64,000 nucleotides of DNA from assembly GCA_947625015.1 (NCBI GenBank), contig CANQMR010000002.1, positions 1 through 64,000 of the forward strand. The letters are read 5' to 3'. How positions within the stretch are numbered: position 1 is the stretch's first letter; each line of letters opens with the position of its first letter. The notes beneath the pieces were generated by a model. It saw only the letters and a program-made list of their open reading frames with translations, was not told where the DNA came from and made no database searches. The translations under genes and the position numbers were made by a program. Positions 1 to 64,000 of the stretch are shown here, piece by piece. The stretch is from an uncultured Lachnospiraceae bacterium (GTDB lineage Bacteria > Bacillota > Clostridia > Lachnospirales > Lachnospiraceae).

Positions 1-2
1 TA

Positions 3-263
3 AGCTACAAAGGGAAGAAACTGAAAGCTAAAGTCATATCAGCACATAAAGACCATGACTTCAAAAATGTATATGAGAAGAGATTCTGGGAAGACAATCA
101 TTGTATATCAACTACAGCTCAGTATGCTGAATGTAGTTGCGGGGCAGTAAAGTTTATCTCTGGAGACAGAGAGGCATTTGTTGCAAATAGACCAAAATGT
201 CATGCTAATATTTATGTCGGAAACGATGTCTGGGAAACTGCAAATTGGCAAAAGTATAAGTAA
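3..263 (+). CDS. C-terminal fragment of an unrecognised protein
   Basis: An open frame enters from the left edge and ends at TAA 261-263, giving about 86 C-terminal residues. The fragment is rich in His, Cys and aromatic residues (HKDHDF near the start, then ECSCGAV and RPKCHANIY). This suggests a small metal-binding or disulfide-bonded domain such as those at the ends of secreted proteins, but no family can be named. A good terminator follows directly, which supports a real gene end. The start lies outside the window. Confidence 0.6.
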   Translation, partial: SYKGKKLKAKVISAHKDHDFKNVYEKRFWEDNHCISTTAQYAECSCGAVKFISGDREAFVANRPKCHANIYVGNDVWETANWQKYK

Positions 264-269
264 GACCAA

Positions 270-308
270 CCCTGTCGGGAATATCCCCGGCAGGGTTTCT
301 TTTTTTTT
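270..308 (+). terminator. Rho-independent terminator
   Basis: A 10-bp GC-rich stem (arms 270-279 and 286-295, one G-T pair) is followed by a T-rich run to about 308. It closes the transcript of the truncated upstream gene. Confidence 0.85.
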
Positions 309-416
309 GAGTTTTTGACAAGGAGCCTGTTTTCAATATAGGGAATTTGCAGTATGTATAGAAAAAAGGAGACAAACCCATAAAAACAGCAAAGAAGAAA
401 AAGAAATATTCCGGCT

Positions 417-445
417 TTTACAAACAGGGCTTATTATGCTATAGT
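417..445 (+). promoter_or_regulatory. Sigma-70-type promoter for pcrA
   Basis: TTTACA (417-422) and TATAGT (440-445) are separated by exactly 17 nt and lie about 20 nt upstream of the pcrA start. This is a match to the consensus by eye only. Confidence 0.55.
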
Positions 446-466
446 AAAAATGAAAGAGGTGGAGTG

Positions 467-2719
467 ATGAATGATTTAAATGATATGCAGTTACAGGCAG
501 TACAGCATACCGAAGGGCCGTTGCTGCTGCTGGCGGGAGCGGGCTCCGGCAAGACAAGGGTAATCACGCATAGGATTGCGCATCTGATTGAAGAAAAGGG
601 AGTTCCTCCCTATCATATACTGGCCATAACCTTTACCAATAAGGCGGCGGGGGAAATGCGGGAAAGGGTGGACCGCATTGTTTCCTGGGGAGCGGAAGGC
701 GTGTGGGTGTCCACCTTTCATTCCCTGTGCGTCCGCATTTTAAGGCGTTATATTGACCGGTTGGGATATGACAATCATTTTACCATTTACGACACAGACG
801 ACCAGAAGGCTGTAGTGAAGACCTGTCTCAAAAAATTAAATATGGATTCCAAACAGTATCCGGAACGCAGTATGCTTTCAGAGATTGCCAAAGCCAAGGA
901 ACGCTTTATCTCACCGGATGCATATGAGCAAAACGCCAGCGGCAATTACCGGCAGATGCAGGCGGGACGGGTGTACCGGGAATATCAGGAGAGGCTTAAG
1001 CAGAATAACGCCTTGGATTTTGACGACCTTTTGTATAAGACGGTGGAGTTGTTCCAGTTCCACCCGGAAATCCTCGATAGTTATCAGGAGCGGTTCCGCT
1101 ATATTATGGTGGACGAGTATCAGGACACCAACCATATCCAGTTTTTGTTAGTAAAGCAGTTGGCGGCAAAGTACCGCAATCTGTGCGTGGTGGGAGATGA
1201 CGACCAGTCCATATACAAATTCCGGGGAGCGAACATTTATAATATCCTGAATTTTGAGGAGGAGTACCCGGAGGCGGCGGTTATCAAATTGGAACAGAAT
1301 TACCGTTCCACTAAGAATATATTAGCTGCGGCCAACGGCGTAATTTCCTGTAACGAGGGGCGCAAGGACAAGGCTTTATGGTCCAGCCTGCCGGAGGGGG
1401 ATAAGGTGAAGTTTTCCCTCTACGATACGGAGTATGACGAGGCGGAAGGGATTGCCGCGGAGATAATGAGCAGGCATAATCGTGAGAAAATGGCATATAA
1501 TGATTTTGCGGTCCTTTACCGGACAAATGCCCAGTCCAGAGTTTTGGAGGAAGTCCTCCTTATGCACAATATCCCCTACCAGATTATCGGCGGGCAGAAT
1601 TTCTATGGCCGCCGGGAGATTAAAGATATGATCAGTTATCTGCAACTGGTAGATAATGGGCGGGACGACATGGCGGCCCGCCGGATTATCAATGTGCCCA
1701 AACGGGGCATTGGGGCGGCCAGTGTGGATAAGGTTCAGGCCTATGCGGATACATATGAAATGAGCCTTTTTGACGCTCTGTTTGAGGCGTCCAATGTGCC
1801 GGGGCTTGGGCGGGCCGCCGGTAAGATTGAGACCTTTACCAATCTGATTATGGATTTCCGGGAGCTGTTAGAGGGCGGTATGCATTTAAGCGAGCTTTAT
1901 GATGAGATATTAGAGCGCACCGGCTACTGGGATGAATTAGTGGCGGAGCACACCGACGAGGCGGAAGGCCGTCTGGAAAATCTGACGGAGCTGAAAAACA
2001 AGATTGTAAAGTATGAGGAGGAGACGGAAAATCCTACGCTTTCAGAGCTTTTAGAGGAGATTGCCCTAGTTGCCGAGGTGGACAATATACAAGAACAGCA
2101 GGAGAGGGTGCTTTTGATGACTCTCCACAGCGCAAAAGGGCTGGAGTTTCCCGGCGTGTTCCTAGCAGGCATGGAGGACCGGCTGTTTCCCAGCGGAATG
2201 GCGCTTAATTCTGAGGACCCGGACGCAGTGGAGGAGGAGCGCAGGCTTTGTTATGTGGGGATAACGCGGGCGAAGGAAAAGCTGTTTTTGACTGCCGCCA
2301 GACAGAGAATGGTCCATGGCAGCCATAACTATAATCCGGTTTCCCGCTTTGTGCAGGAGATTCCGGAGGAGGTAATTGAGAAAAACGGCGAGGGAGCTTA
2401 TGCCATGAAACGCCAGGCGGAGGCATTTCATCAGGCCAAAAATGCATTGGACAGGGCCGGCGCAAGCGTTACCCGTAAGCCCTATTCTTATCAGGCAGCC
2501 CCGTCCACCACGCCGTCCTTTGGGAAGGAATTTAAAGTGGAGCGGTTAGAAGTGGATTATGGAGTCGGCGATACGGTGTCCCATGTGAAATTCGGCACCG
2601 GCGTGGTAAAGGAATTGGTATCCGGAGGCAAAGATTATGAGGTGACTGTGGATTTTGAAAAATATGGCGTAAAACGGATGTTTGCCTCCTTTGCCAAACT
2701 GAAAAAAGTGGATTTGTAA
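467..2719 (+). CDS. pcrA: UvrD/PcrA-type ATP-dependent DNA helicase
   Basis: Superfamily 1A 3'-5' helicase of about 750 residues, the usual PcrA length. It unwinds DNA in nucleotide-excision repair and removes RecA or stalled complexes. Visible motifs are Walker A GAGSGKT (residues 24-30), the DEYQDT motif II near 216, DDDQSIYKFRGA (motif III) near 244, TLHSAKGLEF near 551 and VGITRAKEKL near 597. The C-terminal VGDTVSHVKFGTGVV segment (about 700-715) is the Tudor-like tail typical of Firmicute PcrA. GTG at 464 directly precedes ATG 467. The AGGTGG ribosome site at 457-462 is better spaced for 467. The gene stands alone behind its own promoter. Confidence 0.96.
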   Translation: MNDLNDMQLQAVQHTEGPLLLLAGAGSGKTRVITHRIAHLIEEKGVPPYHILAITFTNKAAGEMRERVDRIVSWGAEGVWVSTFHSLCVRILRRYIDRLGYDNHFTIYDTDDQKAVVKTCLKKLNMDSKQYPERSMLSEIAKAKERFISPDAYEQNASGNYRQMQAGRVYREYQERLKQNNALDFDDLLYKTVELFQFHPEILDSYQERFRYIMVDEYQDTNHIQFLLVKQLAAKYRNLCVVGDDDQSIYKFRGANIYNILNFEEEYPEAAVIKLEQNYRSTKNILAAANGVISCNEGRKDKALWSSLPEGDKVKFSLYDTEYDEAEGIAAEIMSRHNREKMAYNDFAVLYRTNAQSRVLEEVLLMHNIPYQIIGGQNFYGRREIKDMISYLQLVDNGRDDMAARRIINVPKRGIGAASVDKVQAYADTYEMSLFDALFEASNVPGLGRAAGKIETFTNLIMDFRELLEGGMHLSELYDEILERTGYWDELVAEHTDEAEGRLENLTELKNKIVKYEEETENPTLSELLEEIALVAEVDNIQEQQERVLLMTLHSAKGLEFPGVFLAGMEDRLFPSGMALNSEDPDAVEEERRLCYVGITRAKEKLFLTAARQRMVHGSHNYNPVSRFVQEIPEEVIEKNGEGAYAMKRQAEAFHQAKNALDRAGASVTRKPYSYQAAPSTTPSFGKEFKVERLEVDYGVGDTVSHVKFGTGVVKELVSGGKDYEVTVDFEKYGVKRMFASFAKLKKVDL

Positions 2720-2766
2720 AATAAGGAAAATTTTTCTTTTTATCTATAGTAAATCACTTGATTTTG

Positions 2767-2775
2767 TGATATACT
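2767..2775 (+). promoter_or_regulatory. Extended -10 promoter element
   Basis: TGATATACT (TGn plus TATACT) lies about 65 nt upstream of the small membrane protein gene. No good -35 box is visible, as is usual for extended -10 promoters. Confidence 0.4.
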
Positions 2776-2841
2776 AAGAACACTTAATGGGCGTCGGAGA
2801 TTATACGGGCGCTTAATTCCAGGAAAGAAAGAGGTATTGTG

Positions 2842-3123
2842 ATGAAGAATTTAGATGATTTGATTAATGTAGCCAAGATTCAGGAGTTGATTAAGCGGGA
2901 GGACCCACAGGAGAAAGCCACCAGAAGAGTGTTATGGGTATTTGCCGTTATCGGTGTGATTACCGCTGTTGCCGGAATTGCTTATGCGGTATACCGCTAT
3001 CTGACGCCGGATTATCTGGATGATTTTGACGACGATTTCGATGATGATTTTGACGATGATTTTTTTGATGATGAAGAGGAAGTGAAACCGGCCCCTAAGG
3101 CAGTGGAGCCCACAGAGGCGTAA
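2842..3123 (+). CDS. Small single-pass membrane protein with acidic C-terminal tail
   Basis: Protein of about 93 residues with no family I recognise. A short charged N-terminal segment is followed by one hydrophobic helix (about residues 30-52, RRVLWVFAVIGVITAV and onward). A very acidic tail then repeats D-D-F units four times before a Glu run and a Pro/Ala end. The tail is encoded by imperfect tandem GAT/GAC-rich repeats at about 3016-3072. ATG 2842 is preferred over GTG 2839 because GAGGT at 2831-2835 is then 6 nt away. It sits between pcrA and a glycosyltransferase and has its own promoter and terminator. Function unknown. Confidence 0.8.
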   Translation: MKNLDDLINVAKIQELIKREDPQEKATRRVLWVFAVIGVITAVAGIAYAVYRYLTPDYLDDFDDDFDDDFDDDFFDDEEEVKPAPKAVEPTEA

Positions 3124-3146
3124 TTAAAGGAAGAATGATTAAGCGG

Positions 3147-3184
3147 CAAGGGACTGTTGCTTCGGCAGAAGTTCCTTGTCTTTT
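3147..3184 (+). terminator. Terminator with UUCG tetraloop
   Basis: The arms 3147-3155 and 3170-3178 pair over 9 bp with one G-T. An inner TGC/GCA stem is capped by TTCG, and TCTTTT follows. It ends the small membrane protein transcript. It overlaps the longer possible 5' extension of the next ORF (TTG 3157), so the downstream start at 3205 is much more likely. Confidence 0.8.
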
Positions 3185-3204
3185 CATGGGAAAAGGAAGG
3201 ACAA

Positions 3205-4131
3205 ATGTTATCAATTATTTTACCTGTATATAATGAAGAAAATAATATCGAGCGGGCATATTCCGCCATCCGGGAAGTGTTAGCGCCAAAGGGAATCGAT
3301 TTTGAACTGGTATTTGTCAATGACGGTTCTAAGGATAACAGCTTTGAAAAGATAAAAGCATTGTCGGAGACAGTCCGGGATGCGAAGATTATAGGTCTTT
3401 CTTTTTCCAGAAACTTTGGCAAGGAGGCGGCCATTTTTGCCGGCCTTTCCCATGCCACCGGCGAGGTCTGCGCAGTGATGGACTGTGATTTGCAGCACCC
3501 GCCCGAGACTTTGCTTGAGATGTATGAATTGTGGCAGCAGGGATTTGAAATTATCGAGGGCGTGAAGCGCTCCCGGGGTAAGGAGAATTTCCTGTACAAG
3601 GCTTTTGCCAAACTGTTTTACAAATTAATCAGCCGTTCCACCGGCATTGAGATGTACCGTTCTTCCGATTTCAAGATGTTAGACCGTAAGGTAGTCAACG
3701 AGTACATCAAACTTACAGAGAGAAATATTTTCTTCCGGGCGCTATCCTCCTGGCTTGGTTACAAGAGCGCTGTGGTGGAGTTTGATGTGAAGGAGCGGGC
3801 CTCCGGCGTAACCAAATGGTCCATCAAATCACTTGTGTCTTATGCCATAGGCAGCATTACCTCTTTTACAACGGCCCCCATGCAGCTGATTACCTTATCC
3901 GGAGTCCTGTTTTTCCTTTTTGCGCTTGTGCTAGGCATCCAGTCTGTCGTAAAATGGGCTACCGGCCACGCCTTAGAAGGCTTTACGACGGTTATCATCC
4001 TGATCCTGATCACAGGTAGCCTGATTATGATCAGCCTCGGCATTATTGGCTACTATTTGGCGCGAATCTACGAGGAAATAAAAGGACGCCCCCGCAGCAT
4101 CATAAAGGAAATCGTCAAATCCCCCAATTAA
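3205..4131 (+). CDS. Membrane-anchored family 2 glycosyltransferase (DPM1/GtrB-like)
   Basis: 308 residues. The N-terminal GT-A domain begins SIILPVYNEENN. It has VFVNDGSKDNS near residue 38 and the metal-binding CDLQHPPE near 92, typical of polyprenyl-phosphate glycosyltransferases of the GtrB/YkcC type. Two hydrophobic helices near residues 225-247 and 259-283 anchor it. Such enzymes move a sugar from a nucleotide donor to undecaprenyl phosphate for later use outside the membrane. The start at ATG 3205 has AAGGAAGG just upstream. The in-frame TTG at 3157 lies inside a terminator hairpin. The first hairpin repeat follows 10 nt after the stop. Substrate not deducible. Confidence 0.9.
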   Translation: MLSIILPVYNEENNIERAYSAIREVLAPKGIDFELVFVNDGSKDNSFEKIKALSETVRDAKIIGLSFSRNFGKEAAIFAGLSHATGEVCAVMDCDLQHPPETLLEMYELWQQGFEIIEGVKRSRGKENFLYKAFAKLFYKLISRSTGIEMYRSSDFKMLDRKVVNEYIKLTERNIFFRALSSWLGYKSAVVEFDVKERASGVTKWSIKSLVSYAIGSITSFTTAPMQLITLSGVLFFLFALVLGIQSVVKWATGHALEGFTTVIILILITGSLIMISLGIIGYYLARIYEEIKGRPRSIIKEIVKSPN

Positions 4132-4140
4132 AACCCTCCC

Positions 4141-4688
4141 TGCACCACTTCCGCCCCACGCATATATAATACAGCGTAAGCGGTATCTCTCGATTATCCT
4201 CTCTTCTTAGTAAAACCACCACAGGATAATCTTTCCCATTTTCCCGCACTGCCATCGGTTTTAAGAAATCCTGCCGCCGGGCCCTCCTGCATGTTTGATT
4301 GCACGTGCTTACGAAGAACTCACACCGGGAAGGGGTGACTGGGAAACATTTGCAGCCCCTTTGAAAACGCCGGTACTTGCGAAGGCCATGCGACAATCTG
4401 TTATTTAGCAGATAATGAACAGGGCCTTCGCTTATGTACCGCTGCGTTTTCAACAGAGCGCAAGCGTGGCTGCAAAATGTTTGCCCAGCACCCCAAACCC
4501 TGTGCTCAGACACTTCTTCGCACGTGCTTCATGCAGGAGGACCCGGCGGCGGATTTCTAAAAAACCGCGTGTCGGAAAAATTGGGAAAAGATTACCTTGT
4601 GGTGGGGTACACTGACATTCAGAGAGGATAATCGAGAGATATCCGCTGAAAATGCAATAGGATTGCGAATGGGGCGGAAGTGTTGGCA
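4141..4688. repeat. Long imperfect palindrome, copy 1 (about 548 nt)
   Basis: Almost the whole interval folds back on itself. The terminal inverted repeats of the conserved core are at 4180-4203 and 4622-4646 (sequence around TCTCTCGATTATCCT). Matched inner arms include 4216-4223 with 4598-4605, 4273-4280 with 4543-4550, and an apical stem 4396-4402 with 4407-4413 around a 4-nt loop. Outside the core a further 13-bp perfect stem (4146-4158 with 4670-4682) joins sequences not shared with copy 2. The core is about 85% or more identical by eye to 13812-14286 in the same orientation. Small ORFs inside are not conserved as proteins. It is a noncoding structured repeat, possibly MITE-like or an RNA element, lying just after a stop codon and upstream of the tRNA promoter. 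Confidence 0.92.
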
Positions 4689-4711
4689 TGGCGAAAAATA
4701 TAAAAAAGTGG

Positions 4712-4740
4712 TTGACAAGTGAAGTCCGTTTTGTTATAGT
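4712..4740 (+). promoter_or_regulatory. Consensus promoter of the tRNA cluster
   Basis: TTGACA (4712-4717), a 17-nt spacer and TATAGT (4735-4740) lie 35 nt upstream of the first tRNA. This is the strongest promoter match in the window, as expected for stable RNA. Confidence 0.85.
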
Positions 4741-4774
4741 AGTTGTTGCGTCAGTGATTATGGAACCGCGAAAG

Positions 4775-4849
4775 CGGGGTGTGGCTCAGCTTGGCTAGAG
4801 CGCTTGATTTGGGATCAAGAGGTCGCAGGTTCGAATCCTGTCACCCCGA
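4775..4849 (+). tRNA. tRNA-Pro(TGG)
   Basis: Acceptor CGGGGTG pairs with CACCCCG. The anticodon stem CTTGA/TCAAG encloses loop TTTGGGA (anticodon TGG), and the T-loop TTCGAAT is present. First gene of the cluster. Confidence 0.95.
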
Positions 4850-4865
4850 CTTTAGCAGATGATAT

Positions 4866-4936
4866 GCGGGTGTAGTTCAATGGTAGAACACTAGCCTTCC
4901 AAGCTAGATACGTGGGTTCGATTCCCATCACCCGCT
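4866..4936 (+). tRNA. tRNA-Gly(TCC)
   Basis: Acceptor GCGGGTG/CACCCGC; anticodon stem CTAGC/GCTAG with loop CTTCCAA (anticodon TCC); T-loop TTCGATT; discriminator T. Confidence 0.95.
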
Positions 4937-4959
4937 TTTACTACGCATTTGTGTAGTGT

Positions 4960-5033
<74 letters not shown>

Positions 5034-5038
5034 CTATG

Positions 5039-5112
5039 GTGGGTATGGCGCAGTTGGTTAGCGCGCCAGATTGTGGCTCTGGAGGCCAAGGGTTCGAATC
5101 CCTTTACCCACC
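5039..5112 (+). tRNA. tRNA-His(GTG)
   Basis: Acceptor GTGGGTA/TACCCAC; anticodon stem CCAGA/TCTGG with loop TTGTGGC (anticodon GTG). G at 5038 can supply the extra G-1 that pairs with C73 (5112), the histidine identity element. Confidence 0.95.
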
Positions 5113-5138
5113 TTCATTGCCGAGGATGCAGTGAGTAC

Positions 5139-5210
5139 TGGGGTATCGCCAAGCGGTAAGGCACAGGACTTTGACTCCTGCATTCGCTGGTTCGAATCCA
5201 GCTACCCCAG
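5139..5210 (+). tRNA. tRNA-Gln(TTG)
   Basis: Acceptor TGGGGTA/TACCCCA; anticodon stem CAGGA/TCCTG with loop CTTTGAC (anticodon TTG); T-loop TTCGAAT. Confidence 0.95.
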
Positions 5211-5226
5211 CTGGAACAATATTTAT

Positions 5227-5299
5227 GGAGCACTAGCTCAGTCGGTAGAGCACCTGACTTTTAATCAGGTTGTCGGGGGTTCGAATCCCCCGTGCTTCA
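5227..5299 (+). tRNA. tRNA-Lys(TTT)
   Basis: Acceptor GGAGCAC/GTGCTTC with one G-T; anticodon stem CCTGA/TCAGG with loop CTTTTAA (anticodon TTT); T-loop TTCGAAT. Confidence 0.95.
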
Positions 5300-5301
5300 C
5301 T

Positions 5302-5328
5302 GAAGAAGCAGCAATGCTTCTTTTTCTT
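5302..5328 (+). terminator. Terminator after the first six tRNAs
   Basis: AGAAGCA (5304-5310) and TGCTTCT (5315-5321) enclose loop GCAA and are followed by a T-rich tract. It may terminate part of the transcription, so tRNA-Leu downstream could depend on read-through or a separate promoter. Confidence 0.75.
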
Positions 5329-5383
5329 ATTAGAAGGATAACAGAATCAGGCGGTAACAGGGACAACCTGTTATGATCAATAT

Positions 5384-5463
5384 GCGGATGTGGCGGAACT
5401 GGCAGACGCGCTAGACTTAGGATCTAGTGGGAGACCGTGGGGGTTCGAGTCCCTTCATCCGCA
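5384..5463 (+). tRNA. tRNA-Leu(TAG)
   Basis: Acceptor GCGGATG/CATCCGC; anticodon stem CTAGA/TCTAG with loop CTTAGGA (anticodon TAG). It has the extended variable arm typical of class II tRNAs and T-loop TTCGAGT. Last gene of the cluster. Confidence 0.94.
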
Positions 5464-5683
5464 TTTTTTCATGGTAAAATTACGGAAATCGGGAGATATA
5501 CAATACAGAAGTTGGATTTGTATAAAAATGTAAATGGCTGTAAATTTTATAATATATCAAGTAATTATAAGTATAAATGATTTGTGTTTGAGATTAATAC
5601 TAGAATGTGATACAATAACTATATGTATATGTTTAACAGCGATAAAAGCTATCGCAGATTTGATGTTGTAAGGATGTGATAAT

Positions 5684-5842
5684 ATGTTAGCAGCAACTTC
5701 GAGTATTAAAGAAGAAAATGAAGCTCAATTAGAATTATATCGCTTGATTGGTGAGGGGTATAAGGCTATGCAAGAAAAAAGAGAAATTACATTAGAGGAA
5801 TTAGAAAAGAAGATGGAACAAAGGAGAATGGAACGTGGCTAG
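5684..5842 (+). CDS. Short antitoxin-like protein of a type II TA pair
   Basis: 52 residues, strongly charged and helical (EENEAQLELYRLIGEGYKAM, then EITLEELEKKMEQRR). This resembles the C-terminal toxin-binding half of Phd/RelB-type antitoxins. No N-terminal DNA-binding part is seen, and full-length relatives are about 75-95 residues, so it may be truncated. AAGGA at 5670-5674 lies 9 nt before ATG 5684. The next ORF starts 5 nt after its stop, the tight coupling expected of a TA operon. Assignment rests on context and composition. Confidence 0.5.
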   Translation: MLAATSSIKEENEAQLELYRLIGEGYKAMQEKREITLEELEKKMEQRRMERG

Positions 5843-5846
5843 TATA

Positions 5847-6014
5847 ATGATTACGGAGCCCGCAGGATATGATTTGCTGAAAAAACTTTTTTTACGGATG
5901 ACTTGGTTTGATAATTATAATATTTTCTATTATTACGACAAAAATACGGAAATAATACATATTATTCGAATTCTATATAATAGGGCAGATTGGCAGAATA
6001 TATTGAAGAGATGA
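5847..6014 (+). pseudogene. RelE/ParE-family toxin with internal deletion
   Basis: 55 residues. The start (MITEPAGYDLL) looks like the N-terminus of RelE/ParE toxins. The end (DNYNIFYYYDK, then RILYNRADWQNIL) matches their conserved C-terminal strand-helix. Family members are about 90-105 residues. The central helices of about 45 residues, including the conserved G-x-R region, are missing, as if an in-frame deletion joined the two ends. It is therefore probably non-toxic. The product is still open and follows the antitoxin-like gene by 4 nt. Confidence 0.6.
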
Positions 6015-6058
6015 GGCCGTTTGAAATTTTGAACTCACACAAAACTTCAGACGGTCTC
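6013..6058. terminator. Bidirectional terminator-like hairpin
   Basis: Arms 6013-6031 and 6040-6058 pair over 18 of 19 positions (two G-T) around an 8-nt loop. It fills the gap between the convergent toxin remnant and the minus-strand small gene. U-tracts are weak on both sides. Confidence 0.6.
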
Positions 6059-6070
6059 TATTTCAATGTT

Positions 6071-6229
6071 TTAGTCCTCTTTCCGGTTGACAGGATAACC
6101 GTTTCCCTGCAAATCAGTAGTAAGCCGGTTGACGTCCTTGTCCTTTTTTTCGGTTTTATCCGGTCTGCTGCTTTCCCAGACGCCGCTGGGAATGGTGTGG
6201 ACAGGTTTCTTTTTATCAGTTATTTTCAT
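6071..6229 (-). CDS. Small hydrophilic protein, 52 residues, unknown
   Basis: Minus-strand ORF from ATG (6227-6229) to TAA (6071-6073). A clear GGAGG ribosome site lies 9 nt upstream on that strand. The product is polar and Lys/Asp-rich (MKITDKKKPVHTIPSGVWES, later DLQGNGYPVNRKED) with no membrane segment and no family I recognise. The good ribosome site and convergent terminator hairpin support it as real. The overlapping plus-strand ORF lacks these signals. Confidence 0.5.
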   Translation of the reverse strand: MKITDKKKPVHTIPSGVWESSRPDKTEKKDKDVNRLTTDLQGNGYPVNRKED

Positions 6230-6435
6230 CGTTTTTGCCCTCCGTTTAACAGAAATTTATCAGGATTTATACATTTTTCGGTTTTGAGATTAATATTTCT
6301 TGTTTGTAAGAAAAATATACAAAAAAGAATATGCAAAATTTTAAAATAAAAAAAGGAATTTTTAAATTTATGTCGTATATTTGTAATAGACGGCTTAAAA
6401 TAGCCAGGGAATTGCGAAAGAAAGGAAACTTTGAA

Positions 6436-7446
6436 ATGACGAACATCCGGGAGAAACTGGAACAGTGGGAGCATGAATATCTATGTGAATATGCGGCGTT
6501 TTCCGACCAGTCCAAGGGACGGGATGTGGACGAGCCAAAATGTGATGTGCGGACCATTTACCAGCGGGACCGGGACCGGATTTTGCACAGTAAATCCTTT
6601 CGGCGGCTGAAGGAAAAGACGCAGGTCTTCCTGTCTCCGGAGGGAGACCATTACCGAACCAGGCTTACCCATACCCTGGAGGTATCCCAGACCGCAAGAA
6701 CCATTGCGCGGGCGCTGCGGCTGAATGAGGAGCTGACGGAGGCCATAGCCTTAGGCCACGATTTGGGGCATACGCCATTTGGACATGCGGGGGAGCGGGC
6801 CTTGAACGAGGTGTGCTCTAAGGGCTTCAAACACAATGAACAGAGTATCCGGGTAGTGGAGCGTTTAGAGAAAAAAGGAAGAGGATTAAACCTGTCTGTG
6901 GAGGTGCGGGACGGCATTTTAAATCACAAGACTACAGGCAATCCGTCCACTTTAGAAGGAAAAATTGTACAGTTAGCGGATAAAATCGCATATATTAACC
7001 ATGATATAGATGACGCCATACGGGGAGAAATCCTGACAGAAGAGGAACTGCCGGAGGAATGTACCCGTTTACTTGGGAACCGGACCAGAGACCGCTTGAA
7101 TACCATTATCCATGATGTGATTGCCAACAGCGAGGGAACGGGCGATATTGTCTGCTCCGCAGAAATCCGGCAGGCCATGACGGGACTGCGCACCTTTTTG
7201 TTTGACCGGGTTTATACCAATCCGGTGGCCAAGGGCGAAGAGGGAAAGGCAAAGAGGATGTTGCAGGAACTCTTTAATTACTACAGCGTTCATCCGGACA
7301 ACATGCCGGAGGAATTTATCCGGATGGTGGAACAGGGGGAAGACCGGGAAGTGGTCGTCTGTGATTATATTGCGGGAATGACGGACAACTATGCGGTGCT
7401 GAAGTTTCAGGAAGCCTTTGAGCCCATGGGCTGGAAATGGAAGTAA
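6436..7446 (+). CDS. dgt: dGTPase-like HD-domain nucleotide triphosphohydrolase
   Basis: 336 residues. Dgt-family enzymes hydrolyse dNTPs to deoxynucleosides and triphosphate, limiting dNTP pools. The metal-binding HD residues are visible: H in RTRLTHTLEVSQ near residue 79, HD in ALGHDLGHTPFGHAGE near 107, and D in INHDIDDA near 190. Upstream in-frame codons (from 6331) are AT-rich and unlike the family. ATG 6436 is preceded by AAAGGAAA and gives the usual MTNIREKLE start. It lies 12 nt before dnaG, the common clostridial order, which couples dNTP control to replication genes. Shorter Firmicute members are often called dGTPase-like, so the substrate is uncertain. Confidence 0.9.
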   Translation: MTNIREKLEQWEHEYLCEYAAFSDQSKGRDVDEPKCDVRTIYQRDRDRILHSKSFRRLKEKTQVFLSPEGDHYRTRLTHTLEVSQTARTIARALRLNEELTEAIALGHDLGHTPFGHAGERALNEVCSKGFKHNEQSIRVVERLEKKGRGLNLSVEVRDGILNHKTTGNPSTLEGKIVQLADKIAYINHDIDDAIRGEILTEEELPEECTRLLGNRTRDRLNTIIHDVIANSEGTGDIVCSAEIRQAMTGLRTFLFDRVYTNPVAKGEEGKAKRMLQELFNYYSVHPDNMPEEFIRMVEQGEDREVVVCDYIAGMTDNYAVLKFQEAFEPMGWKWK

Positions 7447-7458
7447 GGGGGATGCGGA

Positions 7459-9234
7459 TTGTATTATTCAGACGAGATAATTGAAGAAGTGCGCTCCCGG
7501 AATGATATTGTAGATGTGATAGGAAGTTATGTCAACCTAAAGAAAAAGGGAAATTCCTATTCGGCCTGCTGTCCGTTTCACCATGAGAAGACGCCTTCCT
7601 TTCATGTCAGCCGGGACAAGCAGATGTATCACTGTTTTGGCTGTGATGCGGGAGGCAATGTCTATACCTTTTTGATGGAGCATGAGAACATGACTTTTCC
7701 GGAGGCGTTAGAAGCATTGGCGGAGCGGGCCGGCGTTAAGCTGCCGGAGAAAAGCATGTCCCCGGCGGCGAAGCAGCAAAATGACCTGCGTACCCGGATA
7801 AAGGAGATGAACCGGCTGGCGGCAGGGTATTTTCATTACCTGCTAAAGACGGAGAGAGGAAAGCGGGCCCTGGAGTATCTTAAAGGCAGGGGGCTTACGG
7901 ATGAGACGATAACCCGGTTTGGCCTTGGATATTCCGATATGTACAGGGATGATTTGTATAAATATTTGAAAAACAAGGGGTACAAAGACGAGGAATTAAA
8001 GGATTCCGGTCTGATCCGTTTTGATGAAAAGCAGGGAGCGGCGGATTGGTTCTGGAACCGGGTTATGTATCCCATTGTGGACGCCAACAACCGGGTAATC
8101 GGTTTTGGCGGCAGGGTAATGGGCGATGCCAAGCCCAAATATATCAATACTCAGGATACGCCGATTTTTGATAAAAGCCGGAATCTTTACGGACTCAACT
8201 ATGCAAAAAAAAGTAAGCGGGCCGGAATCATTTTCTGCGAGGGATATATGGATGTGATTTCTATGCATCAGGCGGGTTTTGACAATGCGGTTGCCTCTTT
8301 GGGAACGGCGCTTACGCCGGGGCAGGTTAATCTGGTAAAGCGGTATACGGACCGGGTGTATCTGGCCTACGACAGTGACGGGGCAGGGACAAAAGCGGCG
8401 CTCAGGGCGCTGGAGATATTTCGCGAGTTTGAAATTCCGGCCAGGGTAATATCTTTAAAGCCATATAAGGATCCGGATGAATTGATTCAGGCAGAGGGCA
8501 GCGATGAATTTGAAAGGCGCATAGAGAAAGCGCAAAGCGGCATTATGTTTGAGATTGATATTCTGGCAGGCGGTTATAATCAACAGGATCCGCAGGAACG
8601 CACAGAATTTCAAAAAGAGGCCGCCAAAAAATTATCCGTTATTGCAGATCCCTTAGAACGAAATAACTATGTAGAAAGCGTAGCCAGGCAATATCATATT
8701 GATTCTGGTTTTTTAAAAGAAACGGTTACCCAATATGGGATTGCAGGAAGTCCTCACCGGACCGTATTTCAGCTCAGGGAATCAACCGGAAGAAGAACGG
8801 AGGATTTAGCTGATTCGGGACTGAAGACAGAACGTTTGCTGCTCACATGGCTGATTAATGAAAATTCGTTATTTGATGCGTTAAAAGGGAAAATCTCCCC
8901 TGATGATTTTTATGAACCCGTCTATCACAGTATAGCGGAAGAATTGTTCAAACAGTACGAAAAGGAGGGGAAGGTTATGCCGGCGGCAATTTTAAATCAT
9001 TATCAAAGCAAGCAGGAACATGATAAAGCTGCATTTATCATGCAGCAGGAGTTTGAGTTGGAGATTGCGCCGGAAGAAAAAGAAAAGACGATAACCGACT
9101 TGGTCAGAACGGTTAAAGAACGAAGTATATTGTATCAGCTTGATCATGCAAAGGGCGATTTGGCCAGGACCAATGAGTTAATGCTGGAAAAAGCCCAGGT
9201 GCAGAAACTGACAATCAGCTTGAAAAATAAATAA
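7459..9234 (+). CDS. dnaG: DNA primase
   Basis: 591 residues. It makes RNA primers for Okazaki fragments. The N-terminal zinc-binding domain shows [12 protein letters not shown] (about 37-48) and CFGCDAGG (about 58-65). The RNA polymerase core with TOPRIM motifs [11 protein letters not shown] (about 259) and LAYDSDGAG (about 302) follows. The C-terminal part would bind the DnaB helicase. The start is TTG 7459 with AAGGGGG 7 nt upstream; no in-frame ATG is suitably placed. It lies between the dgt-like gene and rpoD, the Firmicute form of the macromolecular synthesis operon (rpsU is not present here). Confidence 0.97.
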
Positions 9235-9269
9235 GACAAAGGAAAGCCAGTATAAGGAAGGATGGAACA

Positions 9270-10493
9270 ATGGAAGAACAAAAAACAAATACAGTAGAAG
9301 AAAAATTTCAGGAAAAGTTAAAAGAACTTTTGATCATTGCCAGAAAAAGAAAGAATGTGATTGAGGACACAGAAATCATATCCTGTTTTGCGGCCTGCCG
9401 GGAAATTGAACTGACAACAGAACTGATGGAAAGAATATTTGACTTTCTTGAGAAAAATAAAGTGGATGTTCTGACTATTTCCGAGGATGAAGAAGAGCCG
9501 GATGAAGACGCTTTGCTGGAAGTGGAAAATGATGAGGATTTAGTAGTAGAAAAGATTGACTTATCTGTTCCGGAGGGCACGAATATTGAGGATCCGGTGC
9601 GGATGTATTTAAAAGAAATTGGCAAGGTTCCATTATTAAGCGCGGAGGAAGAAATAGAACTTGCGCAGAAAATGGAAGCGGGCGATATGGCGGCCGTTCA
9701 ATTACAGGAGGATGCCGATTCTTTGGATGCAGAAGCAAAGGAAGAATTAGAACGGCTTGTACAGGAGGGGAACACAGCAAAGAAAAAGTTGTCCGAGGCT
9801 AATTTACGGTTGGTTGTCAGCATAGCCAAGCGTTATGTGGGACGGGGTATGCTGTTCCTCGACCTGATTCAGGAGGGAAATCTGGGCTTAATCAAAGCTG
9901 TGGAAAAGTTTGATTACCGCAAGGGTTATAAATTTTCTACTTATGCTACCTGGTGGATCCGCCAGGCCATTACCAGAGCCATTGCCGACCAAGCCAGAAC
10001 GATCCGGATACCGGTGCATATGGTGGAGACGATTAATAAGTTAATCCGGGTGTCCAGACAGCTTTTACAGGAGTTAGGCCGGGAACCTTCGCCGGAGGAG
10101 ATTGCAGAGAAGATGGAAATTCCTGTTGAGCGCGTCCGGGAGATTTTAAAGATTTCCCAGGAGCCGGTTTCTTTAGAAACCCCTATTGGAGAGGAGGAGG
10201 ACAGCCACTTAGGCGATTTTATCCAGGACGAAAATGTCCCGGTACCGGCGGATGCGGCAGCCTTTACACTGTTAAAGGAACAGTTGGTAGAGGTGCTTTC
10301 CACCCTGACGGAGCGGGAACAGAAAGTACTGCGGCTCCGCTTTGGATTAGATGACGGAAGGGCGAGAACCTTAGAGGAAGTGGGCAAGGAATTTAACGTT
10401 ACCAGAGAGCGTATCCGCCAGATTGAGGCAAAGGCCCTGCGTAAATTAAGACATCCGAGCCGCAGCCGTAAATTAAGGGATTATCTGGAGTAG
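9270..10493 (+). CDS. rpoD: RNA polymerase primary sigma factor SigA/RpoD
   Basis: 407 residues with an N-terminal region 1.1 (about 1-95, acidic end), then region 1.2 ([16 protein letters not shown]). Region 2 holds [13 protein letters not shown] near residue 193 and [15 protein letters not shown] near 221. Region 3 follows. Region 4.2 holds the helix-turn-helix [19 protein letters not shown] near 376. It recognises the -35/-10 promoters noted elsewhere in the window. The start is ATG 9270 with AAGGAAGG upstream, 35 nt after dnaG, and it is probably cotranscribed with dgt, dnaG and trmK. Confidence 0.97.
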
Positions 10494-10497
10494 AAGG

Positions 10498-11304
10498 ATG
10501 TTATCAAAAAGAATGGAGGCAGTGGCGGGTATGGTTGCAATCGGCTCCCCTGTTGTGGCGGATGTGGGATGCGACCATGCCTATGTGTCCATTGCGCTGG
10601 TTGAAAGGCGCATAGCCCGCAAGGTTATTGCCATGGATGTGCGGAAGGGCCCGCTGGCCATTGCGGCGGACAATATAAACGAAGCCGGTCTTGCTGAACG
10701 GATTGAACTGCGTTTGGGAGACGGGCTTGCAATGCTGCGGCGGGATGAAGCGGACGCCATAGTGATTGCGGGTATGGGCGGTCTTTTGACGAAGCGTATC
10801 TTAGAACAGGGAATGGATATCCTATCCGGCGAAAAACCGCCGGTATTAATCTTGCAGCCGCAGTCGGATATAAGGGAAGTGCGGATATTTTTACACAGCA
10901 GCGCATATCATATTGTGCAGGAAAAAATGCTTGTGGAAGAGGGCAAATATTATACAGTGATGCGGGCGGAGCCGGGGAAAAAAGCGCAGATTACCGGGAC
11001 CGTTTCAGGTGAGGACGGAAGCTGTTATTGGCATGTGGCGGCTGAGGATGGAAGTGTTTTGCGGTATACATATGCGGACTGGGAATACGGACGGTATAAC
11101 TTAGAACACCGGGACGGGATTTTGTATGCTTATCTCTTGCGGGAACGCAGTAAACTGTTGGAAATCCGGGAAAATATCAGGGGCAATCAAAAGACTTCCC
11201 TGCCGGACAAGACAATGGAGCGTTTAGGCGAGGTCTGCCGGCAGCTACAGGAAAACGAAGCAGCCCTGCGGCAGTATTACGGGGATTGGATACAGGAGGA
11301 ATGA
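10498..11304 (+). CDS. trmK: tRNA (adenine(22)-N1)-methyltransferase TrmK
   Basis: 268 residues. An N-terminal Rossmann SAM-binding domain (VADVGCDHAYVSIAL, residues 20-34) carries the family motif AIVIAGMGGLLTKRIL near 86 and LILQPQ near 119. A C-terminal helical coiled segment is rich in charged residues. TrmK methylates N1 of A22 in bacterial tRNA. It starts 4 nt after rpoD, and its last codons contain the AGGAGGA ribosome site of the next gene, so the two are translationally coupled. The rpoD-trmK-nif3 order is standard in Firmicutes. Confidence 0.92.
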   Translation: MLSKRMEAVAGMVAIGSPVVADVGCDHAYVSIALVERRIARKVIAMDVRKGPLAIAADNINEAGLAERIELRLGDGLAMLRRDEADAIVIAGMGGLLTKRILEQGMDILSGEKPPVLILQPQSDIREVRIFLHSSAYHIVQEKMLVEEGKYYTVMRAEPGKKAQITGTVSGEDGSCYWHVAAEDGSVLRYTYADWEYGRYNLEHRDGILYAYLLRERSKLLEIRENIRGNQKTSLPDKTMERLGEVCRQLQENEAALRQYYGDWIQEE

Positions 11305-11307
11305 AAA

Positions 11308-12102
11308 TTGAAATGCAGTGAGATTATGGAGGCGTTAAGAAGACTTTCGCCGGAGCAGTATGCCTGCGACTGGGACAATGTGGGGCTATTAGTGGGCAGG
11401 AAGGATAAGGAGGTAAGGAAAATCATGGTGGCTTTGGACGCCTCTAAGGAAGTGGTGTCGCTGGCGGCTAATCGGAAAGTCGATATGCTGATTACCCACC
11501 ATCCCATGATTTTTTCTTCCCTGAAAAAGATAAATGAGGATGACTTTGTGGCGGAAAAGGCGTTGGTTTTAGCGGAGCATGGCGTCAGCTATTATGCCAT
11601 GCACACCAATTTTGACGCAGTGGGAGGAATGGCGGAGTTAGCAGCGGGAAAGCAGTATTTAGACCTTAGGGACACTTCTCCGATTGTCCTTTCCGGCGAG
11701 ACAGGGGAAGGCATGGGCAGATATGGGAAGCTGCCCCGTCCCATGACGGCGAAAGAGGCGGCGGAGTATGTCAAGGAGAAATTCGGCCTTTCTTTTGTTC
11801 TGCTGTATCAGGGACAGGACACAAAGAATCAGGTGTTTGAGAAGATTGCCGTATTGCCCGGCTCCGGGAAAAGCGAGATGATGCAGGTAAAGGAGCAGGG
11901 GTATTCCCTGTATCTAACCGGAGATTACGGACACCATGGCGGGTTAGACGCCATTGACATGGGAATGACGGTAATCGATGCCACCCATTACGGCTTAGAG
12001 CATATATTTATTGCTTATATCAGCGGTTATCTCCGGGATACCTTTGGGGACGCCGTTGAGATTGTAGAGACAGATTCAGGCTGCCCGGTAAAGGTGATAT
12101 AG
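11308..12102 (+). CDS. Nif3-like dinuclear metal-centre protein (YqfO family)
   Basis: 264 residues, the short form without the PII-like insert. Conserved metal-site motifs are visible: CDWDNVGLLVGR (about 20-31), ITHHPMIF (about 62-69) and MHTNFDAVGGMAE (about 97-109), with a C-terminal HYGLEH. The family has a toroidal hexamer fold. Its cellular role is unsettled, and GTP cyclohydrolase I type 2 annotations are doubtful. TTG 11308 is the start: it gives MKCSEIMEAL and has AGGAGGA 7 nt upstream. Confidence 0.92.
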   Translation: MKCSEIMEALRRLSPEQYACDWDNVGLLVGRKDKEVRKIMVALDASKEVVSLAANRKVDMLITHHPMIFSSLKKINEDDFVAEKALVLAEHGVSYYAMHTNFDAVGGMAELAAGKQYLDLRDTSPIVLSGETGEGMGRYGKLPRPMTAKEAAEYVKEKFGLSFVLLYQGQDTKNQVFEKIAVLPGSGKSEMMQVKEQGYSLYLTGDYGHHGGLDAIDMGMTVIDATHYGLEHIFIAYISGYLRDTFGDAVEIVETDSGCPVKVI

Positions 12103-12130
12103 GAGACAGCGTATAAGGAGGAATAGGGTT

Positions 12131-13789
12131 ATGATTCAGGTTACAATCGGTGATAAAACTCATGAGGTGGAGGAAGGCGTTTCGCTTGAGGAATTAGCGG
12201 CAAAGTACGGCGTATGCGAAAAAGGGGATATCGTGCTGGCCTATATGGACAATCATTTGTGCGAACTTTACAAGACGGTACAGGAATCTAGCGAGGTCCG
12301 GTTTGTGTCCACAGCGGAGAAAATCGGATTTGATACCTATAAACGGAGCATGATTTTAATGATGATGAAGGCGTTCCGGGATGTGCTAAGGACCAAAGGC
12401 GCCACAGGCAGAATCCGGGTTTTGTTCTCTGTCAGTAAGGGCTTTTACTGCGAATTAGAAAGCAGGGAAGTAAAGCTTAGCCAGGAGCTTTTAAATGAAG
12501 TTGAGGACAAAATGAGGCAGCTGGTCCGGGCAGATATTCCCATTGTGAAAAGCACTTACAAATCCCACGATTTAATGAAGCGTTTTGAGGCGCAGGGCAG
12601 AAAGGATAAGGTGCAGCTTTTTAAATACCGCAGGGCCTCTAACGCCAATGTGTACCGGTTAGATGATTTTGAGGATTATTACTATGGATTTATGGTGACA
12701 TCCACAAGGTATCTCAAACTTTTTGCCCTCTATGCGTATGAGGACGGTTTTGTGTTGCAGCTTCCGGCCCGCTCGAACTTAGAGGAAATCGCAGAATTTA
12801 ATCCGCAGAAGAAGCTGTTTTCCGTATTAAAGCAGGCTGACGACTGGGGCGTCATGTTAAATGTGGATACCGTAGGTGGCTTAAACGACGCTATTGCCAA
12901 CGGGGAGATTAATGACCTGATGTTGGTGCAGGAAGCCCTTCAGGAGAAAAATATTGCCAAGATTGCGGAGAGAATCTGCAAGGAGGATAAGAAAATTATC
13001 TTAATTGCAGGCCCGAGCTCTTCCGGAAAAACTTCCTTTTCCCACAGACTGAGCATCCAGCTTAGGGCTATGGGAATGCGTCCCCACCCGGTGGCCCTTG
13101 ACAATTATTTTGTGAACCGGGAGCATACGCCGAAGGACGAGAACGGCAATTATGATTTTGAGTGCTTAGAGGCGGTGGACGTGGCGCAGTTCAATGAGGA
13201 TATGATGCGCCTGTTAAACGGAGAAGAGGTCAAAATGCCTACCTTTAATTTCCTGTTGGGAAAAAGAGAATACAGGGGCAACACCCTGAAATTAGAGGAA
13301 AGCGACGTACTGGTTATCGAGGGCATCCATGGCCTGAACCCCAAAATGTCAGAAAGGCTTCCGAACGACAGTAAATTTAAGATATATATCAGCGCATTAA
13401 CCCAGTTAAATGTAGACGAACACAACCGGGTGGCGACTACAGACGGGCGGCTGATCCGCCGGATCGTGCGGGATGCCAGAACCAGAGGCAATACGGCACA
13501 GATGACGATTTCCATGTGGGAGTCCGTAAGGCGGGGCGAGGAACACAATATATTCCCCTATCAGGAGGAAGCAGACGTTATGTTCAACTCTGCCCTGATC
13601 TATGAACTCAGCGTAATCAAGCCCTATGTGGAGCCCCTGTTATTTGCAATCCCCAAGGACGCCAAAGAATACCAGGAGGCCAAGCGCTTACTCAAATTCT
13701 TAGACTACTTTTTGGGCGTCGGCTCCGAAAACATACCCAACAACAGTATTCTCCGGGAATTTGTGGGCGGCAGTTGTTTCCCCGTCTGA
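12131..13789 (+). CDS. TGS domain-uridine kinase-like nucleoside kinase
   Basis: 552 residues. The N-terminal TGS domain (1-62) and an editing-like segment resembling threonyl-tRNA synthetase are fused to a P-loop kinase of the uridine kinase/phosphoribulokinase family. Walker A GPSSSGKT is at 294-301, with DNYFVNREHTPKDE near 330 and VLVIEGIHGLNP near 396. Proteins of this build are annotated as nucleoside kinases in clostridia and Thermotoga; the substrate and the purpose of the TGS part are unclear. The stop codon TGA (13787-13789) lies inside the outer left arm of hairpin repeat copy 2, so the 3' end of this CDS is part of the palindrome. Confidence 0.9.
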   Translation: MIQVTIGDKTHEVEEGVSLEELAAKYGVCEKGDIVLAYMDNHLCELYKTVQESSEVRFVSTAEKIGFDTYKRSMILMMMKAFRDVLRTKGATGRIRVLFSVSKGFYCELESREVKLSQELLNEVEDKMRQLVRADIPIVKSTYKSHDLMKRFEAQGRKDKVQLFKYRRASNANVYRLDDFEDYYYGFMVTSTRYLKLFALYAYEDGFVLQLPARSNLEEIAEFNPQKKLFSVLKQADDWGVMLNVDTVGGLNDAIANGEINDLMLVQEALQEKNIAKIAERICKEDKKIILIAGPSSSGKTSFSHRLSIQLRAMGMRPHPVALDNYFVNREHTPKDENGNYDFECLEAVDVAQFNEDMMRLLNGEEVKMPTFNFLLGKREYRGNTLKLEESDVLVIEGIHGLNPKMSERLPNDSKFKIYISALTQLNVDEHNRVATTDGRLIRRIVRDARTRGNTAQMTISMWESVRRGEEHNIFPYQEEADVMFNSALIYELSVIKPYVEPLLFAIPKDAKEYQEAKRLLKFLDYFLGVGSENIPNNSILREFVGGSCFPV

Positions 13790-14320
13790 CCCTGTATAAT
13801 TTTACCTTTTTGCGGGTATCTCTCGATTATCCTTAGACGTATATTTGTGAAACCGCCGCAGGATAATCTTTTCCCATTTTCCCGCACTGCCATCGGTTTT
13901 AAGAAATCCTGCTGCCGGACCCTCCTGCATATTAGATTGCACGTGCTTACGAAGAACTCGCGCCGGGAAGGGGTGGCTGGGAAACATTTGCAGCCCCTTT
14001 GAAAACGCCGGTACTTGCGAAGGCCCTGTAATATATTTGCTATTCAGCAGATAATGAACAGGGCCTTCGCTTATGTACCGCTGCGTTTTCGACAGAGCGC
14101 AAGCGTGGCTGCATAATGTTTGCCCAGCACCCCAAACCCGGCGCTCAGACACTTCTTCGCACGTGCAATATGCAGGAGGGCCCGGCAGCGGATTTCTAAA
14201 AAACCGCGTGTCGGGAAAATTGGGATAAGGATTACCTTGCGGCGGTAGTCCACGAATATTTCAGAGGATAATCGAGAGATACCCGCTTAAAAACCTTGAA
14301 ACAGGCAGGGTCAGACGGGG
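13780..14320. repeat. Long imperfect palindrome, copy 2 (about 541 nt)
   Basis: Second copy of the dispersed hairpin. The core 13812-14286 begins and ends with a 21-22 bp inverted repeat (13812-13833 with 14265-14286) and aligns along its length with 4180-4646. The inner arms pair (13853-13860 with 14238-14245; 13911-13918 with 14182-14189; 13960-13967 with 14137-14144). An apical 7-bp stem closes on loop ATTC. The outermost stem is a perfect 15 bp (13780-13794 with 14306-14320). Its left arm includes the last codons and stop of the upstream kinase gene. The outer stem sequence is unrelated to that of copy 1. No protein is conserved between copies. Confidence 0.92.
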
Positions 14321-14351
14321 CAAAAAAATGGGGAAAATGTGTCGGAAAAGG

Positions 14352-14380
14352 ATGACAAAAATGGCAGGATATGTTATAAT
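14352..14380 (+). promoter_or_regulatory. Promoter for the unknown gene at 14452
   Basis: ATGACA (14352-14357), 17-nt spacer, TATAAT (14375-14380). It lies just outside the right end of repeat copy 2, 70 nt before the start codon. Confidence 0.65.
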
Positions 14381-14451
14381 TGAGGCATCAGAAAAGTTTT
14401 CTTGTTTCCAGTCGTTTTCGTGTGTTTGCAACTCGTGAAGGAGGGCTGTCT

Positions 14452-15171
14452 ATGGATACTTCAGATCAGAAATTCAACTTATTGCAGATGAAAGAATATT
14501 TTGAGAGCCAGATTCCTAATATACGGGTGCTGAGCGATATGACCTTAAGCGAATCTGATTTCAGAAGCTTAGGCGTCAGGCTTAAGTCCGCATTTTCCTT
14601 TACAGACAAAAAGGATGGCATACAGGACATTATGCTATGTTATCTGGTGTACTGGGTATACGCCTTGATTTACTGGAAGGAAGAGACAGGGATTCATGAT
14701 GAGCTTACCGATTATTGCGCTAAGCTTCCCCAGTATCAGTTAAGGCATCATTTTGAGATGCTGCTGGATATTTTTGCTGATTATAACATTGACGATTTCG
14801 GGTACCGGGCGAACAGTATTGAGGAACTTTGCTCTATGCTGATTGCAAGGCATGCGGGGATTCCCAATGATGAGAAGTATCAGGTCTTTGAACTGATTGA
14901 CGATTACCGGAACCAGAATGTGTCGGTTGATTCCATGGTGGAGGATATCTATGAGCATCTTCCGTATAAGAGCCGCTATATTTTCTCTTTGCTGGATGCA
15001 GCGTCCAGACAGGACATGATTTGGGAGGTGCGTACCATTATGGCGGAGGTCTGTTCCGGGGCCTACAGCCGGGATATGCTGCTTGTAAAGTATCCGAGAA
15101 CTTCTGTAAGTTTAATTGATTACTGTTACTACTGGCAGGAGGGAAGGTCGTTGCTGAATCAGGCGAGATAG
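14452..15171 (+). CDS. Unrecognised helical protein, 239 residues
   Basis: A soluble, mostly helical protein by composition, with no signal peptide or membrane helix and no family I recognise. Visible stretches include YWVYALIYWKEETGIHDELT near residue 65 and PYKSRYIFSLLDAASRQDM near 170. ATG 14452 has GGAGGG 7 nt upstream and lies downstream of a good promoter. The frame extends further upstream to 14380, but that start overlaps the -10 box. A strong terminator follows, so it is monocistronic. Confidence 0.75.
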   Translation: MDTSDQKFNLLQMKEYFESQIPNIRVLSDMTLSESDFRSLGVRLKSAFSFTDKKDGIQDIMLCYLVYWVYALIYWKEETGIHDELTDYCAKLPQYQLRHHFEMLLDIFADYNIDDFGYRANSIEELCSMLIARHAGIPNDEKYQVFELIDDYRNQNVSVDSMVEDIYEHLPYKSRYIFSLLDAASRQDMIWEVRTIMAEVCSGAYSRDMLLVKYPRTSVSLIDYCYYWQEGRSLLNQAR

Positions 15172-15210
15172 AATGTAACGGCGTCCCTGCCGGGACGTCT
15201 CAACATAAAG

Positions 15211-15247
15211 AGAAGACTGCGGGTTTGGGCCTGTAGTCTTCTTTTTT
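15211..15247 (+). terminator. Rho-independent terminator
   Basis: AGAAGACT (15211-15218) pairs with AGTCTTCT (15235-15242), followed by T5G. It ends the transcript of the unknown gene 14452-15171. Confidence 0.85.
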
Positions 15248-15297
15248 GCGTCGATATTCCGATGGGAAATGCGTACGCATAACGGTTATAGAAAAAT

Positions 15298-15660
15298 GAC
15301 TCAGACGATAAGCCGGGTTATGTCGTTGAATGGTCATCTATCTAGGCCGGCTGTTACCAGCGGGCTCAAGCGACCTACCCGAAAACGTGACGGGCCGCCA
15401 CATTGTTTTCTGTTCGGTCTTGCTTCGGATGGGGTTTACAGAGCCTGTCCTGTTACCAGAACAGCGGTGAGCTCTTACCTCGCCTTTCCACCCTTACCAG
15501 ACTAACCCTGCATGGCAGAGAAGACTGGCGGTATATTTCTGTTGCACTGGCCTGGGAGTCGCCTCCACCGGACGTTATCCGGCATCCTGCCCTGTGAAGC
15601 CCGGACTTTCCTCACCTGCAGCCTTTCGGCGTTGCAGCCGCGACCATTTGTCTGAGTCGG
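15298..15660 (-). ncRNA. rnpB: RNase P RNA
   Basis: The minus strand carries the conserved RNase P RNA blocks in order: GAGGAAAGTCCGGGC near the 5' end, ACAGAAA, GGCGAGGTAAGAGCTCACCG, TAGGTCGCTTGAGCCC, and AGATAGATGACC with ACATAACCCGGCTTAT at the 3' end. P1 is formed by 15650-15658 with 15298-15306 (GACTCAGAC complement). Length is about 360 nt. The catalytic RNA trims 5' leaders of pre-tRNAs such as the cluster at 4.8 kb. A promoter lies directly upstream. The mature 3' end is followed by TTTTT on the minus strand. Confidence 0.95.
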
Positions 15661-15664
15661 AAAA

Positions 15665-15693
15665 ATTTTAGCACAATTTTTATCAATCTTCAA
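15665..15693 (-). promoter_or_regulatory. Promoter of rnpB
   Basis: On the minus strand TTGAAG (15688-15693), a 17-nt spacer and TAAAAT (15665-15670) place the transcription start about 7 nt downstream, at the first bases of P1. Confidence 0.75.
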
Positions 15694-15758
15694 TCATTTT
15701 TGAGAGAAATAAGGGAATATCGAAGGAGGAAGCGCCAATGACTTTAGGGGCGAATAGC

Positions 15759-16562
15759 TTATGAAAGGTCTTCCGGGGTATATTGCAAAATCCGGTCGGA
15801 GATGGAAATGGCGTCGTATATGCGGCGGTATTCCTCGGAGGAATATTCATTGATGTAATTCTTCACATATTTTTTGCGGATTCCCTTGGCAGATAGTGTG
15901 TCTACAGCCTTGTTGTATGCGATGGCGGCGGTTATCTTGTCGGGGTAGCGGCCAACGAGAAAATTGCCCCGTATATGGATGACGCATTCATACAGGGTAT
16001 GCGTATCCTGTTCTATGCAGGTTACGCCCATGTACTCGTTGATGATGCGGATATTTTCATAGCGGAAATCACATTCGTTTTGGTTGACAAAGAGATAGTC
16101 CTTTCCTTTTTTGGCGTAGTTTTTAATGCCGTAGCGGGACAGGATGCTGTATTGGCTTCCGTAGTCGCAGATAAAATAATATCCGCCCCTTGTCTGTATT
16201 TTGTGGTCTGCATAGAAAAACAGATCTTCCCGGTCAAAGATTAAATACCGCTCCGGGGAGAGATAGTAATAAAAGTATCCGGTCTGTAGATAAATGGGCG
16301 TTTTAAAATAGATTCCTGTATTCCGGTAATTCATAAGGATAACAAATTTACTGAAATCCAGCGCAAAGGCATTGGAATAATCCGCCAACCGGTATTTCCC
16401 CTCCCTTACGATTGCTACGGCTTCCCGGTATGCCTGTCCGGCTTCTTTTTCTGTAGGGAAACTTCCCAAACTCACGTGTTTTGACTGAATGGTCATGGAT
16501 GAGCGGTAATAGATTGTCCCGTCTTTCTTGGCTGTTTTTGCAACCCCTGGCAGATATCCCAT
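15759..16562 (-). CDS. AP2-domain protein with degenerate HNH-like centre
   Basis: 267 residues. Two AP2-like DNA-binding segments are visible. One is near the N-terminus (YYRSSMTIQSKHVSLGSFP, with EAGQAYREAV). The other is near residue 195 (LYECVIHIRGNFLVGRYPD, with ITAAIAYNKAVD). Between them, NYAKKGKDYLFVNQNECDFR and YENIRIIN resembles the end of an HNH homing-endonuclease domain that has lost its catalytic histidines. Such proteins probably derive from mobile endonucleases and may now act as DNA-binding factors. The start is set by AGGAGG (16567-16572 on the minus strand) just before ATG 16560-16562; the longer frame to 16601 is less likely. Confidence 0.7.
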   Translation of the reverse strand: MGYLPGVAKTAKKDGTIYYRSSMTIQSKHVSLGSFPTEKEAGQAYREAVAIVREGKYRLADYSNAFALDFSKFVILMNYRNTGIYFKTPIYLQTGYFYYYLSPERYLIFDREDLFFYADHKIQTRGGYYFICDYGSQYSILSRYGIKNYAKKGKDYLFVNQNECDFRYENIRIINEYMGVTCIEQDTHTLYECVIHIRGNFLVGRYPDKITAAIAYNKAVDTLSAKGIRKKYVKNYINEYSSEEYRRIYDAISISDRILQYTPEDLS

Positions 16563-16675
16563 AGTTCCTCCTGAATTTAAACGTATCAATAAGTAAATCA
16601 CTGTTTAGCAATATGATAACTGCAATAGCGGAAAAAATCAATACAGAACCGGTTTGCAAAAATAGGATAAAGGGC

Positions 16676-16704
16676 TTGACCTTTTCTAAAGTAAAATTTA
16701 TAAT
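16676..16704 (+). promoter_or_regulatory. Promoter for the 3D-domain protein
   Basis: TTGACC (16676-16681), 17-nt spacer, TATAAT (16699-16704). The predicted start near 16711 excludes the upstream candidate start codons and favours ATG 16751. Confidence 0.8.
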
Positions 16705-16750
16705 TATTATATGTATGTCTATAAAAAAGCGGAACAGAAGGCGGTTTTTA

Positions 16751-17644
16751 ATGAAAGATAAGATTCGTTTATCCACAATAATGGGGATACTTATTCTGTT
16801 GGTTTTTGCGGTGCTGTTGGTGATTTTTGGATATCGGGTAATTGTAACCTCAGGTGAGCTTCCCGGCAAATTAAGCAGTGTTTCTGTGGCGGCAGAGAAT
16901 CAGGGGTATCTGATGCCGGCTTTGTCAAAGGTGCAGAAGGTAGAATTTGACACGATGAAATATGGCTTTATGGAAGATATGCTTTTGGCGCAGATGGATT
17001 TTTTGGATCATCATTATGAGACAGAGCGTCTGGAGGAAGTGCGGGCAATTAATAATTTGACCGCCATGAGTTCAAAGACTGCGGATAAGCTGGCTTATGA
17101 GAAGGCAAAAGCCGATCGCGATGCGGCAATCCAATCTGCGAGGCTGGCGGCGCAACTGGCAGAACAGGCCAGACAGGCTAAGCTCAGGGTAATTGCAAAT
17201 GCGGTGTCAAATGCCGGCAATACAGGGTGGTCTCCGACAGCGTCGGATGCGAATAATGTTGATACCGGCGACAGCAGTGATACAGGCTCCGGTTCAACTA
17301 AGTCCAGAGGCGGCAAGCAGGGCAAACCGGTATATGCGGATTCCCATGGGGAAAGTCTTGGCAAGTTCGTCATAACCGCTTATTGTACCTGCCGGGTATG
17401 CTGTGGCGTCTATTCCGGTAGGAATCGTACCGCCAGCGGTACAGTTCCGACTTCCAACCGTACCATTGCGGTGGATACCAGCGTGATTCCCTTTGGCACC
17501 AAAGTAGTCATTAATGGACAGGTCTATGTAGCGGAGGACCGGGGAGGGGCCATTAAGGGAAAGCGTATCGACATGTTTTTTATGACCCATAAAGAAGCCC
17601 TTCGCTGGGGAAGAAGAACCATGGAAGTATATTTGGCAGAATAA
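16751..17644 (+). CDS. Membrane-anchored 3D-domain (RlpA-like fold) protein
   Basis: 297 residues: an N-terminal transmembrane helix (about 12-32), a helical Ala/Gln/Glu-rich segment (about 100-150), a Ser/Thr/Gly/Asp linker, and a C-terminal 3D domain from about 205. The 3D domain shows FVITAYCTCRVCCGVYSGR, ASGTVPTSNRTIAVDT, IPFGTKVVING and AEDRGGAIKGKRIDMF, the three conserved aspartates of the domain. The fold is a double-psi beta-barrel related to lytic transglycosylases such as YabE/Rpf proteins. It is probably a cell-wall enzyme or wall-binding protein acting outside the membrane. ATG 16751 follows AAGGCGG by 7 nt. Confidence 0.88.
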   Translation: MKDKIRLSTIMGILILLVFAVLLVIFGYRVIVTSGELPGKLSSVSVAAENQGYLMPALSKVQKVEFDTMKYGFMEDMLLAQMDFLDHHYETERLEEVRAINNLTAMSSKTADKLAYEKAKADRDAAIQSARLAAQLAEQARQAKLRVIANAVSNAGNTGWSPTASDANNVDTGDSSDTGSGSTKSRGGKQGKPVYADSHGESLGKFVITAYCTCRVCCGVYSGRNRTASGTVPTSNRTIAVDTSVIPFGTKVVINGQVYVAEDRGGAIKGKRIDMFFMTHKEALRWGRRTMEVYLAE

Positions 17645-17715
17645 CGGACAAAGCGAAGTTTTGTCAGAAACTTTAAAATTGTCTGATACAAGATAAAAGA
17701 AAAGAGGATATTAAG

Positions 17716-19203
17716 ATGGCAGTAACTTATAAGAGTACGCGCAACAGTAACGAAACGGCAACGGCGTCCCAGGCCATATTAAAAGGTCTGGCAGAGAATG
17801 GAGGACTTTTTGTCCCGGACCATATTCCGGCGTTGGATGTGAATTTGGAAGAGCTTTCCAGGATGGACTACCGCCAGGTGGCTTATGAAGTGATGAGCAG
17901 GATGCTTACGGATTTTACCGAAGAAGAATTAAAGTACTGTATTGACCATGCATATGGTAAGAAGTTTGACACAGAGGCAATCGCGCCTGTGGTAAAGAAG
18001 GCGGGGGCGTATTATCTGGAATTGTTCCATGGCTCCACCATTGCCTTTAAAGACATGGCGTTATCCATACTTCCCTATCTTTTAGTCACTTCCGCAAAAA
18101 AGAATCAGATTAAGAATGAGATTGTAATATTGACGGCGACTTCCGGGGATACGGGCAAGGCGGCGTTAGCCGGTTTTGCAGATGTTCCCGGCACCCGGAT
18201 TATTGTCTTTTATCCGAAGAACGGTGTCAGCCCGATTCAGGAAAAGCAGATGGTAACCCAGAAGGGAGACAATACGGCGGTTGTTGGAATTATCGGTAAC
18301 TTTGATGACGCCCAGACCGGGGTGAAGAAGATGTTTAGCGACAAGGCGTTAGAAGCGGAGATGGATAAAAAGGGCTTCCAGTTCTCCTCTGCCAATTCCA
18401 TCAATATCGGGCGGCTGGTTCCCCAGATGGTATATTATGTGTATGCCTATACCAGACTGGTCGCAAAAGGGGAGATAAAAGCCGGAGACAAAATTAATGT
18501 AGTGGTGCCTACCGGTAACTTTGGGAATATCTTAGCCGCATATTATGCGAAGGAGATGGGGCTTCCGATTGCCAGGTTTATCTGCGCCTCCAATGAGAAC
18601 AAGGTGTTATACGATTTCTTTGAGACCGGTGTCTATGATAAGAACAGGGAGTTCATTCTGACCACATCGCCGTCCATGGATATTTTGATTTCCAGCAATT
18701 TAGAGCGGCTCATTTACCGGATTGCGGGAGAGGATTCTGCAAAGAACAGCGAGCTGATGAAGGCGCTGACCACAGAGGGAAGATATGAGATTACCGGTGA
18801 GATGAAGAGCAGGCTCTCTGAATTTTACGGCAACTATGCCACAGAGCAGGAATGTGCCGATACGATCCGGAAGGTATATGAGAGCGACAGTTATATTATG
18901 GATACCCATACGGCGGTGGCTTCGGCCGTCTATGACAAATATGTGGCTGCAACCGGCGACCATACGCCGGCGGTTATCGCTTCTACAGCCAGTCCCTATA
19001 AGTTTACCAGAAGCGTTATGGAGGCCATTGGCGGACAGTGTGATGAGAAGTCGGACTTTGAATTAGTGGACGAGCTGAACCGGATTTCCGGCGTAAAGGT
19101 TCCAAAGGCAGTGGAGGATATCCGCAGCGCGCCGGTGCTTCACGATACGGTGTGCGACAAGAGCGAGATGGAGAGCATCGTCAGAAAGATTCTGTCGCTG
19201 TAG
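17716..19203 (+). CDS. thrC: Threonine synthase
   Basis: 495 residues, the long form. A PLP enzyme that converts O-phosphohomoserine to threonine. The N-terminal YKSTRNSN segment is typical. The PLP lysine lies in HGSTIAFKDMALSILPYLL near residue 110. TATSGDTGKAALAG near 142 binds phosphate, and PTGNFGNILAAYYAKEMG near 265 is the conserved glycine loop. The start is ATG 17716 after AAGAGGA. The gene is separate from other threonine genes here and is followed by a hairpin, so it looks monocistronic. Confidence 0.95.
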   Translation: MAVTYKSTRNSNETATASQAILKGLAENGGLFVPDHIPALDVNLEELSRMDYRQVAYEVMSRMLTDFTEEELKYCIDHAYGKKFDTEAIAPVVKKAGAYYLELFHGSTIAFKDMALSILPYLLVTSAKKNQIKNEIVILTATSGDTGKAALAGFADVPGTRIIVFYPKNGVSPIQEKQMVTQKGDNTAVVGIIGNFDDAQTGVKKMFSDKALEAEMDKKGFQFSSANSINIGRLVPQMVYYVYAYTRLVAKGEIKAGDKINVVVPTGNFGNILAAYYAKEMGLPIARFICASNENKVLYDFFETGVYDKNREFILTTSPSMDILISSNLERLIYRIAGEDSAKNSELMKALTTEGRYEITGEMKSRLSEFYGNYATEQECADTIRKVYESDSYIMDTHTAVASAVYDKYVAATGDHTPAVIASTASPYKFTRSVMEAIGGQCDEKSDFELVDELNRISGVKVPKAVEDIRSAPVLHDTVCDKSEMESIVRKILSL

Positions 19204-19284
19204 GCAGACTGCATTTTTTAAGAGCAGAATTGAATAACAGACAGTTCATTTGTACCATCCTGTCTATAAATAAAACCAGGACTG

Positions 19285-19325
19285 AAGGCGCTTTTGTTCC
19301 GGCCTTGTCCGGGGAAAGGCGCCTT
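19285..19325 (+). terminator. Hairpin, probable thrC terminator
   Basis: AAGGCGC (19285-19291) pairs with GCGCCTT (19319-19325), extended inward by TTTT with GAAA, plus an apical CCGG/CCGG. Only a short TTTCGTT tail follows, so termination strength is uncertain. Confidence 0.5.
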
Positions 19326-19410
19326 TCGTTGATAAGCGCCTGTGTAATCGTGACAGGTTAAGTGAGTGCATTTTGCTGTTTGGCAGTTATGATAAAAAAG
19401 GAGAAGAAGG

Positions 19411-19830
19411 ATGTATACATTGCAGACCAGCGCCTGTTTTGACAGCGCACATTTTTTAAAAGGATATGAGGGAAAATGCAGCAATATCCATGGCCACCGC
19501 TGGCGCGTGGAGGCCACAGTGGCGGCCGAGGAAGTGGCGGAGGAAGGCCAGGAGCGGGGAATGGTTGTGGATTTTAAGGTGTTAAAGGAGGCGCTGTCGG
19601 CGCTTACGGAGGAATTTGACCACAGCCTGATTATCGAGGCGGGAAGCCTTAAGGAGGAGACGAAGAAGGCGCTGCTTGGTGAGGAGTTCCGTTTAGTGGA
19701 GCTGCCCTTCCGGCCAACGGCGGAGAATCTGGCCCGGTACTTTTATGAGGAGATAGAAAAACAGGGCTATGAGGTAATGCTCGTCAAGGTATATGAGACG
19801 CCGAATAACTGCGCATCTTATACGGCTTAA
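19411..19830 (+). CDS. queD: 6-carboxytetrahydropterin synthase QueD
   Basis: 139 residues. Converts dihydroneopterin triphosphate to 6-carboxy-5,6,7,8-tetrahydropterin, the second step to preQ0/queuosine. The zinc histidines are seen in CFDSAHFLKGY and CSNIHGHRWRVE, with the catalytic FDHSLI near residue 70. First gene of queD-queE-folE-queC, with AAGGAGAAGAAGG before ATG 19411. Its end overlaps possible early starts of queE. Confidence 0.95.
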   Translation: MYTLQTSACFDSAHFLKGYEGKCSNIHGHRWRVEATVAAEEVAEEGQERGMVVDFKVLKEALSALTEEFDHSLIIEAGSLKEETKKALLGEEFRLVELPFRPTAENLARYFYEEIEKQGYEVMLVKVYETPNNCASYTA

Positions 19831-19864
19831 TTTCCGGAAGAAGAAAATGAAATCAGGTGAGAAT

Positions 19865-20539
19865 ATGGATACGCTTCATGTTGTGGAGCATTTTATCAGT
19901 ATTAACGGAGAGGGCCGCAGGGCCGGGCAGTTAGCGCTGTTTATCCGTTTTGCAGGCTGTAATTTAAACTGTGAATATTGCGATACGAAGTGGGCCAATG
20001 AGCCGGGCGTGCATTATGAGGCTTATGCCCCGGAGAAGCTGGCTGCCATGGCATATGAGTCCGGTATAAAAAATATTACCTTAACCGGCGGCGAACCGCT
20101 TTTGCAGCCGGGAATGCAGGAGCTTTTATATCTGCTCCGGCAGCAGCCCAGGGTCGATGTGGAGATTGAGACCAACGGCAGCGTGGATATTGTGCCGTTT
20201 ATGGAAAAGGGGCGGGACAATGTGACATTTACGCTGGATTACAAAACCGGGGCCAGCGGCATGGAAGATAAAATGTGCCTGTCCAATTACCGGAATCTGC
20301 GAAGCGCCGATACGGTGAAATTCGTGGTTGCAAGCAGGGCGGATATGGAACGGGCAAAGGAAATCATAGAGACATACCGTCTGAAAGAGAAGGGCTGCGG
20401 CATTTACTTAAGTCCCTGTTTTGGGAAGATAGAGCCTGTGGAAATCGTGGAATTTCTGGTGGAAAACCGGATGAATGAGGCGGCTTTGCAGCTTCAGCTT
20501 CATAAATTCATCTGGGACCCAGACAAAAGAGGAGTGTAG
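19865..20539 (+). CDS. queE: 7-carboxy-7-deazaguanine synthase QueE (radical SAM)
   Basis: 224 residues. Radical SAM ring contraction of 6-carboxytetrahydropterin to CDG. The cluster motif GCNLNCEYCDTKW has the CX3CX2C spacing specific to QueE. VSINGEG-type start (FISINGEGRRAG) and NITLTGGEPLLQPGM are also typical. ATG 19865 gives the usual length; ATG 19847 is an alternative with a slightly weaker ribosome site. Translationally close to queD (34 nt). Confidence 0.95.
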   Translation: MDTLHVVEHFISINGEGRRAGQLALFIRFAGCNLNCEYCDTKWANEPGVHYEAYAPEKLAAMAYESGIKNITLTGGEPLLQPGMQELLYLLRQQPRVDVEIETNGSVDIVPFMEKGRDNVTFTLDYKTGASGMEDKMCLSNYRNLRSADTVKFVVASRADMERAKEIIETYRLKEKGCGIYLSPCFGKIEPVEIVEFLVENRMNEAALQLQLHKFIWDPDKRGV

Positions 20540-20596
20540 AGAAGGAAAAGAGCAGACGGAGCGGTGTTAAAACGACACCGGGAAAGGAAGGATAAA

Positions 20597-21175
20597 ATGG
20601 CAATTGACCAGAATGCAATAAAGGAGCATATACGCGGAATCCTTGCGGCGTTAGGGGATGATCCGGACCGGGAGGGATTAAAGGATACGCCGGACCGGGT
20701 GGCGAGAATGTACGCAGAGGTTTTTGAGGGAATGAATTACAGCAATGATGAGATTGCAGAGATGTTTTCCAAAAACTTTGCTGTGCCGCAGACGGGAACC
20801 GGCGATATGGTGGTGGTAAAGGACATCGATGTGTTTAGCTATTGTGAACATCATTTAGCCCTGATGTATGATATGAAAGTGACTGTGGCTTATATTCCGA
20901 AAGGAAAAGTAATCGGGCTGAGCAAGATTGCCAGAATTGCAGATATGGCGGCCAAACGGTTACAGCTTCAGGAGCGGATCGGAACGGATATTGCGGAGAT
21001 TATCAGTAAAGCCACAGGTTCTGAGGATGTAGCGGTCTATATTGAGGGAAGCCACAGCTGCATGACCGCGAGAGGAATTAAAAAGCCGGGGGCAAAGACG
21101 GTAACGACTACATTGCGGGGAAGGTTTGAAAAAGATGCGGAATTGCAGAACCGGTTTGCCCTGGCGGTAAAATAA
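20597..21175 (+). CDS. folE: GTP cyclohydrolase I
   Basis: 192 residues. Converts GTP to dihydroneopterin triphosphate, the common precursor of folate and queuosine. Visible are [16 protein letters not shown], the zinc-binding [13 protein letters not shown] near residue 82, [20 protein letters not shown] and [14 protein letters not shown] with the second zinc cysteine. ATG 20597 has AAGGAAGG upstream; the earlier frame start at 20564 lacks one. Its place inside the que operon suggests it feeds queuosine synthesis. Confidence 0.95.
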
Positions 21176-21196
21176 AGCAAAGGAGGAAGATTACGG

Positions 21197-21871
21197 ATGA
21201 ATATGAATACAAGAAATAAAGAAGCGGCGGTAGTCGTCTTTAGCGGCGGTCAGGACAGCACAACCTGTCTGCTGTGGGCAATGAAACATTACCGGGAGGT
21301 CGTTGCCCTTTCCTTTGACTATGGGCAAAGACACAGGGCGGAGCTTGACTGCGCCAGGGAGATTGCGAACGAGCTTCAGGTAGAATGGCATGTGTTAGAT
21401 ATGTCCCTGTTAAACCAGTTAACGCCCAATTCCCTGACCAGGGAGGATATCAGCGTGGACGAGGAGGCCCCTGACGAGGGAACGCCCAACAGTGTGGTGG
21501 ACGGACGGAATATGCTGTTTTTAACTTTTGCCGCGGTATTTGCCAAGCAAAGAGGGATTACGGACCTGATTACCGGCGTATCCCAGAGCGATTTTTCCGG
21601 ATATCCGGACTGCCGGGATGTATTTGTTAAATCCTTAAATGCGACGCTCAATCTGGCCATGGATTATACTTTCTGCATAGAAACTCCGCTGATGTGGATT
21701 GACAAGGCGGATACATGGAAGCTGGCAGAGGAGTTAGGCGGGCTTGACCTTGTCAGGACCAGAACCCTTACCTGTTATAACGGGATTAAGGGGGATGGCT
21801 GCGGCAGATGTCCAAGCTGTCGGTTAAGACGGCAGGGATATGAAGAGTTTGTCCGCCGATATGGAAAGTAG
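21197..21871 (+). CDS. queC: 7-cyano-7-deazaguanine (preQ0) synthase QueC
   Basis: 224 residues. ATP-dependent amidation/dehydration of CDG to preQ0. The PP-loop [13 protein letters not shown] is near residue 15, [11 protein letters not shown] near 100, and the zinc cysteines are in [20 protein letters not shown] near the C-terminus. AGGAGGAAG lies before ATG 21197. No queF or queT follows, so reduction to preQ1 must be encoded elsewhere or is not done. Confidence 0.96.
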
Positions 21872-21902
21872 CCATTATATATTTCATTATAATTCCACAT
21901 TT

Positions 21903-21979
21903 TTAAATTAAACTAAGCCAATATAATTAAAAAGGGATGAGATAAACTTTTTTATAAGATATATTTTAGTTTAATTTAA
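21903..21979 (+). promoter_or_regulatory. AT-rich 14-bp inverted repeat before cysD
   Basis: Perfect arms 21903-21916 and 21966-21979 are separated by 49 nt. The right arm ends 1 nt before the GGAG ribosome site of cysD. It could be an operator pair for a sulfur regulator or a 5' leader structure that limits translation. No named regulator box is recognised. Confidence 0.45.
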
Positions 21980-21989
21980 GGAGATGGCT

Positions 21990-22883
21990 ATGGATCATTT
22001 AGATGAATTAGAGGCAGAAGCAATTTATATCATGAGGGAAGTGGCTGCTGAATGTGAGAAACCGGTTATGCTTTACTCGATTGGAAAGGATTCCTCGGTT
22101 ATGCTGCATTTGGCGATGAAGGCTTTTTATCCGGAAAAGCCGCCATTTCCCTTTTTGCATGTAAATACCACATGGAAGTTTAAGGAAATGATTGCTTTCC
22201 GGGACAAGACGGCTAAGGATTTGGGCATTGAGATGCTTGAGTATATCAATGAGGAAGGCGTTAAGCAGGGAATCAATCCTTTTGATCATGGGGCTTCTTA
22301 TACGGATATTATGAAGACGCAGGCGTTAAAGCAGGCGCTTGACAAGTATGGCTTTACCGCCGCTTTTGGCGGAGGAAGGCGCGATGAAGAGAAATCAAGG
22401 GCCAAAGAGCGGATATTTTCTTTCCGAAATGAGAACCATGCCTGGGATCCGAAGAACCAGAGACCGGAGCTTTGGAATTTCTATAACACACAGATTAATA
22501 AAGGGGAGAGCATCCGGGTATTTCCTCTTTCCAACTGGACGGAAAAGGATATCTGGCAGTATATCAAAAGAGAGGACATTCCTATAGTTTCCCTTTATTA
22601 TTCCGCAGTCAGGCCTGTGGTAGAGCGGGACGGCAATTTAATCATGGTCGATGACGACAGAATGAAGCTGCGTCCCGGTGAAAAGGTAGAGAATAAGATG
22701 GTGCGGTTCCGTACCCTTGGCTGCTATCCTCTTTCCGGGGCGGTAGAATCCAGTGCGGTAACCTTGGACGAGATTATCGAGGAGACATTAGCCTCTGTGG
22801 AATCAGAGAGGACAAGCCGGGTTATTGACTCTGACGGCGGTGCGGCAAGTATGGAAAGAAGAAAGAGAGAGGGGTATTTTTAA
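21990..22883 (+). CDS. cysD: Sulfate adenylyltransferase subunit 2 (CysD/NodP)
   Basis: 297 residues. The ATP pyrophosphatase half of ATP sulfurylase, making adenosine 5'-phosphosulfate (APS). PP-loop [14 protein letters not shown] near residue 27; [20 protein letters not shown] near 123; [15 protein letters not shown] near 178; [10 protein letters not shown] near 250. ATG 21984 is too close to the AAGGAG at 21978-21983, so ATG 21990 is preferred. The stop at 22883 precedes cysNC by 1 nt, so the two subunits are coupled. Confidence 0.95.
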
Positions 22884-22884
22884 T

Positions 22885-24711
22885 ATGAATGATCAACTCC
22901 TGAAATTTATCACATGTGGAAGCGTGGATGACGGAAAATCCACTTTAATCGGACATTTATTATATGATGCGAAGTTAATTTTTGCAGATCAGAAACGGGC
23001 GTTAGAACTGGATTCCAAAGTAGGCTCCAGAGACGGACAGATTGACTATTCCCTGCTGCTTGACGGCCTGATGGCGGAGCGGGAGCAGGGCATTACCATT
23101 GATGTGGCGTACCGCTATTTTTCCACAGACAACCGAAGCTTTATCGTGGCGGACACGCCGGGACACGAGGAATATACCCGCAATATGGCGGTAGGCGCTT
23201 CCTTTGCCTCCCTGGCAGTGATTTTGGTTGACGGAAGCCAGGGAGTGCTGACGCAGACCAAGCGGCATGCAAGGATATGCGCGTTAATGGGAATTAAGCA
23301 TTTTGTCTTTGCGGTCAACAAGATGGATATTGTCCACTATGACCAGCAGAAATTTTTAAAGATACAAAAACATATCAAGATGCTGATGGCGGAGTTTGAC
23401 TACGATTCCCTCTGCATTATTCCGGTATCGGCTACGGAGGGGGATAATATCGTTAAGAAATCCACTAATATGCGGTGGTATACTGGAACCACCCTGCTTT
23501 CTTATTTAGAGCAGATTGATGTTTCCGAGACCAATGAAAATGAGAATTTTACCATGCCGATTCAGCGGGTGTGCCGTCCGGATTATACCTTCCGGGGCTT
23601 TCAGGGCACCATTGCCACCGGCCAAGTTTCTGTGGGAGATGAGATTGAAGTTCTGCCAAGCGGAGAGACAGCGGTGGTAACTAAGATTTTGCAGGGCGAC
23701 CGGGAAGTGAAAGAAAGCGGCAAGGGATATGCCGTTACAGTTTCTTTAGATACAGAGGTGGATATATCAAGAGGGTGCGTGTTACAGAAGGACGCAGGCT
23801 TAGAGACCGGCTCTTTGTTTGTGGTGTCCATGCTGTGGATGGATGAGAAAAGTTTGGGGGCAGGCAAGAACTTTCTGATTAAGTTAGGCACCCAGCTTGT
23901 ACCGGCAACGGTAATGCGGATTAAGTATAAGATTGACGTCAATACTGGGAATGAGGTAAATGCAGACGCCATATACAAAAACGAGATTGCCGTCTGCGAG
24001 ATTTCAACCGGTACCAAAGTGGTCTTTGACCGTTTTATCAATAACAAGCAGCTAGGTTCCTTTATTCTGATTGACAGGATTTCCCATGCTACGGCGGCGG
24101 GGGGCGTGGTGATGCATCCGCTTTCCAGAGGGAATAACTTACGGTGGCAGGAGCTCGATATTACCAGAGAAATCAGGGAAAATCAGATGCAGCAAAGGGC
24201 GATTACCCTGTGGCTTACCGGACTGTCAGGCGCAGGAAAATCAACCCTTGCCAATGAACTGGAAAAAAGGCTGTTTTCGATGGGCAAGCATACGATGCTG
24301 TTAGACGGCGATAATGTGCGTATGGGACTCAATAAGAACTTAGGCTTTAAGGAGAATGACCGGGCAGAGAATATCCGCCGCGTGGCAGAGGTCTCTAAGC
24401 TGATGAATGATGCGGGATTGATTGTGTTAAGTTCCTTTATCTCCCCCTATAGAATGGACCGGAGGATGGCCAGGGAGATTATCGGGGACAGTTTTGTGGA
24501 ACTCTATGTCAGCACGCCGTTAGAAGAATGTGAAAAGCGGGATGTAAAAGGACTGTATAAAAAGGCCAAGGAGGGTAAGATTCCCAACTTTACCGGCGTG
24601 TCCAGCCCGTATGAGGAGCCGGAACATGCGGAGATTACCATTGATACCAGTCAGCAGGATTTAAATGCGTGTGTGGAGCAGGTGTTAAAGCAGTTGAATC
24701 AGTATATGTGA
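22885..24711 (+). CDS. cysNC: Sulfate adenylyltransferase subunit 1 / APS kinase fusion (CysNC/NodQ)
   Basis: 608 residues. The N-terminal GTPase of ATP sulfurylase has GSVDDGKST (12-20), DTPGHEEYTRNMAVGASFA near 91 and NKMDIVHYD near 146, then EF-Tu-like barrels. It is fused to an APS kinase with P-loop GLSGAGKST (446-454), LLDGDNVRMGLNKNLGF near 471 and FISPYRMDRR near 514. The fusion makes 3'-phosphoadenylyl sulfate (PAPS) from sulfate. ATG 22885 overlaps the end of the cysD transcript; GAGAGGGG lies upstream. The next gene is a sulfotransferase, which argues that PAPS is used for sulfation, as with rhizobial NodPQ/NodH. Confidence 0.95.
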   Translation: MNDQLLKFITCGSVDDGKSTLIGHLLYDAKLIFADQKRALELDSKVGSRDGQIDYSLLLDGLMAEREQGITIDVAYRYFSTDNRSFIVADTPGHEEYTRNMAVGASFASLAVILVDGSQGVLTQTKRHARICALMGIKHFVFAVNKMDIVHYDQQKFLKIQKHIKMLMAEFDYDSLCIIPVSATEGDNIVKKSTNMRWYTGTTLLSYLEQIDVSETNENENFTMPIQRVCRPDYTFRGFQGTIATGQVSVGDEIEVLPSGETAVVTKILQGDREVKESGKGYAVTVSLDTEVDISRGCVLQKDAGLETGSLFVVSMLWMDEKSLGAGKNFLIKLGTQLVPATVMRIKYKIDVNTGNEVNADAIYKNEIAVCEISTGTKVVFDRFINNKQLGSFILIDRISHATAAGGVVMHPLSRGNNLRWQELDITREIRENQMQQRAITLWLTGLSGAGKSTLANELEKRLFSMGKHTMLLDGDNVRMGLNKNLGFKENDRAENIRRVAEVSKLMNDAGLIVLSSFISPYRMDRRMAREIIGDSFVELYVSTPLEECEKRDVKGLYKKAKEGKIPNFTGVSSPYEEPEHAEITIDTSQQDLNACVEQVLKQLNQYM

Positions 24712-24758
24712 TACATGGCTGCCGGAGAATTTATTATATTAAGAAAGAGGAAAAAAGA

Positions 24759-26159
24759 ATGAAAACCCTTTATTTGCATATTGGTACGCCCAAGACGGCG
24801 ACGACTTCTCTTCAGATGTTCTGCGTTGACAATCAGAAACTTTTGAATGAAAAAGGATATACCTACCCGATTTTAGATTTTCAGTATCCCCATGTTGCGC
24901 TTCGGCGAAACGGACATTTTCTGGTAGGAAAATTATATAAGGATAAAGACGAAGAAGATGTGGAAAAAGAGATAGCATTATGGAACCGCGGTCTGGATTT
25001 GATACACACTGAATTTGAGCGGTATGACCATGTGATTTTGTCTGATGAAAATATATGGCATGCCTCTGTAGGGCAGAGTTTTAGTTTTTGGGAGCGCTTA
25101 AAGGAGGATGCAAAACAGCAGGGGTATGAGATAAAGATTATTGTATATCTGCGAAGACAGGACGGCATGGCCAATTCATGGCTCAGTCAGCAGATTAAAG
25201 AGGGTTGGAATAAAAGCGCTTTTGTTAAATGGAACAACTATAAGAAGAAGCCTGACAAGATCAAGTTAGATTATTACAGTCTGCTTGAAAAAATTGCAGG
25301 GGTTATGGGGAAAGAAAATATCATACTCCGGGTATTTGAACGGGATAAATTTAAGGGAAATGGCAACACTATATTTTCGGATTTTTTGGAGGCGATGGGT
25401 TTGGAATATACAGACGAATATCAAATTAAAAATGAGGAAGCAAATCAGTCATTGACAGGTAACAGTCAGGAAATTATGCGTATTATGAATTCCCTGCTGC
25501 CGGATAACGGCAGTATGCGTGAATTGCTGCGCAGGGCCGCGGCGCGATGCGAGGAACTAAAAGATGTGGATAATCATTTTTCCATGTTTAGCAAAGAGGA
25601 AGCAGAGCGGTTCATGGCAAAATACCAGGAGAGTAATGATAGAATTGCAAGGGAATATCTTGGACAGGACGAACCGCTTTTCGGCAGTCAAATAAAGGAT
25701 GACGAGGTGTGGACGCCGAATAATCGGTTTATGTACGAGGATATCATCCGATTTCTGGGCAATATTATTATTGAACAGCATCAGCGGATACTGGATTTGC
25801 GCGATGACGTAAAAAATCTTAAAGACAGCAGGATTCAGGCGGTCAGAACTTATATGGAGGAGTTTGAGGCAGAGAATCCGGACGCAGGGAAGGAAGAGAA
25901 ATATATAACGTTAAGCGAGTCTTTAATCAACCAGCATCAAGATGTGGAAAAAGCTGTGCGGATGGGCGAAAAAATGGAAGAAGCGGACAACAGAATGCAT
26001 GCGCTGTCCGTCAACGACCAGATTTTAAAAGACGAGATTACAGAACTTAGAAATGAGATAGCAAGAATACGGGCCGAATTAAAAGCGGTGGAAAGGGATT
26101 CCATGTTATTCCGGGTTCGTCGTAAAATAAATACGATAAGAAATAATAAAAATGCATAA
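24759..26159 (+). CDS. PAPS-dependent sulfotransferase-like protein with C-terminal coiled coil
   Basis: 466 residues. HIGTPKTATTSLQM (7-20) is the 5'-phosphosulfate-binding loop of sulfotransferases. YLRRQDGMANSWLSQQ near residue 130 fits the 3'-phosphate-binding Arg/Ser motif. The acceptor region follows. From about 345 to the end the protein is heptad-like and charged (LKDEITELRNEIARIRAELK), suggesting a coiled coil for oligomerisation or membrane-complex tethering. No signal peptide, so it acts in the cytoplasm. It follows cysNC by 47 nt, with AAAGAGG before ATG 24759. The likely acceptor is a glycan precursor from the nearby cluster, an inference from position. It is somewhat more AT-rich than cysNC. 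Confidence 0.8.
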   Translation: MKTLYLHIGTPKTATTSLQMFCVDNQKLLNEKGYTYPILDFQYPHVALRRNGHFLVGKLYKDKDEEDVEKEIALWNRGLDLIHTEFERYDHVILSDENIWHASVGQSFSFWERLKEDAKQQGYEIKIIVYLRRQDGMANSWLSQQIKEGWNKSAFVKWNNYKKKPDKIKLDYYSLLEKIAGVMGKENIILRVFERDKFKGNGNTIFSDFLEAMGLEYTDEYQIKNEEANQSLTGNSQEIMRIMNSLLPDNGSMRELLRRAAARCEELKDVDNHFSMFSKEEAERFMAKYQESNDRIAREYLGQDEPLFGSQIKDDEVWTPNNRFMYEDIIRFLGNIIIEQHQRILDLRDDVKNLKDSRIQAVRTYMEEFEAENPDAGKEEKYITLSESLINQHQDVEKAVRMGEKMEEADNRMHALSVNDQILKDEITELRNEIARIRAELKAVERDSMLFRVRRKINTIRNNKNA

Positions 26160-26215
26160 AATCTTTTATCTCTATAGGATTTTCTTCATATTTTCATCAA
26201 GTATGTAGATTACTC

Positions 26216-26245
26216 TTGCCAAAAATCACAATATTGCAGTATAAT
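26216..26245 (+). promoter_or_regulatory. Promoter for the lipid kinase gene
   Basis: TTGCCA (26216-26221), 18-nt spacer, TATAAT (26240-26245), about 40 nt before the start codon. Confidence 0.6.
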
Positions 26246-26286
26246 GTACCAGTATATGTTTGTCTGTCAGGAGGCTGCGTGTATTT

Positions 26287-27171
26287 ATGAATAATATGTT
26301 ATTTATTGTGAATCCGTCTGCGGGGCGGAAACATATAAAGGGCAGGCTGTTTGATATTGTAGATTTGTTTGTAAAAGCAGATTATAATGTACGGGTGTAC
26401 CCCACCCAGGCCAAAGAGGATGCCACAAGAATTGTATCCGAAGAGGGCTGGCTTTATGATGTCATTGTGTGCGTAGGCGGCGACGGCACTTTAAATGAGG
26501 TGGTTGCCGGATGTATGCAGTGCGGCTGCGATACGCCGATTGGTTATATCCCGGCAGGGACAACCAATGATTTTGCCAGAAGCATGGGGATTCCCAAGGA
26601 TCCGATCCGGGCGGCAAAGCGTATTGTCAAGTATACGCCCAAGCCGATTGACGTAGGCTGCTTTAACGGAGATTATTTTACTTACGTAGCGGCTTTTGGC
26701 GCTTTTACAGACGTGTCTTATTCGACTCCCCAGGAGTACAAGAATTATTTAGGGCATATGGCCTATATTTTAGAAGGAATTAAAAGCGTTCCCAGTCTTA
26801 CTTCCTACCATCTCAAAGTAGAGTATGATGGAAATGTGATTGAGGATGATTTTTTGATTGGTATGATTACCAACTCCCTGACAGTTGGGGGATTTCCTAA
26901 TCCCAATAGCCGGATTGCTTTGCTGGATGACGGAATGTATGAGGCGCTGTTTGTCAAATATCCGACGAATCCCATTGATCTGCAAGCCACCGTCACAGCA
27001 TATTTTACCAGAGAGTTTAATCCGGAGTATATGTATCAGTTCAAGGCAAAGAATATTGTTATTGAAAGCCCGGAGGCAATTATGTGGACTTTGGACGGCG
27101 AAGTGGGCAGTAATGTGACCTATGCAAAAGTTGAGAATCTGCATAAGGCGATCAGCATAATCCGAAAATGA
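26287..27171 (+). CDS. Diacylglycerol kinase-family lipid kinase (DgkB/YegS-like)
   Basis: 294 residues. The catalytic N-domain starts FIVNPSAGRKHIKGRL, with the ATP-binding VGGDGTLNEVVAG near residue 63 and IPAGTTNDFARSMG near 91. A beta-sandwich C-domain with MWTLDGEVG near 265 follows. It phosphorylates diacylglycerol or a related lipid. In Gram-positives DgkB recycles diacylglycerol released by lipoteichoic acid synthesis, which would suit the wall-polymer genes downstream. ATG 26287 is 12 nt from AGGAGG; TTG 26260 lies upstream of that site and is unlikely. Confidence 0.9.
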   Translation: MNNMLFIVNPSAGRKHIKGRLFDIVDLFVKADYNVRVYPTQAKEDATRIVSEEGWLYDVIVCVGGDGTLNEVVAGCMQCGCDTPIGYIPAGTTNDFARSMGIPKDPIRAAKRIVKYTPKPIDVGCFNGDYFTYVAAFGAFTDVSYSTPQEYKNYLGHMAYILEGIKSVPSLTSYHLKVEYDGNVIEDDFLIGMITNSLTVGGFPNPNSRIALLDDGMYEALFVKYPTNPIDLQATVTAYFTREFNPEYMYQFKAKNIVIESPEAIMWTLDGEVGSNVTYAKVENLHKAISIIRK

Positions 27172-27177
27172 TGCAAT

Positions 27178-27201
27178 ATTTCCGGGTTAAATACCGGAAA
27201 T
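27178..27201 (+). terminator. 8-bp perfect hairpin between lipid kinase and glmM
   Basis: ATTTCCGG and CCGGAAAT enclose an 8-nt loop. Only TTGTG follows, so it may be a weak terminator or an RNA-stabilising stem. Confidence 0.4.
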
Positions 27202-27251
27202 TGTGCATAAATTATATAATCAATGTAATAATGGTATAAAGGGGAATTGCA

Positions 27252-28604
27252 ATGGGAAAATATTTTGGAACAGACGGCTTTCGCGGAGAGGCGAATGTGA
27301 ATCTGACAGTGGAGCACGCTTATAAAGTAGGAAGATATTTAGGTTATTATTACGGCAGGAATCACGAAGACGGAAAAGCCAGTATTGTTATTGGAAAGGA
27401 TACCAGGCGGTCTTCTTATATGTTTGAGTATTCTCTTGTAGCAGGTTTGACGGCCAGCGGCGCAGATGTGTACCTTATGCACGTCACGCCTACGCCAAGC
27501 GTATCGTACATTGTCAGATTAGATGATTTTGACTGCGGCATTATGATATCCGCCAGCCATAACCCGTATTACGATAACGGAATTAAAATTATTAACGGGC
27601 AGGGTTCCAAAGTGGAGGCGAAAGTAGAAGAAGAGATAGAGGCTTACATTGACGGAGAAATTCCGGAGATTCCCTTTGCAGAGCGGGAAAAGATTGGAAA
27701 GACTGTGGATTATGCGATGGGAAGGAACCGCTATATCGGTTATCTGATGACGCTGGCAACCCGTTCTTATAAGAATAAGCGGGTAGGACTGGACTGTGCC
27801 AATGGCGCTTCGTCCACTGTGGCCAAAGCTGTATTTGAAGCGTTAGGCGCCAGAACCTATGTGATTAACAACGAGCCGGACGGAACGAATATTAACAGGG
27901 ATTGTGGTTCTACTCATATTGAGCAGTTACAGAAACTGGTTAAGGATAAGCAGTTGGATATCGGTTTTGCCTATGATGGGGATGCGGACCGGTGTCTGGC
28001 AGTAGACGAGCGGGGAGAGGTTATTGACGGGGATAAGATTTTATATGCCTGCGGCTGTTACCTCTCGGAAAAAGGCGAGCTGAACAACAATACGGTAGTG
28101 ACAACGGTTATGTCCAATCTTGGACTATACAAAGCGCTGGATAAAAAGGGAATTGCCTATGAAAAGACGGCTGTAGGGGATAAATATGTATTTGAAAACA
28201 TGATGGAAAACGGACATTCCTTAGGCGGTGAGCAGAGCGGACATATTATCTTCAGCAAGTATGCGACCACCGGAGATGGCGTTTTGACTTCCATTAAACT
28301 GATGGAAGTAATTCTGGAAAAAAAGGTTGAAGCGTCCGCATTGTTTCGAGAGTTAAAGATTTATCCCCAGATTCTGGTTAATGTAAAGGTAAAGAGCAAG
28401 CAGTCGGCAAGAGAGGACGAAGATGTCATCGCCGCAGTTAAAAAGGTGGAAAAGGCGCTTGGCGACGAAGGGCGCATTCTTCTCCGGGAAAGCGGGACAG
28501 AGCCGGTAATTCGTGTTATGGTGGAGGCGGCCACTGATGAATTGTGCAGACAATATGTAGATGAAGTAGTTGATGTCATTAAGAAAAAGGGACATTCTGT
28601 ATAG
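27252..28604 (+). CDS. glmM: Phosphoglucosamine mutase
   Basis: 450 residues. Interconverts glucosamine-6-P and glucosamine-1-P on the way to UDP-GlcNAc. The start MGKYFGTDGFRGEAN is typical. The phosphoserine loop ISASHNPYYDNG is near residue 100, metal loop YDGDADRCLAVD near 241 and phosphate-binding RESGTEPVIRVM near 413. It partners glmS at 47.5 kb. The following GH25 gene starts 10 nt after its stop, so the two are probably cotranscribed. Confidence 0.96.
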   Translation: MGKYFGTDGFRGEANVNLTVEHAYKVGRYLGYYYGRNHEDGKASIVIGKDTRRSSYMFEYSLVAGLTASGADVYLMHVTPTPSVSYIVRLDDFDCGIMISASHNPYYDNGIKIINGQGSKVEAKVEEEIEAYIDGEIPEIPFAEREKIGKTVDYAMGRNRYIGYLMTLATRSYKNKRVGLDCANGASSTVAKAVFEALGARTYVINNEPDGTNINRDCGSTHIEQLQKLVKDKQLDIGFAYDGDADRCLAVDERGEVIDGDKILYACGCYLSEKGELNNNTVVTTVMSNLGLYKALDKKGIAYEKTAVGDKYVFENMMENGHSLGGEQSGHIIFSKYATTGDGVLTSIKLMEVILEKKVEASALFRELKIYPQILVNVKVKSKQSAREDEDVIAAVKKVEKALGDEGRILLRESGTEPVIRVMVEAATDELCRQYVDEVVDVIKKKGHSV

Positions 28605-28614
28605 GGGTGAAAGT

Positions 28615-30126
28615 ATGAATACATGGGAAAAAAGGACGGCAAAATTAGGCGTGCTTGTAATGCTGCTGGCAGCAGGACTGTTGTTGGGACAAACTGTCTG
28701 TGCCAAAAAAAAGAGCGGATGGGATGGTCAGTATTTCTACGTAAAGGGAAAAAAGCAGATTTCCAAATGGGTTAAGGATAAGCATGGAACATATTATGTG
28801 GACAACAAAGGAAAGAGAGTAACCGGCTGGAAAAAAATCCGCGGCAAATATTATTATCTGAATGAAAAGGAAGGCGGCAAGATTCGTAACAGCAAAAAAA
28901 AGGCAGGAGTCCGGCTTTCCAAACTCAGCAACCGGGTTCTCACGATAGGCGTCGATATGTCGCAATGGCAGGGAAATGTGAACTGGAATAAGATTAAAAA
29001 TTCGGGTGTGGAATTTGTTATGCTGCGGCTGGGTTATGGAAAAGGAAGGTATGGAAGTAAAAATTGTACAAAAGACGATAAATTCCAATCTTATGTAGAA
29101 GGGGCAAAGCGTGTGGGAATCCCTATTGGAATATATTTTTACTCTTACGCCAAAACGCCGCAGCAGGCGCTTGAAGAGGCGAACTATACCATTGAACAGT
29201 TAGATGGAATTGAGGTATCGTTTCCGGTAGCTTTTGACATAGAAGATCCGGCAATTTTAAAATCTACGGATACAGCCACAAGGACAGAGATGTGCAGGAC
29301 ATTTTTAGAGACTGTTGAAGCAGCCGGATATACGCCTATGCTGTACAGCAATCAGTCCTGGTATGACAATTATCTGGATGCTGAACAACTGGAGGAATAC
29401 GAATTTTGGTATGCCAGATACACCTATGTAGAGCCCGACAGGGAGGAATATCCCTATGGTATGTGGCAGGCAACTTCTACCCAGAAACTAAGCGGAATTA
29501 CGGATAATACTGTGGATTTGGATTTCCTGTATGAGGATTATTTTACTTCTGTTAAGCCCAGAAGCCAGGCGTTAAAATACGGATGGCACGAAGAGGATGG
29601 ACGTTTATATTATTACGATAAAGGGAAAAAGCGTGATGACGGCTGGTTTACAATGGCGGCTTGCAGATACTACCTGTCAGAAGGCGCAGCGCTTACAGGA
29701 TGGCAGGAATTGTCAGGCGGGCGGTACTATTTCAATAAACGGGGAGAATTGCAGACCGGTTTTGTTGAGGTAGATGGAAAAATTTATCTCTTTGACGACA
29801 ACGGTGTTTTACAGACTGCAACGGACGAACCCGGCGTAACCATACGGGAAGATGGTTCATGTAAGATAAAAAGCGGCTGGTATCAAAAGAAAAACGGCAA
29901 ATATATATACCGGACTTCTTCCGGAGACATTGCCCGGAGTACCTTTGTTACAGTGAAAGGAAAGACCTATTACAGCAACAGCGCGGGTTACAGAGTTACC
30001 GGGTTTAAGACCATTAAGGGGAAAAAATATTATTTTAAAGAGAATGGTCAGATGGTAAAAAATAAGACGATTAAGATTAAGGGAAAAAAGTACAGGTTTA
30101 ATAAAAAAGGTTATCTGGTAAAGTAA
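28615..30126 (+). CDS. Secreted GH25 lysozyme with cell-wall-binding repeats
   Basis: 503 residues. Signal peptide (about 1-31, LGVLVMLLAAGLLLGQTVCA). Two aromatic/Gly repeats follow (GQYFYVKGKKQISKW; GTYYVDNKGKRVTGWKKI). Then comes a GH25 muramidase domain (about 110-310) with GVDMSQWQGNVNW and the acidic pair in FDIEDPA. About six more choline-binding-type repeats end the protein (GWHEEDGRLYYYDKGK, TGWQELSGGRYYFNKRGEL and similar). It would cut the MurNAc-GlcNAc bond while bound to the wall. The C-terminus is very Lys-rich, as in other secreted proteins of this window. ATG 28615 follows GGGGTGAAAG. Confidence 0.92.
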   Translation: MNTWEKRTAKLGVLVMLLAAGLLLGQTVCAKKKSGWDGQYFYVKGKKQISKWVKDKHGTYYVDNKGKRVTGWKKIRGKYYYLNEKEGGKIRNSKKKAGVRLSKLSNRVLTIGVDMSQWQGNVNWNKIKNSGVEFVMLRLGYGKGRYGSKNCTKDDKFQSYVEGAKRVGIPIGIYFYSYAKTPQQALEEANYTIEQLDGIEVSFPVAFDIEDPAILKSTDTATRTEMCRTFLETVEAAGYTPMLYSNQSWYDNYLDAEQLEEYEFWYARYTYVEPDREEYPYGMWQATSTQKLSGITDNTVDLDFLYEDYFTSVKPRSQALKYGWHEEDGRLYYYDKGKKRDDGWFTMAACRYYLSEGAALTGWQELSGGRYYFNKRGELQTGFVEVDGKIYLFDDNGVLQTATDEPGVTIREDGSCKIKSGWYQKKNGKYIYRTSSGDIARSTFVTVKGKTYYSNSAGYRVTGFKTIKGKKYYFKENGQMVKNKTIKIKGKKYRFNKKGYLVK

Positions 30127-30139
30127 ACGGTGGGACAGT

Positions 30140-31528
30140 ATGCAGAACAAAGTGAGAAAGAGAGATCAATTTAAAAGAGTTATTAATTTTTTTGAGAGCT
30201 TCATTTTGCTGGCAATGCACAGTTTTATATTCGGATATGTATGGTATACCGTATATGTCGAGCAGCTGGAACAGTTGGAAACGCCATTTTTCCGGCGTGG
30301 TAACTGGGCCGTAATCGGCATCTATGCATTGATACTGTTTTTGCTGACTCATCTTTACGGTGGATTCCGTATCGGGTATCTCCGGCTGATGGATGTGTTG
30401 TATTCCCAGATTCTCGCCTTGGTGTGCGCCAATGTCTTTGCCTATGTGCAGGTGGTGCTGATCAGTAGGAAGTATCTTTCTGCAACGCCGTTATTAGAGA
30501 TGACGATTGTGCAGATTATTGCGATTCTGTTGTGGGTGTTGATCTGTAAGGGGATTTATGCCCTGCTTTACCCGCCTAGGCAGATGCTTTTGGTCTGCTA
30601 TGACAGGGACCCGGACGATATGATTATGAAGATGAGTTCCAGACGGGACAAATATGAAATCTGTGATCTGGCGGACCTGACGGTGGAAGATTTGGACAGT
30701 GTATGCGATATGGTGGCAGATTATGAGGCGGTGCTGATTTATGATATACCGGCCTATGAGAGAAATATTATTCTGAAACGGTGCTTTACGGAATCTGTGC
30801 GCACCTACGTGACGCCCAAGATTTCTGATATTTTACTGCGGGGTTCCGATAATATTCATCTTTTCGACACGCCGCTTTATCTGTCAAGAAACAAAGGATT
30901 ATCTGGTGAGGAAATTATTTTTAAGCGGCTGATGGATCTGGTTTTGTGTATTCCGGTATCCCTTATTCTACTGCCGCTGTTTTTAGTAATCGCGCTGCTG
31001 ATTAAGCTGTATGACGGCGGGCCGGTGCTTTACAAGCAGCCCAGACTTACCATTGACGGTAAAATATTTAATATTTATAAATTTCGGAGTATGCGCATGG
31101 ATTCAGAGAAGGAGGGCGTTCAGCTTGCAAAGAAGAACGACGACCGGATTACACCGGTGGGCAGGGTACTCCGCGCCATTCATTTCGATGAATTTCCACA
31201 GTTACTGAATATTATCAAGGGGGATATGTCTTTAGTGGGACCGAGACCGGAGCGGCCGGAGATTGCGGCGCAGTATAAGGAGATTATTCCGGAGTTTGAT
31301 TTCCGATTAAAAGTAAAAGCCGGGCTTACCGGTTATGCCCAGGTATACGGCAAATATAATACGACGCCCTATGACAAATTAAAGCTGGATTTAACCTATA
31401 TTGAGAATTATTCGATCTGGCTGGATATCAAGCTGCTTCTGCTGACCTTTAAGATATTATTCCAGAAGGAGAATACCGAGGGAATTGATATGACGCAGAT
31501 TACAGCAGTAAAGAGGCGCAAGGAGTAA
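30140..31528 (+). CDS. Polyprenyl glycosylphosphotransferase (priming sugar transferase)
   Basis: 462 residues. The N-terminal half has about four transmembrane helices and a soluble loop; one more helix lies near 270 (MDLVLCIPVSLILLPLFLVI). The catalytic C-domain shows GGPVLYKQPR, IYKFRSMRMDSEKEG, HFDEFPQLLNIIKGDMSLVG with PRPE, and KAGLTGYAQVYGKYNT. This is the WbaP/EpsL class that transfers a sugar-1-phosphate onto undecaprenyl phosphate, the first step of capsule or wall-glycan repeat synthesis. First gene of the 30-45 kb polymer cluster; the phosphotransferase gene follows after 5 nt. Confidence 0.93.
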   Translation: MQNKVRKRDQFKRVINFFESFILLAMHSFIFGYVWYTVYVEQLEQLETPFFRRGNWAVIGIYALILFLLTHLYGGFRIGYLRLMDVLYSQILALVCANVFAYVQVVLISRKYLSATPLLEMTIVQIIAILLWVLICKGIYALLYPPRQMLLVCYDRDPDDMIMKMSSRRDKYEICDLADLTVEDLDSVCDMVADYEAVLIYDIPAYERNIILKRCFTESVRTYVTPKISDILLRGSDNIHLFDTPLYLSRNKGLSGEEIIFKRLMDLVLCIPVSLILLPLFLVIALLIKLYDGGPVLYKQPRLTIDGKIFNIYKFRSMRMDSEKEGVQLAKKNDDRITPVGRVLRAIHFDEFPQLLNIIKGDMSLVGPRPERPEIAAQYKEIIPEFDFRLKVKAGLTGYAQVYGKYNTTPYDKLKLDLTYIENYSIWLDIKLLLLTFKILFQKENTEGIDMTQITAVKRRKE

Positions 31529-31533
31529 TAAGC

Positions 31534-32763
31534 ATGGGACAGGCATTGATAAAAATTATATTTTCCATGCTGGTAAGAATTTTTACTTTTCCCATACGGA
31601 TTCTGCCGGTAAAGAGAAATCAAATATTATTTACCGGCCTTACGGGAGGAAGGGTTTATGATTATTCATGCAATCCAAGATATATATATGAGTATCTGCG
31701 GGAACAGTTTCCGGGGCAGTTTGCTTATGTGTGGGCTGTCAGTGATATAGACAAATATGTTTTTTTGAAGGAAGAAGGAGTGAGGCTGGTCAGACATTTT
31801 ACTGTTTCTTCTTTTGCTGTGTTATTGACCTCCAAAGTTATTGTCACCAACGGTTCTTATGCGCCATGGTTTCCCTTCAGGAAAAAGCAGTATGTGATTA
31901 ACACATGGCATGGTGGAGGCGCTTATAAACAGGTAGAAAACGGCAGGCCGGACACCAACTGGGCAACCAGAAAACGGGCGGAATTTTGCGCCAATAATAT
32001 CGATTTGTTTCTGGCCAGCTGCCGGATGCAGGAAGAGAAAATGATTCGGGAGACTTATGGATATAAGGGAGAGGTGTTAAAGGCAGGGACGCCGAGAAAT
32101 GACAAGCTGGTCCGGGGAGAGATCAAAGAGATGGCGGAAAAAGTGAGAAACCGTTATGCCATTCCGGAAAACGGGAGGATTGTCCTGTATGCCCCAACCT
32201 ACAGAAAGTCCCGTCATCCGGTAAAGATGGACAGCGATTATCTCCTTCAGCAATTAGAGCAGATGGGGAGCCTGCCAGGGGGAAAGAACGATGAGGGAAA
32301 AGGAAAGCCGGAATGGTTTTTTTTCTGCCGTTATCACCGCTACCAGGACGAGGATGACGGAATCAGGGTAACCGGAGAGCATGTAATTGATGTGGCGGAT
32401 TATCCGGATATGCAGGAACTTTTGTGTGCGGCGGATATGCTGATTACAGACTATTCCTCCTGCATATGGGATTATGGTTTTCTGGCGCGTCCCTGTTTTT
32501 TATATGTGCCGGACAAGGAGGAATATACGGCAAAGACCGGATTTTATACAGATTTGGGGCAATGGCCTTTTGATCAGGCAAAAAGCATGGAAACGCTGGC
32601 GGAGAATATCCGGAATTATGATGCGGAACTGGCAGTTGAACGAATTGCCGCTCATTTTGAAAAACTCGGAAGTTATGAGAAAGGAAATTGCTGCCGGGTA
32701 GTTGCCGGCAGAATAGTCGAAGTGACAGGTATAGGAGAAAAAAGAGATGAAGGAGAATACTGA
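31534..32763 (+). CDS. CDP-glycerol/CDP-ribitol phosphotransferase family protein (first copy)
   Basis: 409 residues of the TagB/TagF family, which polymerise or prime polyol-phosphate chains on the cytoplasmic face. Family signatures: NTWHGGGAYKQVE near residue 126, KAGTPRNDKLVRG near 187, YAPTYRKSRH near 218, and LITDYSSCIWDYGFLARP near 303 with the nucleotide-phosphate-binding region. The N-terminal stretch is basic/amphipathic, suited to membrane association. The start is ATG 31534 with AAGGAG 8 nt upstream. Its 3' end overlaps the next GT2 by 17 nt. Confidence 0.88.
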   Translation: MGQALIKIIFSMLVRIFTFPIRILPVKRNQILFTGLTGGRVYDYSCNPRYIYEYLREQFPGQFAYVWAVSDIDKYVFLKEEGVRLVRHFTVSSFAVLLTSKVIVTNGSYAPWFPFRKKQYVINTWHGGGAYKQVENGRPDTNWATRKRAEFCANNIDLFLASCRMQEEKMIRETYGYKGEVLKAGTPRNDKLVRGEIKEMAEKVRNRYAIPENGRIVLYAPTYRKSRHPVKMDSDYLLQQLEQMGSLPGGKNDEGKGKPEWFFFCRYHRYQDEDDGIRVTGEHVIDVADYPDMQELLCAADMLITDYSSCIWDYGFLARPCFLYVPDKEEYTAKTGFYTDLGQWPFDQAKSMETLAENIRNYDAELAVERIAAHFEKLGSYEKGNCCRVVAGRIVEVTGIGEKRDEGEY

Positions 32764-33922
32764 TCATATGTCTGAAGACATAAAGGTATCAATTATTATG
32801 CCGGTGCATAACGGTAAAGAACATTTAAGAGAAACATTGGACTGTATTGTTAAACAGACTTTCGCTGATTTTGAATTAATATGTGTAGATGATGAATCTA
32901 CAGATAATTCAGTTCAGATTATTGAGGAATATCAAAAGCAGGATAAAAGAATCACACTCTATAAAAACAAAAAATCCAATGCGGGTGCGGCAAGAAATTT
33001 TGCGCTGGATAGAGCAAGCGGAAAATATCTTTTATTTTGGGATGCAGATGATTTATATGAGCCGGATGCAGTTAATCTCATGTATCAAAAAATGGAGGAA
33101 GATCAGGCTGATATCGGGGTTTGCAATGCGGATCATTATGATACGGAAAGCAAGGAATATATTCCTAAGTCCCAATATCTTAATAAAAAACAATTACCGG
33201 ACAGTATTCCTTTTTCCAGCGAAAACAATGGCAGATATATTTTGAATTTTTCTGCGCAGGTAGCATGGAATAAAATGTTTTTACGGGAATTTGTTGTCGA
33301 GAATGAAATAAGGTTTCAGGAAATTCCGAGAATAAACGATCATTATTTTGTGTCAATCAGTCTGATTATGGCCCGGCGCATAACCGTTATTGATCATCTT
33401 CTGATACATTACCGGACCAACCAGAAAGAAAATCTCACAGGGACTTCATCTGATACGCCGCTTTGCAAATATGAGGTTCAGTGTGATATAAAAAATAAGC
33501 TGGAAGAGTTGAACATGTTTGAGCGGGAGGATATCCGTCAGTCTTTTATTAATAAGGCCGTCAGTACACTGATACATGGACTGAATATTCAGAACAGCGT
33601 TGAGGGATTTCATATCCTGTATAACAAATTGAAAGATGAAGGATTGGAAAAACTGGAACTGACAGGACATGCTCCGGAATACTTTTACAGTCAATCCAAT
33701 TACAGAAATGTGCAAATGATAGAAACGCTGGATTATAACGAGTATTTGCTGCAAAGGTACAAAGATTTTCGTTATAATATTGAAAGTAAGAAGCTGATAA
33801 TCGCAAAATATAAACAGGAAGTCACCGTATTGAAAAAAGAGATAAATGACATTAAAACGAGTAAATGGCACAGATTGGGAAAGAAAATTCTTCCGATGTA
33901 TAACAAATTATTACGAAAGTAG
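32747..33922 (+). CDS. Family 2 glycosyltransferase
   Basis: 391 residues. The GT-A domain opens KVSIIMPVHNGKEHLRETLD, with CVDDESTDNS near residue 46 and the metal-binding FWDADDLYEPD near 98. A long C-terminal helical part ends in a Lys/Glu coiled segment (YKQEVTVLKKEINDIK). The region is more AT-rich than the neighbouring polymer genes. ATG 32747 overlaps the previous CDS; ATG 32768 is a possible later start. It probably adds a sugar to the polymer repeat; donor unknown. Confidence 0.88.
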   Translation: MKENTDHMSEDIKVSIIMPVHNGKEHLRETLDCIVKQTFADFELICVDDESTDNSVQIIEEYQKQDKRITLYKNKKSNAGAARNFALDRASGKYLLFWDADDLYEPDAVNLMYQKMEEDQADIGVCNADHYDTESKEYIPKSQYLNKKQLPDSIPFSSENNGRYILNFSAQVAWNKMFLREFVVENEIRFQEIPRINDHYFVSISLIMARRITVIDHLLIHYRTNQKENLTGTSSDTPLCKYEVQCDIKNKLEELNMFEREDIRQSFINKAVSTLIHGLNIQNSVEGFHILYNKLKDEGLEKLELTGHAPEYFYSQSNYRNVQMIETLDYNEYLLQRYKDFRYNIESKKLIIAKYKQEVTVLKKEINDIKTSKWHRLGKKILPMYNKLLRK

Positions 33923-33934
33923 AGTTGGTGAAAA

Positions 33935-35698
33935 ATGAAATTAAACGAAGAGACAGAAGTGATAGTGGACAGGCTGGCTATCCGAAAAAATATAATGACA
34001 GTGAGTACATTGGCTAAAAATATTTCCGGCAGACCGGAGGATCTGGAGATTAAGTTTGCTATTAAATTCCAAAATGCCACCGAAACCCGGATTTTGCCAC
34101 TGCCAATTACCGATAACAGTTTTGACGAGCATGGGAATTGTATTGCCTATGCGGTTATGGAATACGAGTTAGACGCCCTGTTTGAAAATATGGATCTGAA
34201 TGAGTTTAAAGTGCTGGTGCAGGCGTATGACGGAAAGACATATGTCAATATCACTGTGGAAAATCAGGATTTTAATAAGGTGAAAGAGGAAAACGAATAT
34301 GCCTGCCTGCTGGAGGATGGGCAGATTGTTATCCGCCGGAAAAAGCCTGTTAAGCTGTATAAGCGGAACTGGTTTATTTCCCTGCTTTGCAGCATTTACC
34401 GCATACTGGAGTTTGTGATCGGCACTCTGCTGATTCCGTTGTTCCTCTTAGACGGCGTGTATGTGGTAATTCTCGGTAAACACAGAAGATTTTTGGAGGA
34501 GACCTACGGGGGCAGCCAGTTAAAGCGCACGCTTCTGTTTGCAAAGTGGAGATGGTCTGCCTTTTGCCGGCTTACGATTAACATGGCGACGGTAAAAAGG
34601 ATGATCTTAAATATAACCGCCTCTTTTCTGACATTGTTTTGTAAAAAAGACTGTATTTTATTTGCTTCTGTCAGAAGAAACGACCTGACCGGCAATATAG
34701 CTTATGTCAATGAGGTGTTGCAGAAAAAGGGAGCCAAAGTATTATTCTGGTTAGAACCGGGCAAGACCAAGTTCATGCCTTTTTCCAAAGTCTTTTCTTT
34801 GGCTTATAAGATTGCCAGAAGCCGGGTGGTGGCTGTAGATGACTTTACGCCGGTATTTAATGATATATGGGCTATGCGGCACTGTAAACAGATTCAGCTC
34901 TGGCATGCCTGCGGGGCGTTTAAGACCTTTGGATTTTCCAGAATAGGCAAGGAGGGCGGGCCGAATCAGACCAACCGCAATCACAGAAGTTATGATTATG
35001 CCATTGTCAGTTCAGCGGAAATCTGCCGGTTCTATGCAGAGGGGTTTGGTATTGATGAGAAGAATGTAAAAGCATTAGGCGTTCCCAGAACAGATGATTT
35101 CTTCCGGGAGGATTACAAGGTGGAAATCAGGAAAAAACTGTATGAGCAGTATCCCGTATTAAAGGGAAAAAAGGTGATACTCTTTGCCCCCACCTTTCGT
35201 GGAAATGGAGTGAATACGGCCAATTATCCTTTTCAAAGATTCGATTTAAAGCAGGTGCTTTCTGCGATAGATGATGAATACATGGTAATCATCAAACATC
35301 ATCCATTTGTTACGGAAAAGCATCCGGTAGCGGAAGAGATAAAGGACAGGGTGTTAGATTTGTCTAAGGAATCGGAGATTAACGACCTGCTGTTTATTAC
35401 AGACGTGCTGATTACGGATTATTCTTCCGTTATTTTTGAGGCGTCCCTTCTGGATATTCCCATGCTTTTTTATGCGTTTGACTTAGAGGAATACACAGTA
35501 AACCGGGATTTTTACTATCCGTTTAAAAATTTTGTTCCGGGGAAAATTGTCAGAAATATTAAACAGATTCAGGAGGCAATCCGGGATTCCGACTATGAGC
35601 AGCAGAAGGTGGAGACCTTCAAACACAGATTTTTCGATGCGCTGGATGGAAAATCATCAGAGCGGGTCGCCGATTTTATGCTGGAGCTTCTGAAATAA
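33935..35698 (+). CDS. CDP-polyol phosphotransferase, long form (TagF/TarL-like)
   Basis: 587 residues. The N-terminal about 130 residues form a beta-rich module not needed by shorter family members. A hydrophobic segment near 145-180 (WFISLLCSIYRILEFVIGTL and onward) suggests membrane contact. The catalytic domain has QLWHACGAFKTFGFS near 322, ALGVPRTDDFFRED near 385, FAPTFRGNG near 416, IKHHPFV near 450 and LITDYSSVIFEASLLDIP near 492. It is likely to polymerise polyol phosphate. Weak ribosome site (GGTG) before ATG 33935. Second of three family copies in this cluster. Confidence 0.88.
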   Translation: MKLNEETEVIVDRLAIRKNIMTVSTLAKNISGRPEDLEIKFAIKFQNATETRILPLPITDNSFDEHGNCIAYAVMEYELDALFENMDLNEFKVLVQAYDGKTYVNITVENQDFNKVKEENEYACLLEDGQIVIRRKKPVKLYKRNWFISLLCSIYRILEFVIGTLLIPLFLLDGVYVVILGKHRRFLEETYGGSQLKRTLLFAKWRWSAFCRLTINMATVKRMILNITASFLTLFCKKDCILFASVRRNDLTGNIAYVNEVLQKKGAKVLFWLEPGKTKFMPFSKVFSLAYKIARSRVVAVDDFTPVFNDIWAMRHCKQIQLWHACGAFKTFGFSRIGKEGGPNQTNRNHRSYDYAIVSSAEICRFYAEGFGIDEKNVKALGVPRTDDFFREDYKVEIRKKLYEQYPVLKGKKVILFAPTFRGNGVNTANYPFQRFDLKQVLSAIDDEYMVIIKHHPFVTEKHPVAEEIKDRVLDLSKESEINDLLFITDVLITDYSSVIFEASLLDIPMLFYAFDLEEYTVNRDFYYPFKNFVPGKIVRNIKQIQEAIRDSDYEQQKVETFKHRFFDALDGKSSERVADFMLELLK

Positions 35699-35704
35699 GG
35701 TGGC

Positions 35705-35733
35705 TTGTGAATTGGAATATTCTGTGATATAAT
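35705..35733 (+). promoter_or_regulatory. Promoter of the export/TarIJ operon
   Basis: TTGTGA (35705-35710), 17-nt spacer with a TG extension, TATAAT (35728-35733), 38 nt before the permease start. It implies that 35.8-41.5 kb can be transcribed apart from the genes upstream. Confidence 0.75.
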
Positions 35734-35771
35734 GCAGACACTTATTGTAGGGGCGAATGAGGAGATAAAAG

Positions 35772-36560
35772 ATGAAACGTTTCGTTGAGGATGTGAAAAA
35801 GTATTTTGACTATGAGGTAAGGTCGGCAAAATCCGTCTTGAAGACAGAGGTGGCCAATTCCTATTTGAATTGGATTTGGTGGATATTGGATCCCCTGCTT
35901 TCCATGATGGTGTATTATCTCGTTTTTGGCATTGTATTTAAGGCAAGGGAGCCGCATTTTATTCCCTTTTTGTTTGTGGGACAGACCATGTGGGGATTTT
36001 TCAGTAAAAACGTGACGCAGAGCGTGAAAATGATTAAACGGAATAAGAGTATTGTGGCTAAAGTATATATTCCCAAGTTTGTATTGCTTTTTTCGAATAT
36101 GATGGTTAATGGCGTGAAAATGATGATTTCCTGGATTATTGTGCTGATTATGATGATGTTCTTTAAGGTGCATATTTCCGCATATGTAATCTGCTATATT
36201 CCCATTTTGATGATTCTGGTGCTGATTACATTTGCAGTATGTATCATTCTTATGCATTTTGGTGTGTTTTTGGAGGATTTGGGTAACGTGGTCAGTATTG
36301 TGATGCAGCTTATGTTTTATATGTCCGGTATCCTTTACAGTATTGAGGGCAGAATGGGAGACTATCCCTTTGCCGCAAAGCTGATGACTTATGGCAATCC
36401 TATGGCGCTGCTGATACGGGATATGCGGAATGTACTGTTATACGGTCAGGCGCCGGCTTGGAAGGCTTTAGGGATATGGACCCTGGTGGGGATTTTCTTT
36501 GCCTTTATCGGCGTGCGGACAATTTATAAAAATGAGAATAGTTATGTAAAGGTGATCTGA
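35772..36560 (+). CDS. ABC-2 type polysaccharide/teichoic acid export permease (TagG-like)
   Basis: 262 residues with six hydrophobic helices. The early motif VANSYLNWIWWILDPLLSMM and late YGNPMALLIRDMRNVLL are typical of TagG/RfbA permeases. These move undecaprenyl-linked polymers out of the cell. The stop TGA overlaps the ATG of the ATPase gene by 1 nt, so the pair is translated together. AGGAG lies 7 nt before ATG 35772. Confidence 0.92.
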   Translation: MKRFVEDVKKYFDYEVRSAKSVLKTEVANSYLNWIWWILDPLLSMMVYYLVFGIVFKAREPHFIPFLFVGQTMWGFFSKNVTQSVKMIKRNKSIVAKVYIPKFVLLFSNMMVNGVKMMISWIIVLIMMMFFKVHISAYVICYIPILMILVLITFAVCIILMHFGVFLEDLGNVVSIVMQLMFYMSGILYSIEGRMGDYPFAAKLMTYGNPMALLIRDMRNVLLYGQAPAWKALGIWTLVGIFFAFIGVRTIYKNENSYVKVI

Positions 36561-37312
36561 TGGAAGAGAAGAAAAAGATATACGGAGACAATATTGCAAT
36601 CGAAGTTAATGATTTATGGATTGGCTATAAGAATATTCAGGCTTATTCTATTAAGAAAAGTCTTTTGCGGCTGAAGAAAGTGCATGTTGAGGAATTTCAG
36701 GCAGTACGGGGCGTATCCTTTCAGGTCCCGGAGGGACAGATTTTAGGGATTATCGGGAAGAATGGAAGCGGTAAATCGACTATGCTGAAGGCGCTGGCGG
36801 GGATATTTTCGCCGGATAAGGGAAACATCGATTTACGGGGACATTCCGTTTCCCTGTTATCCATCGGCGTAGGATTTCAGAAGGAAGTTACCGGGCGGGA
36901 GAATATCCTTTTATCCGGTATGCTGCTGGGATTTTCTGAAGAAGAAGTGAGGGCTAAGATGCCGCAGATTATTGAGTTTGCGGATCTGGGTAAATTTATT
37001 GATATGCCGGTAAAGACATATTCCAGCGGTATGTATTCCAAGCTGGCCTTTTCCATTACCGCTATTTTGGAGACGGAAATCATGCTGATAGATGAAGTGT
37101 TAAGTGTGGGAGACGCCAAATTTAAGAAAAAGAGTTATCGGAAGATGAAAGAGCTGATTTCCGACAGGAATCGTACAGTGGTCATTGTATCCCACAGCGA
37201 GAAAACGTTAAGCGAGCTGTGCGACAAGGTTATGTGGATGCATGAGGGGGAGATTAAACGCATTGGCGATCCGGAGGAAGTTCTGGCGGAGTATGAGGAG
37301 TTTATGCAATAA
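36560..37312 (+). CDS. Polysaccharide/teichoic acid export ATPase (TagH-like)
   Basis: 250 residues. Walker A GIIGKNGSGKSTMLKALAG near residue 64, signature YSSGMYSKLAFSITAI near 155, Walker B EIMLIDEVLSVGDAKF near 173, then the H-loop SHSEKTL. It energises the preceding permease. It lacks the long C-terminal carbohydrate-binding tail of some O-antigen exporters, matching TagH-type length without its tail. The stop overlaps the next start (TAATG). Confidence 0.93.
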   Translation: MEEKKKIYGDNIAIEVNDLWIGYKNIQAYSIKKSLLRLKKVHVEEFQAVRGVSFQVPEGQILGIIGKNGSGKSTMLKALAGIFSPDKGNIDLRGHSVSLLSIGVGFQKEVTGRENILLSGMLLGFSEEEVRAKMPQIIEFADLGKFIDMPVKTYSSGMYSKLAFSITAILETEIMLIDEVLSVGDAKFKKKSYRKMKELISDRNRTVVIVSHSEKTLSELCDKVMWMHEGEIKRIGDPEEVLAEYEEFMQ

Positions 37313-38463
37313 TGATTCGACATATCTGCAAATGGATAGTGTTTAAGGCGCTGTATCCGGCGTGTTATTTTCTGGGCAGACTAAGGCGGATTAAGCCGGA
37401 TAAAATCATCTTTGTAGAAAATCATGCCGGGCAGTTATCAGATAATTTTTTGTTGTTACATGAGGCTCTGCTGCAAAAGGGGTATACTATTGATGTGCAT
37501 TACCTTAAGGTTTCCTCTTCAGGCTGGGGTGCGACAGTGTTAAGATCACTGCGGCTGATCTGGAGCATGGGCAATGCGCGCTGTGTGTTTTTATGTGAAT
37601 CCAACAGTCTGTTTGGCGCTTTTTCTCTCCGAAAGGGAACTAAGCTGGTTCAGCTCTGGCATGCCTGCGGAGCTTTTAAAAAGTGGGGATACAGCGCGGC
37701 AGATCAGAATTTTGGAGAGAGCAAAAAAGAATTGGATATGTTTTCCGGACATCGGAATTATGATTTGGTGCCTGTGAGCGGCGATGCTGTGTGCTGGGCA
37801 TATGAGGAGGCTTTTGGCCTTCAGGGAAAAAAAGGCGTGGTGAAGGCGTTAGGCGTCAGCCGGACAGATGTGTATTTTGATGAGAACAGGCTTTGGCAGG
37901 CCAGAGAACATTTGGCTTCGTTGGATATTCCGGTAAATGGGCGCAGGATTATATTATATGCGCCAACTTTCCGCGGAGAGATTCGGACAGCAAAAGCGCC
38001 TGACGGTCTGAATTATACACAGTTTATTTCCCGGAAGGATGAATATGTGGTGCTGATTAAACAGCATCCTTTTGTAAAAGAAAGAACAATACTGCCGGAA
38101 AACTGCCGGGATTTTTGCTTTGAAATCCGGGATGCGCTTTCTATTGAAGAGCTGCTTATGGTATCGGATGTGCTGATTACCGATTATTCCTCGGTTATAT
38201 TTGAGTATTCCCTTATGGAAAAGCCGATGCTGTTTTTCGCTTATGACCTGGATGCGTATTATGATGAGCGGGGTTTTTATTATCCTTACCGGGAGTTTGT
38301 TCCGGGGCCTGTGGTTGAGACAACCGAAGAGCTTATGGCGGAGTTGGGAAGGCTTGGAGAAGTTGACAGGAATAGAATAGAACGCTTCCACAGACAATAT
38401 ATGAATGGATGCGATGGACATGCCACAGAACGAATCGTTGAGTATGTATTAAACCGGAAATAA
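37312..38463 (+). CDS. CDP-polyol phosphotransferase family protein (third copy)
   Basis: 383 residues, TagF/TarL-like catalytic domain: QLWHACGAFKKWGYSA near residue 116, ALGVSRTDVYFDE near 179, YAPTFRGEIR near 216, LIKQHPFVKER near 247 and LITDYSSVIFEYSLMEKP near 287. Similar in its core to the 33935-35698 product, but without the long N-terminal module. Coupled to the export ATPase by TAATG and directly followed by tarI, so it probably uses CDP-ribitol. Starts ATG 37312. Confidence 0.88.
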   Translation: MIRHICKWIVFKALYPACYFLGRLRRIKPDKIIFVENHAGQLSDNFLLLHEALLQKGYTIDVHYLKVSSSGWGATVLRSLRLIWSMGNARCVFLCESNSLFGAFSLRKGTKLVQLWHACGAFKKWGYSAADQNFGESKKELDMFSGHRNYDLVPVSGDAVCWAYEEAFGLQGKKGVVKALGVSRTDVYFDENRLWQAREHLASLDIPVNGRRIILYAPTFRGEIRTAKAPDGLNYTQFISRKDEYVVLIKQHPFVKERTILPENCRDFCFEIRDALSIEELLMVSDVLITDYSSVIFEYSLMEKPMLFFAYDLDAYYDERGFYYPYREFVPGPVVETTEELMAELGRLGEVDRNRIERFHRQYMNGCDGHATERIVEYVLNRK

Positions 38464-38492
38464 TGCCGGTTGTTGATTTAGGAGGAAATGGA

Positions 38493-39209
38493 ATGGAAGA
38501 AAGTAAAGTATATGGGGTAATTCTTGCCGGTGGAACAGGAACCCGTATGGGAAATGTAGAAAAGCCAAAGCAGTTTATGGATCTTGGCGGCAAGCCCATT
38601 ATTGTCCATACGGTTGAAAAGTTTATGATGAACCATGAATTTTGCGGTATTCTGGTTCTGACGCCCAAGCAGTGGATTAAGCATACGGAAGATCTGCTTC
38701 GCAAATATGTGCCCAAGGATGACCGCCTGGAGGTAATTCAGGGCGGCGTTACAAGAAATGATACCATTATGAACGCCATTGCCCATATTGAGAAAAAAGG
38801 CGAACTGTCGGAGGATACCATCATTGTAACTCACGATTCTGTCAGGCCCTTTGTCACGCATCGGATTTTGGAAGAAAATATCCGCTATGCCAGGGAATAT
38901 GGCGCCTGTGATACGGTAATTCCGGCAACGGACACGATCGTGGAAAGCCAGAATAAGCAGTTAATCAGCAATATACCGGACCGGTCTTTGATGTATCAGG
39001 GACAGACGCCCCAGTCCTTCAGGGCGAAGCATTTAAAGGAAATCTATGAGTCTTTAAGCGACGAGGAGAAAAAGATTTTGACCGACGCCTGCAAGATATT
39101 AGTGATTAAGGGAGAACAGGTACATCTGGTGGATGGAGAGGAATCCAACATAAAGATTACGTATCCTTATGATCTGCGGGTTGCGGAAGCCCTTTTAGGA
39201 GGAATGTAA
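38493..39209 (+). CDS. tarI: Ribitol-5-phosphate cytidylyltransferase TarI
   Basis: 238 residues of the IspD/TarI family. YGVILAGGTGTRMGNVEKPK near the start binds CTP. THDSVRPFVTHRILEENI near residue 120 and MYQGQTPQSFRAKHL near 177 are characteristic of TarI, as is LTDACKI near 205. It makes CDP-ribitol for ribitol-phosphate wall polymers. AGGAGG lies 7 nt before ATG 38493; the earlier frame start (38463) is not supported. An IspD function is less likely given tarJ next to it. Confidence 0.92.
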   Translation: MEESKVYGVILAGGTGTRMGNVEKPKQFMDLGGKPIIVHTVEKFMMNHEFCGILVLTPKQWIKHTEDLLRKYVPKDDRLEVIQGGVTRNDTIMNAIAHIEKKGELSEDTIIVTHDSVRPFVTHRILEENIRYAREYGACDTVIPATDTIVESQNKQLISNIPDRSLMYQGQTPQSFRAKHLKEIYESLSDEEKKILTDACKILVIKGEQVHLVDGEESNIKITYPYDLRVAEALLGGM

Positions 39210-39210
39210 T

Positions 39211-40236
39211 ATGTTAAATGCGGTATATCAGTTAAAGCGGCCCAGACAATTTGAACTCGTGTTTAAAGATATCAGTTTTGATGATGAGCATATTATCGTG
39301 CGCCCTACCCATTTGTCCATCTGTAATGCGGATCAGCGGTATTATCAGGGGAACCGCCCGGAGGAGGTCTTAAAGCAGAAACTGCCGATGGCCTTAATCC
39401 ATGAGGCTATAGGCAGGGTGGTGTATGATCCGACTGACAGTTTTGCAGTGGGAGATTATGTTGTGATGATTCCCAATCTGCCTTCGGAGACGGACGAGGT
39501 AATTGCGGAGAATTATCTTCGAAGCTCTAAATTCCGGGCCAGTGGAACAGATGGTTTTTTACAGGAATATGTGGCAACAGCAGCCGATCGGTTGGTTAAG
39601 CTGCCAGAGGGAATCAATTTAACTGTTGCTGCATTTACCGAGATTGTCAGTGTCAGTTATCATGCCATAGACCGTTTTATGAAGACGGCCCACAGCAGGC
39701 GGAACGTTATCGGCGTCTGGGGAGACGGCAATCTCGGGTATATTACTTCCCTGCTGTTAAAGAGTCAGTATCCGGAGATAGAAGTGTATGTCATGGGATT
39801 GAACGAATCCAAACTTAATGACTTTACCTTTGCAGACGGTACTTATCTGGTCAATGAGATTCCGGCGGATTTCCATATGGATCATGCCTTTGAGTGTGTG
39901 GGCGGCAACGGCGCGCCGAGAGCCATTAATCAGATTATTGATTATATCAACCCGGAGGGGACGATTGGCATACTTGGGGTGACAGAGGATCTTGCGCCGA
40001 TTAACACCAGAATGGTGCTGGAAAAGGGACTTCGCATTGTGGGCAGCAGCCGCAGCGGGAGAGAGGATTTTGTCAGGCTGGTTGAGTTATATAAGGACAG
40101 ACCGGCGGTGGTGGATTATCTGGAGAATATTGTCGGGGAGCAGATTACCATACGGGAAATTCGGGATATCGCCAGGGCCTTTGAAAAGGATATACACAAA
40201 TTAATCGGAAAGACCATTATGATATGGGAAAAATAA
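39211..40236 (+). CDS. tarJ: Ribulose-5-phosphate reductase TarJ
   Basis: 341 residues, zinc-type medium-chain dehydrogenase. It reduces ribulose-5-P to ribitol-5-P with NADPH for TarI. Motifs include [20 protein letters not shown] near residue 32, [15 protein letters not shown] near 66 and the nucleotide-binding [16 protein letters not shown] near 170. It starts 1 nt after the tarI stop with AGGAG upstream, so the two steps are coupled. The pair defines ribitol phosphate as a component of the polymer. Confidence 0.92.
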
Positions 40237-40249
40237 GGTGGAGATAAGC

Positions 40250-41452
40250 ATGAAAATAGCAGTTGCAGGAACAGGATATGTAGGATTGTCAAATTCCATA
40301 TTGCTCTCTCAGCATAATGAGGTGAAGGCAGTGGATATTCTGCCGGAAAAGGTGGAGATGATCAATAACCGGAAATCTCCGCTGGTGGATGCAGAGATTG
40401 AGGACTATCTGGCAAATAAGGAGTTAAACCTTACAGCTACTGTAGATGGAGAAAGCGCTTACCGGGATGCGGAATTTGTGATTATATCTACGCCTACTAA
40501 TTATGATCCCAAGAAGAACTATTTTGACACATCTTCTGTGGAGAATGTGATAGAGACGGTTATGCGGGTGAATCCCGAAGCAATTATGGTGATTAAATCT
40601 ACGGTACCGGTGGGTTATACTCTGTCTGTCAGGGAGAAATACCGCTGTGACAATATTATTTTCTCCCCCGAATTTCTGCGGGAAGGCCGGGCGTTATATG
40701 ATAATCTGTATCCTTCAAGAATTATCGTGGGAGCGCCGCTTTCCGACGAGCGGCTTTCTAAGGCGGCTCATACCTTTGCCGGTCTTTTGGCGCAAGGGGC
40801 AATTAAGGAAAATATTGATATTCTCTATACCAATCCGACAGAGGCTGAGGCCGTTAAATTGTTTTCTAATACGTATCTGGCGCTTCGCGTGTCCTTTTTC
40901 AATGAGCTGGATACTTATGCGGAGGTAAGAGGACTTGATACAAAGCAGATTATTGAGGGCGTTGGCCTGGATCCGCGGATTGGTACCCATTACAATAATC
41001 CTTCCTTTGGCTATGGCGGCTACTGTCTGCCGAAGGACACGAAGCAACTGCTTGCTAATTATAATGATGTGCCCAATAATATTATCGGCGCTATTGTGGA
41101 AGCCAACAGCACAAGGAAAGACTTTATAGCGGAGCAGATTCTTAATCAGGCCGGCTTTCCGGAAAAGAAAAATGCAGTAGTGGGGATATATCGTCTTACC
41201 ATGAAAGCCAATTCTGATAATTTCCGTCAGTCCTCTATTCAGGGAGTGATGAAGCGGATTAAGGCTAAGGGGGTAGAAGTGGTGATTTATGAGCCTACAC
41301 TGAAAGAAGATACGTTCTTTAATAGCAGAGTCATTCGCTCATTAGAGGAATTTAAGCGCAAGAGCGATGTGATTGTGGCAAACCGGTTCGATTCGGAATT
41401 AGAGGAAGTAAGAGACAAGGTGTACACCAGAGATCTTTATCTGCGGGATTAG
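40250..41452 (+). CDS. ugd: UDP-glucose 6-dehydrogenase-type enzyme
   Basis: 400 residues. Rossmann motif [16 protein letters not shown] at the start, STPTNYD near residue 86, KSTVPVGYT near 116, [20 protein letters not shown] near 140 and the catalytic cysteine in [14 protein letters not shown] near 257. It oxidises a UDP-sugar, most likely UDP-glucose to UDP-glucuronate, twice with NAD. The short ~400-residue size fits the capsule-associated group. ATG 40250 follows AAGGTGGAG; an in-frame ATG at 40238 lies upstream of that site. Confidence 0.93.
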
Positions 41453-41534
41453 CGTAACAATGATGTTAATCAATTTTACATACATAAAAGCATGAATAGT
41501 ATAAGGAATAAGGAATAAGGAGGTATGTTTAACA

Positions 41535-42431
41535 GTGAAGGGAATTATTTTAGCCGGCGGTTCAGGAACCCGTCTGTATCCGCTGACCATGGTTACATCC
41601 AAGCAGCTTCTGCCGATTTATGACAAGCCGATGATTTATTATCCCATGTCAGTGCTGATGAATGCGGGAATACGGGATATTTTGATTATCTCTACTCCCC
41701 AGGACACGCCCCGCTTTCAGGAGCTTTTAGGAGACGGTCATCAGTTTGGCGTAAAACTTTCCTATGAGGTGCAGCCAAGTCCGGACGGATTAGCCCAGGC
41801 ATTTATTATCGGCGAACAGTTCATTGGCGACGATACGGTAGCCATGGTTTTAGGAGATAACATCTTTGCCGGACATGGCCTTAAGAAACGGTTAAAGGCT
41901 GCTGTGGAGAATGCCGAGACAGGTCTTGGCGCTACGGTATTTGGCTATTATGTTGATGATCCGGAACGGTTCGGTATTGTGGAATTTAACGCAGAGGGAA
42001 AGGCCGTTTCCATTGAGGAAAAACCGGCGCAGCCGAAGAGCAATTACTGCGTTACCGGCCTTTACTTCTATGATAATAAAGTGGTAGAATATGCGAAGAA
42101 CTTAAAGCCCAGCGCCCGCGGGGAGTTGGAGATTACCGATTTGAACCGGATTTATCTGGAGAAGGGAACTTTGAATGTGGAGCTTTTGGGACAGGGCTTT
42201 ACCTGGCTTGATACCGGAACCCACGAAAGTTTAGTGGAGGCCACCAACTTTGTGAAGACCATGGAAGACCACCAGCACAGGAAAATTGCCTGTCTGGAGG
42301 AGATTGCCTACTTAAATGGCTGGATTACCAAAGAAAGCGTTTTGGAGGTTTATGAGCTTCTCAAAAAGAACCAGTACGGACAGTATTTAAAAGACGTGTT
42401 AGACGGCAAATATCTGGATGTGCTTCACTAA
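41535..42431 (+). CDS. rfbA: Glucose-1-phosphate thymidylyltransferase RmlA
   Basis: 298 residues. First step of dTDP-rhamnose synthesis. [15 protein letters not shown] at 4-18, [16 protein letters not shown] near 24, [11 protein letters not shown] near 108, [11 protein letters not shown] near 157 and [15 protein letters not shown] near 220. The start is GTG 41535, with AAGGAGGT 10 nt upstream; ATG 41525 is out of frame. An 80-nt gap from ugd with a possible weak promoter opens the rml group. Confidence 0.96.
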
Positions 42432-42507
42432 CATACATTAACCCGTCCATTGCACAGCAATACAGTGTATATGAGTTTTACGAATCAACAGAAAAAGGAG
42501 AATGATT

Positions 42508-43527
42508 ATGACGATTATTGTTACCGGCGGAGCCGGATTCATTGGAAGCAACTTTATATTTCATATGCTGGGCAAATACCCGGATTACCGCATCATCTGC
42601 TTAGACTGCCTGACCTATGCGGGCAACCTGTCCACATTGGCGCCGGTGATGGATAAGCCGAACTTCCGCTTTGTCAAGGAGAGCATTACCGACCGGGAGG
42701 CTGTGTATAAGCTGTTTGAAGAGGAAAAGCCGGATATGGTCGTAAACTTTGCGGCGGAAAGCCATGTAGACCGTTCCATTGAAAACCCGGAGGTCTTTTT
42801 GGATACGAATATCAAGGGTACCGCAGTGTTGATGGACGCCTGCCGGAAGTATGGCATTACCCGTTATCATCAGGTGTCTACGGATGAAGTGTACGGCGAT
42901 TTGCCGCTAGACCGGCCGGATTTGTTCTTTACCGAGGAGACGCCTATCCACACCAGCAGCCCCTACAGCTCCTCAAAGGCAGGCGCAGATTTACTGGTGC
43001 TGGCTTATCACAGAACCTACGGACTTCCTGTTACCATCAGCCGCTGTTCTAACAACTATGGCCCCTATCATTTTCCGGAGAAACTGATTCCCCTGATGAT
43101 TGCCAACGCCTTAAATGACAAACCGCTTCCGGTATACGGCAAGGGAGAAAATGTGAGGGACTGGCTGTATGTGGAGGATCACTGCAAGGCCATTGACTTA
43201 ATCATTCATAAAGGCCGGGTAGGCGAGGTCTATAATATCGGCGGACATAACGAGATGAAGAATATTGATATTGTCAAGATAATCTGTAAGGAGTTGGGGA
43301 AACCGGAAAGCCTGATTACCTATGTTACCGACAGAAAAGGCCATGATATGCGTTATGCCATTGATCCGACCAAGATTCACAACGAGTTAGGCTGGCTGCC
43401 GGAGACGAAGTTTGCAGACGGTATTAAGAAGACTATTCAGTGGTATCTGAATAATAAGGAGTGGTGGGAGACCATCATTTCCGGCGAGTACCAGAATTAT
43501 TATGAGAAAATGTATGGAAATCGTTAG
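42508..43527 (+). CDS. rfbB: dTDP-glucose 4,6-dehydratase RmlB
   Basis: 339 residues, extended short-chain dehydrogenase. NAD-binding TGGAGFIGSNF at 6-16, AAESHVDRSIENP near 83, HQVSTDEVYGDL near 120 and the catalytic YSSSKAGADLL near 152. Converts dTDP-glucose to the 4-keto-6-deoxy sugar. AAAAGGAG at 42493-42500 favours ATG 42508 over ATG 42502. Confidence 0.96.
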   Translation: MTIIVTGGAGFIGSNFIFHMLGKYPDYRIICLDCLTYAGNLSTLAPVMDKPNFRFVKESITDREAVYKLFEEEKPDMVVNFAAESHVDRSIENPEVFLDTNIKGTAVLMDACRKYGITRYHQVSTDEVYGDLPLDRPDLFFTEETPIHTSSPYSSSKAGADLLVLAYHRTYGLPVTISRCSNNYGPYHFPEKLIPLMIANALNDKPLPVYGKGENVRDWLYVEDHCKAIDLIIHKGRVGEVYNIGGHNEMKNIDIVKIICKELGKPESLITYVTDRKGHDMRYAIDPTKIHNELGWLPETKFADGIKKTIQWYLNNKEWWETIISGEYQNYYEKMYGNR

Positions 43528-43541
43528 GAGAGAGGCGGCCT

Positions 43542-44423
43542 ATGAAAGTATTAGTGACAGGCGTTAAAGGACAGCTTGGGTATGACGTGGTAAATGAACT
43601 GGCAAAGCGCGGACATGAGGCAGTTGGCGTTGATATTGAGGAGATGGATATTACGGATGCGGACTCTGTGAAACAGGTGCTTCATGCAGAAAAGCCGGAG
43701 GCAGTGATTCACTGCGCAGCTTGGACGGCTGTGGACGACGCAGAAGACGAGGATAAGCAGGCGAAGGTATTGTTGGTAAACGCCACAGGAACGGAAAATA
43801 TCGCAAAGGTCTGCAAAGAACTGGACTGTAAGATGATGTATATCAGTACCGACTATGTGTTTAACGGCGAAGGCGATAACTTCTGGGAACCGGACGATAT
43901 GAAACGGCAGCCGCTTAATGTGTACGGGCAGAGCAAATATGAGGGCGAGCTTGCCATAGAGCAAAACCTTACAAAATATTTTATTGTGCGGATTGCCTGG
44001 GTATTCGGCGTCAACGGCAAGAATTTTATTAAGACCATGCTGAATCTGGGAAAGAACCATGATAAGCTGACGGTGGTATGCGACCAGATTGGAAGCCCTA
44101 CTTATACCTATGATCTGGCAAGGCTTTTGGTGGATATGATTGAGACGGATAAATACGGACGCTATCATGCCACCAACGAGGGCATCTGTTCCTGGTATGA
44201 GTTTGCCTGTGAGATTTTTAGGCAGGCGGCGGCCATGGGACATTTCGAGTATGACAGCGAACATTTAACGGTAGAGCCGGTTACGGCGGACCACTATCCA
44301 TCCAAGGCAAAGCGGCCTTCTAACAGCCGGATGAACAAGGACAAGCTGACGGAGCAGGGCTTTGAGCGTCTGCCCGCATGGCAGGATGCAGTGAGCCGTT
44401 ATCTGAAAGAGATCGACTTTTGA
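43542..44423 (+). CDS. rfbD: dTDP-4-dehydrorhamnose reductase RmlD
   Basis: 293 residues. VTGVKGQLGYDVVNEL at the start, HCAAWTAVDDAED near 63, YISTDYVFNG near 102, the catalytic YGQSKYEGE near 127 and RIAWVFGVNGKNF near 147. Last step to dTDP-L-rhamnose. It lies 14 nt after rfbB with GGAGAGAGG upstream of ATG 43542. Confidence 0.95.
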   Translation: MKVLVTGVKGQLGYDVVNELAKRGHEAVGVDIEEMDITDADSVKQVLHAEKPEAVIHCAAWTAVDDAEDEDKQAKVLLVNATGTENIAKVCKELDCKMMYISTDYVFNGEGDNFWEPDDMKRQPLNVYGQSKYEGELAIEQNLTKYFIVRIAWVFGVNGKNFIKTMLNLGKNHDKLTVVCDQIGSPTYTYDLARLLVDMIETDKYGRYHATNEGICSWYEFACEIFRQAAAMGHFEYDSEHLTVEPVTADHYPSKAKRPSNSRMNKDKLTEQGFERLPAWQDAVSRYLKEIDF

Positions 44424-44523
44424 CGGTGACAGGTAAAGGAGATTTGCAGGCATCTGAGAAGCAGGGATTGACAAGAGGCTAACAAAGAGAGTGTGAAAAA
44501 GGGAATAGAAAGAGGAGAGTAAC

Positions 44524-45126
44524 ATGGGACAGATTACAGTAACCAGATGCCCGATTGAGGGGCTTTATCTTATTGAACCGGCAGTCCATGGAGACGCCAG
44601 AGGTTATTTTATGGAGACGTATAACCAGCGGGATATGGAAGAGGCCGGACTTAATATGCAGTTTGTGCAGGATAACCAGTCCTGCTCTACGAAGGGCGTA
44701 CTTAGAGGGCTTCATTTCCAGAAGGAATTTCCCCAGGGGAAACTGGTCCGCGTGATTAAGGGAACGGTGTTCGATGTGGCCGTCGATTTGCGTGAGGGCA
44801 GTAAGACCTACGGTCAGTGGTACGGCGTGGAACTTTCCGAGGAGAACAAGAAGCAGTTCTATATATCCGAGGGGTTTGCCCATGGTTTTCTGGTGCTCAG
44901 CGACGTGGCGGAATTTTGTTATAAGTGTACGGATTTCTATCATCCGGGAGATGAGGGCGGCCTCGCGTGGAATGACCCGGAGATTGGGATTAAGTGGCCG
45001 GGACTTACCGGGGAATATTCGGGCAGTGCATCTGCAAAAGGATATCAGCTACAGGATGGAACGCCGCTTAACTTAAGCGATAAGGACCAGCTCTGGTCCG
45101 GGTTAAAGGATACGTTTCACTTTTAA
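44524..45126 (+). CDS. rfbC: dTDP-4-dehydrorhamnose 3,5-epimerase RmlC
   Basis: 200 residues, cupin fold. CSTKGVLRGLHFQKEFPQGK near residue 58 holds the catalytic histidine; DVAVDLREGSKTYGQW near 82 and SEGFAHGFLVLSD near 115 are also conserved. Completes the dTDP-rhamnose set in the order A-B-D-C. AGAGGAGAG precedes ATG 44524. A terminator follows, closing the 30-45 kb cluster. Confidence 0.95.
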   Translation: MGQITVTRCPIEGLYLIEPAVHGDARGYFMETYNQRDMEEAGLNMQFVQDNQSCSTKGVLRGLHFQKEFPQGKLVRVIKGTVFDVAVDLREGSKTYGQWYGVELSEENKKQFYISEGFAHGFLVLSDVAEFCYKCTDFYHPGDEGGLAWNDPEIGIKWPGLTGEYSGSASAKGYQLQDGTPLNLSDKDQLWSGLKDTFHF

Positions 45127-45148
45127 AAAATGGATATCTTATGATAAA

Positions 45149-45193
45149 ATAAGGCTGCCGGATATATGAACCGCTCCCCGTCAGCCTTTTTTA
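45149..45193. terminator. Terminator between rfbC and the convergent beta-helix gene
   Basis: AAGGCTG (45151-45157) pairs with CAGCCTT (45182-45188), followed by T-rich sequence on the plus strand. ATTTTAT follows on the minus strand, so it can serve both genes. Confidence 0.8.
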
Positions 45194-45214
45194 TCATTAT
45201 TTCTTCTTTTTGGT

Positions 45215-46471
45215 CTATTTTGGAATGGTATAAGTACGGTAATACTTGTTCTTGTACTTGTCTTTTCCGTAAAACTTTACCGTTTTCCCGGCTTTGATTT
45301 TCTTTTTCAGATTAATGGTGGCTTTTTTCTTTTTTGCCTTAAATTTGTAGGTCTTACCCATTGTCTTTACCGTACCGGATTTAATCATGCCACAGTTAAA
45401 TGACAGTTTCTTTGTGCCGATATCATCCTTGGTCACAACAAAGGCATGAGTGCCGTTGTTCTTGTTACAACCTTCAATGGAAAGTGTTCTGGTAGAATTA
45501 TAATAAAAAGTATTTTTCTTCAGTGTAATACCGCTGCACTGTTTAATTATAGCGCCATAGGAGTAGCGTTTAAAGGTATTATTGGTAACGCTGGAGTTCT
45601 TAGCGCCCAGAAGAAATAATCCGAGAACGCATTTTCCCTGGTTGGCGGCTGAACTGCGCTTTATTGTGTTGTTGCGGATAGTTAAGTTGGAGACTTCATA
45701 GCCTTTCAGCGTATGATGCACGCCAATGCCCCGGGGATAATCAATAATCGTATTTTTCTCAATGACAATATTTTTGCAGGTGGTCTTGTCCAGTATGAAC
45801 CCGGGCGTCCAGATGCCGCTTCCATCCTTGTAGCATACATCTAACTGAATGGCCTCTGCGGTAAATTTATCAGGTCTATAGCGAAATCCGGTTATTGTGC
45901 AATTCCGTATTGCACTGTCTTTTACGCCGGCATATTCGATGGCATGGGAACCGTAACAGTTTTTGATTGTTGCATTTTGAATCGTAATATTACGGGCGTG
46001 ACCGATATAAATGAGGTCGCCGACTGCATCCGCTTCCTCTAAATCACCGCCGTCCCAGGTGCCGCCGGTAATGGTGATATCATGGGACAGATCATAGCCT
46101 CCGACGGAGTTTGCGTAATATTCCCAGTCTGTATTTAGAAGCAGAGCGCCGTCATATTCAGCAGTCATCCTGTAAATCACTGCATTTGGACTTAATTGCA
46201 GTGTAGTATTGGAATGAATGAACAGGGTGTCGTCTAAGTAATAGGTCCCGTCGGGGATATTGATCACAGTCATGTCGGTCTCTGTTGCCATGTCCAGAAG
46301 GGCCTGAATTGCGTCAACGTCTGAAACGGTGTCATATCCGTTAGCGCCGTAATTTGTGACATCATAGATGCGGGTCTCCGCATGAATTATATTGCCGGGC
46401 AGCAAAAGGAATATGAAGACCAGTGAAATATATAATATAGGTCTTATCGTAATTGTGTTAAATGGTTTCAT
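45215..46471 (-). CDS. Secreted right-handed parallel beta-helix protein
   Basis: 418 residues. Signal peptide (ILYISLVFIFLLLPGNIIHA). It opens YDVTNYGANGYDTVSD with DAIQALLDMA, the usual entry of pectate-lyase-like beta-helices. Many turns follow with N-I-T-I-x-N repeats (ITITGGTWDGGD, NITIQNATIKNC, NLTIRNNTIKRS, SSVTNNTFKRYS, GITLKKNTFYYN). A Lys-rich C-terminal tail resembles that of other secreted proteins in this window. It probably binds or cleaves an acidic polysaccharide; no catalytic residues can be assigned. ATG 46469-46471 is chosen because AAAGGAG lies 11 nt upstream. Lone minus-strand gene in a plus-strand region. Confidence 0.85.
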   Translation of the reverse strand: MKPFNTITIRPILYISLVFIFLLLPGNIIHAETRIYDVTNYGANGYDTVSDVDAIQALLDMATETDMTVINIPDGTYYLDDTLFIHSNTTLQLSPNAVIYRMTAEYDGALLLNTDWEYYANSVGGYDLSHDITITGGTWDGGDLEEADAVGDLIYIGHARNITIQNATIKNCYGSHAIEYAGVKDSAIRNCTITGFRYRPDKFTAEAIQLDVCYKDGSGIWTPGFILDKTTCKNIVIEKNTIIDYPRGIGVHHTLKGYEVSNLTIRNNTIKRSSAANQGKCVLGLFLLGAKNSSVTNNTFKRYSYGAIIKQCSGITLKKNTFYYNSTRTLSIEGCNKNNGTHAFVVTKDDIGTKKLSFNCGMIKSGTVKTMGKTYKFKAKKKKATINLKKKIKAGKTVKFYGKDKYKNKYYRTYTIPK

Positions 46472-46615
46472 AAATTGTTTGTCTCCTTTCAATGCATATA
46501 AAGTTTAATCTGAATTTTGAACATATAATTTGAAAATCATGTGTAATTCAAGAATTATCATAGCATAAACGGGAAAAAATGTAAATTAATAGATGAGCCA
46601 GGCAGCAGATGGCAC

Positions 46616-46644
46616 TTGTTTTTGCCCTGATTTAAGGATATAAT
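46616..46644 (+). promoter_or_regulatory. Promoter of the GT2 gene at 46687
   Basis: TTGTTT (46616-46621), 17-nt spacer, TATAAT (46639-46644). Confidence 0.65.
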
Positions 46645-46686
46645 ATGGTGCGGAAATATTTTTAGGAATAAATAAAAGGCGAAATA

Positions 46687-47430
46687 ATGAATGAAATAAT
46701 GGTTTCGGTAATCATGCCGGCATACAACTGTGACAAATATATCGGTGACGCCATAGCGTCTGTACTGATTCAGTCGGTTCCGCTGGAACTTATTGTTATA
46801 GACGATAATTCCGGCGATGGTACGGCTGACCGGATTAAATCTTTTTTACAGGATGAACGGGTTATCTATGTACGTAACCAGCGTAATCTGGGCGTGGCAG
46901 AAAGCAGGAATAAGGGAATTGAGATGGCCAGAGGCAAGTATATTGCTTTTTTGGATGCGGATGATTACTGGACGGAGGATAAGCTCCTCAAACAGACTGC
47001 ACTGATGGAGGAGCAACAGGCAGTGCTGTCATCTACCGGACGGGAATTGATGGATAAGGAAGGCAATTTATCCGGTAAAATAATTGGAATCAAAGAAAGG
47101 ATCAGTTATAAAGAACTGCTTAAAGGCAATGTACTGAATACCTCAGGCGTTATGGTGCTGACCCAGGTAGCTAAGAGATATCCGATGGAGCAGGAGCAGC
47201 TTCATGAGGATTATATCATGTGGCTCTCGATTTTAAAAGATTATGATGCGGCTTATGGCATTGACGAGCCTTTGCTGAAATACCGGGTAATGAAAGGCAG
47301 CAAATCTGCCAATAAGCTGAAATCCGCAATGATGACTTTCGGCGTATACCGCCACATGGGACTGAATATCGTGCAGTCCGTTTATTATTTTTGTTTCTAC
47401 GCAGTGAGGGGATTTTTAAAATATTTTTAA
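46687..47430 (+). CDS. Family 2 glycosyltransferase, small
   Basis: 247 residues. VSVIMPAYNCDKYIGDAIAS at the start, IVIDDNSGDGTADR near 36, RNLGVAESRNKGIEMARGKY near 61 and the metal-binding FLDADDYWTEDKL near 86. Similar to capsule GT2 enzymes of the CpsO/teichuronic type. It has its own promoter and is separated from the main cluster by the minus-strand beta-helix gene, so it may be a separate addition to the glycan repertoire. Confidence 0.88.
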   Translation: MNEIMVSVIMPAYNCDKYIGDAIASVLIQSVPLELIVIDDNSGDGTADRIKSFLQDERVIYVRNQRNLGVAESRNKGIEMARGKYIAFLDADDYWTEDKLLKQTALMEEQQAVLSSTGRELMDKEGNLSGKIIGIKERISYKELLKGNVLNTSGVMVLTQVAKRYPMEQEQLHEDYIMWLSILKDYDAAYGIDEPLLKYRVMKGSKSANKLKSAMMTFGVYRHMGLNIVQSVYYFCFYAVRGFLKYF

Positions 47431-47462
47431 GAAAATATTATGGATTTATCTGGAAACTTATA

Positions 47463-47491
47463 TTGTAAAACAGGTGTTTAAGTGATATAAT
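47463..47491 (+). promoter_or_regulatory. Promoter of glmS
   Basis: TTGTAA (47463-47468), 17-nt spacer, TATAAT (47486-47491). The leader to the start codon is about 40 nt, too short for a glmS ribozyme. Confidence 0.7.
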
Positions 47492-47537
47492 CTTGATGAC
47501 TTTGTAATTTTGGTACAGAGAACAAGGAGGACAGAAT

Positions 47538-49364
47538 ATGTGTGGCATTGTCGGATATATTGGCAAGGAGCAGGCAGCTCCGATTTTGCTTGATGGGTTG
47601 GCAAAGCTGGAATACAGAGGATACGATTCGGCGGGATTAGCTGTTTTTGACGGGAAAGATATTGAAGTGGTCAAAGCAAAGGGAAGATTACAGGCTTTGC
47701 GGGATTTGACAGGTGATGGAAAGGCAGTGTCCGGAACTCTTGGAATAGGGCATACCAGGTGGGCTACGCATGGGGAACCTTCCGTCTCTAACGCGCATCC
47801 GCATTTTAACCAGAAGAAGACAATTGCTGTAGTACACAACGGAATCATAGAGAATTACCAGATGTTGAAAGAGAAACTGGTCGCTAAGGGATACGCCTTT
47901 ATCTCTGATACGGATACAGAGGTAGTAGCGCATTTGCTGGACTATTATTATGATGGCAATCCGCTGCATGCGGTAGAGAAGGTTATGCATCGTGTGCAGG
48001 GCTCCTACGCATTGGGGATTTTATTTAAGGAATATCCGGATCGGATGTATGCAGTGCGCAAGGATTCTCCACTGATTGTAGGCGCTTCGGCGGAGGGGAA
48101 CTTTATTGCTTCAGATGTGCCGGCAATCCTCAAATATACAAGAGAGGTATATTTTATAGAGAATCGTGAGATCTGTGAATTGTCAGAGGACGGAATTGCT
48201 TTTTATAATGAAGATATGGAAGCAATTACCAAGGAGACAAGGACGATTGAATGGGATGTAGAAGCGGCGGAAAAAGGCGGCTATGAGCATTTTATGCTGA
48301 AGGAGATTTATGAACAGCCTAAGGCGGTGCTTGATACCATTAGTCCAAGAATCCAGGGAGACAGAATTGTTTTAGATGAGATTAATATGACCAGAGAAGA
48401 GATTGAGCAGCTTCGGCGGATTTATATTATCGGCTGCGGATCTGCATATCATGTAGGCGTTACGGGTAAATATGTTATTGAGAACTTAACCAGGATTCCG
48501 GTGGAGGTAGATTTAGCGTCGGAGTTTCGCTATCGCAATCCCATTCTTGAGGAAAATTCCATGGTCATGATTATCAGCCAGTCAGGGGAGACGGCAGATT
48601 CCCTGGCCGCGTTGCGGAAGGCACAGGAGATGGGCGTCAAAGTATTAGGCGTGGTCAACGTAGTGGGTTCCACTATTGCAAGAGAAGCAGATAATGTGTT
48701 ATATACGTGGGCGGGGCCGGAGATTTCGGTTGCTACGACTAAAGCGTACAGCACCCAGTTAGCGGCGATTTATCTGCTGGCGATAATGTTCGGGGATATC
48801 CGGGGAACGATTTCCGGTGAAGAATATGCTCAGCTGTTGCAGGAACTTGAAAGTTTGCCGGATAAGATACAGGAGATTTTGGGAGATAAGGAGCGGATTC
48901 AGTGGTTTGCCAGCAAATATGCTTCTTCTCAGGATGTATTTTTCCTGGGAAGGGGAGTCGATTATGCCACTTCGCTGGAAGGTTCGCTGAAGCTGAAAGA
49001 GATTTCCTATATTCATTCCGAGGCCTATGCGGCTGGCGAATTAAAGCATGGAACGATTTCCCTGATTGAGGATGGAGTGCTGACTGTGGCAGTTGTGACA
49101 CAGCCGGATTTATATGAGAAGATGATCAGCAATATTGTTGAGGTGCGGACGCGAGGCGGTTATATCTTCACCTTGACCAACAAGGGGAATTGCGTTATGG
49201 AAGACACTTCAGATTTTGTTGTGTATATCCCGAAGACGCATCCATGCCTGACGCCGTCTCTGGCAGTAATTCCGCTGCAATTGTTTGGTTACTACGTTTC
49301 TGTTGCAAAAGGTTTGGATGTAGATAAGCCGAGAAACCTTGCAAAGTCAGTTACAGTAGAGTAA
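47538..49364 (+). CDS. glmS: Glutamine-fructose-6-phosphate aminotransferase
   Basis: 608 residues. The N-terminal glutaminase domain begins MCGIVGYIG with the Cys nucleophile at position 2, and has GHTRWATHGEPSVSNAHPH near 75. The isomerase domain has two SIS repeats (IIGCGSAYHVGVTGKY near 299; SQSGETADSLAALRKAQ near 347), and the end PRNLAKSVTVE is typical. It makes glucosamine-6-P for GlmM. AAGGAGGACAG lies before ATG 47538. Confidence 0.97.
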   Translation: MCGIVGYIGKEQAAPILLDGLAKLEYRGYDSAGLAVFDGKDIEVVKAKGRLQALRDLTGDGKAVSGTLGIGHTRWATHGEPSVSNAHPHFNQKKTIAVVHNGIIENYQMLKEKLVAKGYAFISDTDTEVVAHLLDYYYDGNPLHAVEKVMHRVQGSYALGILFKEYPDRMYAVRKDSPLIVGASAEGNFIASDVPAILKYTREVYFIENREICELSEDGIAFYNEDMEAITKETRTIEWDVEAAEKGGYEHFMLKEIYEQPKAVLDTISPRIQGDRIVLDEINMTREEIEQLRRIYIIGCGSAYHVGVTGKYVIENLTRIPVEVDLASEFRYRNPILEENSMVMIISQSGETADSLAALRKAQEMGVKVLGVVNVVGSTIAREADNVLYTWAGPEISVATTKAYSTQLAAIYLLAIMFGDIRGTISGEEYAQLLQELESLPDKIQEILGDKERIQWFASKYASSQDVFFLGRGVDYATSLEGSLKLKEISYIHSEAYAAGELKHGTISLIEDGVLTVAVVTQPDLYEKMISNIVEVRTRGGYIFTLTNKGNCVMEDTSDFVVYIPKTHPCLTPSLAVIPLQLFGYYVSVAKGLDVDKPRNLAKSVTVE

Positions 49365-49391
49365 ATATGAAAACTAGGAGGATTTGATTTC

Positions 49392-50522
49392 ATGAGTAAA
49401 TCACGCAGGAAGAAGAGTACGAATAAGCGACTGGGGCTGATTTTGTTTTTAGAGATAATTATATTTGCCGGTCTGGTCGGCGGATATATATGGTATTATG
49501 TTAACCATGCTTTGGATTTAATTGTTGCCGACGAGACGCCAAAGGAAGAGATAGATGTCAGTGATGCAGTTACCGATACAATGGAAGAGAAATATAAGAC
49601 GATTGTTCTGTTTGGTTTGGATACCCGGGATAAGGTAGACATGACCAAGGAAGGAATGGCGCATAGTGATGCGGTCATTATTGCCAGTATTAACAATGAT
49701 ACCCATGAGGTTAAGCTGGTTTCCGTATACAGGGATTGTTTCTTGGAGATAACCAAGGCAGATTCCTCTCCCTCCACACAGAAATTTACCCACGCCTATT
49801 TCCTTGGGGGACCGATTTGCGCAGTGGAGACGCTGAATAAGAATCTGGATTTGAATATTACGGACTATGTCTCTGTGGATTTTAAGGCGCTTGCCAACGC
49901 CATTGACGCATTAGGCGGCGTTACCATTGATGTAAAGAGTAGTGAACTTAATAATCTGAATAAGAATCTACAGGAGCAGGTGGCGGTAACGGGTATTTCT
50001 TCCGACGGCGTGTGGTCTGCGGGAGAACAGACCCTGAATGGAACCCAGGCGACTGCTTATGCCAGAATCCGGAAAGTGGGTAACGGGGACTTTGAGAGAA
50101 CCCAGCGGCAGAGGGCGGTAATTTCCGCCATGGTGGAAAAGGCTAAAAAGTCGGATCTTGGAACAATTACAGAGTTGATTAATACCATTTTTCCACAGAT
50201 TGCTACCAATATGACAAAATCCCAGATCATAGATCTGGCCAAAGACGTCTTTGATTATGAGTTGGGTGATAATATTGGATTTCCGCTGGCTAATGAGACG
50301 CCAACGCTGGGCGCAAAGGGAAGTGTTGTGGTTCCCTGTAATTTGGTCAGCAATGTGAAGCATCTGCATGAGTTTTTGTATCCGGAGGATACCGGCTATA
50401 CGCCGTCTGACGAGGTTCAGCGCATTAGTGCGGATATTACGTCGGAGACCGGTTACGGGGATGAATTTACTGAGGATAAATCAACAGAAGAGCCGACGCA
50501 GACCAATACGCCGAGTGATTAG
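49392..50522 (+). CDS. LytR-CpsA-Psr (LCP) family wall-polymer ligase
   Basis: 376 residues. Basic N-terminus, one transmembrane helix (about 15-38) and an extracellular LCP domain. The domain shows VLFGLDTRDKVDMTKEGMAH near residue 72, SDAVIIASINNDTHEVKLVS near 93, and the Arg pair in AYARIRKVGNGDFERTQRQR near 222. LCP enzymes transfer undecaprenyl-linked wall teichoic acid or capsule to peptidoglycan. This fits the TagGH/TarIJ cluster. A Thr/Glu-rich tail ends the protein. AGGAGG precedes ATG 49392. Confidence 0.93.
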   Translation: MSKSRRKKSTNKRLGLILFLEIIIFAGLVGGYIWYYVNHALDLIVADETPKEEIDVSDAVTDTMEEKYKTIVLFGLDTRDKVDMTKEGMAHSDAVIIASINNDTHEVKLVSVYRDCFLEITKADSSPSTQKFTHAYFLGGPICAVETLNKNLDLNITDYVSVDFKALANAIDALGGVTIDVKSSELNNLNKNLQEQVAVTGISSDGVWSAGEQTLNGTQATAYARIRKVGNGDFERTQRQRAVISAMVEKAKKSDLGTITELINTIFPQIATNMTKSQIIDLAKDVFDYELGDNIGFPLANETPTLGAKGSVVVPCNLVSNVKHLHEFLYPEDTGYTPSDEVQRISADITSETGYGDEFTEDKSTEEPTQTNTPSD

Positions 50523-50533
50523 GAGAGGGAATC

Positions 50534-51850
50534 ATGATGAGGATGAAAAAGATTGCGCTATTAATGTTGGGGCTTTTGCTGTTCTTTGGCAAACTGCCGG
50601 TTCAGGCAGCAACGGCAGTGGAACAGAATGGGGCGCTTAAGGTAGAAGGTACCAAGCTGGTAAGCAGTAAGACCGGGAAACCGGTTCAGCTTCGGGGCGT
50701 CAGCACCCATGGGATTAACTGGGATGTAGGTTATCCCTATGTTTCAAAGGCAGCTTTTAAAACCCTGCGGGATAAATATTCCGTTAATGCAGTGCGGCTG
50801 GCTATGTACACAGTGGAGTATTATGGATATTGTGATAAAGGAAGCGCCGGTGAGAAGCAGAGCCAGGTTCAGACAGTGTTGAAGCAGCGCATTGACACCG
50901 GCGTTCAGGCGGCTAAAGATCTCGGTATGTATGTGATTATTGACTGGCATATATTAAGTGATCAGACACCGTTGAAATATCAGGAAGAGGCCAAGACATT
51001 TTTTCAGGAGATTTCTGCAAAATATGCATCCTATGATAATGTGATGTATGAGATTTGTAACGAACCCAATGGCAGTACCAGTTGGGAGGAGATTAAAAAA
51101 TATGCCAATACAGTAATACCTGTAATTCGTGCAAATGATGGGGATGCGGTAATTATTGTGGGAACGCCGACATGGTCTCAGGATGTGGATGTGGCATCAA
51201 AGTCTCCCCTGACTTATGATAACATTATGTATACCCTGCATTTTTATGCCGCTACCCATAAGGACGCCTATCGGGATAAGCTGCGAACGGCTTTGGACAA
51301 CGGGCTTCCGGTTATGGTAACAGAGTACGGCGTATCGGAAGCCAGCGGCGCGGGCGCGATTAATACAACAGAGGCAAAGAAATGGCTGGATTTGCTGGAC
51401 CAGAATAATATCGGTTATTTTGCCTGGAGCCTAAGCAATAAGGCCGAGAGCGCCTCTTTGTTGAAAGCAGGAACCCAAAAAACAAGCGGTTGGAAGGCTG
51501 CGGATTTGTCCAAGGCAGGAAAATGGGTATTCAACCAGTATAATGCCAGAAGCGGCAAGCCCGTCAAACCGGATAAAGTCAAATCGCTTAAGGTTAAAAA
51601 CCTGAGCGGAAGGAAACTCAAGATTACATTTAAAAAGGCCGACAACGCTACCGGTTATCAGATTTGTTATGCAACCAACAACAAATTTAAAAAATCGGTA
51701 GTCAAAAAGACAAAGAAAACTTCTTATACACTGAAGAAATTAAAAAAAGGCAAGACATATTATGTAAAAGTCCGGGCATACCATACGAAAAATGGAAGGA
51801 ACAGTTATGGCGCCTATAGTGCCGTATGTCGCGTTAAGGTGAAAAAGTAA
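50534..51850 (+). CDS. Secreted GH5 glycosidase with C-terminal Fn3 domain
   Basis: 438 residues. Signal peptide (1-26). The family 5 barrel shows LRGVSTHGINWDVGYPYVSK near residue 52, NAVRLAMYTVEYYG, and IIDWHILSD near 136. The acid/base Glu lies in CNEPNGSTSW near 176 and the nucleophile Glu in VTEYGVSEASG near 262. A Lys-rich fibronectin type III domain follows (about 350-438). Endoglucanase-like, with the substrate perhaps a beta-glucan. Its position between an LCP ligase and an L,D-transpeptidase also allows a role in modifying the cell's own surface glycan. AGGAGAGG precedes ATG 50534. Confidence 0.92.
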   Translation: MMRMKKIALLMLGLLLFFGKLPVQAATAVEQNGALKVEGTKLVSSKTGKPVQLRGVSTHGINWDVGYPYVSKAAFKTLRDKYSVNAVRLAMYTVEYYGYCDKGSAGEKQSQVQTVLKQRIDTGVQAAKDLGMYVIIDWHILSDQTPLKYQEEAKTFFQEISAKYASYDNVMYEICNEPNGSTSWEEIKKYANTVIPVIRANDGDAVIIVGTPTWSQDVDVASKSPLTYDNIMYTLHFYAATHKDAYRDKLRTALDNGLPVMVTEYGVSEASGAGAINTTEAKKWLDLLDQNNIGYFAWSLSNKAESASLLKAGTQKTSGWKAADLSKAGKWVFNQYNARSGKPVKPDKVKSLKVKNLSGRKLKITFKKADNATGYQICYATNNKFKKSVVKKTKKTSYTLKKLKKGKTYYVKVRAYHTKNGRNSYGAYSAVCRVKVKK

Positions 51851-51879
51851 TCAAAGCAGTTAAGAATGGAGAGTGTGTG

Positions 51880-53001
51880 ATGAACAGGAGACGTCTATTC
51901 AAAGTAGTGGCAAGTTGTATGATTGTGTTATGCGGGGTCCTATCCATGGGAAGACAGCCGGTAATGGCGACGGTTATCGATGCGCAGCCGGATAACAGCC
52001 AGCCGGATACTAATTCGCCGTCAGCCAGCGAGACGGATTTCCCTGACGGCTGGACAGATAAACATACCAGTTATTATGTATCCGGGAAAAAGCTGACCGG
52101 TATTCAAAGTATTGAAGGTAAGCTGTATTATTTTGATGAGCAGGGTTATCTTTATAAAAAGCATGGAAAGACTACCTTAGCAGGCAAGACTTATTATTTT
52201 GATAATGCGGATTATTCCCTGAAGACCGGAGCGGTTAAGATAAATAAAGCATATTATTATTTTCGAAAGACCACCGGTGAAATGTATAAAGGTACAGGGA
52301 TTGAAAAGGTTGATGGACAATATTACCAGTTCACCGCAAACGGCAAATTGAAGTCCGGCTGGTACCGGGACGCTAAGAATAAACGGTACTATTTTGACGA
52401 GACAAGTTTTGCGGCAAAGACGGGCTGGAATTATGTTGGAAAGTACAAATACTATTTCAACCAGAATGGACAGCTTTCTCAGGATGTGCGGAAAAAGCTG
52501 ACAAAGAAACAGAAAAAATCTTATTTTATTAAGGTGAACAGAACGGCCAGCTGTGTTACGGTATATGCCAAGGATGGGAAAAAGGGATATACAATTCCGG
52601 TTATTGCCTTTGTCTGTTCGGCGGGCAAGGGAACGCCTACCGGTAAGTTTAAAATACGGGACAAGCTGCGCTGGCATGAATTAATGGGTCCCTGCTGGGG
52701 ACAGTGGTGTGAGCATTTGACAGATGACATCCTGTTTCATTCCGTATACTACAATGCAAAGAATGATAACCGTTCTCTGGATGTAAGCGCATATAACAAA
52801 TTGGGAACGATGGCTTCCCATGGCTGCGTCCGGTTAAGGGCAGGGGATGCAAAGTGGATTTATGATAATTGTAAGGTGGGTACACAGGTTGAAATCTATA
52901 ACGATAAGAAAAATCCGGGCCCCTTTGATAAACCTAAGGCAAAAAAATTAAGCAAGTCACAGAAATGGGATCCGACAGATCCGACAATTAAAAAGAAATA
53001 G
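51880..53001 (+). CDS. Secreted L,D-transpeptidase (YkuD) with wall-binding repeats
   Basis: 373 residues. Signal peptide (about 1-30). Around five aromatic/Gly cell-wall-binding repeats follow (GIQSIEGKLYYFDEQGYLYK, TLAGKTYYFDNADYSLKTGA and similar). A C-terminal YkuD domain has HSVYYNAK near 288 and the catalytic SHGCVRLRAGDAKWIYDN near 313. It forms 3-3 peptidoglycan cross-links or attaches polymers. GTG 51877 precedes ATG 51880, which has better spacing from GGAGAG. Same wall-binding repeat type as the GH25 lysozyme at 28.6 kb. Confidence 0.92.
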   Translation: MNRRRLFKVVASCMIVLCGVLSMGRQPVMATVIDAQPDNSQPDTNSPSASETDFPDGWTDKHTSYYVSGKKLTGIQSIEGKLYYFDEQGYLYKKHGKTTLAGKTYYFDNADYSLKTGAVKINKAYYYFRKTTGEMYKGTGIEKVDGQYYQFTANGKLKSGWYRDAKNKRYYFDETSFAAKTGWNYVGKYKYYFNQNGQLSQDVRKKLTKKQKKSYFIKVNRTASCVTVYAKDGKKGYTIPVIAFVCSAGKGTPTGKFKIRDKLRWHELMGPCWGQWCEHLTDDILFHSVYYNAKNDNRSLDVSAYNKLGTMASHGCVRLRAGDAKWIYDNCKVGTQVEIYNDKKNPGPFDKPKAKKLSKSQKWDPTDPTIKKK

Positions 53002-53013
53002 ATATATAAGAGG

Positions 53014-53050
53014 AAATCTCCGTTTGTTTTATAGGCGGAGATTTTTTTTT
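53014..53050 (+). terminator. Rho-independent terminator
   Basis: AAATCTCCG (53014-53022) pairs with CGGAGATTT (53036-53044), followed by T6. It ends the LCP-GH5-L,D-transpeptidase transcript. Confidence 0.9.
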
Positions 53051-53381
53051 GCAGGATTTTGTACATAAAGGTTGATGCAGGGAATGTCTGAAAAAGAATA
53101 TCTAAAAAATTTCCGTTTATCCTTTTGAAAAGTCTGACAATTAATGAAATAAAATATATAAGTCTGAATATTTGAAAATAATTCGCATTTATTCTATTTA
53201 CAAAATCCGGATTATCCTGTATTATAACTTGAGTGTAAATATCTGATGTAGAATTTATAATGTATAAGTTATAATCAAACGATAAGTTTCTGATAATCAG
53301 ATTCGGATTATCGGTTCTGCCGATATTTGCAGGCCATCGCAATGATTGAATCAAGAATATAGGTGAGAAAGGAAGAGGGCA
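53051..53381 (+). other. AT-rich leader region of gltB
   Basis: No gene is seen in this 330-nt gap. A promoter candidate lies at 53197-53225. Its roughly 150-nt leader contains the inverted repeat CGATAA (53280-53285) / TTATCG (53308-53313) and two similar CGGATTATC words (near 53208 and 53304). These could be operator sites for a nitrogen regulator; none is identified. Confidence 0.4.
53197..53225 (+). promoter_or_regulatory. Candidate promoter of gltBD
   Basis: TTTACA (53197-53202), 17-nt spacer, TATTAT (53220-53225). Confidence 0.5.
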
Positions 53382-56300
53382 ATGGAAGGACATTTTGACG
53401 AGGCATCGAAGAGGGAAATCGGGCTTTACCATTCCGAATTCGAGCATGACAACTGTGGCATTGGCGCTGTTGTGAATATCAAGGGGCGGAAAAGCCATGA
53501 GACGGTAACCAATGCGCTACAGATTGTGGAACAACTAGAACACAGAGCCGGCAAAGACGCCGAGGGAAAGACCGGAGACGGCGTGGGAATTTTGTTGCAG
53601 ATATCCCACAAGTTTTTCAGCAAAGCGGTCGGCTCCCTTGGCGTTTCTTTGGGCGGTGAGAGAGATTACGGCATCGGCATGTTTTTCTTTCCCCAGGATG
53701 AGTTAAAGAGAAACCAGGCTAAGAAGATGTTTGAGGTTATTGTGGAGAAGGAGGGCATGGAATTTATATGCTGGCGCGAGGTTCCCACAAAGCCGGAAAT
53801 TCTTGGCAAGAAGGCAGTGGATGTGATGCCATATATCATGCAGGCCTTTGTCAGACGGCCGGAGGAAGTGAATAAGGGGCTTGATTTTGACCGGAAGTTA
53901 TATATTGTAAGACGGGTATTTGAACAGTCCAATGATGATTCCTATGTGGTATCGCTGTCTTCCCGTACCATTGTGTATAAGGGTATGTTTTTAGTGCATG
54001 AGCTGCGGGTGTTCTTTGAGGACCTTCATGATGAGGATTATGAGTCGGCCATTGCCCTGGTACACTCCCGCTTTTCCACCAATACGACGCCGAGCTGGCT
54101 TCGTGCCCACCCCTACCGTTATCTGGTACATAACGGCGAGATTAACACAATCCGGGGCAATGCGGATAAGATGCATGCAAGGGAGGAATCCATGGAGTCC
54201 GACCACTTTAAGGGGGAGATGCACAAGCTGACTCCTGTGGTTGACCCGGAGGGCTCTGACTCTGCAAGGCTTGACAATACGCTGGAATTTTTGATGATGA
54301 GCGGCATGCCGCTGCCACTGGCTGTTATGATTACCATTCCGGAGCCATGGGAGAATAACCGGTATATGTCCCAGAAAAAGAAGGATTTCTATCAGTATTA
54401 TGCGACCATGATGGAGCCATGGGACGGCCCGGCTTCTATTCTCTTTACGGATGGGGATATCATGGGCGCGGTTCTTGATAGAAACGGCCTTCGTCCTTCA
54501 CGTTACATGATTACGGATGATGATAACCTGATTCTGTCCTCTGAGGTGGGCGTGTTGGATATTGATCCGGCCCATGTAGTCATTAAGGAGCGGCTGCATC
54601 CGGGTAAGATGCTTTTAGTGGATACGGTGGCAGGCAAATTGATTTCCGATGAAGAATTAAAGGAGCAGTACGCGGGAGCCCAGCCTTATGGTGAATGGCT
54701 GGATTCCAATCTGGTGTACTTAAAGGATTTGAAGATTCCCAACCAGAAGGTGGAAGAACACACGAAGGAAGAGCGGCAGAAGTTACAGCGCGCCTTTGGT
54801 TATACCTATGAGGACTTAAATACCATTCTGCCCATGGCGCAGAACGGCACCGAGGCAATTCAGGCTATGGGAATTGATTCTCCGCTGGCCGTATTGTCCG
54901 ATAAGAAGCAGCCGTTGTTTAATTATTTTAAGCAGCTGTTTGCACAGGTAACCAATCCGCCCATTGATGCGATCCGCGAGGAGGTTGTGACCAGTACCTC
55001 CGTATATCTTGGCGCAGACGCCAATATACTGGAAGAAAAGCCGGAAAATTGCAGAGTGCTTAAGATTTTTGACCCGATTTTAACGAATCTGGACCTGTTA
55101 AAAATCCGCAATATGAAGATGGAGGGCTTAAAGGTAGGAGAGGTGCCCATTACCTATTATAAGAACACTTCCCTGGAAAAAGCCATTGACCGTTTGTTTG
55201 TAGAAGCGGACCGGCTTTACCGGGATGGGGTGAATATCCTGATTATGACAGACCGGGGCGTAGATGAAAACCACGTGGCAATCCCTTCCCTGCTGGCGGT
55301 TTCCGCGATGTCCCAGCATCTGGTACGGACCAAGAAGAAGACATCCATGTCCCTGATTTTAGAGAGCGCGGAACCAAGAAACGTCCATCATTTTGCTACG
55401 CTGCTGGGCTATGGCGCTTCCGCCGTTAATCCGTATCTGGCGCAGGAATCCATACGGGAGCTGATTGAGACGAACCGGCTGGATAAGGACTATTATGCTG
55501 CGGTAAATGATTATAATTCTGCCATTATCCATGGCATTGTGAAGATTGCCTCTAAGATGGGCATTTCCACAATCCAGTCTTACCAGAGCTCGCAGATTTT
55601 TGAGGCTATCGGCATCAATAAGGCAGTGGTGGACCGGTATTTTACCAATACGGTAAGCCGGGTGGAGGGCATTGATATCAAGGATATTGAGAAGCAGGTT
55701 GACGATTTGCATACTGCGGCCTTTGACCCGTTAGGACTTGACATGAATTTATCCTTAGAGTCCAGCGGCAGCCACAAGTATAGAAGCGGCAAGGAGGAAC
55801 ACCTCTATAATCCCCAGACCATTCATCTGTTACAGCAGTCAACCCGGGTGGGGGATTACAATATGTTCAAACAGTACTCCAAGCTGCTCAATGAGGAAAT
55901 GGATGCGGTAAATCTGAGGGGACTTATGGAGTTTAACTATCCGGAAAAAGGCGTTCCGATTGAAGAGGTGGAACCGGCAGACTCCATTGTGAAGCGGTTT
56001 AAGACCGGCGCAATGTCGTATGGTTCTATTTCCAAGGAGGCCCACGAGACATTGGCTATTGCCATGAATATGTTGGGCGGTAAGTCCAATTCCGGCGAAG
56101 GCGGGGAGGACTTAGAGCGGCTGACTGTCGGCGCAGATGGAAAGAACCGCTGCTCCGCCATTAAGCAGGTAGCCTCCGGACGGTTTGGCGTTACCTCCAA
56201 ATACCTGACCAGCGCAAAGGAAATACAGATTAAGATGGCGCAGGGCGCTAAGCCGGGCGAGGGCGGTCATCTGCCGGGCGGAAAGGTATATCCATGGATT

Positions 56301-57926
56301 GCCAAGACCAGACATTCCACGCCGGGCGTAGGCTTAATTTCGCCACCGCCGCACCATGATATCTATTCGATTGAGGACTTAGCCCAGTTAATATATGACT
56401 GTAAAAATGCCAATACCGACGCCAGAATTTCCGTAAAGCTGGTGTCCGAGGCCGGCGTGGGAACGGTTGCAGCTGGCGTGGCAAAAGCGGGCGCACAGGT
56501 CATTTTGGTGTCCGGCTATGACGGAGGAACCGGCGCGGCTCCGGGAACGTCCATCTACAATGCGGGACTTCCATGGGAGTTAGGCCTTGCGGAGACGCAC
56601 CAAACCTTAATTATGAACGATCTTCGTAACAAGGTAATCTTAGAGACAGACGGTAAGCTGATGACCGGCCGGGATGTGGCAATCGCCGCCATGTTAGGGG
56701 CGGAGGAATTCGGCTTTGCAACAGCGCCTCTTGTTACCATGGGCTGCGTTATGATGCGCGTATGTAATTTAGATACCTGTCCTGTGGGCGTGGCTACCCA
56801 GAATCCGGAGCTTCGGAAACGGTTTAAGGGTAAGCCTGAATATGTGGTGAACTTCATGATTTTCATTGCCGAGGAGCTTCGGGAATATATGGCGAAATTA
56901 GGCGTCCGGACAGTGGATGAGTTGGTGGGCCGGACCGACCTGCTAAAGGCGGGACCGGAGGCGGCTAAGCGGAAGGTGGATTTATCTGCAATTTTGAACA
57001 ATCCCTTTGCCGACAGTCCGCAGAATCAGATTGCGTATCATAAGAAGAATGTCTTTGATTTTGAACTGCCGGGGACGGTGGATGAGAAGATATTGATGAA
57101 GACCTTTAAGGACGCCCTCAACAAAAAGCAGAAGAAGAGCGTGGAGATTGACGTAAAGAACACAGACCGTTCTGTGGGCACGATTTTTGGTTCCGAGATC
57201 ACGAAAAAGTATTATAACACATTGGATGAGGACACCTTTACAGTGAAGTGTAACGGTTCCGGCGGACAGAGTTTCGGTGCCTTTATCCCTAAGGGACTGA
57301 CACTTGAATTAGTGGGCGACAGTAACGACTACTTCGGCAAGGGGCTATCCGGCGGTAAGCTGATTGTGTATCCGCCAAGGACGGTTCAGTATAAGCATGA
57401 GGATAACATTATTATCGGCAATGTGGCCCTCTATGGGGCAACCTCCGGAGCGGCTTACATTAACGGCGTGGCAGGAGAGCGTTTTGCGGTCCGCAATTCC
57501 GGTGCAACGGCTGTCTGCGAGGGTGTGGGTGACCATGGCTGCGAATATATGACCGGAGGACGGGTTGTGGTATTAGGCGACACCGGAAAGAACTTTGCTG
57601 CCGGCATGAGCGGCGGTATCGCCTATGTGCTGGATTTAAAAAGCGACCTGTACATGAAGCTGAATAAGGAAATGGTGGCGATTGAGCAGGTGACGGATAA
57701 GTATGATGTGTTAGAGCTTAAGACCATGATTAAGGACCATGTGGCGTACACCAATTCCGAGATTGGCAAGAAGATCCTGGATAACTTTGGGGAGTATCTG
57801 CCTAAGTTTAAGAAGATTATCCCCCATGATTATAAGAAGATGATGAATATGATCGTGCAGATGGAGGAGAAGGGACTTAGCTCCGACCAGGCACAGATTG
57901 AAGCATTTTATGCGGTGAAGCATTAG
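53382..57926 (+). CDS. gltB: Glutamate synthase, large (alpha) subunit
   Basis: 1514 residues, normal full length. A propeptide of about 23 residues precedes the glutaminase nucleophile in EHDNCGIGAVV (Cys24). The central domain and FMN-binding synthase domain follow (PGEGGHLPGGKVYPWIAKTR near 955; GYDGGTGAAPGTSIYNAG near 1045). The 3Fe-4S cysteines are in MRVCNLDTCPVGVATQNPEL near 1126. A C-terminal GXGXG beta-helix domain ends it. Transfers the glutamine amide to 2-oxoglutarate, giving glutamate. Followed by gltD after 18 nt. Confidence 0.97.
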   Translation: MEGHFDEASKREIGLYHSEFEHDNCGIGAVVNIKGRKSHETVTNALQIVEQLEHRAGKDAEGKTGDGVGILLQISHKFFSKAVGSLGVSLGGERDYGIGMFFFPQDELKRNQAKKMFEVIVEKEGMEFICWREVPTKPEILGKKAVDVMPYIMQAFVRRPEEVNKGLDFDRKLYIVRRVFEQSNDDSYVVSLSSRTIVYKGMFLVHELRVFFEDLHDEDYESAIALVHSRFSTNTTPSWLRAHPYRYLVHNGEINTIRGNADKMHAREESMESDHFKGEMHKLTPVVDPEGSDSARLDNTLEFLMMSGMPLPLAVMITIPEPWENNRYMSQKKKDFYQYYATMMEPWDGPASILFTDGDIMGAVLDRNGLRPSRYMITDDDNLILSSEVGVLDIDPAHVVIKERLHPGKMLLVDTVAGKLISDEELKEQYAGAQPYGEWLDSNLVYLKDLKIPNQKVEEHTKEERQKLQRAFGYTYEDLNTILPMAQNGTEAIQAMGIDSPLAVLSDKKQPLFNYFKQLFAQVTNPPIDAIREEVVTSTSVYLGADANILEEKPENCRVLKIFDPILTNLDLLKIRNMKMEGLKVGEVPITYYKNTSLEKAIDRLFVEADRLYRDGVNILIMTDRGVDENHVAIPSLLAVSAMSQHLVRTKKKTSMSLILESAEPRNVHHFATLLGYGASAVNPYLAQESIRELIETNRLDKDYYAAVNDYNSAIIHGIVKIASKMGISTIQSYQSSQIFEAIGINKAVVDRYFTNTVSRVEGIDIKDIEKQVDDLHTAAFDPLGLDMNLSLESSGSHKYRSGKEEHLYNPQTIHLLQQSTRVGDYNMFKQYSKLLNEEMDAVNLRGLMEFNYPEKGVPIEEVEPADSIVKRFKTGAMSYGSISKEAHETLAIAMNMLGGKSNSGEGGEDLERLTVGADGKNRCSAIKQVASGRFGVTSKYLTSAKEIQIKMAQGAKPGEGGHLPGGKVYPWIAKTRHSTPGVGLISPPPHHDIYSIEDLAQLIYDCKNANTDARISVKLVSEAGVGTVAAGVAKAGAQVILVSGYDGGTGAAPGTSIYNAGLPWELGLAETHQTLIMNDLRNKVILETDGKLMTGRDVAIAAMLGAEEFGFATAPLVTMGCVMMRVCNLDTCPVGVATQNPELRKRFKGKPEYVVNFMIFIAEELREYMAKLGVRTVDELVGRTDLLKAGPEAAKRKVDLSAILNNPFADSPQNQIAYHKKNVFDFELPGTVDEKILMKTFKDALNKKQKKSVEIDVKNTDRSVGTIFGSEITKKYYNTLDEDTFTVKCNGSGGQSFGAFIPKGLTLELVGDSNDYFGKGLSGGKLIVYPPRTVQYKHEDNIIIGNVALYGATSGAAYINGVAGERFAVRNSGATAVCEGVGDHGCEYMTGGRVVVLGDTGKNFAAGMSGGIAYVLDLKSDLYMKLNKEMVAIEQVTDKYDVLELKTMIKDHVAYTNSEIGKKILDNFGEYLPKFKKIIPHDYKKMMNMIVQMEEKGLSSDQAQIEAFYAVKH

Positions 57927-57944
57927 GAAAGGAGGAACGAGAAT

Positions 57945-59504
57945 ATGGGAAAGAAGACAGGATTTTTAGAGTATGACAGAGAGAACAGCGTAGAGATTAC
58001 CCCGAAAGAGCGGATTCAGAATTTTAACGAGTTCCATGTTCCCCTTTCCAGGGAGAAACAGCAGATTCAGGCTGCCAGATGTATGGAGTGCGGCGTTCCT
58101 TTCTGCCAGTCCGGCATGATGATTGGCGGCATGGCTTCCGGCTGTCCGCTTAACAACCTGATTCCGGAGTGGAACGACCTTTTGTACCATGGCAACTGGG
58201 AGGAAGCCTATGAGCGGCTTTCCAAGACAAATAATTTTCCGGAATTTACGTCAAGGGTATGCCCCTCCCCCTGCGAGGCGGCGTGTACCTGTAACTTAAA
58301 CGGGGATCCGATCTCCATCAAGGAAAATGAGCGCAGCATCATCGAGACGGCTTACAAGAATGGCTATGTGGTGCCAAAGGCGCCGAGAGTCCGCACCGGC
58401 AAGCGGATTGCGGTAATCGGTTCCGGTCCGTCCGGCTTAGCGGCGGCGGACCAGCTTAACAAGCGGGGACATTCCGTTACCGTATATGAGAGGAGCGACC
58501 GCGTCGGCGGCCTGCTGATGTACGGGATTCCCAATATGAAGCTGGAAAAGCAGATTATTGAGCGGAAGATTGAAATGATGAAGGCAGAGGGAGTGGAGTT
58601 TGTCACCGGCGCCAATGTGGGAGCCACGAAGTCGGCTATGCACCCCATGGTGGCAAAGGAGGACGTGATGGAAGATTACCTTACGAATCCTTCTGAAAAG
58701 GCGGTAAAGGCAGATACCCTCTTAAAGGAGTATGACAGCGTTGTCCTTGCCTGCGGCGCCTCTAATCCGAGAGATATCAAGGCGAAGGGCAGGGATGCAA
58801 AGGGAATCTATTTTGCAGTGGATTTCTTAAAGACGACGACAAAGAGCCTGTTAAATTCCGGCTTTGCCGATAACAGATACATCAGCGCAAAGGGAAAAAA
58901 TGTGCTGGTAATCGGCGGCGGCGATACGGGCAATGACTGTGTGGGCACCTCCATCCGGGAGGGGGCTAAGCGCGTCGTGCAGCTTGAGATGATGCCAAAA
59001 CCCCCGGCAGAGCGGGCGGAGAACAACCCATGGCCGGAGTGGCCGAAGATTCTCAAGACCGATTACGGTCAGGAGGAGGCCATCGCCGTCTTTGGCGAAG
59101 ACCCGCGGATTTATGAGACTACTGTCAAGGAATTTATCAAGGATAAGGACGGCAATGTGGTAAAGGCGAAATGCGTGAAGCTTGACTGGAAGAAGGATGC
59201 AAAGACCGGCAGGATGAATATGTCGGAGATTGCGGGCAGCGAGTATGAGGTTCCCTGCGACATTGTGTTGATTGCCGCCGGGTTCTTAGGCTGTCAGGAA
59301 TATGTGGCAAAGGCATTTGGCGTGGAATTAAACGAGCGCACCAATGTGAAGACGGAGGCTGGTGGCTACGCTACCAATGTGCCGAAGGTGTTCACTGCCG
59401 GAGATATGCGGAGAGGCCAGTCTTTGGTGGTCTGGGCTATCCGGGAGGGAAGAGAGGCCGCAAGAGCGGTGGATACTGCGCTGATGGGGTATTCCAACCT
59501 GTAA
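57945..59504 (+). CDS. gltD: Glutamate synthase, small (beta) subunit
   Basis: 519 residues. N-terminal 4Fe-4S cysteines (CMECGVPFCQSG near 46; CPSPCEAACTCNL near 106), FAD-binding IGSGPSGLAAADQLNKRGHS near 158 and NADPH-binding VIGGGDTGNDCVGTS near 322. The motif ending FTAGDMRRGQSLVVWAI is near 485. It supplies NAD(P)H electrons to GltB. AAAGGAGG precedes ATG 57945; a terminator follows. Confidence 0.97.
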   Translation: MGKKTGFLEYDRENSVEITPKERIQNFNEFHVPLSREKQQIQAARCMECGVPFCQSGMMIGGMASGCPLNNLIPEWNDLLYHGNWEEAYERLSKTNNFPEFTSRVCPSPCEAACTCNLNGDPISIKENERSIIETAYKNGYVVPKAPRVRTGKRIAVIGSGPSGLAAADQLNKRGHSVTVYERSDRVGGLLMYGIPNMKLEKQIIERKIEMMKAEGVEFVTGANVGATKSAMHPMVAKEDVMEDYLTNPSEKAVKADTLLKEYDSVVLACGASNPRDIKAKGRDAKGIYFAVDFLKTTTKSLLNSGFADNRYISAKGKNVLVIGGGDTGNDCVGTSIREGAKRVVQLEMMPKPPAERAENNPWPEWPKILKTDYGQEEAIAVFGEDPRIYETTVKEFIKDKDGNVVKAKCVKLDWKKDAKTGRMNMSEIAGSEYEVPCDIVLIAAGFLGCQEYVAKAFGVELNERTNVKTEAGGYATNVPKVFTAGDMRRGQSLVVWAIREGREAARAVDTALMGYSNL

Positions 59505-59520
59505 GGTATGAAATAGAATG

Positions 59521-59558
59521 AGGGCTTACTGCTAATCCTGGCGGTAGGCCTTTATCTT
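59521..59558 (+). terminator. Terminator of gltBD
   Basis: AGGGCTTACTGC (59521-59532) pairs imperfectly with GCGGTAGGCCT (59541-59551), followed by TTATCTTT. Confidence 0.65.
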
Positions 59559-59889
59559 TGTGAAATATGTTTGTATTTATTTGCAGGGGTTTTATTTTGT
59601 GGAAAAATGTGGTATATTACTGTCAATAAAAGTTTTGCTGGTTAATATTTTTACATTAGGGAATGATAAAAATGGTTGTAAATATGGAAAATGACCTGGT
59701 ACTTTTTCAATGTCGGTATATGAAAAGCCCAAAGATGTAAAAAGATTCGCAATTACTAATAGCGAAATGAGGAAACCGTACAAAATTGCGAGAGGGAATA
59801 CTTGTCCCCAATACGGGAAAGTATTGTGAACAAAAGATTACAAGACTGGGTATGGGCGGTCATCACATGTTGATTGGTGGTTGAATAAG
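59559..59889 (+). other. AT-rich gap with a possible 39-codon ORF
   Basis: No confident gene. A short frame at 59710-59829 (MSVYEKPKDVKRF and onward, with RGNTCPQYGKVL before TGA) is in phase with the following gene. After its stop the frame continues with coding-like residues (TKDYKTGYGRSSHVDWW) into that gene. It could be the remnant tail of an upstream gene, perhaps of toxin type, or chance. Confidence 0.3.
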
Positions 59890-60486
59890 ATGGAGAAATT
59901 TTTTTCGTTTCCAGAAACAGGAAAATTACAGGTGGAACGGGTTTTTTTAGATGCAGGATACCCGATTCTTTTTACCTGCATTAATGAACAAAACGAACTA
60001 TTTTTATGTGTATGTTGTCAATCCAACATCCATGGTAAAAAATGGTTGTTGGTCCAGACTGAACCGGAAATGATTATTAATATGTTAGAGGATAAGATTA
60101 CGATAAGGGATGCATTTATACACTCTAGCGACAGGAAATTTACAATTTTTCAAAATGAACAGTTGTCAATACAAAGTAATTTGGATGAGGATTGGGATGC
60201 AGTAAACAGTATTGCATTACCTGATGCAGGAGAATATATGGAAGCAGAAGAGGAGGAATTTGCAGAAGATATATCATATTATAAGTCCCGGATTAGATTG
60301 GGAATGTATGCAAAGATATTAACTATAGCATTAGCTAACACAGCTTGGTCTGTTAATGTTAAAATTTCACAATATGAATCATTTGAAACAGAATATGAGA
60401 CAAATTTGTTGAATAAAAATGTATCTTGTTTGATGGGTAAACACACAGAAATATATGATAATAGTTTGCAGTGGTATGCAGCATAG
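59890..60486 (+). CDS. DUF6575-like protein paired with a SecB-like protein
   Basis: 198 residues, acidic, no signal peptide or membrane helix. The pattern LQVERVFLDAGYPILFTCIN, then QNELFLCVCC, DKITIRDAFI and SIALPDAGEYMEAEEEEF, recalls proteins labelled DUF6575. That is from memory and unchecked. The function is unknown. It sits 13 nt before the SecB-like gene, and both are clearly more AT-rich than gltD upstream, suggesting a transferred cassette. ATG 59890 is 9 nt after GGTGG; TTG 59881 is an alternative. Confidence 0.6.
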   Translation: MEKFFSFPETGKLQVERVFLDAGYPILFTCINEQNELFLCVCCQSNIHGKKWLLVQTEPEMIINMLEDKITIRDAFIHSSDRKFTIFQNEQLSIQSNLDEDWDAVNSIALPDAGEYMEAEEEEFAEDISYYKSRIRLGMYAKILTIALANTAWSVNVKISQYESFETEYETNLLNKNVSCLMGKHTEIYDNSLQWYAA

Positions 60487-60499
60487 AGGATAGGGAAAT

Positions 60500-60901
60500 A
60501 TGGATGATAAATATTTAAGCGCATTAGTGTTAGATCATGTGGTTTTTGACTGTATTGAATTTCAAAGAAAAGGCTTTCAAAACAATGCTGAGGCAAAGTT
60601 TAACTTACAGATTAAAGCCGGCAGGAATGAAAATTCCAATGATTATAAAGTGACATTGATACTAGATGGAGAGAAGACAAAAGAATATACTTTGAAAATT
60701 AGTGTATCCGGGTATTTTCATATTGAAGAAGATAAAATGGCAGCTAGTGTCAGGGAAGATAATTTAATTAACAATAATGCGGTGGCAATATTGATGCCTT
60801 ATTTGAGAAGTGAATTATCTTTGCTAACCGCACAACCGGAAACAGATTGTGTAGTTATGCCGGTTTTTAATGTGAATGCAATGCTGTCAGATGAAAAATA
60901 G
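60500..60901 (+). CDS. SecB-like protein
   Basis: 133 residues. The C-terminal NNAVAILMPYLRSELSLLTA and PVFNVNAML match the end of the SecB fold, where a helix-forming F/Y-x-R-x-x-I stretch is followed by a Pro-rich strand. The N-terminal half has alternating strands (KVTLILDGE, YTLKISVSGYFHIEED). SecB-like proteins in Gram-positives and mycobacteria usually serve as dedicated chaperones of partner proteins such as antitoxins, rather than in general export. Here the partner would be the adjacent 198-residue protein. Short spacing (13 nt) indicates one transcript. Confidence 0.65.
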   Translation: MDDKYLSALVLDHVVFDCIEFQRKGFQNNAEAKFNLQIKAGRNENSNDYKVTLILDGEKTKEYTLKISVSGYFHIEEDKMAASVREDNLINNNAVAILMPYLRSELSLLTAQPETDCVVMPVFNVNAMLSDEK

Positions 60902-60934
60902 TGGTGTACCGGCTGGGAGAAAGGTAGAAACAAT

Positions 60935-62851
60935 ATGTTAAATATATTTTGTATAGGTGTTGCCATATTAATCATATTAGGCGTAGCCTTGCTGTATCAT
61001 GTATGGATTAAGGTAACGCCGGAAGAGGGCTGGGCGTCTGCTATTATGACCATTCTGGTACTCATTTATATAGCAGGTTTGATTGGCGACACCCGTTATG
61101 GCCTTTATGTGATATATATAGGGGCAGTTATTGGGGCGCTGGCTGGAATTGTGGCTTTGTTTCGCAAGCAGGAGCATTCCCTGAAAACGGTATTTACTCC
61201 CGGAATCCTTATGATGTTTGGCATAACGGCGGTGGGAGCGGTTGCCTTTAAGGGTATGCATATCTGTAATTGGGACGAGCTGTATCAGTGGGGAAAGGCC
61301 GCTAATTATATGATGGAATACAATCAGTTTCCAAACAGCAGTGCATTTTCAGGTGAAGCGATACTCTTATCTAACACTACATTTTTTCATTATTTTATTT
61401 CAAAAATCAGTGCGGCAGCTATAGGGGAGATTACGGAAAGCAATTATTATGTGTCTAATCTGCTCCTTTGGTTCAGTGCGCTGATTCTTCCTTTTTCCGG
61501 GGCAGGCTGGAAGGATTGGAAGCGTGTCTGGGGATTTGGATTTTTTCATTTTATGTTGACGGCAGTCATATTTGTGCAGCCATATTACAATATTTATACT
61601 GATCAGGCTGCCGCTTACTGGACAGGTGGACTGATTGCCTGGTTTTTGTTTGAAAAATGTAACAGACGCAATGCTTATATATTGCCGTTGGTGTTGTTAA
61701 ATGTGGGAATGATGAAGAATATGGTTGGCCCATTGTTTGCTATAGTGGCAATTATTGCTGTTGTTATTGTGAGCTATTCAAGGCATCGGGAGCGAGGAAA
61801 TAAAATAATTTCCAGAAACTGGGGAAAAATAATTTTTTCCAAAAAAGGATTGTTTGGGATTTCAGTGGTTTTGTCACCAGTAGTATTTATTGGAATATGG
61901 TCGCTTGTTATCAATAAAAATGGGTTGTTTCGTTTTAATGCGGGGGTGAATGCAACAGAAAGCAAAGATCGTCTGTTGTTGACGATAAAGGCCATGATTA
62001 AATGGATCCTGCGGTCGGTTACATTACATGAAGATAGGCTTTATCTCTCATATGGTGCATTTATTCTGATTACTATTGGTCTGGTATGCATTATCTATCC
62101 TCTGGTTATGGATAGAACGGAGTTTACTCATTATAAGCGTTTAATGTATATTTATATTGCTGGATTTGCCGGGTATTTTCTGATAATGTTATTTGCATAT
62201 ATGACTGTTTTCGGATATGAAGACAGCATTCGTGCCATGTCGCTGAACCGATATTATTCAGATTATATGATGTTGGGAAGCGTGCCGCTTACCGTTCCGC
62301 TGTTTTGTCATTCGGATATGGATATAAAACCATATGTAAATATCTTAAAGAAAGGATTTGTTCTTGTTTCATTGCTCTGTATTTTGTATTCCAGCAGTGA
62401 TTATCTTCTGGAAAATCTTATCCATGCATATGCCATGGATACATCGGTTTACTCAAAAAGAGAAAAATTGATTGGTTATACAGATAAAATAAAGGATATT
62501 ACTGGTGAAAAGGGTAAGATATATTTCGTTGACCAGAAACATACGGGAATATATACACTGGTTGCGGATTATGAGATGGGGGATCAGCTTTCCCGGACAG
62601 GAATGTGTTTTCACTTTAGAAAAGATGCAAAAGAGGCAATATTGGGAATGACTGATTATCCCATAGACAATCTGCCGGCGGTGTTGGCAACGCAGGGATA
62701 CGAATATCTGTGGGTTTATAACACTGATGATTATTTTAATGATAGCATGGAAGTATTGTTTGGATTGGAAGAGATTAAGGCTGGCAATTTCTATAAAGTA
62801 GTGACTGCGGATAATAGTGTGAAACTGGAATTTATGGAGAGAATAAAATAA
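60935..62851 (+). CDS. Polytopic membrane protein, GT-C glycosyltransferase-like
   Basis: 638 residues with about 11-12 transmembrane helices and a C-terminal soluble domain (about 500-638). After the third or fourth helix, ICNWDELYQWGKAANYM holds an acidic D-E pair in an outer loop, as in GT-C enzymes that use lipid-linked sugars. The next loop has FSGEAILLSNTTFFHYF. The C-terminal DYEMGDQLSRTGMCFHF part resembles the extracytoplasmic domain of such enzymes. It is followed by two GT2 genes, so it is likely part of another surface-glycan locus running off the right edge. AAGGTAG precedes ATG 60935. Confidence 0.7.
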   Translation: MLNIFCIGVAILIILGVALLYHVWIKVTPEEGWASAIMTILVLIYIAGLIGDTRYGLYVIYIGAVIGALAGIVALFRKQEHSLKTVFTPGILMMFGITAVGAVAFKGMHICNWDELYQWGKAANYMMEYNQFPNSSAFSGEAILLSNTTFFHYFISKISAAAIGEITESNYYVSNLLLWFSALILPFSGAGWKDWKRVWGFGFFHFMLTAVIFVQPYYNIYTDQAAAYWTGGLIAWFLFEKCNRRNAYILPLVLLNVGMMKNMVGPLFAIVAIIAVVIVSYSRHRERGNKIISRNWGKIIFSKKGLFGISVVLSPVVFIGIWSLVINKNGLFRFNAGVNATESKDRLLLTIKAMIKWILRSVTLHEDRLYLSYGAFILITIGLVCIIYPLVMDRTEFTHYKRLMYIYIAGFAGYFLIMLFAYMTVFGYEDSIRAMSLNRYYSDYMMLGSVPLTVPLFCHSDMDIKPYVNILKKGFVLVSLLCILYSSSDYLLENLIHAYAMDTSVYSKREKLIGYTDKIKDITGEKGKIYFVDQKHTGIYTLVADYEMGDQLSRTGMCFHFRKDAKEAILGMTDYPIDNLPAVLATQGYEYLWVYNTDDYFNDSMEVLFGLEEIKAGNFYKVVTADNSVKLEFMERIK

Positions 62852-62854
62852 AAC

Positions 62855-63745
62855 ATGGAATTGGTTAACGTTTTGGTGTCCACCTATAATGGAGAGAAAT
62901 ATATAAGGGAACAATTAGACAGTATACTGGGGCAGACTTATGGAAATATAGCGGTTTATGTCAGAGATGACGGCTCGAGCGATGGGACTGTGGCAATTCT
63001 TAAAGAATATGAGAAAAAAGAGGGAATACACCTGGTTGTCGGTTCCAATGCCGGTTTTGGCAGCAGCTTTATGCAGTTGTTACAACTTGCTGAAGTGGGA
63101 GATTATTGGGCCTTTTGCGATCAGGATGATATTTGGGATAATCATAAGCTGGAAAAGGCGGTTGCTGCGTTGAGAACCCTGCCGGAAAAAGAGCCTAATA
63201 TGTATTTCCATAATTTTTCCCTGGCGGATGAACATATGGAGATTACAGGAACTTATCGAAACCGGATTTCTCAGTATTCTTTCCAGATGGCGATAACGGA
63301 GTGCTTGCATATGGGGTTTGCTACGGTTGTCAATAGAAATCTGCGGGAAATGATGTTAAAGGGAGATGTAATGACACTGCCTTCCCATGACTGGTGGGCA
63401 GAACTGATTGTCATGGAGTTTGGCCACGTATATACGGACGATTATATCGGCGCTGCGCACAGGAGACTGGATACCAGCTTATCTAATAACGGTCTAGGAA
63501 GCAGAATAAAATGGTTCTTTGGAGCCTTAAAGGGAAAATCTGAGATAGATGAACTTTCCAGACAGTTCCTTCAGGCGTTTGGAGAGGAAATGAAACCGGC
63601 AGACAGGAAAATTCTTGAATGGTTTGTGACAAAGCATTACAATCCCGTAAAAGCGTTAAAAAAGGCATTTTATATCAGGAGATGGAGAACCAGCATGGCT
63701 TCTGAACTCGTGGTGCGGTGCTTGATGCTGGCGGGAAAGATATAG
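62855..63745 (+). CDS. Family 2 glycosyltransferase, rhamnosyltransferase-like
   Basis: 296 residues. VNVLVSTYNGEKYIREQLDS at the start, VRDDGSSDGT near 36 and the metal site AFCDQDDIWDNHKLEKA near 88. This is the arrangement of rhamnan/capsule GT2 enzymes that often use dTDP-rhamnose, the product of RmlABCD in this window. It starts 3 nt after the membrane protein stop. About 60% alike by eye in its first 50 residues to the next GT2. Confidence 0.9.
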   Translation: MELVNVLVSTYNGEKYIREQLDSILGQTYGNIAVYVRDDGSSDGTVAILKEYEKKEGIHLVVGSNAGFGSSFMQLLQLAEVGDYWAFCDQDDIWDNHKLEKAVAALRTLPEKEPNMYFHNFSLADEHMEITGTYRNRISQYSFQMAITECLHMGFATVVNRNLREMMLKGDVMTLPSHDWWAELIVMEFGHVYTDDYIGAAHRRLDTSLSNNGLGSRIKWFFGALKGKSEIDELSRQFLQAFGEEMKPADRKILEWFVTKHYNPVKALKKAFYIRRWRTSMASELVVRCLMLAGKI

Positions 63746-63754
63746 GAGAATACA

Positions 63755-64000
63755 ATGGTTCAGGTGCTCATATCCACTTATAATGGTGAAAAATATCTTA
63801 GAGAACAGATAGATTCCATATTGGGACAGACCTATCAGGATATCCGTATATTAATCAGGGATGACGGCTCCCAGGATGGGACTTTACTTATATTGGAGGA
63901 ATATAAGAGGAGATATGCGAACATAGATTATTATGCAGGAGAAAATCTTGGCGTTCAGAAAAGCTTTTATGATTTATTCTCTCATGTGGCAGAGAATGTT
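63755..64000 (+). CDS. Family 2 glycosyltransferase (partial, right edge)
   Basis: The first 82 residues are present: VQVLISTYNGEKYLREQIDS, then LIRDDGSQDGT near 36 and ENLGVQKSFYDLF. It closely resembles the start of the preceding GT2, suggesting duplication of a rhamnosyltransferase-like gene. ATG 63755 follows AGGAGAA by about 5 nt. The rest lies beyond the window. Confidence 0.88.
   Translation, partial: MVQVLISTYNGEKYLREQIDSILGQTYQDIRILIRDDGSQDGTLLILEEYKRRYANIDYYAGENLGVQKSFYDLFSHVAENV

Follow-up and report, generated by a model that had tools for sequence, protein, structure and literature searches.

Two long hairpins in the window

The window, i.e., the whole stretch of 64,000 nucleotides that was analysed, carries two non-coding near-palindromes in identical orientation (4141-4688 and 13780-14320, here copies 1 and 2), both present with the bases that had been read there beforehand. 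In the predicted folds, both intervals form single rods whose stability is far above that of shuffled sequences, with energies of -300.6 kcal/mol for copy 1 (z -20.0) and -337.1 kcal/mol for copy 2 (z -26.9), and 0/100 shuffles were as low in either case. The original prediction described a repeat of ~0.5 kb; the near-palindromes are real, but the part shared by the two copies is ~470 nt, and their outermost arms are unrelated in sequence to each other and complementary within each copy. The features are as follows.

Copy 1
4143..4685, + strand: whole self-complementary rod, arms and core (folding, arm analysis)
4143..4181, + strand: left outer arm, copy-specific (blastn, arm complementarity)
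4182..4652, + strand: part common to copy 2 (blastn)
4340..4485, + strand: conserved apical core (covariance model R1, 98.2 bits)
4458..4465, + strand: GC-GCAA-GC mini-hairpin with GNRA loop, located in the core's asymmetric bulge (sequence, alignment A1)
4653..4685, + strand: right outer arm, copy-specific, complementary to the left arm (blastn, arm complementarity)

Copy 2
13771..14330, + strand: whole rod (folding, arm analysis)
13771..13814, + strand: left outer arm, overlapping the last codons (..FPV*) of a kinase-like gene at 12131-13789 (gene named by eye)
13815..14292, + strand: part common to copy 1 (blastn)
13978..14124, + strand: conserved apical core (covariance model R1, 94.9 bits)
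14097..14104, + strand: GC-GCAA-GC mini-hairpin (sequence; motif as in alignment A1)
14293..14330, + strand: right outer arm, in which the end of the kinase-like gene recurs as reverse complement

Five differences between the copies had been proposed to preserve pairing, and each was verified as a double change that keeps the pair: A4218-T4603 of copy 1 is G13855-C14243 in copy 2, A4221-T4600 is G13858-C14240, C4275-G4548 is T13913-A14187, G4293-C4530 is A13931-T14169, and A4324-T4503 is G13962-C14142. The apical 7-bp stem holds one G-T pair per copy, at a different position in each, as judged by eye from sequence and fold. Over the 206 pairs predicted for copy 1, copy 2 shows 166 identical pairs, 16 single changes, 15 double changes (11 still paired), and 9 gapped pairs.

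Two further features were noted in the window. An ordinary RNase P RNA (class A) is located close to copy 2 on the minus strand (15293-15659), and a 50-nt direct repeat with 80% identity (34885-34934 and 37641-37690) stands, as far as seen, outside the palindrome family.

The family and its conserved core

Both copies noticed at first exist, but they are a small part of the total: blastn detected ~30 long copies in the source genome, plus fragments, and the core model R1 gave 54 matches, weak and strong ones counted together. Within the genus, R1 core matches are present in 26/26 genomes, the source genome included, with 1-93 per genome. In wider samples, which were scored with stricter filters so that all counts are lower bounds, the core was found in at least 119/299 Lachnospiraceae genomes (at least 118/298 genera), in at least 23/246 genomes of the order (22 from Lachnospiraceae and one weak match outside the family), and in at least 5/398 genomes of the phylum (four from Lachnospiraceae and one, G909, outside the class). 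The presence of the core in G909, where six core matches of eight scored were recorded (L278, L279, L280), suggests horizontal spread. In the species collection, 45 stretches contain the exact right-hand core pattern; these are assigned to Lachnospiraceae, Eisenbergiella porci, and unplaced Clostridia/Clostridiales. The 392-nt centre gave no match in phage and plasmid collections at the settings used, and one exact core pattern gave none in viral contigs.

The earlier statement that no named family matches stands as far as Rfam and paper searches go. At the gathering score, Rfam returned only tRNAs and RNase P across the whole window; the relaxed search gave 0 matches for the element itself and, for six loci from relatives, six matches below threshold, which all fall in L034 outside its core. 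A search of the open-licence literature found no earlier description of the family. The hairpins belong to a large and apparently undescribed family of mobile-looking palindromic repeats in gut Lachnospiraceae. Copies at or near contig ends are common (L292-L295, L306-L309, L026, L029); the repeats seem to break short-read assemblies, so that copy numbers in such genomes are lower bounds. Two other arrangements were also observed, including tandem direct arrays of the core in genome G159, with periods of 164 and 187 bp (L119 5129-5733, L120 4426-4912), and inverted doublets (minus then plus strand, ~40-100 bp apart) in L121, L273, L274, L275, L276, and L277.

Stems vary between families, whereas an apical core of ~110 nt, with an extrahelical GNRA mini-hairpin, is retained. 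Besides the source genome and its close relative G023, nine further genomes of the genus match the centre of copy 1 at the tip only; when ten such places in relatives were folded (nine stretches covered the tip), the hairpins obtained differed in their stems but shared the tip. Alignment A1 was built from 23 tips, eight from the source genome and 15 from relatives, a 24th candidate (L048) being omitted because its left arm looked unrelated. From A1, RNAalifold recovered the nested structure unaided, with double changes in 11/20 pairs; in a structure drawn by eye for these sequences, 16/26 pairs have double changes, and the covariation score was 0.308 versus no more than 0.120 in controls. A larger core alignment of 59 matches from 48 loci was fitted to R1, so its figures lean towards the model: 94% of pair cells are standard pairs, and double changes occur in 25/26 pairs. 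Its covariation reaches 0.676 versus 0.186 in shuffles and at most 0.147 with slid partners, in controls that do not model phylogeny. The number of further pair types in the core is less special, being reached by 42/500 shuffles.

Between two stems of the core lies an asymmetric bulge of the form A-GC-GNRA-GC-G. The tetraloop is GNRA in 58/59 aligned core matches (the exception is AAAA), the closing pair of the mini-hairpin changes from C-G to U-A in nine of them, and the unpaired T, TT, TA, and A of the core are at least 95% conserved. These conserved unpaired bases and the GNRA loop point to conservation of a folded strand, either RNA or single-stranded DNA. G-T pairs make up 16/1438 standard pairs of the core (1.1%) versus 52/767 (6.8%) in 36 tRNAs (Fisher p 1.3e-12), and 2.3% of standard pairs in the long rods.

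Insertion sites, mobility and remodelling

Copies in the source genome sit between ORFs, genes being taken here as plain ORFs of at least 100 or at least 90 aa, some of them cut at stretch ends. The outer end of the rod is a median of 4 nt from ORF 3' ends (within 25 nt in 20/23) and a median of 98 nt from ORF 5' ends (within 25 nt in 3/31). Among young copies, which have terminal repeats, 3' ends lie within 25 nt in 8/11 cases and 5' ends in 5/15. A preference for 3' ends, whether of insertion or of survival, is therefore clear in the source genome and weaker in the young copies. Relative to the gene ending into the element, the core is sense in eight cases and antisense in 15.

The suggestion that the hairpin is a mobile element is supported by the dispersed copies and by two features of relatives from the same genus. 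In G013, G017, and G025, the element is 203-211 bp long with terminal inverted repeats (TAGG..TTGC or GTTAC..), which were not recognised at the window copies. Both ends could be recognised at 14 of 45 loci from relatives, and nine of these 14 elements are flanked by direct target duplications of 7-10 bp, versus 2/182 mismatched flank pairs, although true ends were picked for the best repeat and the mismatched controls were not re-picked. Perfect 8-bp duplications were seen by eye at the 205-bp L346 and at L332, L333, and L336 (54-55 bp), and duplications at L301, L319, and L334 were seen by eye outside the 9/14 count. Given the terminal repeats and direct duplications, units with terminal repeats have therefore transposed. 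At the window copies, their sister copies, and the other long copies of the source genome, inspection of 25-nt flanks by eye found no direct duplication. G017 also has core-less remnants of 54-59 bp, of which three of five carry perfect 8-bp duplications; by eye, their junctions fall at short direct repeats within the full element, and either independent movement or loss of the core in situ could have produced them.

No autonomous partner was found for the element in the genomes looked at. One end pattern, searched in four genomes, gave 30 matches in G017, one in G025, and none in G000 and G005, and no transposon was recognised in the 15 stretches that were read. A Y1 transposase was rejected as the mobiliser, having 0 matches in the source genome and no association with the core across 299 genomes (62/119 core-bearing genomes versus 112/180 others, p 0.09). 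No autonomous element with a gene between paired cores was recognised in the three stretches read for ORFs, the ORF at the orthologous L271/L272 being polysaccharide-deacetylase-like and that of L273 nucleosidase-like by eye.

Comparison with G023 covered 27 copies, of which 14 had both flanks on one G023 stretch with an element between; spacers below 200 bp were discarded and stretches were mostly picked around matches, so that this comparison could not report empty sites. Among the remaining copies listed, none had both flanks on a single G023 stretch, and a fifteenth site, L010, was compared separately. In a flank search made for 12 copies regardless of the element, five had both flanks on one contig, all at the spacing of a filled site, and the remaining copies were at contig ends, had one side only, or had no flank found. 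The flanks of the comparable elements are 94.7-99.7% identical. At 5/14 sites the element is inverted in place (L001, which is window copy 1, L009, L014, L016, and L025), with a match of 90-95% in the inverted comparison versus 68-71% in the uninverted one; L019 is of mixed orientation, partly inverted (0.80 and 0.87), and orientation is kept at the other 8/14 sites.

Changes in pairs were counted at 13 of the 14 sites (L019 excluded) and L010, using pairs from the predicted fold of the source-genome copy. These 14 orthologous copies have 2924 paired positions, with 158 single changes and 38 double ones, versus 4.7 double changes expected at a uniform rate or ~8 from displaced partners (30/11,195), a five- to eightfold excess. 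Pairing is retained in 31/38 double changes, and 96/158 single changes break pairs. Substitutions per site, from nine same-orientation pairs, are 0.058-0.084 in the outer arms, 0.031-0.034 in the flanks, and 0.023-0.027 in the core.

Origin of the compensatory changes and nature of the element

Template switching between the arms of an inverted repeat, which homogenises arms and inverts spacers, is documented in the part of PMC8604942 consulted, and in that of PMC8794818 it was proposed to create and maintain hairpins. Two sources of the double changes were put forward in the original prediction, namely selection acting on a folded RNA and quasi-palindrome correction. Since the orientation of the core relative to the gene is mixed and flips, RNA selection on the long stem is not supported; the in-place inversions, the excess of double changes, and the few G-T pairs support quasi-palindrome correction. 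The double-change excess together with the rarity of G-T therefore makes template switching of DNA between the arms a better account of the compensatory changes than RNA selection; these changes are real and best read as the product of a DNA-level process on a mobile palindrome. Recombination between the arms could invert the centre as well, without template switching.

We consider it probable that the hairpins are Lachnospiraceae-wide, non-autonomous, MITE-like palindromic repeats, whose arms are remodelled by DNA template switching and whose folded core is recognised. Each member would be a long imperfect inverted repeat with the conserved ~110-nt folded core at its tip. Insertion of units with terminal repeats would often take place directly downstream of stop codons and would duplicate 7-10 bp of the target, as judged from the relatives and presumed for the window copies. 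Replication forks might then switch template between the arms of the long quasi-palindrome, which would copy one arm onto the other and give the observed 'compensatory' double changes, and would also invert the centre in place, as observed. Sometimes the centre may be deleted, to judge from the 54-59 bp remnants of one relative. The GNRA mini-hairpin and fixed unpaired bases of the core are probably kept because the folded strand, as RNA or single-stranded DNA, is recognised by some factor. Several observations count against this explanation: no direct duplication was seen at the window copies or their sister copies, no autonomous partner was found in the genomes looked at, Y1 transposase is neither present in the source genome nor associated with the core, left outer arms differ between copies and match only their own right arm, single changes outnumber double ones (158 versus 38) with 96 of them breaking pairs, the choice of ends favoured true copies in the duplication test, the 3' preference is weak in young copies, 42/500 shuffles reach the number of further pair types, and the strict GNRA loop is an RNA-like feature.

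Tentatively, the core might instead be a single-stranded DNA recognition site of the attC or REP kind, bound by a putative HUH or tyrosine recombinase that would move the folded strand. Occurrence of the core in 118/298 genera of the family, the extrahelical hairpin in 58/59 aligned matches, the few G-T pairs, the location behind stop codons, and the inverted doublets, as in BIMEs, would all be consistent with such a site; however, a transposase that works on the element's ends is suggested by the direct duplications and the terminal repeats, and the source genome is without Y1 transposase. It is unlikely that the rod or core is a structured non-coding RNA, transcribed and acting as RNA, with selection on pairing keeping the compensatory changes. 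Core covariation above the slid and shuffled controls, the tetraloop with its exchanged closing pair, and the conserved unpaired bases are as expected of an RNA, but G-T pairs are scarce compared with tRNAs, the core runs in either direction with respect to the gene that ends into it (8:15), the element is inverted at 5/14 orthologous sites, stems are unrelated between families, and Rfam holds no match to the element. It also seems improbable that the hairpins represent a new kind of mobile element, in which the conserved folded core (RNA or single-stranded DNA) would be the mobile or recognised unit, the arms would differ between families and copies, and template switching would keep, extend, and flip the hairpin.

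The outer arms were analysed in 29/30 copies (L029, cut by a contig end, was dropped). Within the outermost 25 nt, the exact complementary run is at or above the 99th percentile of mismatched pairs in 28/29 copies, with a median of 13 versus 4 for mismatched pairs, although arm ends were set by maximising complementarity, which favours true pairs, and the mismatched control was not so set. Between copies, the similarity of left arms does not exceed chance (0.40), yet each left arm matches its own right arm. The arms are pyrimidine-rich on the left and purine-rich on the right, and compared with the adjoining outer 15 nt they have higher GC (0.48 versus 0.34) and higher left-side pyrimidine (0.70 versus 0.52). 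Rods in the source genome reach 586 bp. As possible origins of the arms, older palindromes, snap-back copying at insertion, or later extension by template switching may be considered.

Snap-back synthesis at insertion, by which the outer arms would be inverted copies of the target flank, is a doubtful account. At copy 2, the last codons of the kinase-like gene recur inverted on the far side, and this C-terminus is identical in 24/24 loci printed, those of the source genome and G023 included; among 26 kinase-like loci searched, the element is downstream only in these two genomes and upstream in L170. The recurrence, which concerns only 7-10 coding nucleotides, suggests that flank may have been copied into the arm, and arms overlap the ORF 3' end by 10-21 nt in 5/23 cases. 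Against snap-back stand the composition of the arms, richer in GC and left-side pyrimidine than the sequence just outside, and the direct, not inverted, duplications of young copies. An inverted target duplication, first favoured from the kinase-like site, was lowered by this arm composition and the direct duplications of relatives. Outward growth of the arms up to the stop codon was weakened as young copies are also near 3' ends (8/11 within 25 nt, though 5/15 of their 5' ends are as well), and a role of the arms as terminators was rejected, no consistent T-run being seen by eye (L008 has one ~10 nt out). Entry of the core into loops of pre-existing palindromes (other MITEs or terminators) that became the outer arms is quite improbable. 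One core does lie in different stems across genomes and a 20-bp inverted repeat flanks L034 by eye, but the T-run is inconsistent, the remnants of 54-59 bp resemble, by eye, products of deletion at short direct repeats within the full element, and the arms extend into coding ends.

Like bacterial MITEs, the element is non-coding and dispersed, with terminal inverted repeats and short direct duplications in relatives; unlike them, it has a conserved folded core with its own covariation and forms rods of up to 586 bp with copy-specific arms, and no transposase partner was found in the genomes looked at. Integron attC sites are imperfect palindromes with extrahelical bases, located behind a stop codon and poorly conserved in the stem. 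The element resembles them in all these respects, but it is dispersed in the chromosome and has direct target duplications in relatives. REPs are located behind genes, as is the element. It further shares with REP/BIME/REPIN sequences, which have RAYT (Y1) transposases, as presented in the parts of PMC2817692 and PMC3116915 consulted, the extragenic palindromes and, in relatives, the inverted doublets, but it is much longer, has a GNRA-bearing conserved core, and has no Y1 transposase in its own genome. Arm homogenisation and spacer inversion are as in template-switch (quasi-palindrome) mutation in the sections of PMC8604942 and PMC8794818 seen; the spacer inversions of PMC8604942 cause 2-5 substitutions in yeast genes, whereas centres of several hundred bp appear inverted in the element.

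The family offers a many-copy natural record of apparent template switching at long bacterial palindromes, with dozens of loci in two close genomes and with both inversion and arm homogenisation visible in one repeat family. RNA function of a dispersed bacterial hairpin is not proved by compensatory double changes alone, and the G-T share and in-place inversion are practical discriminators. The analysis further reveals, in a major group of gut bacteria, a core that is conserved across the family and has no assigned function or mobilising enzyme, and this core is the part that deserves functional work. Finally, we also observed that chromosomal junctions are exchanged at element copies between the source genome (L003, L004) and G023 (L128, L129), as expected of recombination between copies of the element.
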